Of a DNA stretch of 64,000 bases, positions 1 through 64,000 are shown piece after piece. Source of the DNA: Lunularia cruciata (lineage: Eukaryota > Streptophyta > Marchantiopsida > Lunulariales > Lunulariaceae); NCBI GenBank assembly GCA_948567375.1, contig OX419759.1, positions 45,598,593-45,662,592 on the forward strand, in the 5' to 3' direction. The notes below the pieces were generated by a model. The model saw only the letters and a program-made list of their open reading frames with translations. It was not told where the DNA came from and made no database searches. The first letter of the stretch is position 1, and each line of letters opens with the position of its first letter. Both the position numbers and the translations under genes were made by a program.

Positions 1-30
1 TCAGTTGTTTGAAGGAGTTATCTATTAGAT

Positions 31-2040
31 TTTTGAAATATTTATTTACAAAATAGGTGCTCCAGGAACACTGAGTATGCACTGAAATATATCTATTCCT
101 TTCTATTGTATCCCACCACATACCACAAACTCTGTGGTGTCTCATCATCCCTTGTATCATCTAAGTAGTATTTTCATGAATTGCACTTCAGATCTAAATG
201 ATATGGATCAGCATCATTGGCATCAAGTTTTTTCCACCATGCATCATCATATATATACTCATTTCATGCATGTATTTTTCAATACCTTTTTTGAGCAGCA
301 TTGGAGCACTGATCTGTGGCATCTCAATTGCTAGTAGTTGCTTTTTTGTCCGTTATCTCATATTTATACTGTTTTTTTTGGCTTCTCTATCAATTATCTC
401 TTGGTTTTGTTTGGGTTATGCTTTGAATTGTCTATAGCTTTCTCTCTCATTCTCCGTCCAAATTTTGAATTCTCACTCTGGAAAACTTTGCCTAGCTACA
501 TGGATCTGGCACTTACACAAGCTACATGGATCTGGCACTTAACTTGGAAATTTGAACTCAAATTTAGCTTTCTTGATTAGCTTTCTTGACCATGTATTTG
601 CCGGACCCCAAGACCCAATACACAATTCATTACTTAAAAATTTGCTTTCCAAAGTCTCTTGTGTCTCATAGTCTTTTCAGCTACCTTTGTCCTAAGGTCC
701 TAAGGATTAAGGTTTCTCGGGGAGAAAGCTGCTGAAATTTCAGAAGATGTAATTTAAGCATCTGTCTCCTAAATATCATCTTTCTGTTAAGAACACACTA
801 GATATGCTCTTATTTTCTTTGGAATAATAAAGCAAAATTTATAACAAACTATATCACGATACACTAATGACAAAGCGAAATAGAAATAGACAAGTCCAAG
901 AGATAAACATTATAGAGTTCAATGTAAGTTACAATTTTGGGTTTTATATTTGAACTTCATGACAATACACATACAAGTTTTTCATATATTTTTCTTTTCT
1001 ATCTAACTTAATCGTCTACTCTTCTAATGTGTAGATGACAATTTACATAAATTTATAATAGGTTTTAATTTTAAGTGATGTATGGAATCCAATTCAAATG
1101 TCTGTTGGGCGAATCTGATTATCTGACTTTCAATCATTTTGGACAAGTCCAGATTCAGTGAATAGGTTGATGATGCTCAGTATTTTATCCATGTGGGGAT
1201 TTTGGTTTCCTCATTTTTACTACTTTTTGGGTGTGCGAACTTGAATTTCCTTGCCATGTAGTGTTCTGGCTGAAATAATCGATTCGGAGTTTCGAGTGTA
1301 CAACAACTGTTCGCAGCATGGGGTCTGTTCATTTCCTTGTGTTGAAGCAGGGTAATTAAGTTAAACGCTTTCCGGTTGTTTATGGATAAAAAACTATCAT
1401 ATTATGTGAGGAAAATGTGGTAGCTCCGTATTTCTCTAGGAAGCACTATAGCGTGCAGAGAATTTACTCTCCGTCCCACAATCGTGGCCATAGATCCATC
1501 TAGGACGGCTTCGAGTTCTTTCTGCGTATGACTATCTGAATTCGATGAGGTTTACCTATCTACATCCGAAGAGGTCCAAATTTAGTTGTGGTAGAAAGTT
1601 TGGATTATGACTTTCTGAGTCCGAAGAGTTTCCAGCTTAGTTGTGGTAGAAATTTCCCTCTAGTTCCTGCCAAAATTTTGTTCGAGAACCCCTTGTATCA
1701 TCTATCTTCCATGACGAATTAGTTATGTTAGTCTGAACCACGAAGCTTGAAACTGCATGACGCCAGCAACTAGCTACTGTTCGATATTCCTCACAAGCAC
1801 ATCGAAACAGATTGGTTCGTTATCGGCACCAGGTGCTTGAGACTTGAGACTGGATAAGCAGCACATCTTTTTGGCACTGACACGCCTCCTAATTCTGCGA
1901 TTAGAGGGACATGCGCAACGAGCCACCTGCGGAAACAGGAAAGGAATGGAACATCGACGACCATAGTCAGTCATGTGCTTGGACCGAGTACTAGTGCACA
2001 CGCTTACCAGTAGCCATCCGGAAGATATGAGAACAAACAT
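31..2040. repeat. Block A, copy 1 (3' flank of thaumatin-like locus)
   Basis: This AT-rich stretch matches 38676-42265 nearly base for base, with scattered substitutions and small indels. The sister copy carries an extra 1.6 kb (39353-40940) where this copy passes directly from position 715 to 725. Relative to the thaumatin-like locus on the - strand, the block lies 3' of the gene. No open frame here is conserved between the copies: frames at 134-580 and 1774-2040 are broken by indels in the sister. I see no gene in it. Confidence 0.8.
494..540. repeat. 21-bp direct duplication
   Basis: The 21-base word beginning agctacatgg occurs at 494-514 and again at 520-540. The sister block near 39165 has it once, so this is a local tandem duplication private to copy 1. 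Confidence 0.85.
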
Positions 2041-2315
2041 TTAGACACAGCAGCGTGATTTTATTATATATTGAGTTTGCTCGTCAGAGCTCATTGTAGC
2101 GCATCCAGATCTTTAAGCGACCGACGGAACTATCTAGCTGTAAGGTGTTTTACTTCGAACCGCGTACTATCTTCGCATGCGTAAATATTAATGCACAGTC
2201 ACCCATATGCATGGAAATACTTACTCAGCAGAAATCTCTGGGTATCAGTCATGTTGGGAATCGACAGGGTCTGTCAAATCTCCTGATATACTTGGCATTG
2301 CACTATGTCATTTAC
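2041..2315. other. 3' flank of the thaumatin-like pseudogene
   Basis: This stretch is collinear with 42265-42534, downstream of the thaumatin-like stop codon on the - strand. No separate gene is visible. It probably holds the old 3' untranslated region. Confidence 0.5.
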
Positions 2316-2840
2316 TTATGGGCAAAACACGGTATCGTAGTTGGTGCCTGTGGTACAAGTGTAAGTTGTAGCTGTATGCTTCAGGACACGCTGTCTTAAA
2401 CTGCCTTGTGCCAGCTGTAGGGCCTTGTCCGGCAGTTCCGTCCGTGTTGATACATACAAGCGCTCCTCTGGGCTGAGGCTGGAGAACATTGTTGGGTTTA
2501 CACAAAGCGCTGGATAGCCACCAGAGAGACATGTTAAGAAGGAAACCCAAGGAGATACAATGTATAAAATGGCCCTCAACGTAAGAACTCACGGCTGTTG
2601 ATGAGTGCCAACAAAGACGTGCCTTATTTCTATCAGTAGCTGCGTTTGGAGTTCCAGCCACTGCGCACTGTCCAGACACTGACGCCCATATAGTTCCAGC
2701 CACCCAATTGCAGGAAGACCCAAAATTAAGAGCTTGTGTAGCTCCACTAGCCAGGTCGTACTGATCTATGGGATTATTTTGATTTTGCACGCAGGTAGAC
2801 ACCGTGTAGGGGCACTTTTTCCGAATCGTAATTACACAAC
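2316..2840 (-). pseudogene. Thaumatin-like protein (PR-5 family) pseudogene
   Basis: This is a broken copy of the locus at 42535-43967. The second-exon motifs [12 protein letters not shown] and [14 protein letters not shown] are readable from 2840 leftwards. The exon stops after the residues DRNKA and is fused directly to what was intron 2, so the AEFTL...QDYYDIS segment is lost. The join falls on the six bases gcctta (2621-2626), which occur at both breakpoints in the intact copy. A second deletion of about 20 nt near 2366 removes the DDPTSTYT region and shifts the C-terminal frame. The signal-peptide exon is also gone: the region around 3085 jumps from the exon 1 edge straight to upstream sequence. 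The identity is firm because the sister copy reads as a thaumatin domain. The gene cannot make a normal PR-5 protein. Confidence 0.85.
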
Positions 2841-2911
2841 CTGTGATGAAAATATGATCTTACGTCAGGGACTAATCACATCAAAACCACGGAGTTTCAC
2901 CCATACCAAAT

Positions 2912-2954
2912 AACTGATTTATCTGCACGTTCCGCCTGTGCAGATAAATCAGTT
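2912..2954. repeat. Perfect 17-bp inverted repeat, 9-nt loop
   Basis: The arms 2912-2928 and 2938-2954 are exact reverse complements, with a loop at 2929-2937. The sister copy near 43735-43790 has only the right arm (with substitutions) and unrelated sequence where the left arm would be. The hairpin therefore arose after duplication. Confidence 0.9.
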
Positions 2955-3068
2955 GCAAAGTTAACATCCAATAAATCAGTTCCATGTATTGCCCACTCAA
3001 GCTCGTATCAAAAACATGTACAATGTAACCACGGAAACAGGACTCAGAGGATATCTTTTAAGTCATTT

Positions 3069-3091
3069 CCGTTGCTGACAGTTGCTGACAG
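3069..3091. repeat. Short tandem duplication at the lost exon 1
   Basis: The word gttgctgaca is repeated back to back where the thaumatin-like signal-peptide exon has been deleted. The intact copy has it once, at 43902-43911. The repeat marks the deletion join. Confidence 0.7.
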
Positions 3092-5990
3092 TCCAGAATT
3101 AACGCGTGGCAATCCCTGGTTTATTGACTGACTTTTGACGGCACTATTATTCGTGCTTTGCTCGCACTACTCTTCGGCCCCGACTTTCTTCAGGACATCC
3201 CCGACTCTCAACTGTGAGGCCTTTGGGACCATCGATTCCGTCCTTTTTACGCCTGCATATACAGGTCCCGGGGTTTGACCAGTAGTGAAACATTTTCAGG
3301 GGATTTGAAGAAGTTCAATCAGGAATATGTGAAGGCTGCAAAGTTGGTGAAGGCCAATATGGATGTCATTGTTCAATAATTTTGTAAATAAAATTCAACA
3401 CATATATTATATTATAATTGAAAAAATTATAATTTGGCCCATTGCATTTCAGATGGAGCGCCAGCATTCGTGTTTGATACTACGCACGACCGAAAGACAC
3501 ATATCAAATCAGAAAGTCAAGGTAGAACGAATACAAAGCACCGCGTTACAGGACCAAGCATCCGGCCGATTCAGGTCGCTGAAACGCGATATGAAAGGGC
3601 CGGATACTACGCTGCGGAGTCTAGCATCCCAAATTCACATAGTAAACTTCATGTATATATTTTTATTTATTATATTTCCACATATATAGTTTTATCTCAC
3701 CCTTGTACTGCTTGATGGGGTTTCATGGTATCTACGCGATCCGCCCATTCTCTCTTTATACTCACTATTAAATATCCGTCAGCTGAATGGTTTAGAGGAT
3801 AACACGAGAATAAAGTAGTGACGGGATGACAGCAGAAGCGGCACAGATACCGATGTCTCCACTTGTTATGGGACACGAATTGGAAAGCTTCACTGATAAA
3901 ATATTGGTTTGGAACGAGTGTACCTGCCTCAAGTCAAAAGGTTTTTACACCGGGTCCAATGCGGTCGACATTTATATCATCCGAATCATCATGCTGAAAT
4001 TCGATGAAGTCACAGTCTGTTTTATATCCATGGTCAAAGGATGAATTTGATGTACATCGATGTGCTCCAGTCCGTTTCCACTGTATATACATAAACCACT
4101 CAGAAGTTATCGAAGTCATTGGTTAAGTGTAGGACGGCCTACGTGGTAAGCCGGCCTTCACATACATATAGATCAGATTAGACATATGTACTGGAGCTTC
4201 ATACAATGGTGGAGTATACGGGTGCTGAGAAACCTGATTATGTTTCAGCGCATGCAACGATCGTGGATGATCTAGAGATTATGACATCCTTGCAGCCCTG
4301 GACAACAGTGACGTTGGTACTATCAGATGGGCTAATAGCTTTACAGGTGACATCTTTAGTCTGCCATTTGTGAATGTCATCACCATCAGCCTCCAGAAAT
4401 ACCGTTCTAGCTAGACAATCGTTTCTAGGACAGTCCACATGATCATTTCAAACGTATGCTTTGGTGAACGAGCTCTTGTTAGATTGTTCAATGTTCTTTC
4501 GAAGTGCAGATGGAATGCATGATCATTGTTGATTTTACAGGTAAAGAGTTTCTAAATCATGGCCTACGGCGCTGATCAATCAAGACTCTACCTTGAGATT
4601 GATATATACGTTCAAATAAGGAAAGGTGCTAGGGAGAAAACCGACATCCAGACCAGACGGTGTGGAGAGCTTCTTCAGATACGTGGTTTGCTACAAAGTG
4701 GATCTGCAACAAACTGTATAGATCGTAACGGTATCGGGATGATACGATTATATTATGGATACCCAAACATGAGGGTCTGGAATTCGCAAAAGATGGTTGT
4801 CACGTATCAATATATGATCGTACAAAATTTCGACAAGCTCCAATTGCCCGTGTGGGCCAAGAGATAGAACGCAAAACGATGCGGATGCCACATCAGCGAG
4901 GATCTCATATCAAATTTGTGAAAGCGATAACGTGATAAATAATGAATTCCACTCTACTGTCGGAGAACGTGATATTCTTCTGTAGTTCCTGGTTTCCGGA
5001 GGTTTTTGCATGATCCACCGGCCGGTCCGCATAACGGAGTCTCCGCTGCTTTTGAAGAGCCAATCTACTCATCAGGGAAGAAATGAGTAACAATCTTATT
5101 TGTAAATGCTATCGGTGTTAACTTTTAATGTGTAAGGTTCCATGTTGATATGGAAATTAATGAAGTCTGAACTTTGGGACATCCATCGTACGTTCTCATG
5201 AGATTGGGTTCGATTTCAGACTAACCAGGATCAGTCTCAATCTCAGTTGTTCAGCTGATGTAGTTCTCAGTCCAAATCGACGGTTTGTCCCAAACGTCTA
5301 CTCAAACGAAACAAGCTGATGGTAACGGTTTGCAACGTGATCAGATCGTAACAAGAGATATAAAACAAAATTTGAATCAGAATAGGACCTCTACCATAGA
5401 GTCTACAAAGGATCCAATAAATACCCCATCCTCATATGGACTGACATACTCTGTCAGAGAATTCAAGCGGACCTTCACGAACACACCCAATATGAGTATC
5501 GGCGTTCATCATCCCCAAAGTGAAGATGCGGGCCCCTTGAACCATGAAGCTCGATTCCCATGGTGCAAATCTCTCGTCGCGCGGCATCGCACATCCGTTT
5601 CTTTCGGTCGTAGCCGAAATTCATATTTCGGCAAATGATAATATAAACGAGAATACAACCCGTTGATCCCCGGTCGGTAACATGACACGACGAAAGGGGC
5701 ATTCAAAACGAAATCTTCATTTCTCGTAACTGGGGTCAATGACCGTTAGCACCTTTCACAAGGGAAGTGCCTTCAAATTGAAGATCGATGAAAAAGATGA
5801 CGGCATTGAAAGGTCCTGAAGCTCGCGAATATAGTTGAATTATGAAAATCAAGGATCAAAATTGTTGCCATTGCGTATTTATATTTTTAGACTACCAATT
5901 AGAGTAAGTTTTAATTTTTCACTGTCAAGTTTCATATTTTAACATGAAGTAATACTCTCTACCACGCTTCGAACCTTGAGAAAAGTCCCT
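3090..5990. repeat. Block B, copy 1 (unrecognised)
   Basis: The block is shared with 28560-31540 and 44130-46490, and more distantly with 20640-21640. It begins in the upstream flank of the thaumatin-like locus. Short frames such as 3434-3715, 4559-4867 and 5285-5638 are open here, but single-base indels break several of them in sister copies, so I do not call genes. It is mixed in base composition, with AT-rich ends. It could be old promoter-distal intergenic DNA or an unclassified element. No terminal repeats were seen. Confidence 0.75.
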
Positions 5991-6002
5991 TACTGAAAGT
6001 AC

Positions 6003-8640
6003 TATTTTGGTAACATGTCTATCTGATCCATTTAGACCATCATATATAATATCTTTCAAAATATTACCATGCCAATTTTCACCTCTAGATAACTCTAGAT
6101 AATAACTGATGGTATTACATGAAAGGTGGAGAAGCAATAAGAAGAAGTCTTCACAAAGGTTACTATTTTTCATTCATTTGAGTTCCTCTAGTAGTTTCTC
6201 TTTGTCAAGGTCATCTTCATCTTAAGATGAGTGGGAGCACCAAAAGAGAGAAAAAAGGACAAGGAAGAAATAAACTTATGGTAGCTCCAAAGGCCTTTGA
6301 GAAAATGGACAATAAGTTGGAGGAGCTCATTAAAGATCGCTTACTTTAAAGTCAACATAGTTTGTGTAAACGAATGAATGAGATTACCTTCATACTCATC
6401 TACATAAATTTGGTGTAGTTCCTTCAGTTTACTGGGCCATGCCAAAACTAAGTGTTTAACAACTCTGCCATCATATCTTGTATAAAAGATTGATTAGGTT
6501 CTTGTTTGAGAAACACAAGAATATTTTGTGGAAAAGGAAGAATCAATGTTTGTGGTTCAAAAGGTTCCTATTACTGTTTCCTATTTTATATTTCTCATTA
6601 AGGTATGTGCAAAGAGAGTAATGCTAGTATTTTCCATGTTTAAGGATCATACCACCAAGATAGAATTTGAATCATGAAGCCTATTACAATTTTAGAGCTC
6701 TTAGGCATTGTGCACCAAAGTGAATGGAACCCAAAAGAAAACTTGTTATATAAATCTATTTTTGAATTCCAAAGCACTAGAGCAAGTTGTTCCTAACTAT
6801 CCTCAACCACCATCATGAAGACACTAGGTTTGGTTTGTTCATATGTCATCGTCAACAAAGGTGGATACAACATACATTTTGTGACTATTGAAGAAACTGG
6901 ATCTACACCAATTGCATTAATTGAGAAAGGGATTTGATTTGACCAAGAGAATCAACATGTCCAGACAAGGTCAAGAGAGAAGAAAAAAACAGTAGTCCTC
7001 TCTTCAGATTCTTCCTCATCTTCAGAACCAAAGGTTTGACAATGAGAGAAGAAAGACATACTCTTAAAGAAAGAGAAGAATATCAAGGCAAAGAGTAACT
7101 ATATCATACTTAAGGATGCCAAAAATCAAAGCACAAACACTTTTCAGAAACTAGAGCCACCAGATTCATCTCTTTCTTCTTTCTTTGTAAATATTCAAGG
7201 AAAATTGAAATGCTATCACAAGAGGAGACAAGTAGAGCATATAAATAAATTGGCTACAAGTTTGTCTCCAAAAGGGCTCCCACCCATTACAATCCTCAAA
7301 TAAGAAACATTTTTGTTGAGTTCTATGCCAAGGGTAGTTATCCCAAAGGTGGGTAGCTCAAAGGAAGAAGAAAAGGTGGAGAAGAACCAAAGACCATCAT
7401 ATATTTACCTAGGGTTCTAAAATATAATATTGTAGTTGATTAAGCTTCCATAAAGCTAAATGTGTCCTTTAAGCAATTTGGAGAGTACCACAAGTTGCAC
7501 AAAAAAAACTCACATTTTCTCTCAAATGAACCAAGTGTGCAAGGAGGAAGGATTTACCTATTGTTTATTAAAAAGAGGACTAAGACTTGCGCTCACCATA
7601 AATCAAAGTGTAGATTTCAAGTTGTGTCATAAAATTGGTTAGTATTGATGTGGGATCAATTTTTAATGCAATGATAGAAGATTTTACTCATAGTTTCTTG
7701 GAATTGAAATTGGTTCCTTGCATCTTACATTTTGTGGACCAAACCCTAAGCAGATATTTAGGACAACTCTCCAATATAGTAACCACTTTGGTGGAGTTCA
7801 CTTTAGGTTGAGCTATGTTGTTCTTTGGCTGGTCATGAAGATAGGGTATCCATTATTAATTGCATCCTTGGTTATATGGTGCTCACATGGGCATCAATTG
7901 ATACAAGCAGAAGCTACATCATGAAGGTCCTAGGAAATCAAACCAAGATTTTATCATGGTGTATTGGAAGCAAATACCACATATTGGGAAAATTTAGTTG
8001 TCTAAAGAAGGAGACATGCCTTTCTTTTGATATGTCTTTGCAAGAATACACTAGAGCTATTTTTTGAGTGTTATAAGATAGAGGAAGGAAGATGAAGGAG
8101 GAGGGAGTTGCAAAGCTGTAGACAATATTGTCTACAAAGATGAACAATGGAAAAATTTGGTAATGTTAGGAATGATCATATGAGTCATGTGAAGGGTATT
8201 ATAAATCCTAAACAATTTCCAAGACCTATTCCTAGAGGAAATGAAGGTCTTGAAGTTTTCAAAGGATGTGTATTTGGATGAATACAAAGACTATGGATTG
8301 CTCTTTGGGGAATACCAAGACATCATTTCTTGGAAAACTCAATAAGAGTATATATCACAATTTTTTAAAATTAAATGCAGTCACAAGAAGCATCATCATC
8401 CCCTACCATTTACAAATGTTACTCTTGATCAAGTAATCGGTTATGCTTTTTATAACTTCTTGGATGGCTTTTCAAGATACAATCAAGTATCCATTCATGA
8501 AGAAAGTAAGAAAAAAATCACCTTGATGACTGATTGAGGTATGTATGCATAAAATTATATGCCATTTGGCCTTTGTAACACACATACCACCTCCCAATAC
8601 AAGATAAATATGATATAAAAAGACTAGCTTGGATCACCAA
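6003..8640 (+). mobile_element. Ty3-gypsy retrotransposon remnant (block C, copy 1)
   Basis: A gag-like start at 6228 (MSGSTKREKK) leads into many broken frames. Around 7820-8067 there is a protease-to-RT linker resembling gypsy polyproteins (SYIMK, LGNQTKILSW). Reverse transcriptase is clear at 8391-8579: HPLPF, FLDGFSRYNQ (8457-8486) and MPFGLCN (8559-8579), all in plus-strand order. In-frame stops interrupt it, two of them within the RT region. The element ends just after MPFGLCN, so RNase H and integrase are missing. Copies at 32215-34850 and 47150-48045 carry the same lesions. The family call rests on the RT motifs; the element is inactive. Confidence 0.8.
8391..8604 (+). pseudogene. Ty3-gypsy reverse transcriptase fragment
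   Basis: Read in one frame, this gives HPLPF, a run ending IGYAFYNFLDGFSRYNQ, then after two in-frame stops MPFGLCN. These are the early RT motifs of Ty3-gypsy elements, where FLDGFSGYNQ and MPFGLCNAP are usual. The catalytic YxDD block lies further on and is absent. The stop in LMTD-stop-GMYA is shared with the copy at about 34740, so it predates the duplication. Confidence 0.85.
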
Positions 8641-8759
8641 GTTAGCGTGGGTTGTAAGTGTTCTCATACTTTGCCTTTCTCTCTTTGGGAACACAACAAG
8701 GTGCCTAGTTGTGGAGCCTATAGATCAAAGGTTATAGATAAACCTGTCCTACTAGTTTG

Positions 8760-10690
8760 AGCATGCATGGAACCCAACCAAGAGAACTCTTCACTCTAGA
8801 TTTTGGTATTCTTGCTATCAAGTAGGGTAGTAATGTGCAACCTAACTTATTCTCATAGCATACAATCCTAGTCTATTGGTCATCACTTTAGCATAACCAA
8901 GGAGAAATAAATAGCATTCTTACAAGGAAAGAACCTAAGTGCAATGCACCAATACCAATCCAACCAACTAGGTGTACAAACAAGCATGGAGAATATCCAA
9001 TCACAAGAATTCAACAAGAACTCTCCTTGCTTTTGTTGGAAATGAGCTTCAAAGCCTTCGGTCTCCGTCTTCAAGCCAATTTTAACTTGTACTCCAAGCT
9101 TCCTCCTATCTATATTTTAAATTTCAACCAATTACTAATCCAAATGGGAAACTTCTAAGTCTTTATAATGGAAAAATCCTTTGTAAATCAAATGAGTGTT
9201 TCTTTCTATTTGTGACTTGTATTCAGAAGCTCTAGAATACAATGGGAAGCCTATAAGATAGTTTTCCAATTATTTTAAATAAGCCACAATATGATCATTA
9301 TAGCTCCCTTGACAAGCTCTTAAACTTTGACTCTTTTTCTATAATTTCCACCCTTATTTTAAAATCATTGGTTTAGAGTTTTCTCTTGGTTCTTTGTAAC
9401 TTTCCACATATTTCTAGATCATAGAAACAATAAATACTCAAAATCTTCTAGAAATCTTAAATACTCAATCAGAATCACACAAATAGGAGAATTTACACTC
9501 AATCTTGATAGGAGATAAAAATGCTCCACCAAGCTTATGAAATGCTATACCAAGCCTTATATAACCCCAACCCTAGATATGAATCAATTCTTGAATTGAG
9601 TTAACCTTTGAGCTACATAGACCCAAGTATGCTTGATCCAAGATACTAAATTATCAATTTGAGTAATTCCTATGAGACCTTTGTAATAAGTACAAGCCCT
9701 AACAACCCACAATACTAAAAACTTTTTTGAGATACTTCAAACTATAAATTAAGGAGTGGCCAAAGTTTTAAACATCATTAGCGTCTCATCTCCAACATCT
9801 CACTTTCGACAGCTCCAACTTCAATTGACCAGATCTGATTTGAGATAGATCAAAAACCCTAAGATTTCTTGAGCTTAGCACTATGAACACTTTGTCTACT
9901 CTCCAACCCTTTTAAAATATCATGAAATGTTTCACATACCTCTCCAAATTTTTTATCTTGTGGTCCTTGGTATGAATTTTACCCCCCATGATTCAAACTT
10001 TGATATCTCTCAAAAGATTTGCTCAAATTACTCAATTTTAGTCTCCAAACTATAGCCTATTAACTCCTCTCTCCAACCATAGGCTGCTCTCTTTGACTGC
10101 CCTCCCAAAACTCCTCTGGTCCTTAAAAACTCCACACTTCCACTCTTGTACCCAGTTTGTTGCAATTTTGTTATTTAGTTCTTTCACTTTTTGACAAATG
10201 TGCACCAATCTTGAAGGTCATGAGAAAAATTAGATTATACTCCATTTGTAGAAGTACATAGAATGTCAAATACTAGATTTACTCATAAGTAAACACTAGA
10301 AGGATGACAAGATCCAAGTTTTTCATCATCTACTCAATGAATGCCACCTCGAAACATGCCACCATCAAATCCTGTGAGCCATCATGGCGTAGAATCTAAA
10401 ATCTGATGAGAAAAGGATTGGGGATTGGCACATGGGGACCATGGTACATCTCTTGCTCAAATGCTTCCTCTCACACTCTAACGCTAGCTCTTTGCTACAA
10501 CTCTCAACATCCTCCTCTTGCTCTAGATTCATCAAACTAAAACATATCTCCCTCTCTACACTCTCCACCATCTTTATACACAAGAGCACTCAAAGAGGAC
10601 AAGACCATAATCCATGTGGCCAATCGTGTACATATATATAGATTGTTCACATGGCAATAACTCATCCATAAGATCTGTCATACAACATTT
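8760..10690. repeat. Block R, copy 1 (AT-rich repeat)
   Basis: The block is shared with 34985-36275, where about 670 bp (9130-9797 here) is missing. Part of it, 8770-9430, is shared with 19725-20440. It follows the gypsy fragment in two copies and may include flanking or LTR-like sequence, although no terminal repeats were identified. No conserved frame is seen; the frames at 10365-10641 are short and lie on both strands. Confidence 0.7.
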
Positions 10691-10734
10691 CGACATTAGA
10701 ACGAACCCTTTGCATGTACATATAGCTGAAGACG

Positions 10735-11110
10735 TGACTTCCCAACACCCACGGGCACCACACATCTTTGGTACGGAGATGGTTTGCTGTCCGCCCGAAA
10801 TGGACGGTGCTTGACCGAAGGCAACCGGGTTGTTGTTGTTAACCACGAAGTCCATGTGGGCCTCAAGGTAACCGTGGCCACTGTGGCCAACCTGAACTTT
10901 CTCGCAAGAGACTCCGCCACCACGGAGATTTGGAGGGAGATTTGGAGGCCCTTCCCCAGCGTGATTGGGAGCGAAGCCCCGATGATTACCTGAGAATCGC
11001 TCCGTGGACGGTGACACAAGTTCTGTGTTTTAAAGGACATCGGGGGATTCAAATGGGAAATTTACGAATTTCTGATGGGACCCCGAACCACTGCCCGCAA
11101 GTTTTCTGTT
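10735..11110. other. GC-rich patch with overlapping open frames, coding doubtful
   Basis: This patch is clearly richer in G+C than its surroundings. It is open on both strands, for example the minus frame 10574-11017 with NNNNPVAFGQ and CGARGCWEV. The duplicate at 59574-59967 keeps these frames. However, of the six or so substitutions between copies, nearly all change the amino acid in either minus frame, which is not what purifying selection leaves. It is possibly a relict exon. I recognise no domain. Confidence 0.35.
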
Positions 11111-12132
11111 AGGGTATTGTAAAAAAAACTTTTACATATATGTATAGTACGAAACCGAAAAAGAAATTAACACGTTTATAGTCCGGGCTGCATTGTTTGG
11201 AAGAAATTTCTATTTCAATGGTGGGTTGATGTTTCCGTATTAGATTAGTTACAGTTGATGTTTCAGTGTTCGATTAGCTAGAGGTAATTAGAATATAATT
11301 AATCAATTTTAGAGGTGGAAGAATATTAACTTGTGGAATATTCATTATTTCTTTCTAACTAAAGCTTAGAAATTCATCAGTAAGCCTCAGCCTACCATCA
11401 AATATAACGAATCATCTTTCTTCTTCTGGTCTAGCAAGGGTGGATGTAGTCTGGGCACCATAAAATATCCCTTATCGCATACTCTTATCACGTCCATAAA
11501 ATTTGTCCTCACGTACTGTACAAATAATTACTGCTTTTTTACATTACCCCCAAATCCCTTAGATTGAATTATTGAAAGTACTTTTCAAAGAGAAGTACAT
11601 ATGCATTGATATACATGTACCTATACTAGAGGTGTGAGAGTTTATAGATAACACCTAATATCCAATAAGTTTGAGTATTTAAGTCGTACCTTTGAGTAAG
11701 TCATTTATTCCATCAAGATGTTTGCAGCCTAGTCAAAAAAGCTTGAGCAGCGAGACGGGAGAGTAGTAATCTGGAGAAGTAAGGCCAAGCAACACTCTCA
11801 AAATTTTCATTAAGTTAAAACGTGCATACCAGCATACAGGTCTTCCATTTTTCACTTCATGCAACTAAATTTTGCAACAATAGGAAATTTGTAGAAATGT
11901 TTTGTATCCCTTTTTGTGTTCGTTGTATGTTGTAAATGTTTTATAGATTTGCATCGGTATTGATGAAAGTGTTTGATAGGTTATGGATACACATTTTGCA
12001 ATGCATCAAGAGTGATAGAAGCTTTTTCTTGGTGTAGAAATGCAGAGCACTGAGATACTATAAGAGATTTTTCAAATCTAAGTGTAAATTGGAACACAAT
12101 GGGGACAAGGAGATATAATATACATTAGTTGA
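11111..12132. other. AT-rich intergenic part of block D
   Basis: Apart from identity to the second copy (about 59950-60968), nothing is recognisable here: no long open frame, no repeat structure and no retroelement motif. Confidence 0.5.
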
Positions 12133-12598
12133 TTCAATAGAGAGAATTTATTGATTTGGAAATGTAAAATGATGATTTTTTTCAAATCAAAGAGATTTAA
12201 AGGATTATAAATGAGACAGAGACAAGAGAACAAGCCATAGGACATGGAGCAGAGAACGATTGGTAGAATAATGATAATGATGTAGAAATGTACATCTATG
12301 CATCCCTCAAAGAGAAGTATTTAGAGAATAATCAATTGTACAACCACAAACCAGACGTGGACTTCAATAGAGAGAATTTATTGATTTGGAAATGTAAAAT
12401 GATGATTGTTTTCAAATCAAAGAGATTTAAAGGATTATAAATGAGACAGATAAAAAAAAACCAGCCTTAGGACATAGAGCGGAGAACGATTGGTAGAGCA
12501 AGAATAATGATAATGATGTAGAAATATACACTTATGCATCCCTCAAAGAAAAGTATTTAGAGACTAATCAATTGTACAACCACAAACCAGACATGGAC
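12133..12598. repeat. Tandem duplication, period 230 bp
   Basis: Unit 1 (12133-12362) and unit 2 (12363-12598) both start ttcaatagagagaattt and end in the phrase around accagacgtggac or accagacatggac. The other D copy has a single unit (about 60975-61206). The duplication therefore occurred after the block was copied, or was lost there. Confidence 0.9.
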
Positions 12599-12657
12599 TA
12601 GATAGATTATGCTACATGAGCAATGCGCTTCAAAGAAAAACCGCATTGTCTCGTAGT

Positions 12658-12735
12658 AAAGACGGGCATGGGACAGGATTGTGCAAAACGAATGGAGTCA
12701 CTCGTTTGGCACCATCCTGTCCCATGCATTTCTTT
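12658..12735. ncRNA. Hairpin, microRNA-precursor-like (copy 1, arm mismatches)
   Basis: The 34-nt arms 12658-12691 and 12702-12735 pair around a 10-nt loop. Compared with the copy at 61265-61342, the right arm here carries changes (cgtttggc, gcatttc) that weaken pairing. Transcription is unknown, so calling it an RNA gene is a hypothesis; an inverted repeat of transposon origin is the alternative. Confidence 0.4.
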
Positions 12736-14050
12736 AGATGGTACTTCTTCAAATTTTCAAATTTCAGTGTTGATGTCTGCTTCTAAGTACTCAAATGAGC
12801 AACACCAATCAACTAGATGGAACGTCTCACAGTGTTGTTTGCAAATATGAACAGGTACCCCTATTCAGATATGGCAGCCGCCGGAATACTCCATGTACTG
12901 TATTACAGGAATCGCGGAGTAGATATAAGACATGTCCAATATTTTTCAGTGTAGCTCTCTGGAGGCAATCAAAAGATATCCACGTCAAAGACTCGTTGAT
13001 ATTCTATGTATCGCGTCATCTCGGTGGACAACGTACACCTTTGTTTTGTATCCTGTACTCTCATGCGGGCATGATTCTGATTGAAAATCGAGAAACACAG
13101 CACCAAAGAACACACCATCTCCGCTGCTCCAATCCAGTACGAGGGTAAACTCTACGCAGGATCAGAGCAACTCCGCTAATTCCATATCTTGAACTCAAAT
13201 GGATTATTCTCCAATGCCTGAAGGTGGAGGTGAGAAGCAAGTCCAAATCTCCACTGATTCCTTTCAGAATAATAGATGTGCCTCCGGAAATAATCCAGAA
13301 ACACGATACGATAATCAACGTCAAAAGACATCGGATCTCTATTACCATTGGTCATCACGTAAGAAACTGGCATCGGACTACCAGAATGACTCGTCTAAGT
13401 CATCCACACGTATCTCGTATACATGTCGCACTCTCTATAGCTAACTAACATGTTGGGTATAATGCAGTCGCACTGACAGTGCACCATTTATGATCCGGTA
13501 AATCGGACAAATCATTCTGAATCTCATTCAACAATTGGTGTTTGCTATAGCTAGTTGTGACTTGCGAACACATATAACCGTGAGCTAAGGTGTCGAGGAG
13601 TTGCGCTACCTCACTATTCGTCTAGAAGAATGGCACAACTGGAACATTGCCAACGAACTAGGGTGTTCCAAGTTGTTCCGATGTTGTAACATATGCTCCC
13701 CAGTTAATGCTGTATGTAGGATGTATCGCTCGAGCTAGGACATACCCAGGGGAAAAAAACCGCATCCCGTTCATTTTCATTCCGCAAGTACTTCGGGAGT
13801 ACGACTAGAGTGTGCTATATGTACATTAACTGAAATTCTGTGAATCGCTACGGATGTACACATGCTACCAGGGATCCAGCGTCAAGGAATCCCGTTTCTA
13901 TTCATGATTTGGGGCCTCGCAATGGCATGTGTCATTCTTTGAACAATGGTAATGTTCCTGCGTGCCTACAGAGCCCGATTGTTAACACCATCACAAAATC
14001 TATCTCGAAGTCTTTTCAACTGCGCTGGGTGATCTCATAATCTAGAAAAC
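12736..14050. other. Unrecognised part of block D
   Basis: This stretch is nearly identical to 61343-63115, apart from the insertion there. A 117-codon frame at 12795-13148 stays open in both copies. The few substitutions I can see in it all alter residues (for example S to R, Q to P, G to V), so selection for protein is not supported. No family is recognised. Confidence 0.4.
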
Positions 14051-14234
14051 TAAACGCAGAATAAGAAAAGCAACAACAAAGATCAACCATAATTCTGATT
14101 TCCTAAATTTGAAAGTGCTTCGTACGTTTCTTCAGCTTCACAGATTGGATTAAATTCTGAAGCTGGAATCAAACACATTCGACAGTGCATCCAACTTCTT
14201 ACAACTGTATCAACTTTATCTGTGCATCATTGAT

Positions 14235-14240
14235 TTTATT
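14235..14240 (-). terminator. Candidate polyadenylation signal of the LBD gene
   Basis: AATAAA on the - strand, about 540 nt past the LBD stop codon. It is the first such hexamer noticed downstream and is kept in the second copy. Confidence 0.4.
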
Positions 14241-14778
14241 TTCTCGTTTAGCTGGGCACAGCCTGAAATTACATGTAACAGCATCTTATCGACTTATCAC
14301 TTGCAACCACCGTATTAAAATTGTACTTTTGTCTGTCCCTGCCAGCTCTGCCTTTGGTGAGATACAAAAGATTTCTGCCGGTGCTTGTGCTCTTCAAAGA
14401 GTCTGTTAAGCGTCTCCCATGCCTGGAGCCCAATTTCGGTTATCATAGATCTCTGTTTTGGATCTCGTTCCTGCACTCGGGTTTGAACGTCATGACTTTC
14501 GGTCGTTAAGTCGCATGATGCTGGTGAGATGCATGACACAGAACTTAACCAAGTGACTTCTTCAAAGCCTCTTTTCCTGGATCCTATACCAGATGGAAAC
14601 GGGAGACACATGTGAACAGGAGACTCCTCCACTAACGTCGTGGTCGAAATTATTGCCTCTTACTCTCCTCTGTTCTGTCTTCTGAAACTCTGTTGAAACT
14701 TCTGTGCTGTGTTGAGATCGAACTTCTCATTCCCAGTTAGATCCCCCGTTACCTGCACTCAAATCTGCCCACTCATTT
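14241..14778 (-). other. Putative 3' untranslated region of the LBD gene
   Basis: This stretch lies between the LBD stop and the candidate polyadenylation signal. It contains an open frame (14315-14632, 105 codons) with a helical-looking stretch ERDPKQRSMITEIGLQAWE. That frame is also open at 63387-63755. Differences between copies include a 19-bp deletion and an 80-bp insertion in the second copy. An alternative is a C-terminal exon reached by splicing; no clear acceptor was identified. Confidence 0.4.
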
Positions 14779-15384
14779 CTAAAAAGTATTACCGAGAAGC
14801 CTGGATGGCCACATCCCAGGCTGGGTGATGTTCCCCAACTCCGGAAATCCACAGGTTTGACTGGATATCCCAACCTCCAGCGGCACTGTGTTATTTCCGC
14901 AATTTCCACTCGGAAGCCTCATCGTTCCTTGGGAAATTCCACGAATGATGCTTGAAGGTGCAAAACTCCCGAATGGTGCTTGAAGGTGTAAAGTGAACCC
15001 ACTCGTTATATTATTCTCTTGCTCCACTGCCTTGAGCTCCTCCCTCTCTTGCATCTCCTCACTACCCAATTCTCCTCGTGTTCCAGTGAGCTGAGCCGTT
15101 ACCAGCTTGAGCAAAGTGGCGAGATCTTCTATAAACCCGATCACTCCTCTAGGCGGGTCTTGCATACGCATCGTGGCCTCTTCAGCCAAGGTCCATGCGC
15201 ATTGTGCCCGACACGCCGATGGGAGACGGTTCAGGAGTTTCGCAGTGTTACTTGCTCCGTATACCTTGTGAAGAACAGAAAACCTCGGTTGACATTCTAG
15301 AGGAAAATACTGAAAAAAGGCACAATCCTCGTTACATTTGCGGCGCATATGTCGGCAGGCAGCACAAGGAGACCGGTTAGCCAT
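14779..15384 (-). CDS. LATERAL ORGAN BOUNDARIES (LOB/AS2) domain protein
   Basis: A single-exon gene of 201 codons. LBD proteins are plant-specific nuclear transcription factors that act in organ-boundary, meristem and hormone responses. The LOB domain is at the N-terminus. The zinc-finger-like C-block C-x2-C-x6-C-x3-C is Cys7, Cys10, Cys17 and Cys21 (CAACRHMRRKCNEDC). The GAS block runs about residues 35-80, with FSVLHKVYGASN, LLNRLP and the DPPRG version of the usual DPVYG. The helix that forms the leucine-zipper-like part in class I members (about 81-100, IEDLATLLKLVTAQL) is present but irregular. The tail (110-201) is variable, as usual for the family. Methionine 1 at 15384 sits directly before the domain, as expected. 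The start is AT-poor and the codon use differs from the flanking AT-rich repeats. A second copy begins at the right window edge. I cannot place it in a named subclade. Confidence 0.93.
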   Translation of the reverse strand: MANRSPCAACRHMRRKCNEDCAFFQYFPLECQPRFSVLHKVYGASNTAKLLNRLPSACRAQCAWTLAEEATMRMQDPPRGVIGFIEDLATLLKLVTAQLTGTRGELGSEEMQEREELKAVEQENNITSGFTLHLQAPFGSFAPSSIIRGISQGTMRLPSGNCGNNTVPLEVGISSQTCGFPELGNITQPGMWPSRLLGNTF

Positions 15385-15674
15385 TGGACAACAGATGACC
15401 GACAGGGGTACAAGCGTTGCAAGGAAATTGTGCAGAATTCAGAAGAACTGAGAGCAACCTCTGGACTCCGTACTAGCTTACGCAATTGGAGAAACTGTTA
15501 GGATATGGAGTAGAGCGAACAACAAAGATGAACCTACACTGAGAGAATAGTGGGAGTGTAACACTGGTTAACAATTAGTAGAAAGGCGGCCACCGCCAAC
15601 CGACGGTCGATCCACGCTACACGAAGGCTAGTAGGGTATGTGAGTAATCAACACTCTAGATGTAGCATATTCGT
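15385..15674 (-). promoter_or_regulatory. Upstream region of the LBD gene
   Basis: This is unique sequence directly upstream of the LBD start. I see no convincing TATA box. A strong hairpin follows at 15675-15735. Confidence 0.3.
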
Positions 15675-15735
15675 CATTCATTAGCTGTAGAAATAACCAA
15701 TCGTGTAGGTTGGTTTTTTCTACAACTAATGAATG
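15675..15735. ncRNA. Hairpin upstream of the LBD gene
   Basis: The arms 15675-15700 and 15710-15735 pair at 24 of 26 positions around a 9-nt loop (15701-15709). It could be a small MITE-like inverted repeat, a microRNA precursor or a structured upstream element. Expression is unknown. Confidence 0.35.
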
Positions 15736-15739
15736 GCTG

Positions 15740-16178
15740 ACAGGTCCGTTCTATTCTTAGGATTGTAAAGGACCTCCATTCCCCCACTGCCTGAATCTGA
15801 ATGAACCGGTCCTCCGAGCTCAAATCCAACATAATACTCTCCTATTTAGGACTGTCCTCCTCTTACTAAGCTAATACCTTCATTCATTTTGCATCAAATA
15901 TGGCGAGGCCATTAATAACATCATTATTAACCGATGGCCAATTGGAATTCCTTCCTTTCTCAAATATAGTCCGCTCATAAATAACATCATTACTAACTGA
16001 TGGCAAGTTTCTGATGTACCAATGAGATTTCGAAGTACCTATCTTTGTGGAAGAGTTGCATGCAGTTCTCCACTCCTAGGTCCCCACGTTCTTCCTCTAA
16101 GTATACGATTATCGTCTAAAACAAAGGAAACTCCAATCCGCCACTATCTAGATGCATAACCGGCATCCCGAGCTAGAT
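15740..16178. other. Intergenic, no gene seen
   Basis: Two similar phrases (ataacatcattattaac near 15913 and ataacatcattactaac near 15980) form an imperfect direct repeat. Nothing else is recognisable. Confidence 0.4.
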
Positions 16179-16665
16179 CTAATTCCAAGTTAAGACTTCC
16201 CTCTTCAGCGACGCTGCAATAACTAACCAGCTACCTTGTGACGGAAAGCGGGACGTGGACTCCAAGTTTAGGCAGAATCCTGGCAGCAAGGTCTTCATTT
16301 CTGTGGTATCTGCGTACTCTTTGCTTTCCGTTGAAGAAGTGTTTCCCGCGCCATTCAAATACATTGGTATCGAAGAGAATCAAATGTCGCGTTTTCAGGT
16401 TTGGACACGGAGCAGAACCTTCCTATGTAATTGAAGGGAATATGCTTTTAGAATGATCATTGAAGCAAGGACACTGTTGTGCTCCCATTTCTTCGTGTCG
16501 TCTGCATCTGTTCGGCTCATCCATGTTATAAGCTTCCACGGCCGTTCTCCGTCTTCATCAGTATATGGTAGGGGAATCATCTTTGTGCTTTTCAGACTGT
16601 CGAGGGTTAATGAGGGACTCTATTCGCTCCAACAAACACACAATCGCTTCACAGTCGCACAATAG
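16179..16665 (-). other. Possible relict coding region, unrecognised
   Basis: Two adjacent minus frames (16395-16580 and 16179-16364) are separated by stops. They have a less AT-rich, coding-like composition (for example YTDEDGERPWKL and TDADDTKKWEH). They could be exons of an unknown gene, upstream exons of the LBD transcript or a relict. No domain is recognised. Confidence 0.2.
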
Positions 16666-17660
16666 AAACTGGCGTAGATGTTAATCTAAACCTTAGACCT
16701 TAAACCTAATCCAGACGAGATTTCAAACCTTAGACGAAACAGCAATTGTTTATCGATCTAACTTTTAATGTTTCTTCGTCCTTCAAAATAAATTTTTTTA
16801 AACATTGTATGCTTCGTAGACCGACCTGGTGGAGCGTACACTTAATAAGGCAAATCTGAGCTCAAGGAAGAGCTCCCATTTACAAATGTTATTCAATTAA
16901 TAAACATATACACTCTGAGCAAATCTCATTTCGAGCAACGAGGTATATTATTCTGGTTGCGGAGAAATGTTTAAGCACTGACAGTCATACAAGCGTGAAC
17001 TATCAACTTTGAGAACATTCAACAAAATCCATTGTCTGATTGATCTTAAATTCGATGACAATAAGATCATAATATGGATCCGATTGATTTCTTCTTCCTT
17101 TCATGCTCTTTACCTTTTACCAAATCTTATAATATCAATCTAGAACCCGTTGAAAGGGCAAAGATGTATCATTGGTATTATGGTGTGTTGCATGTAGACT
17201 TTACGAAATCTTTGGGTTTCGGCGCCTGGTTGAGCATGATACTTGTAATATCTCCATTGAAGAATCTGTTATGAAAGGACATGATCGGGTTATAATTCTC
17301 AATCTTTTGGAAATGGTACATTACACGTGATGCATAAGGCAAAAAGTTGGCTGAGAAGGCAACCAATTCTGAGATTACTAAGGTAAGAGAATAAGTTGAT
17401 CATGAGAAAGCAGCCTGTCTAGCTCATGACGAGAGGACTGCAAAATGGGGAACAATCTAATAGGAGAGGTGCGAAGCATGATGCAGAGATAAGAAGAGCA
17501 CATGCCGAGGTAAGAACTCTTATGCTTGGGATAGGTTAACAGAAGAAGGAGGATCATAAAGACATAGAGCCCTGAGATAAGGAGATTGCAGAGATGAAGG
17601 AAGACCTTGAAAAAGTGCAACTTCAGGCAATACACTAAGTACCTCAAGGTGAATCATGGA
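16666..17660. other. Intergenic with weak coding-like remnant
   Basis: Between about 17330 and 17640 the plus strand is rich in Lys, Glu and Arg codons (AEKATNSEITKVRE, MKEDLEKVQLQ) in short runs broken by stops. This suggests a decayed coiled-coil protein, perhaps from a retroelement. Nothing else is identifiable. Confidence 0.25.
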
Positions 17661-19150
17661 AGGCATATTGTTACATAAGTTACTTCATGGGGATTCTTTC
17701 TAGTTGGATATCCCGCACCACTAGTAGTACACATCTGGTACTCCACTTCTCCCAAAACTAGATCCCATATGCCCATAGCATGGCAAACTGTTCCATACCA
17801 AGTTTTGCCCGTAGCATTGCATGTCAAATAATTGCTGCTCTCCCAATGAGGAGGGCAAGGTCAAAGCAGTAGATTTGTTCTACCAAGATGAAGACAAACA
17901 TTTCTTGTTGCAACTGCATGAAAGTGGAAAATGTCTCCTTCTTCATGTCGTGGATCCGATTTGGTCAAGGTAAGAAGGGATACCAAGCCAAGCGCTTCTT
18001 ATCCACTCTCTAAATTGTTTTAACTGCCTCCTTGACTTGATTAGCATTGATAAGTCCTGGTTACTAGAATCTCATGAACAGTAGCAGGGTAGGGTTATAG
18101 CTAGACCCATGGTTTGGAGGAACTACTAGACGTTACCAGTCTTGGAAGCCATGGGGATCCTACAGGACTTGTTTCATGAACTCCAGTAGTGGAGCAGCTA
18201 CTTGTTCAAGTGCCCGCCTGACCGTCATTGCCCATGTGCAACTTTCTAACCCCTTTATATATTGCATTTTTGGGGTGATCCTTTCCTTCACCATGTGCTT
18301 TCAGGACTCCAAGGCCTGAGAGGCTGTCATGAAGTACAAGAATTTGGTTTCCTCTTTGCCTATTGCTTGACCAGTTTTACTGTTTCAGTGGGTAATTGTA
18401 CTTCTTCTTTCCTTGCTGGTTTGGAAGTCGAGGTCTTGTTGAGTACCCCTTCCTTGTTTCTTGTTCCTTGCTTCCTTCCTAGAGACCTGGGACCCCAGGC
18501 CTATTCTTGGCTTTTGGAGTCACTCTCCTTCTGTACTCTCATCCATACCTTTGGGTCCCATAACAATCTTGGCTCCCATAGAAGGTCCAGCATTGTTCCC
18601 CAGCTTGCAGGGTTGTACTTCAAATTGATAGTGACTTATCTAACTCATTCCTTCCTCTAGTAGATTCATAATTTTAAGCTCTCTTTGTAAAAATTAGAGG
18701 CTCATCCTCTCCCACCAATTCCATCACATCCATTATACGAGTAGCCTCCATTGTGCTGTCCATATTTTGACACTCATTGATAACCAGACGTTCCTTGGCT
18801 GGTGACCTTGTTCTTGTAACTTTGGGGATTTGGGGCTACTTGCGTTGTCATTTTTGTTTCCTTCTTCTGGCAACAATGTCCTTCCCATAACTCCACTTCT
18901 TATGGAGTATTGGTGGGTTACTCCATAGCCCATGGTGGGGAATACAGGATGCTATGAGAGGAAGGGGAGAATGGTACATCCTTGCACAGCTGGCCATTAA
19001 CTTGGCTCGGGAAGGAATTGTAGTTAGCATTCTTGTATCTGGTTGTAATTCCACTGAGGATTCTCCCATAGACACTTACCCTCAAGGATGGCTCGAGTGG
19101 TTGTCACCCGCACAGACCCTTCTGCCTATGTGGTATATCACTTAGTAATT
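17661..19150 (-). other. Possible retroelement remnant, unclassified
   Basis: Minus-strand frames around 18250-19075 are rich in polar residues and broken by stops (for example LGRKQGTRNKEG and KNDNASSPKSPKLQEQ). This composition is seen in decayed gag regions. The long plus frame 18262-18660 looks like a shadow of this. No diagnostic motif is present, so the assignment is weak. Confidence 0.2.
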
Positions 19151-19724
19151 AGGTAACAAATTTTAAGAGTAAGTTCCCAATACAACCTCTTGCTTACATG
19201 ATAAGTGAGATGAGTAACCAAGGATCACTGATTTATAACAAAAACCACATAACTTTCAAGAGATGCATTTACTTATTCACATCATACACAAAGTTGGAAA
19301 AGTACTTTTATGGTTTTTATATTAAGCTTTGCCCCATCTACCTTCAGGTGAAAAGAAATGTTACAATCCCACTGGGAAATCTGCAATCAATTCCCATATT
19401 TATAGTGATCAACCTCTCCCGTGGGTAAAAATAACACAACTTTGTTAAGGCTATCTTGGTAAAAATAACACAACTTTGTTAAGGCTTCCTCTTATCTGTA
19501 TTTCAAATTTCTTTTGGGGGAATCCTCCACTATCACATATTTGGGCTCAAAAGATGACCTCACAAGCGGGGACATTCAGCTTTAAATAGTTTAGGTAAAC
19601 CCTAATATAATTTCCTATCTACCCTAATCAATGGACTTATTGTGGCAGCAGCCTCCTTTGTAGCCCATGCCACAAATGTCAAGTGTCTCTCTTCCCTTAT
19701 ATGTTTCTCTTCTAGATATACACA
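19151..19724. repeat. AT-rich spacer with a 28-bp direct repeat
   Basis: A phrase beginning gtaaaaataacacaactttg occurs at about 19424 and again at about 19452, a local tandem duplication. No gene is seen in the remainder. Confidence 0.5.
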
Positions 19725-20440
19725 ACCAACCAAGAGAACTCTTCACTCTAGGTTTTGGTATTTTTGCTATCAAGTAGAGTAGTAATGGGCAACCTAACCT
19801 ATTATCATACCACGCACTCCTAGCTTATTGGTCATCCATTCTAGCATTACCAAGGAGAAATAAACAGCACTCCTACAAGGAAAGAACCTAAGTGCAATGC
19901 CCGCATACCAATCTAAACCAACTAGGTGTACAAACAAGCATGCAAGCATGGAGAATATCCAATTACAAGAATTCAGCAAGAACTCTATGTGCTTTTGTGG
20001 GAAATGAGCTGCATAGCCTTCTTGCTCTATCCTCAAGCCAATTTCAACTTATACTCTAAGCTTCCTCTTATCTGTATTTCAAATTTCAACCAATTGCTAA
20101 TCCGAATAGGACATTTCAAAGTCTTTATGATGGGAAAATCCTATGTAAATTAAATGGGCGTAACTTTCCATTTGTGACTTCATGATTGAAAAGCTCTACA
20201 ATTCAATAGAAAGCCTATAAGATAGGCTTTCCAATCATAGAAAATAAGCTACAATATGATCACTATAGCTAACTTGACAAGCTCTCAAACTTTGATTTTT
20301 TTTTTAAATTTCCACCCTAATTTCAGAATCCTTAATTTAGAGATTGCTCTTGGTTCTTGGTAACTTTCCCCATATTTTTAGATGAGAGAAACAATAAATA
20401 CTAAAAAATACTCTAGCAATTTTTTTTTGCCAAATAAAAA
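19725..20440. repeat. Block R, partial third copy
   Basis: This stretch is collinear with 8770-9430 and 34993-35365, starting at caaccaagagaactcttcac. It is more diverged than the other pair. No gene. Confidence 0.75.
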
Positions 20441-20639
20441 ACTACATTATGACATTTTCTTTTATATATTTTTATTTCTGAATCGGACCTTTATGAGATT
20501 TTCCTGTTTCTTATAGAAATAATATAATTTGATCATTACTGATTTGTTATACTCCGCACCACCAAACCACACGTATCACATAAGAAAGACAAGGAAAAAA
20601 GAATAAAAATCACCACATAGCAGGGAACATGTACATCCG

Positions 20640-21640
20640 GCCCATTAACCCCGATTTGAAAGGGCCGGATATACTGTCTACAATGTGGAGTCTAGCATCC
20701 GCAAGTTTTCAAAGCGAACTTTAACTTAACGTTCACACAACTGACTCATATCTAGAGTTTATACCCGAGTTCATCAAACTCTCATTTGTAGAATCTATGA
20801 TATTCAATCGCAGTGACTTCATGTAGAGTTCACTCGATCCAAATGTTGCCTTTAAGAGGGTCAATGAAGCACTCAAACAGGCACGCGAAGAGTCGAAATG
20901 AATGACACAATGGCCAACTCAAATAGTATGAATGATTGATATCATTAACTCATAAGTTGCTTAGACAGGGCACTCAAAAAAGTACTCAAAGAGTCAAAAT
21001 GAATCAAAAGAAAGATTGAGTAATTTACTCAATTTACTCAAAAAATTGAGTAATGAATCAAAAGAAAGATTGAGTAAGATCAATCTTTCTAAGCACTCAA
21101 AAAAGTACTCAAAGAGTCAAAATGAATCACTCAATCACTGGATTAAGTACGAATCTTTTATATAAATTAGAGCTTAAGAAAGCTGTTCAACACAGCTGAT
21201 CTACTGGAATATGTGTTATGAATTCTGATCTACATGTGGATTGGTATTCCTACTTTACACTCGTTTTATCTACAGACGTCTGATATAAATGTACATCGTC
21301 AGCCGAAGGTTTGGTGGGTTATAAGAGAATGAAGTAGTGACATCGATGTCTCCACTTGTTACCTGATAGTACCCACGCGTAAGATGAGAGCTGTGGAGAT
21401 TTTAACAGTATACAATCACATTATTGATATACGAACATGAGGGTCTAGAATTCGAATTAACGTCAGTCACGTCTCAATCTATGGTCAAAAACATTGCCAC
21501 AAGTTGAAGATCGATGAATAATATAACCGCATTGAAAGGTCCCGAGGCTCTTGGAATATCCTTAAACTATGAAAATCAAGGATCAAATCTGTTGCGATTG
21601 CGAATGTATGTTTTTACACAATCAATTAGTAAGTTGTAAT
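20640..21640. repeat. Block B, diverged fourth copy
   Basis: Islands match block B in order: aaagggccggata near 20668 (3596 in copy 1), gatgtctccacttgtta near 21343 (3852), acatgagggtctagaattcg near 21427 (4767) and ttgaagatcgatgaa near 21501 (5778). Large parts are missing or replaced, so this copy is older than the other three. Confidence 0.75.
20971..21129. repeat. Interleaved direct repeats
   Basis: A 36-bp word starting cactcaaaaaagtactc is identical at 20971-21006 and 21094-21129. A 26-bp word starting aatgaatcaaaagaaag is identical at 20998-21023 and 21052-21077. Short ttgagtaa / ttactcaa inverted motifs lie between them. Confidence 0.9.
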
Positions 21641-22602
21641 GCGCTGCACATAATTATTACTACAGCAGTTCGATAAGATTACAAAAAGTGAAAATATCAA
21701 TATTTTTAAAATTTTCCATTACAAAATTGTTTAAAGACAAAAATATTTTGAGCTTATTAGTTTAAAAAATGGGTTTGACATGATATTTCTTGATGACTTT
21801 CAGATTGACCATTTTAACAATGAGAGCAATTAGTTTTGAAGGCGAGAATGGTCTAGCTGAGTGTACCCTCATGACAATTTAAATTCTACATGAAAATTAT
21901 AAATTGAAAAGTGAAAATTTTAATACTTGAGTGAAAGTTGTTGATAGTTAGAGAGAATAGTGTAAAAATTACAAATTATCCGTAGTGGAACAATACGACG
22001 CTTCCGTTGGAAAAAAATATAGAAGTTAACTGCAGGCTGATCCTAAAAAAATAAAGCTAGGGTGTCCCACAAATAGGCACACACAATTCCAGTACCGTGC
22101 ATAGAAAGGCATCAAACTGATATGAGATATTTTATTTTATCCGGGATAAAAATAGAGAAGGATTATGCAAAAAAAAATTGGGATTTAAGGAGTCATGCAT
22201 ACAAAGCTTAGAATGAATTCAAATGTTACAGATGGTTTTGTAAATAATGGACACATGGAAGTAAGAAGTTCTGGGTTTACTGGTCCCAAATATTAAAAAA
22301 ATTCATGTGAAAGAATAGGGTGCTTTGGTTTTCCACTTTCAAATTTCAAAATTTGAAGATGCCTTTACCCTTTCATTATAGATTTTCTTCTATTGCAAGT
22401 GAAATTGAGATTCAAATTCAGAAGTCAAAGTAGTTTTTTCCACAGCTACAGGTTCAATTTGCAATCATCCATGCTCAAAGAATAGAGACACCTTTGGACT
22501 GCATATGAAGAAATTAAGGATGTTCTTGTTGCTGATTTTGAGCATATGTGCGCCAAATTTGCAGATTTTAATCTTGATGCTTTGATTGCATAGAATTAGT
22601 TC

Positions 22603-22604
<2 letters not shown>
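21641..22604. other. AT-rich intergenic, no gene seen
   Basis: No open frame of note, no retroelement motif and no match to other blocks. Confidence 0.4.
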
Positions 22605-22605
<1 letters not shown>

Positions 22606-22685
<80 letters not shown>

Positions 22686-22688
22686 TAT
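22606..22688. repeat. Compound microsatellite (AT)n(TTTA)n
   Basis: A run of AT dinucleotides passes directly into a run of about eleven ATTT units. The 80-codon frame over it (22586-22828) is an artefact of the repeat. Confidence 0.97.
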
Positions 22689-22699
22689 ATGGTTATTTA

Positions 22700-23721
22700 T
22701 GTTCCAATTTTTTTGTAGCTCCTCCAAACACATGTAAAGTTTTAGAAAACAGTCTAGATCATACTGAATCTTTATCACTGAGTGCACCTTCTTATCCATC
22801 ATATTGTCCAAATTCCTTAAAATGTTAGTCCAAACTTGAGATTTCTAAGTCTTTTGAGAATGGTATTAGTAGTGCCTCCTCCTTCCATGAATAACTGGTC
22901 TTGTATGCCTTGTCTTGTAAATATGCTTCCTCTGTTGGAATGTGCCTTCTCCTATGATGAGATGTAGAGGATATGTAGATAAAATTCCTCAAGCCGCAAG
23001 CAAATCTTTTCCAATAAACAAAGCAATAGCAACAATTTGATGATTGGTTTTGAATGATTCCTCATCACTATATGCAACTATTTGACAACATCAAGGGTTC
23101 AGAGCACTTTAGACAAATACATAGGGGAGATGATGGGAAGCAGGTGGTGCAAAAGAGCACAACATTCTTGTACATGCCAATCATTTAATGACTTCAGGTA
23201 TTGGGTTTCCCGACACTAAGAAGGGTTCAAAATTAACCAAGAAGTGTGCCAGAGACTAGAGGGAGAAGTGCATAGGGGAGAGATCACTGAAATGGAAATA
23301 GAATGAGGGTTGGTCATCGACAATAAATTGAATCAATTTATTGTCAATTTTTGTTGTCCTCATTGCTACCAAATGGATATCATGTTCGGGGGAAAGGAAA
23401 TATATTCCCTCTTTCATTTTTAAATATGGGTCTTGGAGATGAGAATGATATTGTTGAAATTACCATGGGAATTAAGGACCAATATTGATGTAGATGTAAA
23501 TATAAGTGTTGGAGAGGATAGCTTTGTTGATGATTTGGCAAGCTTGCAATAAGGAGATGAAGTAGGAGTCTTGGAGGTTGGAGGCTATGTTGTTTCTTGG
23601 GAGTTTTTTAAGAGATGAGGATTGCTTCACGTCTCACAATACTCCATATCAGCTTTCAGTTCTCTGTATCCAAGGAGGACACTAGCCAAAGGACACTACC
23701 CATGCCTTACCTATGGTAGGT
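22700..23721. other. Intergenic with decayed coding, unrecognised
   Basis: Broken plus-strand frames continue towards block E (for example DENDIVEITMGIKDQ near 23430). This is probably the rest of the same unidentified repeat family. No domain is recognised. Confidence 0.25.
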
Positions 23722-24422
23722 GAGCTAGAGGATGAGAATATGACTCCCTTTGAGTTTGACTCATTGCCGTCTCAATTCCATGGAGATCCAATTAAGGATT
23801 AAGAGATGAAGTAAATGATGATTCATCTAGGAGAGGTAGACCCACGGAGCAGCAAAATCTGATATTCATAAAGGAGAATAACTTAAGGTAAGGGGTGAAG
23901 GAAGCTGAGGGTGATTTTTGGAAGAGGAGGAAAATGTCAAGAAGTGTTTCAAAACATGCAGAGTTTGCATTTGAATTTGCACATAATTTTGACAACCATA
24001 GGAATATGCAGAAGGAGCTAATGGATACAAGGACTAGGATAAGACTTGCCAAAATTGAGGCCACTAGCCTAGCAAAAAGGGAGGAAATTAAAGACTTAAA
24101 AACACAACAAAGCTAGAAGATATTGCATACAAAGAAAATTGGAGCAAAGGAGGAGTTGTAGTGGAAGATATTTGCCACAAAATTGAAGTTCAGAGCTGCA
24201 AAAAGAAAGGCAAAAGACAAGAAGGAAAAGTAAACACAACATTTGGCAGTGTTTATTGAGTGTCTTAGGGTAGGGAAAATGGAAAAGGGAAAAGCCACAA
24301 GGAGATAAAATTCTATTTTGAGAAACTTTCCTATTGTGAGGTAGGGAGTAGTGATGAATCTGAAATATAACTCTATAGCTGCAGTTTTACTTTTGCAAAT
24401 GTGCATCCCGTGTTTCTCTTTG
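23722..24422 (+). pseudogene. Block E, copy 1: relict of an unidentified repeat protein
   Basis: The plus strand reads as a charged, helical protein with a few stops: EFDSLPSQFHGDP, then GDFWKRRKMSRSV, AFEFAHNFDNHRNMQKEL and LAKIEATSLAKREEIKDL (frame 23895-24116). It ends at gtttctcttt, where the copia RNase H fragment begins. A copy at 48059-48761 has the same layout and the same right end joined to different DNA. The minus frames 23792-24064 and 24113-24442 are shadows. The protein family is unknown; a decayed transposon-encoded or repeat-associated coiled-coil protein is my best guess. Confidence 0.5.
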
Positions 24423-26203
24423 GTAGCCTTAGTTGTTGCCATATATTCTGCATCTGTAGTAGAAAGAGCAACAATAGATTAGAGAGTAGACTTCCAACTT
24501 ACTGCACCACTAGTGTTGTAGACCTTCTCTTATCCAAGTCTCCTGCAAAATCTGAATCTACATACCCTATAATTTCTCCTTCTTGGTCCTTCTCCACATC
24601 AAAGAAAATGCTAATATTTATAGTCCTTTTCAAGTAACAAACTATCCACATCAAAATTTCTATATGTTGTTTCTCTAAATTTTCCATGTATATGCTCACC
24701 ATACTCAAAGCATGTGAGATGTCTGGTCTAGTGCAGACCGTAGCATAATTAAACTCCAAATAGCACTCATAAGGAATGTTTGACATTACTTTTCTCTTCT
24801 CCTTATTTGATTGTCATTGCTCTAGCTATATCCTTAAATGACTTGCCATTGGAGTGCTCACTGGTTTTGCATTCTCCATGCCAAAATGAGCAAGTAGCTT
24901 TTCCAAATGTCTCCTTTGAGATATCCATAACTTTCCTTTGCTCTTATCCTGGTGGATTTCAATCCCAAGCACCACCTTTGCAGAACATAAATCCTTCATA
25001 TCAAACTACTTACCAAGTTTTTCTTTCAATTTCTCCACCTTAACCATAACATCCATGGCAATCAACATATCATCCAAATATAGTACCAAAATGATTAAAT
25101 CAAATACTCTAGGTCCATGTAGCTTCTTGAGGTAAACTCAACACTCCAACTCACTTCTTTTATATCCATGCTTCAACATGAAAGCAGCAAATTTCATGTA
25201 CCAAAGTCTTGGACTTTGGTTTAGTCCATATAAAGACTTTTGTAACCTGCAAACTAGGTTTTCATTGCTTGGTACCACAAAACCTTCAGTTTGATGCATG
25301 TTAGTCTCTTCTACAATTCTCCATGTAAAAGTGAAATTGTAACACTAGTTGCTCCAACTCGGAGTTATGGAATGCAATTATTACTAACAATGCATAAATT
25401 GAAGAGATTTTTACCATTGGTGAAAAAATCTCATTGAAGTCAATATTTAGTTTTGGCTATAACCATTTGCTACAAGCCTTGCTTTGTATTGATCTTGCCC
25501 TGATTTGTAAATTCTTGCTTCTTCCAAAATATCCATCTCCAACCAATTGCCTTCTTTCCCATATGCAATTTTTCAAGTCTCTAAGTTTGGTTTGGCCAAA
25601 GATTTCATCTCCTTATCCATCGCATAGTCTCATTTTTTACACCCTTAATTGTCTCCATCATGTTAGTCTCATAAAAAATTACATTCCTACTCACAACAAG
25701 GCAATACCTTTTTGGAACCCATAATCTATATTTCTTTGTATCCATCTCATATCCCAATAATATACATTGTCTTTATTTGGGATCTAACTTTGTCCTTTAT
25801 TCTTATTGAAAATGAACATAAGTTATGCATCCAAACATCAAAATGAAGCATAATCAACATGCCAACCTGGCCATTTGTCCATAGGTAACTTACACTCAAT
25901 AGCGGTAGAAGGAGAAATGATCACCAAATGATAAGCCATATTGATAGCTTATGCCCAAAAGCTCTTCTCCAATCTGGTGTTGCTTAACATACTTCCCAAA
26001 ATCTCTAGGACTGTATGATTTTTCTGCTCTGCCACTCCACTTTTTTGAGGGGTACATGGTATGGTAAAGTAATGAATTATCAGTTCACTTTTACGATATC
26101 TACCAAAATCTCAAGGTTTATATTCTCCACCATTATCTGATCTCAAATACTTCACTTTCCTTCCATTTTTTAAAGATAGAGAGGACCTCTGATGTTTGCT
26201 TCA

Positions 26204-26244
26204 TGGTGTAGATCTATACTCTCCTAGAGTATAGATCTACACCA
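26204..26244. repeat. Perfect 19-bp palindrome, 3-nt loop, in copia integrase
   Basis: The arms 26204-26222 and 26226-26244 are exact reverse complements around cct. The related copia fragment near 50468-50510 has the left arm (one change) but unrelated sequence in place of the right arm. The palindrome is therefore a secondary change in this element. Confidence 0.93.
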
Positions 26245-26571
26245 AAGATACAAAATATAATGCTCTAGATTTTGAAGCTACAAGTGTAGGGCCCCAAACA
26301 TCAAAATGCACATAGTCTAAAATTCCCTTTGTGCAATGAACTCTTGTGGAAAAGCTTACCCTCCGTTGGTTTCTTGTTACACATTGCTCATAGAATTTTA
26401 ACTTACAGCTTCTAAGAGCCTTAAGAAGTTGGTGCTTGGACAATTCACTTAGACCTCTTTCACTCTTATGATGGAAACGGCGGTGCCATAAGTGAGTGAG
26501 ATCTTCTTTTTCATAAATAGTAATTTACACTCCTCTAGTAACCCTAAATCTCCAAACATAACTCATGAATC

Positions 26572-27219
26572 TCATAAAGAACCCCAACACAGCTCATAAA
26601 GATTTCCTATCTTCTTGCTCTTCATTGCAACCAATGCTCCCTTTTTTTCTTTGAGTATTCTATTTTCTGCTCCCCACCTCCAACTATTTGACTCCAAAGT
26701 ACCTAGTGATAAAAAATTCTTTCTTAACTCAGGAACATGCCTCACATCAGCAAGAATCCTCGCAACACCATCAAGCATCTTTAGGCATATTGTACCAATG
26801 CCAATAGCCTTACAAGCCATGTTGTTCCCCATTATCACAGATCCTCCATTGAATGGTTTGTATTCATGAAACCTCTCCTTATTTGGACACATATGGTTAG
26901 AGCAACTTGAGTCCAAAATCCATGATTCCTCAAATTGATCTTTGTCTTGGGTAACACATGGAACATCATTCATAAAACCAGATGACTCAGCAATACTTTC
27001 TTGATCAGAAAGGTGACCTTTATCCTTGTTTTTACAGTCCTTGAAATGTCCAACCTTCCCACAAAACCAACAGTTGCCTTTGAAACCTTTACTTCTAGCC
27101 TTGCATCTTAATTTTTCTCTTGATCTGATCTCTCTCTCTCTCTTGTCCTTCCTCCAATAAATAGAGCCTCTGGATTTTTCTTTTCTTGGTGTGATCTTTT
27201 TTCTCATCTCATTGGACAA
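26572..27219 (-). pseudogene. Copia gag C-terminus and protease fragment
   Basis: The longest open stretch of this copia element, 215 codons. Residues 50-66 hold the zinc knuckle CWFCGKVGHFKDC. The protease-like block WILDSSCSNHMCPNKERF lies near residues 100-117, and FNGGSVIMGNNMACKAIGIG resembles the flap and following strands. The catalytic Asp is present, but the Gly of DSG is Ser, which would be expected to disable it. The next frame on the - strand continues into the pre-integrase region. Confidence 0.8.
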
Positions 27220-27846
27220 TAATGCTGAACTGACCTCCTCAATGTTTATATCATCCTTACCAAATAGAAGAGTTTGTGACTAGATGCTCATATGATGGAG
27301 AAAGTGAAGTCAATAACAACAATGCACTATCTTCCTCTACTAACTTGACCTCTATGCTCATCAACTCAGAAATGATTTTGTTGAAAGCATTGAGGTGCTC
27401 TTTAATACTTTGACCTTACTTCATCCACAACATATTCAACAATTGTTGAAGATACAGTGTATTTGTCAATGACTTGGTTATATAAAGATTGTTAAGTGTG
27501 GCCCATAGTTTTGGTGTAGATTCCTCATTCTCAACATTATATAGCACTTCATCAACAAGGTTCAAACAAGAAGTGCTAATAGCTTTGAGATCTGCTTCTT
27601 TATCTTCCTCATCCTCATCATTTTTTCCTCATGTCCTTTTCTTAGTGCTCTATGCAGTCCTTGTTGGACAAGAAGGTTCTCATCTTTGGTTGGCCAAGTC
27701 CAAAATTGTTTTTTCCATCAAACTTCTGAATTCCAAATTTAGCGTTTGATATTGATATCACCCCTGCCATTGCTTTGCTGTGGAATTGCTTGTTGACCCA
27801 CTTCAATGCACCCTCAGATCTCAAGATCCTCTTCTGGACCAACTAA

Positions 27847-27858
27847 GCTCTGATACCA
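27847..27858 (-). other. Copia primer-binding site
   Basis: TGGTATCAGAGC on the - strand is complementary to the 3' end of plant initiator tRNA-Met. It lies two bases inside the LTR end (CTAACA), the standard layout for plant copia elements. Confidence 0.9.
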
Positions 27859-28026
27859 ATTGTTAGAAAATACAATCATGATAACCTCTTGCAATAGCAC
27901 ATCATAAACCAAATTAAGCAAATAATTAAGGGCAACAGGAATAACTTGGTTCTCTTCTTGTCCTAGGACCTACCTCCATTGCTAAAATAGGCTCACCCAA
28001 CCCTTTATTACTTGCTGTGTGTACAC

Positions 28027-28059
<33 letters not shown>

Positions 28060-28062
28060 TAG
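28027..28062. repeat. Compound microsatellite (AT)n(AG)n
   Basis: A TA run passes into a GA run in the presumed LTR region of the copia element. A similar AT-to-AG transition occurs at 53740-53800. Confidence 0.95.
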
Positions 28063-28420
28063 TTCCTCATCACTTTCATTTGGCTGAACTCTTGAATACT
28101 GTAATACTGGACCACTCATGGTATCTAGCCACTTTAATACTTTGCCATAGTAGTGACTGAATATATCAAGATAAGGGCCTGTCCCGCACCTTGTTGTTTC
28201 ATCATTTATGTTTGCTCCTGATTGTGATAGTCTTCAATAATCTGTCAAGTCACTAATAACAAGCCAAACATAATAATCTATTTCTAAGGAAATTGTGCAA
28301 TATTATACATGCACTTATCCATTTCAAAATGTATCAATTTCTTTGAGACTTCTTTAGTTGGAACCTGATCCCCCACAGGAAGTGCTATTGAGCCTTTAGT
28401 ATCTCAATATAGTGCTCATT
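28063..28420. other. Spacer between copia element and block B copy 2
   Basis: AT-rich, without a recognisable gene. It probably includes the rest of the copia LTR, but no matching terminal CA end or second LTR was found. Confidence 0.3.
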
Positions 28421-28600
28421 TGGTGTTAGATGATGAATGATCGGTGCTGACCACTCGGAGACAGATAGAAGTAAACCAATGAAGCTAAAATGCTGTCTGA
28501 TTAGCAGATCTTTCGTTCTCTCGCAGAACAACAACTTACACTCACAATTTATAGATCCCAAAATTGATGTACCCACTTCCAGAATCAACACGTGGCAATC
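28421..28600 (-). promoter_or_regulatory. Orphan promoter and 5' leader of the thaumatin-like gene
   Basis: From ggtgttagatgatgaatg onwards this stretch is collinear with 43968-44150, the region upstream of the thaumatin-like start. It includes the TATA-like ctataaa (28548-28554 on -). The break falls a few bases upstream of where the ATG would be, and no coding sequence follows on its left. It is a promoter without its gene. Confidence 0.75.
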
Positions 28601-31540
28601 TTTGGTTTATTGACTGACTTTTGACGGCACTATTGTTCGTGCTTTGCTCGCACTACTCTTCGGGCCCGACTTTCTTCAGGACATCCCCGACTCTCAACGC
28701 TGACGCCTTTGGGACCATCGATTCCGTTCTTTTTACGCCTGCATATGCAGGTCCCGAGGTTTGACCAGTAGTGAAACATTTTCAGGGGATTTGAAGAAGT
28801 TCAATCAGGAATATGTGAGGGCTGCAAAGTTCGTGAAGGCAAATATGGATGTCATTGTTCAATAATTTTGTAAATAAAATTTAACACATCTGTTATATTA
28901 TAATCGAAAAAGATTATACTTTGGCCCATTGCATTTCAGATGGAGCGCCAGCATTCGTGTTTGATACTACGCACTACCGAAAGACACATATCAAATCAGA
29001 AAGTCAAGGTAGAACGAATACAAAGCACCGCGTTACAGGACCGAGCATTTGGCCGATTCAGGTCGCTGAAACGCGATATGAAAGGGCCGGATACTACGCT
29101 GCGGAGTCTAGCATCCCAAATTCACATAGTAAACTTCATGTATATCTTTTTATTTATTATATTTCCACATACATAGTTTTATCTCACCCTTGTACGGCTT
29201 GATGGGGTTTCATGGTATCTACGCGATCCGCCCTTCTCTGTTTATATTCACTATTTAATATCCGTGAGCCGAATGGATTAGAGGATTACACGAGAATAAA
29301 GTAGTGACGTGATGACAGCAGAAGCGACACAGATATCGATGGCTCTACTTGTTATGGGACACGAATTGGAAAGCTTCACTGATAAATATTGGTTTGGAAC
29401 GAGTGTACCTGCCTCAAGTCAAAAGGTTTTTACACCGGGTCCAACGCGGTCGACATTTATATCATCAGAATCATCATGCTGAAATTCGATGAAGTCACAG
29501 TCTGTTTTATATGATATCCATGATCAAAGGATGAATTTGATGTACATCAATGTGCTCCAGTCCATTTCCACTGTATATACATAAACCACTCAGAACTTAT
29601 CGAAGTCATTGGTTAAGTATAGGACGGCCTACGTAGTAAGCCGGCCATCACATACATATAGATCAGATTAGACATATGTACTGGAGCTTCATACAATGCT
29701 GTAGTATACGGGTGCTGAAAAACGTGATTATGTATCAGCGCATGCAACGATCGTGGATGATCTAGAGATTATGACATCTTTGCAGCCCTGGACAACAGTG
29801 GCGTTGGTCCTATCAGATCGGCTAACAGCTTTACAGGTGACATCTTTAGTCTGCCATTTGTGAATGTCATCACCATCAGCCTCCAGAAATACCGTTCTAG
29901 CTAGACAATCGTTTCTAGGACAGTCTGCATGATCATTTCAAACGTATGCTTTGGTGAACGACCTTTTGTTAGATTGTTCAATGTTCTTTCGAAGTGCAGA
30001 TGGAATGCATGATCATTGTTGATTTTACAGGTAAAGAGTTTCTAGATCATGGCCTACGGCGAGTTACGCTGATCAATCAAGACTCTAGCTTGAGATTGAT
30101 ATATACGTTCAAATAAGGAAAGGTGCTAGGGAGAAAACCGACATCCATACCAGACGGTGTGGAGAGCTTCTTCAGATACGTGGTTTTCTACAAAGTGGAT
30201 CTGCAACAAATTGTATAGATCGTAACGGTATCGGGATGATACGATTATATTATGCATACCCAAACATAAGGGTCTGGAATTCGCAAAAAATGGTTGTCAC
30301 GTATCAATACATGATCGTACAAAATTTCCACAAGCTCCAATTGCCCGTGTGGGCCAAGAGATAGAACGCAAAATGCCACATCAGCGAGGATCTCATATCA
30401 AATTTGTGAAAGCGATAACGTGATAAATATTGAAGTCCACTCTACTGTTGAAGAACGTGATATTCTTCTGTAGTTCCTGGTTTTCGGAGGTTTATGCATG
30501 ATCCACCGGCCGGTCCGCATAACGGAGTCTCCGCTGGTTTTGAAGAGCCAATCTACTTATCAAGGAAGAAATGAGTAACAAACTTATCTGTAAATGCTAT
30601 CGGTGTTAAGTTTTAATGTGTAAGGTTCCATGTTGATATGGAAATCTGTGAAGTCTGAACTTTGGGACATTCATTGTACGTTCTCATGAGATTGGGTTCG
30701 ATTTCAGACTAACCAGCATCAGTGTCAATCTCAGTTGTTCAGCTGATGTAGTTCTCAGTCCAAATCGACGGTTTGTCCCAAACGTCTACTCAAACGAAAC
30801 AACCTGATGGTAACGGTTTGCAACGTGATCAGATCGTAACAAGAGATAAAGAACAAAATTTGAATCAGAATAGGACCTCTACCATAGAGTCTACAAAGGA
30901 TCCAATAAATACCCCATCCTCATATGGACTGACGTACTCTGTCAGAGAATTCAAGCGGACCTTCACGAACACACCCAATATGAGTATCGGCGTTCATCAT
31001 CCCCAAAGTGAAGATGCGGGCCCTTGAACCATGAAGCTCGATTCCCATGGTGCAAATCTATCGTTGCGCGGCATCGCACATCCGTTTCTTCGGCAGTCGC
31101 CGTAGCCGAAATTCATATTTTGGCAAATGGGAATATAAACGAGAATACAACCCGTTGATCCCCGGTCGGTAACATGACAAGACGAAAGGAGCATTCAAAA
31201 CAAAATCTTCATTTCTCGTAACTGGGTCAATAACCGTTAGCACCTTTCACAAGGGAAGTGCCTTCAAGTTGAAGATCGATGAAAAAGATGACGGCATTGA
31301 AAGGTCCTGAAGCTCGTGAATATAGTTGAATTATAGTTGAATAGTTGAATTATGAAAATCAAGGATCAAATTGTTGCCATTGCGTATTTATATTTTTAGA
31401 CTATCAATTAGAGTAAGTTTTAATTTTTATCGTGAGAGACATTCTAATTTCAAGCCTCATTGCAACTGAATGTCTTTATGCCAAGTTTCATATTTTTACA
31501 TGAAGTAATACTCTCAACCACGCTTCGACCTTGAGAAAAG
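28560..31540. repeat. Block B, copy 2
   Basis: This block is full length relative to copy 1. Private changes include a one-base loss in gggccc at 31018-31023, which breaks the 5285-5638 frame of copy 1, and a local expansion of atagttgaat at 31321-31350. Confidence 0.85.
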
Positions 31541-32214
31541 TCCCTTTTTCTGTTTTCAAATATCAGTTGTTACATCATTTGGAATTTAGAGCAAAGAAGG
31601 ATGTATGGATTGTCTTTTGATAGAAATTTCAAAAACTATACACTAGATTTCTTAAGGTTCCAGGTTGAAAGTAAGAATCACGAATCACGAAGTAAGAATC
31701 ACGAATCCATACAATTCATGATGGAAAAGGAAGAGATCAAAAGAGAGTAGAGCGTCAAATAAGGGTTACCCTAATCGACACTCGTCTCAAGTGCAGTCAC
31801 CCTATTTTATTGCCTCAAGAAAAAGAGTACAAAACTAGAACGAGTTGAGGTTGTTCTTCCCACGTGGAAGTAAATCTCAAATGGAATTGGATCAAACCTC
31901 TTAAATCTCAAACGTGAGGACTGCTTAAGGCTTGAGTAGTAACCCAGCCTTCATATTCACTTAACCCAATAACCCAAACGGCCTCCAAATTCCTCCAAGG
32001 CACACCTTGGCAAAGAGTATCTACTCAAAGGGAGTTGCACCTTGAATCTGATACATGGATTGGTGACATGTTAGTGAACTCCACCCCTTTCAATTTCCCC
32101 TAGATGACCACATTGTCTACCATAGAGGGGGGCTGACCATTCTTTGAGGCCTAATTCAGCCATTTAGGCCTCCCAAATTGGCTTTGAAGTTTCTAGTATG
32201 TTTTAGACCTCTGC
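31541..32214. repeat. B-to-C spacer shared with copy 3
   Basis: This spacer matches 46490-47150 and is missing from copy 1, where 5985 jumps directly to the gypsy flank. A tandem gain of gtaagaatcacgaatc is seen at 31670-31705. No gene is visible. Confidence 0.7.
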
Positions 32215-34850
32215 ACTATTACTGAAAGCACAATTTTGGCAACATGTCTATATGATCCATTTAGACCATCATATAAAATATCCTTCAAAATATTACCATG
32301 ACAATTTCCACCTCTAAATAATAGCTAATGGTATTACATGAAAGGTGGAGAAGCAATAAGAAGAAGAAGAAGTCTTCACAAAGGTTACTATTTTTCATTC
32401 ATTTGAGTTCCTCTAGTAGTTTCTCTTTTTCAAGGTCATCTTCATCTTAAGATGAGTGGGAGCACCAAAGAGAGAAAAAAGGATGAGGAAGAAATAAACT
32501 CATGGTAGCTCCAAAGGCTTTTGAGAAAATGGACAATAAGTTGGAGGAGCTCATAAAAGATTGCTTACTTTAAAGTCTAACATAGTTTGTGGAAATGAAT
32601 GAATTAGATTACCTTCATACTCATCTATATAAATTTGGTGTAGTACCTGCAGTATAATAGGCCATGCCAATACTAAGTGTTTAACAACTCTGCCACCATA
32701 TCTTGTATAAAAGATTGATTAGGTTCTTGTTTGAGAAACACAAGAATATCTTGTGGAAAAAGAGGAATCAATGTTTATGGTTCAAAAGGTTCCTAGTACT
32801 ATTTCCTATTTAACATGTCTCATTAAGGTATGTGCCAAGAGAGTAATGCTAGTGTTTTTCCATGTTGAAGGATCATACCACCAAGATGAATTTGAATCAT
32901 AAAGCCTATTCCAATTTTAGAGCTCTTAGGCATTGTGCACCGAAGTGAATGGAACCCAAAAGCAAACTTGTTATATAAATCTATGTTTGAATTGTAAAGC
33001 ACTATAGCAAGTTGTTCCTAACTATCCTCAACCACCACCATGAAGACACTAGGTTTGGTTTGTTCATATGTCATCGTCAACAAAGGTGGATACAACATGC
33101 ATTGTGTAACTATTGAAAAAATTTGATCTACACCAATTGCATTAATTGAGAGAGGGATTTTATTTGACCAAGAGAATCAGCATGTCCAGACAAGGTCAAG
33201 AAAGAATACAGAAAAAGTATTATTCTGTTCAGATTCTTCCTCATCTTCAAAACCAAAGGTTTGACAATGAGAGAAAAAAGACATATTCTTAAAGAAAAAG
33301 AATAATATCAAGGCAAAGATTAACTAAATCATACTTAAAGATGCCAAAAATCAAATCACAAACACTTTTCAGAAACTAGAGCCACCAGATCATCTCAACC
33401 TTGTTTCCTTGCAAATATTCAAGGAAAATTGAAATGCTCTCGCAGGAGAAGACAAGTAGAGCATTGACCAAGAAATTGGCTACAAGTATGTCTCCAAAAG
33501 GGCTCCCACCCATTACAATTCTCAAATAAAAAACAGTTTTGTTGAGTTCTATGCCAAGGGTAGTGATCCCAAAGGTGGGTAGCTCAAAGGACGAAGAAAA
33601 GGTGGAGAAGAACCAAAGACCATCATATATTTACCAAGGGTTCTAAAATATAATGTCGTTGTTGATTAAGCTTCCACAAAGCTAAATGTCTCCTTTAAGC
33701 AATTTCAAGAGTTGTACAAAAAATAACTCACTTTTGCTCTCAAATGAACCAAGTGTGCAAGGAGGAAGGAGTTACCTACTGCTTATTAAAAAGAGTAAGA
33801 CTTGCATTCACCATAAATCAAAGTGGAGATTTCAAGTCGTGTCATAAAATTGGTTAGTATTGATGTGGGATCAATTTTTAATGCAATGATAGAAGATTTT
33901 ACTCATGATTCTTGGAATTGAAATTGATTCCTTGCATCTCACATTTTGTGGATCAAACCCTAAGCAGATGTTTAGGACAACTCTCCAATATAGTAACCAC
34001 TATTGGTGGAGTTCCCTTTAGGTTGAGCTATGTTGTTCTTTGGCTGGTCATGAAGATAGGGTATCCATTACTAATTGGACACCTTGGTTACATGGTGCTC
34101 ATATGAGCACAATTGATACTAGCACAAGCTACGGTATGAAGTTCCTTGGAAATCAAACCAAAATTTTATCATGGTGTCTTGGAAGACAATACCACATATT
34201 GGGAAAATGTAGTTGTCTAAAGAAGGATACATGCCTATCTTTTGATCTGTCTTTGCAAGAAGATACTAGAACCATTTTTTGAGTGTTATGAGATAGAGGA
34301 AGATGAGCTAGAAGGGAGTTGCAAAGCTGAAGACAGTGTTGTCTACAAAGATGAACAATGGCAAAATTTGGTTATGTTAGGAATGAGCATATGAGTCATG
34401 TGAAGGGTATTATAAATCCTAACAAGTTCCAAGACCTATTCCTAGAGGAAACAAAGGTCTTGAAGATTTCAAAGGATGTGTATTTGGATGAATACAAAGA
34501 CTATGGATCTATGTGGAATACCAAAGACATCATTCCTTGAAAAACTGAATTAGAGTATATATCACGCTTTTTTTAAATTAGATGCATTCACAAGAAGCAT
34601 CATCATCCCCTACCATTTACAAATGTTATTCTTGATCAAGTGATCGGTTATGCTTTTTATAACTTCTTGGATGGCTTTTCAAGATACAATCAAGTATTTG
34701 TTCATGAAGAAAGTAAGAAAAAAATCACCTTGACAACTGATTGAGGTATGTATGCATAAAATTATATGTCACTTGGCCTTTGTAACACACCTACAACCTC
34801 CCAATACAGGACCAATATGATATAAAAAGACTAGCTTGGATCACCAAGTT
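32215..34850 (+). mobile_element. Ty3-gypsy remnant (block C, copy 2)
   Basis: This element is collinear with 6003-8640. Its protease-RT linker is easier to read here (GYPLLIGHLGYMVLI and TPWLHGAHMSTIDTS in neighbouring frames, 33912-34282). RT begins at about 34598 (HHHPLPF), with FLDGFSRYNQ and then SLGLCN where copy 1 has PFGLCN. It carries the same in-frame stop before GMYA as copy 1. It is also truncated after this point and is inactive. Confidence 0.8.
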
Positions 34851-34984
34851 AGCATGGGTTGTAATAATTGTAGTAATTGTAGTAAGGTTGTTCTCATAAT
34901 TTGCCTTTCTCTCTTTGGGAACACAACAAGGTGCCTATTTGTGGAGCCTATAGATCAAAGGTTATAGATAAATCTGTCCTACTA

Positions 34985-36275
34985 GTTTGAGCATGCATGG
35001 AATACAACCAAGAGAACTCTTCACTATAGGTTTTGTTATTCTTGCTATCAAGTAGGGTAGTAATGGGCAACCTAACTAATTCTCATAGCATGCACTCCTA
35101 GTCTATTGGTCATCACCCTAGCATTAGAAAGGAGAAATAAATAGCATTCTTACAAGGGAAGAACCTAAGTGCAATGCCCCCATACCAATCCAACCAACTA
35201 GGTGTACAAACAAGCATGCAAGCATAGAGAATATCCAATCACAAGAATTCAACAAGAACTGTCCTTGCTTTTGTTGGAAATGAGGTTCAAAGCCTTCATT
35301 TTGTGTTTTTGAGCCAATTTCAACTTGTACTCCAAGCTTCCTCCTATCTATATTTTAAATTTCAACCAACATCTCACTTTTGATAGCTCCAACTTCAATT
35401 GACCAGATCTGATTTGAGATAGATAAAAAACCGTAACATTTCTTTAGCTTAACACTATAAACAATTTTTCTACTCTCCAGCCCTTTTAATACATCATGAA
35501 ATGTTTCACATAGCTCTCCAAATTTTTTATCTTGTGGTCCTTGGTATGAATTTTACCCCCCTTGATTCAAACTTTGATATCTCTCAAAAGATTTACTCAA
35601 ATTACTCAATTTCAGTCTCCAAACTATAGCCTATTCACTCCTCTATCCAGCCATAGTCTGTTCTCCTTGACTGCCCTCCCCAAACTCCTCTGGTCCTTCA
35701 AAGATCCATACTTCCCCTCTTGTACCCAATTTGTTGCAATTTTGTTATTTAGTTCTTTCACTTTTTGACAAATGTGCCCCACAACTCCATCTTGAAGGTC
35801 ATGAGAGAAATTAGATTATACTTCATCTCTAAAAGTACATAGAATGTCAAATACTAGATTAACTCATAAGTAAACACTAGAAGGAAGACAAGATCCAAGT
35901 TTTCATCATCTACTCCATGAATACCAACTGGAAACATGCCACCATCCAATCTCCTGAGCCATCACGATGCAGAATCTGAAATCTGATGAAAAAGGATTTG
36001 GGACAGGCACATCGGGTCCATGGTACATCTCTTGCTCAAATTCTTCCTCTCACACTCTAATGCTCTCTCTTTGCTACAACTCTCAACATCCTCCTCTCGC
36101 TCTAGATTCATCAAACTAAAATATATCTCCCTCTCTCCACTCTCCACCATCTATATACACAAGATCACTCAAAGAGGACAAGACCATAATCCATGTGGCC
36201 AATCTTGTACATATATATTGATTGTTCACATGGCAATAACTCATCCATAAGATCTGTCATACAACCTATTCAATC
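34985..36275. repeat. Block R, copy 2
   Basis: This block matches 8770-10685 but lacks an internal stretch of about 670 bp: at 35365 it jumps from the phrase at 9130 to that at 9797. Collinearity ends at catacaac, and unrelated sequence follows. Confidence 0.8.
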
Positions 36276-37289
36276 TTCATGGAGATAAACTACACTAGTT
36301 TACTTTTTTATGGGTTATAAAAACCACAACACTATAGCCTGCATTGTGCTTAGATTTTTTTTCATTAAAAGAGTTATTCATCTGTCCTTGGTGATATAGG
36401 AAGTGATGACTAGAAACCAAGACTGCATGTGTGATGGTAGGTTAAGTTGCACTTTCCCTACCCAATACAAAAGGAATTTTGGTAAATTGATGTCAAAGTT
36501 CTTGACAGTTTGGATTGCAAGTTTGTACAATCATCCATGATAGTTTGGATACAATCTCCTACAAAGACCCCATAGTTAGTTAGTCAAGGTATTCCCATAA
36601 AGAAGAGTGTAATACAACAATGTTCTTACAAAGACTAACTTTTTGGACAAAGATCTTTTTGGGAAGACATGAGCCAAGGGGAGGATAGAACATACATCTT
36701 TGGAAAATATTGTGAGTTTTTGTTAACAACAAATTAACATCTTCAGATTGAGTCATCACTATCAAGATAATCCGTTGGGAAGGATTGTAACTTTGTTGTT
36801 GATAACAAATTTGTATTTTCAAATTGAATTATTATTGAATTATTATTGAATGATTTTCTTCTATATGACTGTCAATTTAGTTTTATTTTTTCTGAAATAG
36901 AATTTTGTGGTAATATTATTTTCTTTTGGAATTATTTTCTACACACTGAGTTAAATATCAAATAATAAAGAACTATATTACTATTCACTTACATGTCTTC
37001 ACAATTTTCCGTCTAGGAAACCAAAAGTTTCATATAATAAAAGAAAATCTGGTTGAATTGTCATGGCGCCAAAAAGGCATGGCGAGCTGCTTGACTTTTA
37101 CAAATAACTTCACTTTCAGTATCTCGAGTATTTCATAAAAAGCTTTGGACTGTAGCTCATAGCATTCTCTGCTTGCACTCCATGATGATATTTCAATGTG
37201 ACAGCTTCGACATATGTATTTGATGTGGGAGAAGATAAAGGGGCCAAAGCATAAAAGAGACTATAGTCTAAACTAAGTCTTCCAGCTAT
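36276..37289. other. AT-rich intergenic, no gene seen
   Basis: Unique AT-rich sequence with a small attattgaatt tandem at 36825-36850. A minus frame runs from the copia fragment into it (37116-37290), but that is readthrough past the element. Confidence 0.4.
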
Positions 37290-38666
37290 CCTAAAATTAC
37301 TTGCCATTGGAGTGCTCACTGGTTTTGCATTCTCCATGCCAAAATGAGCAAATAACTTTTCCAAATATCTCCTTTGAGATATCCATAACTTTCCTTTGCT
37401 CTTATCCCGGTGGATTTCAATCCCAAGCACCTCCTTTGAAGAAAGTAAATCTTTCATATCAAACTCCCTACCAGGTTTTGCTTCCAATTTCTCCACCTTA
37501 ACCATATCCTCCATGGCAATCAACATATCATCCACATATAGTACCAAGATGATTAAACCAAATACTATAGGTCCATGTAGCTTCTTGAGGTTCACTCAAC
37601 AATCTGACTCGCTTCTTTTATATCCATGCTTCAACATGAAAGCATCAAATTTCATGTACCAAAGTCTTGGACTTTGGTTAAGTAGATATGAAGACTTTTG
37701 TAACCTGCAAACTAGGTTTCCATTCCTTGGTACCACAAAACCTTCAGGTTGATGCATGTAAGTCTCTTCTACAATTCTCCATGTAAAAAAGCAATTGTAA
37801 TACTAGTTGCTCCAACTCGGAGTTATGGAACGCAATTATTACTAACAATGCATGAATTGAAGAGATGTTTACCATTGGTGAAAAAATCTCATTGAAGTCA
37901 TAATTTGGCTATAACCTTTTGCTACAAGCCTTGCTTTGTATTGATCTTCCCCTGATTTGGAAGTAGTTCCTTCCTCCAAAATATCCATCTGCAACCAATT
38001 GCCTCCTTTCTGGGAGTCAATTTTTTAAGTCTCTAAGTTTGGTTTGGCCAAAGACTTCATCTCCTCATCCATTGCATAATGCCATTTTTTACACTCTTAA
38101 TTGTCTCCATCATGGTATTCTCATCAAGAACTACACTCCTACTCACAACAAGGCAACACCTTTTTGGATCCCAAAATCTATATTCCTTTGTATCCATCTC
38201 TTATCCCAAGAATATACATTGTCTTTATTTGGGATCTAGCTTTGTCCTTTGTTCTTGTTGAACATGAACATAAGCTATGCATCCAAAAATCAAAGTGAAG
38301 CATAATCAACATGCCAACCTGGCCATTTGTCAATAGGCGTCTTACACTCAATAGCAGTAGAAGGAGAAATGTTCACCAAATGAGAAGCCATATTGATAGC
38401 TTATGCCCAAAAGCTCTTCTCCACTCTGGTGTTCCTTAACATACTTCTTGAATTATTTGGGACTGTATGATTTATCTGCTCTGCCACTTCATGTTTTTGA
38501 GGGGTACCTGGTATGGTAAAGTGATAAATTATCAGTTCAGTCTTACAAAATCTACCAAACTCTCAAGGTTTTTATTCTCAACCATTATCAGATCTCAAAT
38601 ACTTCACTTTCCTTCCAGTTTATTTTCCATCATCACCTTCCATTTTTTAAAGATAGAGAAGACCTC
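37290..38666 (-). mobile_element. Ty1-copia fragment (integrase to RT)
   Basis: On the - strand the right part (about 38040-38660) reads as integrase and linker, with many stops. The left part (37290-37595) reads as reverse transcriptase: LVLYVDDMLIAMEDM with the catalytic YVDD intact, then GIEIHRDKSKGKLWISQ, YLEKLFAHFGMENAKPVSTP and ASNFRI. After ASNFRI the sequence ceases to be copia-like. Gag, protease, RNase H and both LTRs are missing. The right end abuts block A copy 3. Confidence 0.85.
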
Positions 38667-38781
38667 TGATGTTTGAAATATTTACAAAACAGTTGCTCCA
38701 GGAACACTGCATATGCACTGAAATGTATCTATTCCTTTCTATTGTATCCCACCACATACCACAAACTCTGTGGTGGCTCAT

Positions 38782-38804
38782 CCTAAACCCTAAACCCTAA
38801 ACCC
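38782..38804. repeat. Interstitial telomeric repeat, three CCCTAAA units
   Basis: Three units of the plant telomere repeat (cctaaaccctaaaccc and on) sit inside block A. Copy 1 (about 142-146) lacks them: it reads tctcatcatccc where this copy has ctcat, the insert, and gaatcatccc. About 27 bases were inserted at one point. Confidence 0.95.
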
Positions 38805-39352
38805 GAATCATCCCTTGTATCATCTAAGTAGTATTTTCATGAATTGCACTTCAGATCTAAATGATATGGATCAGCATCATTGGCATCAAGTTTTTTTCAC
38901 CATGCATCATCATATTCATACTCATTTCATGCATGTATTTTTCAATACGCTTTTTAGCAGGATTGGGGCACTGATCTATGGCATCTCAATTGCTAGTAGT
39001 TGCTTTTTTGTCCGTTATCTCACATTCATACTGTTCTTTGTGGCTTCTCTATCAATTATCTCTTGGTTTTGTTTGGCTTATGCTATAGAATTTTCTATAG
39101 CTTTCTCTCTCATTCTCCGTCCGAATTTTGAGTTCTCACTCCGGAAAACTCTGCCAAGATTACGCAAGCTACATGGATCTGGCACTTCACTTGGAAATTT
39201 GAATTCAAATTTAGCTTTCTTGATTAGCTTTCTTGACCATGGATTTGCCGGACCCCAAGGCCCAATACACAATTCATTACTTAAACATTCGCTTTCCAAA
39301 GTCTCTTGTGTCTCATAGTCTTTTCAGCTACCTTTGTCCTGCATTAAGGTTT

Positions 39353-40940
39353 CGGGGGAATCTTTGCAATGTTTATGGTCAAATACTGTATTTCCGGATT
39401 CCGGATTCCGCTGTCGTCTGTCCATGTTAGTCCTTATTATGTCCCCATACTACCGAAGGCCTTGAGCACAAAGTCTTGCTACTTCAATAGCCAATAGGTG
39501 ATTCATGTAGATACTAAATGTAATATAGCTTGCAGTAGAACCTGATCATAAAAGCCAATGCAACTTGTATCAAGACAGCTGGTCTTGAGCTTGTTCTGGA
39601 ATATTAACTCGCATGCTACTTTAAGCAGTTGTTCACAACAACGACCAACAAAAACAACGTCCAAGAATTTTGTATATGTTTTAGTTTTGTAGGTATTATT
39701 TTTTTCAAAAGGCTATTAATATTTAATATATTAATATATAATATTAATATTTTCCAATCATTGCTACAGTATTGGCTACTATTATTTAGTGAATATCTCA
39801 AGATGAACTAATTTATGAATTACTTCACTTTCTTTATTTCGGATTATAAAAATGGTTATTTGGGGTCCAATTGCAGTTGTCCATTTTATAGATTTGTGAT
39901 CTAAATTTTCTGCAATTTTGGAGTGCAGCATCTAGACATTTAGGTATTTAAAAGTCTACTTTTAAAGAAAAATATGATATTATTTTAAATTCTCTAATTA
40001 TAACTTACATTTTGACTAAGATCGTGGAGAGAATTCAATCCAAAGCTCACCATCAAAAAATTGTTGTTTAGTATTGGAGAAATTCTCGATGTTATGTAGA
40101 AAAAACCTACTTGAATAGTGCCTGCCAAGATGTACACCTCATAAGTCATGCAGAATTTTAGCTACAATCTTATACAAAACCGATTTAAACCAAGTCTCCA
40201 CCTGATCAAATCAATAATCGTCTCTTCTCAAGTATCCTTTTATACCCTTAAATAAAAAACTACGTAAACTCAATTTTTAAGCTTCTTAAATGGGCCTAAT
40301 AGGGTTGATCTCTGTATGGTTTGATATGTCTCCCCATCCTTCTTATTACTCTATGCATGTTGTTTCTTTATGTCTTCTTAGCTCTTAGCTGCAACCTGTT
40401 GCTTGTGACAGATAAACAGGGCTTAGATTTAATTCCATGTATGCTTTAGTGAGAACCACTTTTTTGTTAATCCAATCTCATCTACACATGCAAATCTCTG
40501 AAACCATGAAATAATCTTTATCCGCAAGTGACATAGGAGAAGAGAAAAGGTTGAAGGATGGCTTTTGGGTGAGAACAAATAAAGATATTCGGGTGAAGAC
40601 TATGGCAAGTACAGTAGAAATTAATTTTTTTGCTGGTTTTGGAATTGCAATATAGTTAGGCTTCATAACCTGAGGTTGCAAAAAAATTGAAGCACACTAA
40701 GAGATTCTAGTTAGAATATAAGTGAACACCTATATATAAATAGACATGTGCCTGCGGGTTATTTACAAGAGCACTTGGTTCTGTAAATAGGTTAGAGAAT
40801 CCGTACACTATGATTAACTCTTCATGGAATAGCGGTATTGAAATTACTTTCTTCTAATGCTTCTTATATGCAAAGACTTCTTTAATTCTATACTGTGTAT
40901 ATTAAAAGATGCCTTTAGATTGTGGATAGAAAAAAATTTC
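39353..40940. other. 1.6-kb segment present only in block A copy 3
   Basis: AT-rich, without recognisable genes; the longest frames are about 60 codons. It is either an insertion here or a deletion in copy 1. No clear terminal inverted repeats or target-site duplication were seen: ggtttc at the left and ggagaaag at the right flank the join. Confidence 0.6.
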
Positions 40941-42534
40941 TGGGAGAAAGATACTGAAATTTCATAAAATGTAATTTAAGCATCTGTCTCCTAAATATCA
41001 TCGTTCTGTTAAGAACACAGTAGATATGCTCTTATCTTCTTTGGGATAATAGAGCAAAATTTATAACAAACTATATCACGATGCACTAATGACAAAGCGA
41101 AATAGAAATAGACAAGTCCAAGAAATAAACATAATAGAGTTCAATGTAAGTTACAATTTTGGGTCTTATATTTGAACTTCATGACAATACACATACAAGT
41201 TTTTCATACATTTTTCTTTTCTATCTAACTTAATCGTCTACTCTTCTAATGTTTAGATGACAATTTACATAAATTTATAATAGGTTTTAATTTTAAGTGA
41301 TGTATGGAATCCAATGCAAATGTCTGTTGGTGAATCTGATTATCTGACTTTCAGTCATCTTGGACAAGTCCAGATTAAGTGAATAGGCTGATGATGCTCA
41401 GTATTTTATCCATGTGGGGAATTTGGTTTACTCATTTTTACTTCCTTTTGGGTGTGCGAACTTGAATTTCCTTCTCATGTAGTTTTCTGGCTGAAATAAT
41501 CGATCCGGAGTTTCGAGTGTACAACAACTGTTGGCAGCATGGGGTCTGTTCATTTCCTTGTGTTGAAGCAGGGTAATTAAGTTAAACGCTTCCCGGTTGT
41601 TTATGGCTAAAAGAATATCATATTATGTGAGGAAAATGTGGTAGCTCCGTATTTATCTAGGAAGCACTATACCGTGCAGGGAATTTACTCTTCGTCCCAC
41701 AATCGTGGCCATAGATCCATCTAGGAAGGCTTCGAGTTCTTTCTGCGTATGACTATCTGAATTCGATGAGGTTTACCTATCTACATCCGAAGAGTTCCAA
41801 ATTTAGTACTGGTAGAAAGTTTGGATATGACTATCTGAGTCCGAAGAGTTTCCAACTTAGTTGTGGTAGGAATTTCCCTCTAGTTCCTGCCAAAATTTTG
41901 TTCGAGAACCCTTTGTATCATCGATCTTCCATGACGAATTAGTTATGTTAGTCTGAACCGCGAAGCTAGAAACTGCATGACGCCAGCAACTAGCTACTGT
42001 TCGATATTCCTGACAAGCACATCGAAACAGATTGGTTCGTTATCGACACAAGGTGCTTGAGACTTGAGACTGTGGATAAGCAGCACATCTTTTTGGCACT
42101 GACACGTCTCCTAATTCTGCGATTAGAGGGACATGCTCAACGAGCCACCTGCGGAAACAGGAAAGGAATGGAACATCGACGACCACAGTCAGTCATGTGC
42201 TTGGACCAAGTACTAGTGCACACGCTTACCAGTAGTCATCCGGAAGATATGAGAACAAACATTCAGACACAGAACCTAGATTTTATTATATATTGAGTTT
42301 GCTCGTCAGAGCTCATTGTAGCGCATCCAGATCTTTAAGCGACCGAAGCAACTATCTAGCTGTAAGGTGTTCTACTTCGAACCGCGTAGTATCTTCGCAT
42401 GCGTAAATATTAATGCACAGTCACCCATATGCATGGAAATACTTACTCAGCAGAAATCTCTGGGTATCAGTCATGTTGGGAATTGACAGGGTCTGTCAAA
42501 TCTCCTGATATACTTGGCATTGCATGTCATTTAC

Positions 42535-43967
42535 TTATGGGCAAAACACGGTATCGTAGTTGGTGCCTGTGGTACAAGTGTAAGTTGAAGTTGGATCGTC
42601 AAAGTTGTAGCTGTATGCTTCAGGACACGCTGTCTTAAACTGCCTTGTGCCAGCTGTAGGGCCTTGTCCGGCAGTTCCGTCCGTGTTGATACATACAAGC
42701 GCTCCGCTGGGCTGAGTCTGGAGAACATTGTTGGGTTTACAGAAAGCGCTGGATAGCCACCAGAGAGACATGTTAAGAAGGAAACCCAAGGAGATACAAT
42801 GCATAAAATGGCCCTCAACGTAAGAACTCACGGCTGCTGATGAGTGCCAACAAAGAACGTGCCTTAAACTTTCGCAGTTATTACATGCCCAAACTTATGG
42901 ATTGTAGAGCATTGCACCTGATATCACTGATGGTACAGTCTGGAGATCCGCATCTAAATCCGTTTGGTGTTTCTCCGCCTGCTATATTTGTAGGAGTAAT
43001 ACCCAAGGGGATTGTGTATGCATTCTACAAATGTCCAATATGGCAAGCATTAGCTTTTGTAGATCACAGATGCTGCTGGCTCGATGCGTTCAACGTCTAT
43101 ATTGCTGTTGAATATAACGCGAAACTCTCATACTTGGACGTTTTTTCTCGTACAGATGTGATACTCCAGCAGCTATTTCTTTCACCATTGATTCTGTATA
43201 ATATCAGATTCTCCCTTATTCTCCTGGAAATCGTGATTCAAGAGCTATTGTACTCATTCACCTCGATCAGCAGAAACCGAATTAATCTATTTGATTTAAT
43301 ATATGCGAACAGTACCAAAGCTATAAAATTCTTCTTAGGGCGAACCTTCTGATCATGAGCTGTATAGGTCCGGAGAACTTACCACGTTACTGATATCATA
43401 ATAGTCTTGACCACCATCACCGAGGGTGAACTCAGCCAAGTCGGCCTTATTTCTATCAGTAGCTGCGTTTGGAGTTCCAGCCACTGCGCACTGTCCAGAC
43501 ACTGACGCCCATATAGTTCCAGCCACCCAATTGCAGGAAGACCCAAAATTAAGAGCTTGTGTAGCTCCACTAGCCAGGTCGTACTGATCTATGGGATTGT
43601 TTTGATTTTGCACGCAGGTAGACACCGTGTAGGGACACTTGTTCCGAATCGTAATTACACAACCTGTGATGAAAAAATGATCTTACGTCAGGGACTAATC
43701 ACATGAAAACCACGGAGTTTCACCCATACCAAACAATCGAATAGGGAGAAACGTTCCGTCCGTGCAGATACATCAGTGGCAAAGTTAACATCTAATAAAT
43801 CAGTTCCATGTATTGCTCACTCAAGCTCGTATCACAAACATGTATAATGTAACCACGGAAACAGAACTCAAGAGGATATCTGTGAAGTCATTTCCCTTAC
43901 CGTTGCTGACAGTTGCAGTCATCACTGTCAGAAGCAGAAGTCCCAGGCCTAGTCGAGAAGTCGCCAT
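42535..43967 (-). CDS. Thaumatin-like protein (PR-5 family), three exons
   Basis: A predicted secreted defence-type protein of the thaumatin fold. Exon 1 (43901-43967) gives a signal peptide, [20 protein letters not shown], ended by a GTAAG donor. Exon 2 (43383-43663, after CAG) joins in frame and gives [31 protein letters not shown], then [19 protein letters not shown], a hallmark thaumatin stretch with acidic REDDD-type residues; its donor is GTAAGT. Exon 3 ends at 42535 with [28 protein letters not shown] and TVFCP plus stop, the classic C-terminus. The exon 3 start is uncertain: an AG at 42814-42815 keeps frame (about 208 aa). The best-looking acceptor (branch-like cttaac, then pyrimidines to ctatccag near 42752) hits a stop. 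The text [11 protein letters not shown] lies in the adjacent frame, so a one-base loss may have disabled the gene. The cysteine-rich domain II of large family members is absent. Confidence 0.8.
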
Positions 43968-44111
43968 TGGTGTTAGATGATGAATGATCGATGCTGACCA
44001 CTCGGAGAAAGATAGAAGTAAACCAATGAAGCTAAAATGCTCTCTGATTAGCAGATCTTTCGTTCTCTCGCAGACTTCGTCATGGTAACAACTTACACTC
44101 ACAATTTATAG
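43968..44111 (-). promoter_or_regulatory. Thaumatin-like gene promoter, TATA box at 44105-44111
   Basis: CTATAAA on the - strand lies about 140 bp upstream of the ATG, giving a leader of about 110 nt. The same element is kept in the orphan copy at 28548-28554 and lost from copy 1. Confidence 0.6.
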
Positions 44112-44129
44112 ATCCCAAAATTGATGTAC

Positions 44130-46490
44130 CTACTTCCAGAATCAACACGTGGCAATCCCTGGTTTATCGACTGACTTTTGACGGCACTACTGTTCGTGCT
44201 TTCCTCGCAGTACTCTTCCGGCCCGACTTTCTTCAGGACATCCCCGACTCTCAACGGTGAGGCCTTTGGGACCATCGATTCCGTCCTTTTTACGCCTGCA
44301 TATACAGGTCCCGAGGTTTGACCAGTAGTGAAACATTTTCAGGGGATTTGAAGAAGTTCAATCAGGAATATGTGAAGGCTTGCAAAGTTCGTGAAGGCAA
44401 ATATGGAGGTCATTGTTCAATAATTTTGTAAATAAAATGTAAGACATATATTATATTATAATTGAAAAAATATAATTTGGCCCATTGCATTTCAGATGGA
44501 GCGCCAGCATTCTCGTTTGATACTACGCACTACCGAAAGACACATATAAAATCAGAAAGTCAAGGTAGAACGAATACAAAGCACCGCGTTACAAGACCGA
44601 GCATCCGGCCGATTCAGGTCGCTGAAACGCGATATGAAAGGGCCGGATGCTACGCTGCGGAGTCTAGCATCCCAAATTCACATAGTAAACTTCATGTATA
44701 TATTTTTATTTATTGTATTTCCACATATATAGTTTTATCTCACCCTTGTACGGCTTGATGGGGTTTCATGGTATCTACGCGATCCGCCCTTTTCTCTTTA
44801 TACTCACTATTTAATATCCGTGAGCCGAATGGTTTAGAGGATTACACGAGAATAAGGTAGTGACGTGATGACAGCAGAAGCGACACAGATATCGATGTCT
44901 CCACTTGTTATGGGACACGAACTGGAAAGCTTCACTGATAAAATAATTGTTTGGAACGAGTGTACCTACCTCAAGTCAAAAGGTTTTTACACCGGGTCCA
45001 ATGCGGTCGACATTCATATCATCAGAATCATCATGCTGAAATTCGATGAAGTCACAGTGTTTTATATGATATCCATGGTCAAAGGATGAATTTTATGTAC
45101 ATCAATGTGCTCCAGTCCGTTTCCACTGCATATACATAAACCACTCAGAAGTTATCGAAGTCATTGGTTAAGTATAGGACGGCCTACGTAGTAAGCCGGC
45201 CTTCACATACATATAGATCAGATTAGACATATGTACTGGAGCTGCATACAATGCTGTAGTATACGGGTGCTGAAAAACCTGATTATGTATCAGGATCGTG
45301 GATGATCTAGAGATTATGACATCTTTGCAGCCCTGGACAACAAGCTCCAATCGCCCGTGTGGGCCAAGAGATAGAACGCAAAATGCCACATCAGCGAGGA
45401 TCTCATATCAAATTTGTGAAAGCGATAACGTGATAAATATTGAATTCCACTCTACTGTTGAAGAACGTGATATTCTTCTGTAGTTCCTGGTTTTCGGAGG
45501 TTTATGCATGATCCACCGGCCGGTCCGCATAACGGAGTCTCCGCTGCTTTTGAAGAGCCAATCTACTTATCAGGGAAGAAATGAGTAACAAACTTATCTG
45601 TAAATGCTATCGGTGCTAAGTTTTAATGTGTAAGGTTCCATGTTGATATGGAAATCAATGAAGTCTGAACTTTGGGACATTCATTGTACGTTCTCATGAG
45701 ATTGGGTTCGATTTCAGACTAACCAGCATCAGTCTCAATCTCAGTTGTTCAGCTGATGTAGTTCTCAGTCCAAATCGACGGTTTGTCCCAAACGTCTACT
45801 CAAACGAAACAACCTGATGGTAACGGTTTGCAACGTGATCAGATCGTAACAAGAGATATAGAACAAAATCTGCGAATCAATATAGGACGTCTACCATAGA
45901 GTCTACAAAGGTCCAATAAATACCCCATCCCCATATGGATTGACGTACGAACAAACCCTATATGAGTATCGGCGTTCATCATCCCCAAAGTGAAGATGCG
46001 GGCCCCTTGAACCATGAAGCTCGATTCCTATGGTGCAAATCTCTCGTTGCGCTGCATCGCACATCCGTTTCTTCGGCAGTCGCCGTAGCCGAAATTCATA
46101 TTTCGGCAAATGGTAATATAAACGAGAATACAACCCGTTGATCCCCGGTCGGTAACATGACAAGACGAAAGGGGCATTCAAAACTGGGGTCAAGAATTGT
46201 TAGCACCTTTCACAAGGGAAGTGCCTTCAAGTTGAAGATAGATGAAAAAGATGACGGCATCGAAAGGTACTCAAGCTCGTGAATAAAGTTGAACAATGAA
46301 AATCAAGGAACAAAATTGTTGCCATTGCGTATTTATATTTTTAGACTATCAATTAGAGTTGAGTTTTAATTTTTATCGTGAGAGATATTCTAATTTCAAG
46401 TCGCATTGCAACTGAATGTCTTTATGCCAAGTTTCATATAGCATGAAGTGATACTCTGTACGACGCTTCGACCTTGAGAAAACCCCTTAT
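44130..46490. repeat. Block B, copy 3
   Basis: This block is collinear with 3100-5990 but lacks about 550 bp. At 45338-45345 the sequence jumps from the counterpart of 4300 to that of 4838, with gacaa present at both ends in the other copies. A smaller loss occurs near 45945. Confidence 0.85.
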
Positions 46491-47149
46491 TCTGTTTCCA
46501 ATTATCAGTTGTTACATCATTTGGAATTTAGAGCAAACGAAGGATGTCTGGATTGTCTTTTGCTAGAAATTTCAAAACCTATACACTCGATTTCTTTAGG
46601 TTCCAGGTTGAAAGTAAGAATCACAAATCCATACAATTCATGATGGAAAAGGAAGAGATCAAAAGAGAGTAGAGCGTCAAATAAGTTTACCCTAATCGAC
46701 ACTCGTTTCAAGTTCAGTCACCCTATTTTATTGCCTTAAGAAAAAGAGTACAAAACTAGAACGAGTCCTGGTTGTTCTTCCACATGGAAGTAAATCTCAA
46801 ATGGAATTGGATCAAACCTCTTAAATCTCAGACTTGAGGATTGCTTAAGGCTTGAGTAGTAACCCGGCCTTCATATTCACTTAACCCATAACCCAAACTG
46901 CCTCGAAATTCCTCCAAGGCCCCAAAGGAACATCTTGGCAAAGAGTATCTACTCAAAAGGAGTTGCACCTTGAATCAGATACATGGATTTGTGACATGTT
47001 AGTGAAGTCCACCCCTTTCAATTTCCCCTTGATGACCGCATTGTCTACCATAAAGGAGGTGCTGACCATCCTTTGAGGCCTAATTCAGCCGCTTAGGCCT
47101 CCAAAATTGGCTTTAAAGTTCCTAGCATGTTTTAGACCTCTACACTATT
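46491..47149. repeat. B-to-C spacer, copy 3
   Basis: Counterpart of 31541-32214, diverged by scattered substitutions. No gene is seen. Confidence 0.65.
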
Positions 47150-48045
47150 ACTGAAAGTACTATTTTGGTAACATGTCTATCTTATCCATTTAGACCATCA
47201 TATATAATATCCTTCAAAATATTACAATGTCAATTACCACCTGTAGATAATAGCTAATGGTATTACATGAAAGGTGGAGAAGCAATAGAAGAAGAAGTCT
47301 TCACAAAGGTTACTATTTTTCATTCATTTGAGCTCCTCTAGTAGTTTCTCTTTGTCAAGGTTGGAGGAGCTCGATTACTTCAAAGTCAACATAGTTTGTG
47401 GAAACGAATGAATTAGATTACCTTCATACTCATTTACATAAATTTGGTGTAGTACCTGCAGTTTTCTAGGCCATGCCAATACTATGTGTTTAACAACTCT
47501 GCCATCATATCTTGTATAAAAGATTGGTAAGGTCCTTGTTTGAGAAACACAAGAATATTTTGTGGTAAAAGAGGAATCAATGTTTGTGGTTCAAAAGGTT
47601 CCTAGTACTATTTCCTATTTAACATGTCTCATTAAGGTATGTGCCAAGAGAGTAATGCTAGTATATTTCCATGGTGCCTTAAGGATCATATCACTAAGAT
47701 AGAATTTGAATCATGAAGCCTATTACAATTTAAGAGCCATTAGGCATTGTGCACCAAAGTAAATGGAACCTAAAAGCAAACTTGTTATATAAATCTATGT
47801 TTGAATTGCAAAGCAATAGAGCAAGTTGTTCCTAACTATCCTCAACCACCATCATGAAGACACGAGGTTTGGTTTGTTCATATGTCATCGTCAACAAAGG
47901 TGGATACAACATACATTGTGTAACTATTGAAGAAATTGGATCAACACCAATTGCATTAATTGAGAAAGGGAGTTGATTCGACCAAGAGAATCAGCATGTC
48001 CAGACAAGGTCAAGAAAAGACAAAAAAAAAAGTTCTCTCTTCAGA
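47150..48045 (+). mobile_element. Ty3-gypsy remnant (block C, copy 3), left part only
   Basis: This stretch matches the gag-side half of the element (about 6003-7015). It then ends abruptly at cttcagattctt, where block E begins, so no protease or RT remains. An internal loss near 47360 removes the gag start. Confidence 0.7.
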
Positions 48046-48058
48046 TTCTTCTCTAGAC

Positions 48059-48761
48059 GAGCTGGAGGATGAGATTATGACTCACTTTGAGTTTTAAAAC
48101 TCATTGCTGTTTCAATTCCATGGAGATCCAATTAATGATTAGATGCTGAAGTAAATGATGATTCATCGAGGAGAGGTGGACCCACTGAGGAGCAAAATCT
48201 GATATTCAAAAAGGAGAATAATTTAAGGAAAGGGGTGAAGGAAGCTGAGAGTGATTTTTGGAAGAGGAGGAAAATGTAAAGAAGTGTTGGAAAACATGCA
48301 GCATTTGCATTTGAATTTGCACATAATTTTTCCAACCATGGCAATATGGGGAAGGAGGTAATGGATACAAGGACAAGGATAAGACTAGCAAAAATTGAGG
48401 CCACTAGCCTAGCACAAAGGGATGAAATTGAACACTTAAAAACACAACAAAGCTAGAAGATATTGCATGCAAAGAAAATTGGTGCAAAGTAGGAGTCAAA
48501 GTGGAAGATACTTGCCACAAAAGTGAAGTTCAAAGCTGCAAAGGAAAAGGCAAAAGACAAGAAGGCAACGTCAACACAACATTTGGCAATGTTTATTGAG
48601 TTTCTGAGGGTAGGGTAAAAGGAAAAGGGAAAAGCCACAAGGAGATAAAATTCTATTTTGAGAAAATTTCCTTTTGTGAGGTAGGGAGTAGTGACAAATT
48701 TGAAATATAACTCTATAATTGCAATATTACATTTGCAGATTTGCATCCTGTGTTTCTCTTT
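48059..48761 (+). pseudogene. Block E, copy 2: relict of unidentified repeat protein
   Basis: The same charged plus-strand reading as 23722-24422 (SLAQRDEIEHLKTQQS near its middle), with its own stops. The right end is again gtttctcttt, but here it is followed by different DNA instead of the copia RNase H. The minus frames 48132-48404 and 48453-48776 are shadows. Confidence 0.5.
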
Positions 48762-48949
48762 ACCTTGTTTGTGCAATTGATTATGGTGGATGTGAACTTA
48801 TATCTTGTTTACCATAACTGTGAACATCCAATGCCCAAGGTTCACAACTCAGAGCCTACACGGTCCACAATTCTTTGAATGTCCTTTTGATAGTTCAATC
48901 TCTTTGATAACTACTTTTTATTCTCTTTTAGGCTCTTTGCCATGTTTAA
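48762..48949. other. Short spacer before copia fragment
   Basis: No gene. It separates block E from the RNase H end of the next copia fragment. Confidence 0.3.
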
Positions 48950-51245
48950 ACTCACCATAGATTTGCCATGTATATACTCACCATAGCAAAATTAAACTCC
49001 CAATAGCACTCATAAGGATTATTTGACGTTATTTTTCTCTCCTCATTTGATGGACATTGCTCCAACTATATCTTGAAATGACTTGCCATTGCAGTGCTCA
49101 CTGGTTTTGCATTCTCCATGCCAAAATGAGCAAGTAATTTCTCCAAATATCTCATTTGAGATATCCATAACTTTCCTTTGCTCTTGTCCCGGTGGATTTC
49201 AATCCCAATCACCATCTTTGAAGAACACAAGTCCTTCATATCAAACTCCTTACCAAGGTTTGCTTTCAATTTGTCCACCTCAACCATATCCTCCATGGCA
49301 ATCAACATATTATTCACATATAGGACCAAAATGATTAAATCAAATACTCTTGGTCCATGTAGCTTCTTGAGGTACACTCAAAAATCTGACTCACTTCTGT
49401 TATATCCATGCTTCAACATGAAAGCAACAAATTTCATGTACCAAAGTCTTGGACTTTGGTTCTGTGCATATAAAGACTTTTTATAACTTGCAAACTAGGT
49501 TTTCATTCCTTGGTACCACAAAACCTTCAGGTTGATGCATAAAAGTCTCTCCTCCAATTCTTGGTGTTAGAAACCAGTTGTAACACTAGTTGCTCCAACT
49601 CCAAGTTATGCAACACAACTATTACCAACAATACATGAAATGAAGAAATTTTTACCTTGGTGAAAAGATCTCATTGAAGTCAATATCTTCTTTTGGCTAT
49701 AATCCTTTGCTACAAGCATTGCTCTGTATTGATCTTCCCTGGATTTGGACGTCCTCCTTCTTCCAAAATATCCATCTGCAACTAATTGCGCTCTTTCCCA
49801 TAGGCAATTTTTCAAGTCTCTAAGTTTGTATTTTGGCCAAAGACTTCATCTCCTCATCCATTGCACAATGCCATTTTTTACACTCTTATTTGACTCCATC
49901 ATGTGAGTCTCATCTAAAACTACATTCCTACTTAGAACAAGGCAACACCTCTTTGGATCCCATAATCTATATCCCTTTGTATACATCTCATATCCCAAGA
50001 ATATACATTTTCTATATTTAGAATCTAACTTTGTCCTTTGTTCTTGTTAAATATGAACATAAGCTTTGCATCCAAACACTCAAAAGTGAAGCATAATCAA
50101 CATGCCAACCTGTCCATTTTTCCATAGGTGCCTTACACTCAATAGTGGCTGAAGGAGAAATGTTTACCCAATGACTAGCCATATTGAAAGCTTGTGCCCA
50201 AAAGCTATTCTCCAATCCAGAGTTGCTTAACATACTTCTTGAATTCTCCAAGAGTGTATGATTATCCGCTCTTCCACTCCATTTTGTTGAGGTGTACCTA
50301 GTATGGTAAAGTGATGAAATATCCATTCACTCTTACAATATCTTTCAAACTCTCCAGGTTTGTATTCTCTACCATTATCAGATCTCAAACACTTGACTTT
50401 CCTTTCGGTTTTATTTTCCATCATCACCTTCCATTGTTTAAAGATAGAGAAGACCTCTAATGTTTGCTTCATGGTGTATATCTATACTCTCCTAGAGTAA
50501 TCATCAACCAAAGATACAAAATATAATGCTCTAGATCTTGAAGCTTTAGGTGTAGGGTACCAAACATTGGAATACACATAGTCTCATATCCTCTTTGTGC
50601 AATGAACTCTTGTGGAAAAGCTTACCCTCCATTGCTTTCTTGTTACACAATGCTCATAGAATTTTAGCTTACAACTTCTAAGAGCCTTCAAAAGTTGTTG
50701 CTTGGACAGTGCACTTAGACCCCTTTCACTCATATGATGGAAATGGAGGTGCCATAAGTGAGTGACATCTTTGGGATCTTCTTTTTCATAAATAGTAATT
50801 GCCACTCCTTTGGTAACCCTTAATCTCCAAACATAACTCATAAAGCTCATAAAAAACTCCAACATAGCTCATAAAGATTTCCTATCTTCTTGCTCTTCAT
50901 GGAAACCAGTGATCCTTTTGTTACCTTGCGTATTCTATTTTCTGCTCCCCACCTCCAACCATTTGACTCTAAAGTGCCTAGTGATACCAAATTCTTCCTT
51001 AACTCAAGAACCTGCCTCACGTCAGCAAGAGTTCTTGCAACACCATCAAACACCTTAATGTGTATTGTACCAATGACAATAGCTTTACAAGCCATGTTGT
51101 TCCCCATTATCATAGATCTTCCATTGAATGGTTTGTATTCATCAAACCACTCCTTATTTGGATACATATGATAAGAGCAACCAGAGTCCAAATAAGCTAG
51201 GCTAAAAACTCCACTATAGGATAGGCACTTTAGTTTATACACCTA
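48950..51245 (-). mobile_element. Ty1-copia fragment (protease to RT)
   Basis: On the - strand from the right, the protease reads LDSGCSYHMYPNKEWF (frame 50847-51242), with DSG intact. The pre-integrase follows (HLWHLHFHHMSERGLSAL, CKLKFYEHCV), then the integrase core (CLRSDNGREY, FHHFTILGTPQQNGVEER, frames 50018-50472). RT ends the fragment (frame 49066-49377; LVLYVNNMLIAMEDM). The catalytic YVDD is YVNN here, so this RT is dead by sequence. A few bases of RNase H-side sequence remain to 48950. Gag and LTRs are missing. It preserves more of integrase than the other fragments. Confidence 0.87.
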
Positions 51246-52397
51246 GATCCCGGTCATTCTTTAGCACTCCGCTGGTTACAAAGCAAGTAGGCACTTGCCA
51301 TTAAGTAGGAAAAGTCCTTTGCATGTTTTCCTTGGGCAAAATCACTCTCCCACATAACAGAAATCAGCTTTTTACATCCCACTTTCTCTAGTGACACACT
51401 TGCCCGCAGAGTGGCATTGGTTATCTTGTAGGTACCCGCGCTTAGCAGCAAGTGCTGTCAAAGGTAAGTGACATTGGCAGAAAGCTCAAATTGGGCTGGA
51501 ACTTCCCTCCAAAGTGCCAAGGTGGCACTTGGAACTTGGGCCTGTATGCCTCACCTACTGGCACTCCAAGTGCTGCATTTCCTACAAACACTCCAAATGA
51601 TCCTTCAACACTCCAAGTGCTATTCCATCCTCGTGCACTCAAGGTCATTCTACAGCTCTCCAAGTGCTCTTAATTTCCTTTGTGATACCACTTTCCTTGT
51701 CACCCTGATACTTTGCCTTATAGCTCGTATGGTCTCCATACTTATTCTTCCTATCTGCATTTGGGATTATCTTACATCACTCTGAGTGATGAACATCCTA
51801 CAAGTAGGCGAGCTTGCAAATACTTTGGATTATTCTACATCACTCTGAGTGCTTCTACCATCCTAAATTGCAAGGATCACTCCTCCAAATACCCCTCCAT
51901 TTGAGGCACTAATTGTGGCATTGATTGTTGGGGTGTCAGATTCTCTAAGTTGAAGCCATGTATCTAGGACCATTTAAGCAACAAAGTATTTGATGGAGGT
52001 TTAAATTTCAGGAATATTCAAGTGCTGATCTGTTCACTTTCTCTGCATTGTACATTAAGTATACTGATTGCAAGTAATTAAGGCCTTAGCATGAACATAC
52101 ATGGTTGCTGATATAAAGTACCATGTATATCTAGCTGAAGTGTATTCTTAGGATAAGTTTTACTTGTAATGAATTAATAAGTTTTACAATTAATAGATTA
52201 GCAAGGTTTTGACAATAATAAGGACATCAAAGGTGCTCAGCCAGGTATGGTCTTACAGTTATAACCGTGTTCATATATGGTAGTCACCTGAAGACTCCAT
52301 AAATTGTATTGCACCAATGGGAGTCAATTTAAAATACCACCACCTAGAGATAAAACACACCAAGTAGTTATGAGAATTTGTAGCTTTTACTATACTC
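51246..52397. other. Intergenic with scattered ctccaagtgc motifs
   Basis: From 51490 to 51870 the word ctccaagtgc or ctctgagtg recurs about seven times at irregular spacing. The phrase tacatcactctgagtg occurs twice (about 51772 and 51837) in a roughly 65-bp tandem. The open frames on both strands here (51442-51785) follow from this composition. No gene is recognised. It could be retroelement 5' leader or LTR sequence. Confidence 0.4.
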
Positions 52398-53480
52398 ATG
52401 GAGAATGACGAGTCTTCTTCATATGAGGATGCAATGCAAGAGTCTCAACAATGTTACATTGTGATGAAAAAGGAGATGGATTTTTTTTCTCAAAGAACCA
52501 GAATTCTAGTGAATTTACTCACTAGGGAGAAGACACTTCATTGCACATGGCTAACCTGAAAAACGAAGATCTTTCTGAAGAAGGTGGAGATTGATAAAAG
52601 GAAAGAATGGTACAAAAAAGATTTTGCCAACAAGAAGGGATTGACTTCAACAAGATCTTTTGATCAATGGTAAAAAAACGATTTCCATTTCTGACATCAT
52701 CTAGAGTTGGATCAGTAAGATGATACAATCAATTTTTGCATAGAGAATTGGAAGAGAAGATTCATGTGCATCAGGTAGAGGGTTTTGCTATACAGGGGAA
52801 GGAGAATGAGGTTTGCAAGTTAGAGAAATTTCTATATGAATGGAAGAAGAGTCCTAGACAATGGTATGAGAGGTTTGATATTTTATAGTAAAGATTGGAT
52901 GTAGAGTCAAGTTAGATTTTTGTGTGTATCTCAAGGAGCTATAAGGAAAAATATTCTTTGATTTAATAGTCTTGATATTGTATGTGAATGATATGCTCAT
53001 ATGATTGTTGTTGTGGACATGGCCAAGGTGAAGAGGTTAAAAGCACAGCTAAGTAAGGAATTCAACATGAAAGACTTGGGTCCTTCAAAGAGAGTACTTT
53101 GGATTGATATTCATAAAGATAAGAGCAAGGGTAAACTCAAGATGTCCAAGAAGAGCTACATACGAGAGCCGCAAACAAGGTTTGGCATGGAGAGTGCCAA
53201 ACTTATAAGTACTTTGTTAGCATCTCATTTTTGATTGTTATTGGTGCAATATCCTTTAGATGAAGAATAAAGGAGATCTAGCATTTTCTATGCATATAAT
53301 ATTGGGAGCTTAATGTATGGAACGGCTTACACTGGACTAGATATCTCACATGCTATTAGCATGTTGAGTAGATATATGGCTGACCCAAGAAAGCACTACT
53401 AGGAAATGGTGAAATGGATCCTTTGTTACTTGAAAGGAAAATTGATGTTGGTACTATCTTTGACATAGAAAAGGTGTAAT
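52398..53480 (+). mobile_element. Ty1-copia fragment (RT to RNase H), plus strand
   Basis: This is the only copia fragment on +. The RT starts near 52398 (EDAMQESQ, YIVMKKEMD). HVHQVEGFAIQGKENEVCKL then runs into EKFLYEWKKSPRQWYERF (about 52740-52880), the typical copia RT text. After frameshifts it continues with MKDLGPSKRVLWIDIHKDKS (53001-53234). GSLMYGTAYTGLDISHAISM and ILCYLKGKLM (53290-53450) follow, the bridge to RNase H. The YVDD block is not preserved. It is more diverged than the minus-strand fragments, so it is another family or older. Confidence 0.85.
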
Positions 53481-53738
53481 GTATATTGGTTGACTGGAAT
53501 TTGAGCTTCCAGTGACTCAAGTGCATTAAGGATATGATCAAGGTTTAACAAGGCCTCTTCTATGCCAAAAATTCTATGGCAATAGTGGTCCTTTTGAGAT
53601 AATCATACTTAACACCAAACATAGTTTTAAGGGTTTGGTGAACATCAATGACAAAGAAAGGGAATTTAACAAACATAAAACATGTAAACTTTGGAAACTC
53701 AAGAATTTATTGATGAATAGTGTCTGGCTATCCCTATA
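53481..53738. other. Spacer, no gene
   Basis: AT-rich sequence between the copia fragment and a microsatellite. Nothing is recognised. Confidence 0.3.
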
Positions 53739-53739
53739 T

Positions 53740-53766
53740 CCCTATATATAAATAAATAAATAAATA

Positions 53767-53800
<34 letters not shown>

Positions 53801-53803
53801 TAG
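53740..53803. repeat. Compound microsatellite (AAAT)n(AT)n(AG)n
   Basis: A run of about six AAAT units passes into AT and then AG dinucleotides. It combines the two transitions seen separately at 22606 and 28027. Confidence 0.97.
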
Positions 53804-56090
53804 AGTATAATTCCTAGGAGGAAGCATTGTGCTTTGGCTTATGTTAGTACCATTAGGAATTATAGTTTCTCATTGGCTTCTTAAGTTTAATGTATAATTA
53901 TGCTTGGAACACTTTATCACCTCTCTAGTCTCTTGCCTTCTACAAAAGTCCCCACAATGGAACTAAGAACGTGAGTTGGCATAACTCTCATTACAGATAA
54001 ACCTCTAATTGCCAATAAGGTAGCACACTATGGGCTAAGAAGATAAGCAACTAAACTCCATCACACTCCTCTATGGGTGTCTCCGAAACTGAACCCATTG
54101 TTCACTAGAGAACTCAGTAAGAGAGACACATTTTTAAATGAAAAGATGATAATTATCGTCTCCTCCTTGATCTATATACTACATATATATTTACAAAATA
54201 ATTATAAAAACTTGAAGAATTACTAAAATAATTCAAGATACTAAGTAAAAGGTCATCTATAAAAAAGAAGAAGGTCATCTATGAAGAAATATGTATAAAA
54301 AAAAAAGTGTCCACTGTTTGAGGATATAATTATTTCTTGAACCCCCGTAATTCCTGACACTTCGATTAGGAGCCAATACATCACTAGAAATGATTTTCCA
54401 TCCTAAATTTAAGGTGATTGGATTTGCACCAAAAGAAACTATAAATTGGAATTAAATAAAATTATATAAATAAAATTTAAATATTAAAATGACAATAATA
54501 TTCTTGAAATAATTATTTTCTCTATTTTCGGTTATTTTAATTTATTACAAATTCAGAACCATCTTAAAAATCTTTAATCATACAAAAAAGCCTAATTTAA
54601 TATAAAGTAACTCTTCTACAGGGTTCTTGCACCAACAATAATTTTTGCACATTTTGATGTAATCGCTTCCAATATTCTAATGAAAGGTGGGCAAACTGAT
54701 TGTGAAGTTCAGGTGTGAATTCTTTTACTAGATTCATATACATATAAAATTACAATCTTTTATCATTACATATAATATTTTAACATTTGCTTCAATTTAT
54801 TTATGTAATTATTTCATGATGGAGCGAAACAAAATATATATCTTTGAATTTTTTTGGAAGTGGTCATTGATTAAATAAGAACACAAAAATCACATATACT
54901 ATCCAAAGTTCTCGAAATAATATATGTCCCTAAACTTATGGGTTTGACGCTCTATACATCATCCGTTTACTTGTTTCTTGGTTATTCAAATGTGGGTGGT
55001 ATAGTTCAATATTTTTAAATTTCCGGATCAGTCAAAGATTTTGTTTTCTCTAACGGATGAAGGTGAATTTGTACACTTGTTGAGACTACTTCGCAACGTC
55101 AAGGTGTCAGAATTCTAACTCAAAGCCTAAGTTCGTTCCACTTTCCAAACCTCATCATATTTCATCCGTCTCACAGGATATTAATTGTTATCACGGCGAC
55201 ATGACGAGCTACACCAAAACCTTGCCAGAATAGACGTTTCTTCTACCACCAGAGAGGAATTTGTAAACTCCAGAAATTCCACGGACAGAACATAAGTCCC
55301 CGGTCCATGTGCCTTTCTGAAAGGAATCAGATTTCTAATCTAGACTTATATACACACTATCCGAATAGCGCTGATAGACCTGTGAACGGCTTGAAGGATC
55401 CTCCTACAAGGTGAATCTGTAACCTGTTCCAGGTGCCAGTGGATGCAGACTCAGTGAGAGCCTACATCCGAAGTGCCAGTTTTACCATCTCATTGTCTAG
55501 CGTCAGGTACAATCGAGTTTCATTCTGTGAGAACGACTAGTTTGCCCAAATTCTGTAAATTTCTCTTATCATCGAGTTTGGACAATAAAAAAGAAAACTT
55601 CAGTTAGGTTGTTCAGTTAAAGTGCGTGAACACGGAACTGACGGGATCCTGCGGATGCTGCTTCTTCATCATAAATGAGTAAGTTGAAGTTAATACGACG
55701 ACGCTTGAGGATGACCTCAGATACTATACAAGGTTTCCCGTTCCCTACTAAAGCTTGTTTGTTTCTGACTAGATGGCTGGTCATCTATAGAATATCTAGG
55801 AAGTCTTACGCGGGTTTTACTCCTTAGGAGTATTTACTGTCATCCTTGCCACCCAAAACAATCTATCACCTCAGCTGCAACTATGCAAAATCTACAGGAG
55901 TGCTTCACAACAGTCATCGAATCCACCCCGGTGCCTCATTCCATGCCAAGAATCCTTCTAAATCTTAGTCTAACATTAAAGTTATGCGTTCCTGGTTCAT
56001 CAACATTTATTCCGATAGATCATGTCTAACACAGAGCACGAAGGTATGGGAGAAAAGACAAGGCTGTTGCAGTCTTCAGGTCGCCCAAAT
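53804..56090. other. Intergenic, unique; less AT-rich from about 55100
   Basis: No long open frame and no match to other blocks. The last kilobase has a more balanced composition and may hold distal promoter of the peroxidase gene. No motif can be assigned. Confidence 0.4.
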
Positions 56091-56094
56091 GACG

Positions 56095-56333
56095 TATAAA
56101 TGGTGGGCTATCACGGATCACAACTCACAAGTCGAGAGTTCTTCTCCACACCCTTCACCTTTGCACGTAAGTGAAGTTTTTTCTTGGTGTTTACATGTTT
56201 GAACTAGGTCTTGCCAATAGGTCTAAGTGCATATACATGACATCACCTCAATTGAGTCACACTGATCAACTTCAGATTCGTTATTCAAATTTGTTCTTGC
56301 TATTCCTCACGCGCTGTTTTTATAATTGTGCAG
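56095..56333 (+). promoter_or_regulatory. Peroxidase TATA box and possible 5' leader intron
   Basis: TATAAAT at 56095-56101 is the only good TATA box upstream of the gene, about 360 bp before the ATG. A leader that long is easier to accept with an intron: GTAAGT at 56167 and GTGCAG ending at 56333 would remove 167 nt. Both signals are seen; their use is inferred. Confidence 0.4.
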
Positions 56334-56456
56334 AAAGGTGGTTTTGACCATTTGCGTGGGTCGAACTACCTTTGGCTAGGTAAGGGATCACGAATCTTAC
56401 GTCGATACAGGAATTAGACGACAGATCAGAAGATATTAGCAAACAAGGTCCCCACA

Positions 56457-58254
56457 ATGGCATTCTCACAGTCGACACTGTCGTACTTGGCAATGAGCGT
56501 GATGATGTTTCTGCTGGGAGTAGCAGCAGTAGTTTCAAACGCCGAACTTTCTGTAGATTTCTACAAGAATACCTGTCCACAGGTGACAACCGTAGTGAAG
56601 CAACAGGTAGATGCAATTGTCGAGGCAGATTGGGGATTGGCTGCAGGTCTTATGCGTTTGCATTTCCATGACTGCTTCGTTGGAGTAAGTTACTATTTTC
56701 TATTATCCACTCCAAATTTGTTCCCAAGATTTGAAAAGGTTTCTAGTCCGAATCTTTATGATAAGCAAATTCTGTGTACTATGTCGAGAACACTTAAGCT
56801 TGTACAGGAAACTTGAAAGTGCCAGTTTTGTGACGAGATTTGCAATATGTGAATATACAGGGTTGTGATGGATCCGTGCTTCTCAACTCAACCCAAGATA
56901 TGGTAGCCGAAAAGGATGCTCTACTAAACAAAGGGTCTTTAAGAGGTTTCGAGAAGATTGATGAGATCAAAATGAAGCTCGAGTGTGAATGCCCTGGTGT
57001 GGTATCATGTGCTGACATTTTGGCTTTGGTAGCACGAGACGCAACTGCCAAGGTGAGTGAGTACAGTCTGAAATTGCTTCCTGGACATCTACCGGTGCCA
57101 CGTACAAAGATGAAAGCAAAAGAGGACACAAGCAAGGACCACAGTTTCAAGTGATTATGCCTGACCATGATAAGCTATAGACATTATGTAAGCTATAAGA
57201 TAGCTTAGATAAAGGACTAGTTATAGCTATTGACAATCTATAACCACAAAAAAAAAATTTGATTATTTCATCCTTGCGACGTGAAGACGCTACCATTGCC
57301 GTTGAAGATAGAAGTTCAAAGTTCCATGCAGAACTATCATCAGAACAGAAGATGAGGCTTACTATGTTGCTGTGTGTATATGACCACATCCCACAGGTTG
57401 GTGGCTGGGCTTGGCCAGTATTCCTGGGCAGAGTGGACGGGGCTGTTTCAATCGCGGAAGCAGTAAACAGCAGCTTGCCCAAACGCACAGACGATTTTGC
57501 CCAGCTGGTTGCTACTTTCGCGAAAGTTGGACTTGACGCACGGGATATGATTATCCTGTCAGGTACAAGCGGACACCCAAAAGTTTTCACGTTTACTCAA
57601 GTGATTTCACATTTAGGCATCCTTTCAGAATTTTGTTCACAGTTGCAGTTCAATTAGGTGAGCATGAAACCGTGTGGTTTCAGATCTACTGATTCCTGTG
57701 CTTATAAGTTTTCAACATCTAGAATCAATCCTGTTAAACAAGATACACATACTTAGCGCTTTATCGACCTAGCCTGAGCGCACTGCAGATTGAACACATG
57801 CTATCCTCCCTCATCGTAATCCTTTTGCTTGACCTCATGATCAAATACAGGCGGACACTCCATTGGACAATTTCACTGTGGAGCATTCCTTGAGAGACTG
57901 TACAACTTCGATGGTCAAAATAACACAGACCCTTCATTGGACGCAGCTTTTGCTGCCTGGCTCAAGACTCGCTGCCCAGAAGACCAGCCTCTAAACTTCA
58001 TGGCCTCGGACTCAACAAATGGGACTTTCGATTCTACTTATTACTTGGATCTTCTGACAAACAAAGGACTTATGGAATCAGACGTGACACTCATGAGCGA
58101 CCCCTTGGGTGTACAATACGCTATCAAGGCCGTGCAAGACTCTCAGTCATTCTTGTACGATTTCGGAGTGGCTATGATCACAATGGGCAATATTCAGACA
58201 GTGAATCCTTATGGATGGAGGAAACACTGTGCTGTTGTCGAAGCCCGCTCGTAA
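56457..58254 (+). CDS. Class III (secretory) peroxidase, four exons
   Basis: A haem peroxidase of the plant secretory pathway, acting on phenolics and lignin precursors in the wall or vacuole. Exons 56457-56684, 56861-57052, 57397-57562 and 57851-58254 join in frame at GT/AG borders (phases 0, 0, 1) to 329 aa, the usual family length. A signal peptide covers about residues 1-29 (ending VVSNA). Mature-protein features: Cys40; the distal site RLHFHDCF with Arg67 and His71; GCDGSVLL (calcium site) from residue 77; EKDA; and [17 protein letters not shown] at 120-136. [15 protein letters not shown] starts exon 3, and [16 protein letters not shown] carries the proximal haem ligand His198, split by intron 3. 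The C-terminal part has [27 protein letters not shown] and a last Cys in KHC. Intron 1 after HFHDCFVG and intron 3 in LSGG match conserved class III intron positions. No key residue is missing. The flanks are unique sequence, so it is single copy in this window. Confidence 0.96.
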
Positions 58255-58674
58255 TGGTAACTGATTCCCTTGCGAAGCAATGGAGCGGTCAAATGTTAGG
58301 GCCAGCATACTAGCAGTTCAGGGATATCCTCCGACAGATGCAATAAGATTGCACGGCAGGATTGGATTTCAGCTCTGCATGTTAGATTTATCCCTAGCAA
58401 TTGCAAATTATTGTTGGGGGATCACAGTTCAAGTCTTTTGATCTACTTTCGGACAATTTATCTGGAAGATCCCTCCTGTTTCTGAAGCCATAAATGGAGC
58501 GCTGTGTGCACCTGCAGTTCCGCAACATAACGGGTACAAGGAGTTTGCATCAACGTTCAATTGATGCAAATTGATGATGAAATCTGATGTGCAAGTTCAG
58601 ACAATCAGTTTGGACATTCCAGTTCCTATCTAGTTCTCAACTGTAATCTGTTACATCAAGTTGGGTTAAAGTTC

Positions 58675-58680
58675 AATAAA
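58675..58680 (+). terminator. Candidate polyadenylation signal of the peroxidase gene
   Basis: AATAAA 420 nt after the stop codon, in an AT-rich context. No nearer copy was noticed. Confidence 0.5.
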
Positions 58681-58689
58681 CATCTGAGC

Positions 58690-59555
58690 ATCTTTCAATG
58701 AATTTTCTCAGAAATATTGAGTGATTCTAGATTCCTGGATATGGGTATCTTTGAATGGAGATTTCTAATTTCAAAGCTTAGCTAAACATAATCGAGGCTC
58801 AACCCTGACTTTAGAAGCATCAGCCACCTTCAAATTCAACCAAGCAGCTACAGGATTTCTATGAATATTTTGACAATGGACGAAAAAGACATCGACGGTA
58901 TAGGATATACCCAGGCTTATAGTGACTTGAGGTGTGAAGGAATTTTTGGTTATAAATATTAGTATTTCAACGTGATTCTGAACGAAAAGAAAAAGATGGA
59001 AACGGGTCAACATCTCACTACTAAAATATTCACTAACAGATGAACTGGGAACAGCATAATAGTCCCTAATAGCTACAAGTACAGCATTTCTCTTCTCATG
59101 GAGCCATCCTGGACATCAATCTATGCGTACTTACTCGACGATTTCAAGTTGAGCAATCTAAGTTCAGTGAGATTTAGATTTTCCATGTTTACGTTTATCT
59201 TTATTCCTTTTAGGGTTTGTTCCTTGCAGCTTCGGTAAAAGTCTTGGTTTTGAGTTTGATCACCGATTTAGCAAATATGTCTTTACATCTTTAAAGAAGT
59301 ATCCAACGAATACATTTGATCTGTTTCATCTTCATTGCAAATAGAATTTCTCTTACGAAACTTGTTGAATTTATAGCCATAATAAAGAGAAGGAAGAAGC
59401 AGTAAACGGAGACCCACCCAGATCTTATTATTCTTCCTTCGTTGGGTACTCTTTGACAGTGTTTTCTTCTGGATTATATATGAACAAAGTGTGATAGCAT
59501 TATTAAAAGCCAGATTGGTTCTGGAAATAGTCCAGCGCAGCAGGTGCTTCTAGCT
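58690..59555. other. Intergenic between peroxidase gene and block D
   Basis: AT-rich unique sequence. The minus frame 58771-59013 has no recognisable domain. Confidence 0.4.
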
Positions 59556-61264
59556 ACGAATTCGACATTAGGTGAAGACGTGACTTCCCAACACCCACGG
59601 GCACCACACATCTTTGGTACGGAGATGGTTTGCTGTCCGCTCGAAATGGACGGTCCTTGACCGAAGGCAACCGGGTTGTTGTTGTTAACCACGAAGTCCA
59701 TGTGGGCCTCAAGGTAACCGTGGCCACTGTGGTCAACCTGAACTTCCTCGCAAGAGACTCCGCCCCCACGGAGATTTGGAGGGAGATTTGGAGGCCCTTC
59801 CCCAGCGTGATTGGGAGCGAAGCCCCGATGATTACCTGAGGATCGCTCCGTGGACGGTGACACAAGTTCCATGTTTAAAGGACATCGGCGGATTCAAATG
59901 GGAAATTTACGAATTTCTGATGGGACCCCGAACCACTGCCCGCAAGTTTTCTGTTAGGGTATTGTAAAAAAAACTTTTACATATATGTAGAGTACGAATA
60001 CGAAAAAGAAATTAACACGTTTATAGTCCGGGCTGCATTGTTTGGAAGAAATTTCTATTTCAATGGTGGGTTGATGTTTCCGTATTAGATTAGTTAGAGT
60101 TGATGCTTCCGTGTTAGATTAGTTAGAGGTAATTAGAATATAATTAATCATTTTAGAGGTGGAAGAATATTAACTTGTGGAATATTCATTATTTCTTTCT
60201 AACTAAAGCTTAGAAATTCATAGGTAAGCCTCAGCCTCCCATCAAATATAACGAATCATCTTTCTTCTTCTGATCTAGTAAGGGTGGATGTAGTCTGGGT
60301 ACCATAAAATATCCCCTATCGCATACTCTTATCACGTCCACAGAATTTTTCCTCACGTACTGTACAAATAGTTACTGCTTTTCTACATTACCCCCAAATT
60401 CCTTAGATTGAATTATTGAAAGTACTTTTCAGAGAGAAGTACATATGCATTGATATACATGTACCTGTACTAGAGGTGTGAGAGTTTATAGATAACACCT
60501 AATATCCAGTTAGTTAGAGTATTTAAGTCGTACCTTTGAGTAAGTCATTTATTCCATCAAGATGTTTGCAGCCTAGTCAAAAAAGCTTGAGCAGCGAGAC
60601 GAGAGAGTAGGAATCTGGAGAAGCAAGGCCAAGGAACACTCTCAAAATTTTCATTAACTTAGAACGTGCATACTAGCATACAGGTCTTCCATTTTTCACT
60701 TCATGCAACTAGATTTGCAACAAGAGGAAATTTGTAGTAATGTTTTGTATCCCTTTTTGTGTTCGTTGTATGTTGTAAATGTTTTATAGATTTGCATCGG
60801 TATTTATGAAAGTGTTTGATAGGTTATGGATAGACATTTTGCAATGCATCAAGAGCGATAGAAGCTTTTTCTTGGTGTAGAAATGCAAAGCACTGAGATA
60901 CTGTAAGAGATTTTTCAAATCTAAGTGTAAATTGGAACACAATGGGGACAAGGAGATATAATATATATTAGTTGATTTAATAGAGAGAATTTATTGATTT
61001 GTAAATGCAAGATGATGATTGTTTTCAAATCAAAGAAATTTAAAGGATTATAAATGAGACAGTAGAACAAGCCATAGTAGATGGAGTAGAGAACGATTGG
61101 TAGAGCAAGAATAATGATAATGATGTAGAAATGTACATCTATGCATTCATCAAAGAGAAGTATTTAGAGACTAATCAATTGTAGAACCACAAACCAGATG
61201 TGGACTAGATGGATTATGCTTCATGAGCAATGTGCTTCAAAGAAGAACCGCATTGTCTCGTAGT

Positions 61265-61342
61265 AAAGACGGGCATGGGACAGGATTGTGCAAAACGAAT
61301 GGAGTCACTCGTTTTGCACCATCCTGTCCCATGCCTTTCTTT
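61265..61342. ncRNA. Hairpin, microRNA-precursor-like (copy 2)
   Basis: The arms 61265-61298 and 61309-61342 pair at about 31 of 34 positions around a 10-nt loop (61299-61308). The core ggcatgggacaggat pairs with atcctgtcccatgcc without a mismatch. Pairing drops away just outside. Stem length and symmetry suit a short plant microRNA precursor or a recently formed inverted duplication. No RNA evidence is available. Confidence 0.5.
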
Positions 61343-61367
61343 AGATGGTACTTCTTCAAATTTCAAA

Positions 61368-61826
61368 TGGTTATAGCTTTAGCGAGTGAACAATCATTAA
61401 AACTCAGCCGTTAATAATTTGTTCGATGATTTCTATGTAAAATTGTACCTTATACAAAAAGGGCAAGCTCTTGCTTATATTTCAGGACGGATAAGTCACA
61501 AATTACATCCGCAAATAGGACATACTATTATTGTAGAGGAACATTTCTTGGATTCAATGAATCGGGTATCTAATAGTCTTGCAATTGAGACCTATCAGGC
61601 GTTTTACAATCCAGAACGATTCCAGTTCTGTAGATGTGCATTACTATTCACAGCTACAGAAACTCCACCCATTCTCCGATTCGTTAGGACCAGTTCATTT
61701 CTTTCTTACGAACCTAACAAAAGAACTTGATCCATAATTCTTTAGTCCTCGTCATAGCAGAACAGAAGTAATGGATCTAGGTACGACAAATATGGAACCA
61801 AAGACCAGGCATGGTCTTTGGTCCAT
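61368..61826. mobile_element. 459-bp insertion private to block D copy 2
   Basis: Copy 1 runs straight from aaattttcaaattt to cagtgttg (about 12755-12766); here 459 bp intervene. The insert holds a 103-codon plus frame (61419-61730; QKGQALAYISGRISH, EEHFLDSMNRVSNS) that I do not recognise. At its right end is a 15-bp hairpin (61792-61807 with 61812-61826, loop ggca). The edges show atgg at the left and ccat at the right. It may be a small transposon or a captured gene or organelle fragment; the class is open. Confidence 0.5.
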
Positions 61827-63386
61827 CTCAGTGTTGATGTCTGTTTCTAAGTACTCAAATGAGCAACACCAATCAACTAGATGGAACGTCTCACAGTGTT
61901 GTTTGCAAATATGAACAGGTACCCCTATTCAGATATGGCAGCCGCCGGAATACTCCATGTACTGTATTACAGGAATCGCGGAGTAGATATAAGACATGTC
62001 CAATATTTTTCAGAGTAGCTCTCTGGAGGCAATCAAAAGATATCCACGTCAAAGACTCGTTGATATTCTATGTATCGCGTCATCTCGGTGGACAACGTAC
62101 ACCTTTGTTTTGTATCCTGTACTCTCATGCGGGCATGATTCTGATTGAAAATCGAGAAACACAGCACCCAAGAACACACCATCTGCGCCGCTCCAATCCA
62201 GTACGAGTGTAAACTCTACGCAGGATCAGAGCAACTCCGCTAATTCCATATCCTGAACTCAAATGGATTATTCTCGAATGCCTGAAGGTGGAGGTGAGAA
62301 GCAAGTCCAAATCTCCACCGATTCATTTCAAAATAATAGATGTGTCTCCGGAAATAAGCCAGAAACACGATACGATAATCGACGTCAAAAGACATCGGAT
62401 CTTTATTACTATTGGTCATCACGTAAGAAACTGGCATCGGACTCGTCTAAGTCATCCACACGTAGCTCGTATACATGTCGCACTCTCTATAGCTAACTAA
62501 CATGTTGGGTATAATGCAGTCGCACTGACAGTGCACCATTTATGATCCGGTAAATCGGACAAATCATTCTGAATTAAGAATTCTGAATCTCATTCAACAA
62601 TTGGTGTTTGCTATAACTAGTTGTGACTTGCGAACACATATAACCGTGAGGTAAGGTGTCGAGGAGTTGGGCTAGCTCACTATTCGTCTAGAAGAATGGC
62701 ACAACTGGAACATTGTCAACGAACTAGGGTGTTCCAAGTTGCTCCGATGTTGTAACATATGCTCCACAGTTAATGCTGTATGTGGGATGTATCGCTCGAG
62801 CTAGGACATACCCAGGGGAAAAAACCGCATCCCGTTCATTTTCATTCCGCAAGTACTTCGGAAGTACGACTAGAGTGTGCTATATGTACATTAACTGAAA
62901 TTCTGTGAATCGCTACGGATGTACACATGCTACCAGGGATGCAGCGTCAAGGAATCCCGTTTCTATTCATGATTTGGGGCCTCGCAATGGCATGTGTCAT
63001 TCTTTGAACAATGGTAATGTTCCTGCGTGCCTTCAGCGTCCAATTGTTAACACCATCACAAAATCTATCTCGAATTCTTTTCAACTGCGCTGGGTGATCT
63101 CATAATCTAGAAAACTAAACGCAGAATAAGAAAAGCAACAACAAAGATCAACCATAAATTCTGATTTCCTAAATTTGAAAGTGCTTCGTACGTTTCTTCA
63201 GCTTCAAAGATTGGATTAAATTCTGAAGCTGGAATCAAACACATTCGACAGTGCATCCAACTTCTTACAACTCTATCAACTTTATCTGTGCATCATTGAT
63301 TTTATTTTCTCGTTTAGCTGGGCACATCCTGAAATTACATCTAACTCTGCGCCTGTAATCTCGGCATCCTATTTCCAGCACTAGCA

Positions 63387-63755
63387 CTAATTCCATGACA
63401 CTCTGCCTCCATCTCCCCCCCCACTAAAACAGCATCTTATCGACTTATCACTTGCAACCACCGTATTAAAATTGGACTTTTGTCCGTCCCTGCCAGCTCT
63501 GCCTTTCTGCCGGTGCTTTTGCTCTTCAAAGAGTCTGTTAAGCGTCTCCCATGCCTGGAGCCCAATTTCGGTTATCATAGATCTCTGTTTTGGATCTCGT
63601 TCCTGCACTCGGGTTTGAAGTTCAGGACTTTCGGTCGTTAAGTCGCATGATGCTGGTGAGATGCATGACACACAACTTAACCAAGTGACTTCTTCAAAGC
63701 CTCTTTTCCTGGACCCTATACCGGGTGGAAACGGGAGCCTTAAGGACCGTGACAC
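63387..63755 (-). other. 3' region of the second LBD copy
   Basis: Counterpart of 14315-14632. The open frame keeps QERDPKQRSMITEIGLQAWE, with small indels at both ends. It is most likely 3' untranslated sequence of the LBD gene that starts beyond the window. Confidence 0.35.
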
Positions 63756-63924
63756 ACGTGAACAGGAGACTCCCCCACTAACTTCGTGGTCGAATTTATC
63801 GCCTCTTACTCTCCTCTGTTCTGTCTTCTGAAACTCTGTAGAAACTTCTGTGCTGTGTTGAGATCTAACTTCTCATTCCCAGTTAGATCCCCCGTTACCT
63901 GCACTCAAATCTGCCCACTCATTT

Positions 63925-64000
63925 CTAAAAGGTATTACCGAGAAGCCTGGATGGCCACATCCCAGGCTGCGCGATGTTCCCCAACTCCGGAAATCCACAG
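63925..64000 (-). CDS. LBD protein, second copy, C-terminal end only
   Basis: The last 24 codons plus stop of a gene that starts beyond the right edge. They read CGFPELGNIAQPGMW and then PSRLLGNTF, against NITQPG in the complete copy (one Thr to Ala change). The stop codon position is the same (63925-63927). The rest of the gene cannot be seen. Confidence 0.85.
   Translation of the reverse strand, partial: CGFPELGNIAQPGMWPSRLLGNTF

Follow-up and report, generated by a model that had tools for sequence, protein, structure and literature searches.

A short-range template switch as the probable origin of a perfect palindrome in a truncated thaumatin-like gene copy

Excerpts of a study of great apes (PMC7954356) report 4017 template-switch events, with the majority patterns giving single inverted repeats, and those of a yeast study (PMC8604942) describe the homogenisation of an inverted repeat in which a 4-bp arm with a 7-bp spacer became an 11-bp arm. 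The event proposed here, at positions 2912-2954 of a 64,000-nucleotide stretch of DNA (the window), belongs to this known kind of template switch, its pattern being the one reported for most of the great-ape events, and is not a new mechanism. As in the four-point-model switches of great apes, so far as those excerpts describe them, a cluster of mutations is accounted for by one reverse-complement copy of its neighbour and the direction is taken from a phylogeny; unlike there, the score is a simple one and not the pair HMM of that work, and the polarity of the event comes from paralogues within a single genome instead of from species. It resembles the template switches that create RNA hairpins (PMC8794818, also in excerpt) in that a perfect stem arises from a single event with an adjoining source, but it lies within an intron, in a truncated copy of a gene, where an RNA gene is neither known nor proposed. 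Like the yeast case, as excerpted, it turns a short inverted repeat into a longer perfect one on a single branch; in contrast to it, 3 bp here become at least 17, and they do so in an intron instead of coding sequence. A literature search, judged by titles, found no paper that looks devoted to short switches of this sort in the nuclear genomes of plants. The single genome studied here, with its 16 outgroup copies, shows a long perfect stem arising by the copying of a neighbour, and shows that arrays of paralogues can polarise template switches without a second species, in blocks that would otherwise be taken for hypervariable sequence or poor alignment.

The palindrome has a left arm (2912-2928) that is the perfect reverse complement of its right arm (2938-2954), forming a 17-bp inverted repeat, as the preliminary description of copy 1 had it, around a 9-base loop (2929-2937), all on the forward strand. 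Under independent bases, 0.0005 repeats with an arm of at least 17 bp and a loop of 0 to 60 bases are expected per 64 kb; the window contains one longer non-AT perfect inverted repeat within that loop range, at 26204-26244. As RNA on the gene's strand, the palindrome folds to -25.7 kcal/mol, which none of 200 shuffles equals, while the same stretch of copy 3 reaches -6.0 kcal/mol, and 195 of 200 shuffles fold at least as well. The good folding of the palindrome copy follows from its origin.

Copy 1 and copy 3 align over 2614-3092 and 43438-43913 with 92.5% identity; copy 2 does not extend to the palindrome stretch, its alignment with copy 3 beginning at 28420 and 43967, respectively. The counterpart of the palindrome in copy 3 lies at 43735-43778, where the loop is homologous and kept with two changes, and 6 of the 17 pairs form in the aligned columns, with nine differences in the left arm and two in the right. 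One of the right-arm differences is an A at 2947 (C>A), private to the palindrome copies; at the other, facing 2954, copy 3 has a G private to its own group (L009, L010 and L012). It had been claimed that copy 3 has the right arm alone beside unrelated sequence on the left: the unrelated left sequence stands, and the right arm is present at 15 of 17 bases, not complete. The further estimate that about 18 bases were replaced holds for the interval between the flanks (17 versus 18 bases), but the minimal rewritten tract is smaller, with 13 bases in copy 1 (2914-2926) standing for 14 in copy 3 (43737-43750, forward strand), a net change of -1 base.

The direction of the change was read from the copies across the genome (565.8 Mb, with the window at contig C8:45598593-45662592). 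A search with 2614-3092 found 21 places, 18 of which align across the palindrome site; the other three (L019-L021) match short exon pieces alone and were omitted from the alignment. The palindrome is present in two of the 18, the window copy (L001) and a copy 78 kb upstream (L002) that differs from it at 3 of 3479 bases, and a whole-genome pattern search allowing up to 3 mismatches found these two places and none elsewhere. All 16 others (L003-L018), which lie on three contigs and are 3.2-19.7% diverged, lack it and have a left block of the copy-3 type with small variations. The six most distant of them (L013-L018, contigs C7 and C12) differ from L001 by 5.8-19.7% outside the palindrome, the figure for L018 covering 259 columns only. 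Against L003, 10 of 14 alignment columns differ in the rewritten tract and 15 of 380 outside it; the flanks beyond the switch points are collinear and 3.2-3.9% different from L003-L012. A tree built on 2625-3060 without 2905-2960 makes L001 and L002 the sister group of L003-L012, which has support 0.853, and joins L001-L012 against L013-L018 (support 0.983). It supersedes a first tree, whose non-homologous ends had inflated the branch of L001 and L002 and given them another placement. Because every other aligned copy keeps the copy-3 type block, the palindrome is, judged from these aligned copies, the derived state among the paralogues of one genome, and its left arm is the overwritten one. 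A single origin that preceded the duplication or conversion separating L001 from L002 is enough to explain both copies.

The source of the rewritten block is its own neighbour. All 17 bases of the derived block match a reverse complement lying 9 bases away, and matching the block against its reverse-complemented 100-base flanks gives 32.5 bits, whereas the maximum of the null is 28.8 bits and none of 29,974 permuted or substituted null blocks reaches the score. An alignment allowing a template switch gains 36.5 bits over the linear one from copy 3 to copy 1, compared with 10.6 bits in the reverse direction; these values come from a simple alignment score with nulls, not a pair HMM. The 24 alignments between paralogues in the window contain 45 mismatch clusters, which are not independent; the gain of 36.5 bits is the largest among them, followed by two clusters at 16.8 bits, of which the 26204 palindrome is one. 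The gain itself was first used as the null statistic, with 3 of 4000 random blocks reaching 36.5 bits, and was replaced by the block-match test, since the score also rewards avoiding any bad linear alignment. The alignment comparison and the outgroup check suggested with the preliminary description thus both agree with its proposal that a strand switch overwrote the block with the reverse complement of its neighbour: the switch model beats the linear one, and 16 of 16 outgroup copies are without the palindrome.

Very probably, then, a single short-range template-switch mutation took place in the lineage of the palindrome copy. The closest sisters (L003-L008) read CAA, 14 bases, ACG and then the loop, where L001 has 13 bases for 14, and the reverse complement of the right side likewise starts with CAA and ends with ACG. 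Both switch points therefore fall in 3-base microhomologies common to the target and to the reverse complement of the source. Further, CGT on the far side of the loop can pair with the ACG adjoining the loop; ACG is found in L001-L012, while the more distant copies have ACA, and L017 has ATA. During copying that ran leftward through the intron (in window orientation), the nascent strand would have detached with the right side and the loop just made, and its 3' end (CGT) would have folded back to pair with the ACG made a few bases earlier. The folded strand would then have copied its own earlier stretch, from the right arm as template, before rejoining its proper template at the CAA match, so that a reverse-complement copy of the right arm replaced the 14 bases. 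Alternatively, the strand may have switched onto the opposite template strand, which would leave an identical trace. Replication is the presumed setting, with the microhomologies as likely primers; the sequence trace is alike for replication and repair, as it is for a fold-back and a switch between strands.

The 3-base microhomologies of the closest sisters suggest that the palindrome was born with 19-bp arms (2911-2929 and 2937-2955) around a 7-base loop (2930-2936), an extent of 2911-2955. Two C>T changes, at 2911 and at 2937 (the latter at a CpG and private to the palindrome copies), would later have weakened both ends of the newborn palindrome. Together with 2947, these positions make three further private changes within 31 neighbouring columns, each needing a separate substitution; the post hoc Poisson probability of at least three comes to 0.014 if 6 private sites are counted elsewhere and to 0.038 if 9 are, a mild excess. 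L016 has T2911 and C2914 in common with copy 1, which is read from the alignment as homoplasy. Opposite the A at 2947, the left arm has a T; either that A predates the switch or the arms were equalised afterwards.

The second of these options leads to a variant of the template switch in which at least two steps took place and hairpin-templated repair later perfected an imperfect repeat (quasi-palindrome correction). Such a correction could yield the left-arm match to the right-arm change C2947A, although one substitution before the switch accounts for the same data. No intermediate is seen in any of the 18 aligned copies, and the closest sisters offer just the 3-bp ACG/CGT pair around a 7-base loop. 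As noted above, moreover, most shuffles of copy 3 fold at least as well as copy 3 itself. The stepwise variant is accordingly considered unlikely.

A much less probable explanation takes the palindrome as ancestral and copy 3 as the altered one, through a switch of its own or conversion from elsewhere. The two window copies taken alone are compatible with it, and copy 3 does have private changes facing 2935 and 2954, but the copy-3 type block in 16 of 18 copies, all six distant ones included, contradicts it. In addition, searching the window yielded no convincing donor of the copy-3 block: the nearest candidate differs at 4 of 21 positions. Against its own surroundings, the copy-3 block scores at most 11.6 bits in reverse complement, compared with 32.5 bits for copy 1. 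An assembly or sequencing artefact, such as a fold-back chimera, is similarly improbable. The palindrome occurs in two copies that the assembly separates by their 3 differences, so that an isolated assembly slip is not its source, and a chimera would hardly be expected to return in register minus one base. Least credible of all is the arrival of the palindrome from unrelated palindromic DNA, through gene conversion or insertion, for example from the end of a small transposon with inverted repeats. Transposons contain inverted repeats of such size, but the idea is contradicted by the loop and right arm, which are homologous in all 18 aligned copies, and the net length change of -1 and the lack of any further genome occurrence at up to 3 mismatches also speak against it.

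The proposed template switch at 2912-2954 has a probable companion in the window. The palindrome at 26204-26244, with 19-bp arms and a 3-base loop, is the window's longest non-AT palindrome and lies in a dispersed repeat with at least 51 matches (40 of 535 candidates scored). The comparison set consists of 30 loci, including the window's own place (L022), and a window copy at 50472, for a total of 31. The perfect palindrome is found in three of these (L022-L024), and 27 of the 28 copies without it (all except L025) have a 6-bp stem, TACTCT/AGAGTA, which is lengthened in the palindrome; the return point shows a 4-base ACCA match. From the distribution of the copies, and not from a tree, the palindrome looks like a derived state in which a quasi-palindrome was made perfect, and it is probably the product of a second template-switch event. 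The conversion of a pre-existing imperfect repeat fits 26204 better than it fits 2912-2954, whose closest sisters show 3 bp. Two other inverted structures were observed in the window. An alternating AT run at 22606-22642 is trivially palindromic, and a nested inverted repeat with outer arms of 14-15 bp and inner arms of 10-11 bp is found in both paralogues, at 12666-12727 and 61272-61335, and probably predates their duplication.

A scan for further events covered loci L001-L051 and the window, with 3034 unique blocks and their context. At 24 bits or more, 13 reverse-complement scores were obtained, all involving fragments of the two known palindromes, compared with 1 in the reverse-only control, 0 in the complement-only control and 3 in the direct comparison; at 19 bits or more, the counts were 28, 7, 1 and 47, respectively. 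One mismatch block, perhaps simple sequence, reached 45.9 bits in the reverse-only control and again in the direct comparison, a value that exceeds every reverse-complement score. The scan thus found no third event of comparable strength among L001-L051 and the window, and a raised rate is not claimed. It is conceivable, but doubtful, that the recently amplified chromosome segments containing the window were copied by an error-prone and switch-prone process, for example break-induced replication, and that the palindrome, the three private substitutions and the 26204 palindrome are its traces and not two unrelated accidents. If similar cases proved common in the segmental array, they would tell how the array was amplified.

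The palindrome appears, from the gene structure of its paralogues, to sit in the former intron 1 of a dead-looking fragment of a thaumatin-like gene. In particular, the copy-3 exon (93 residues) matches Thaumatin (PF00314) with an E-value of 8e-06 at 26.1 bits, below the family cut-off of 27.4, and the exon 2 remnant of copy 1 (2614-2840, minus strand) is 97.3% identical to it over 75 residues by tblastn. On the minus strand of copy 3, the signal-peptide exon (43967-43899) and the next exon (matched over 43661-43383) are open, around an intron (43664-43900) delimited by visual inspection of GT..AG and the frame. Copy 1 is without the start of exon 1, of which just 8 residues at the end still match, and its match stops inside exon 2. 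It also has no GTAAG donor (5' splice site); this donor is present in 14 of the 16 non-palindrome copies, while L016 has GTAAA and the search string was not found in L017. Given its location in the former intron of a truncated gene copy, no function is expected of the palindrome. A solved-structure search with the exon gave 0 matches at the default cut-off, and a pattern scan of a viral collection also gave 0 matches. The gene family, together with one CCCTAAACCCTAAA site in the window at 38788, suggests that the DNA may be from a plant. The deletion edge in copy 1, at 3060-3092, carries a short tandem repeat, with TTGCTGACAG occurring twice.

The thaumatin-like copies at C8:45.49-45.66 Mb and C8:51.89-52.82 Mb look like parts of large recent segmental duplications. 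Around the window they follow a 78-kb step, and near-identical copies are found on the opposite strand, several of them about 200 kb apart.
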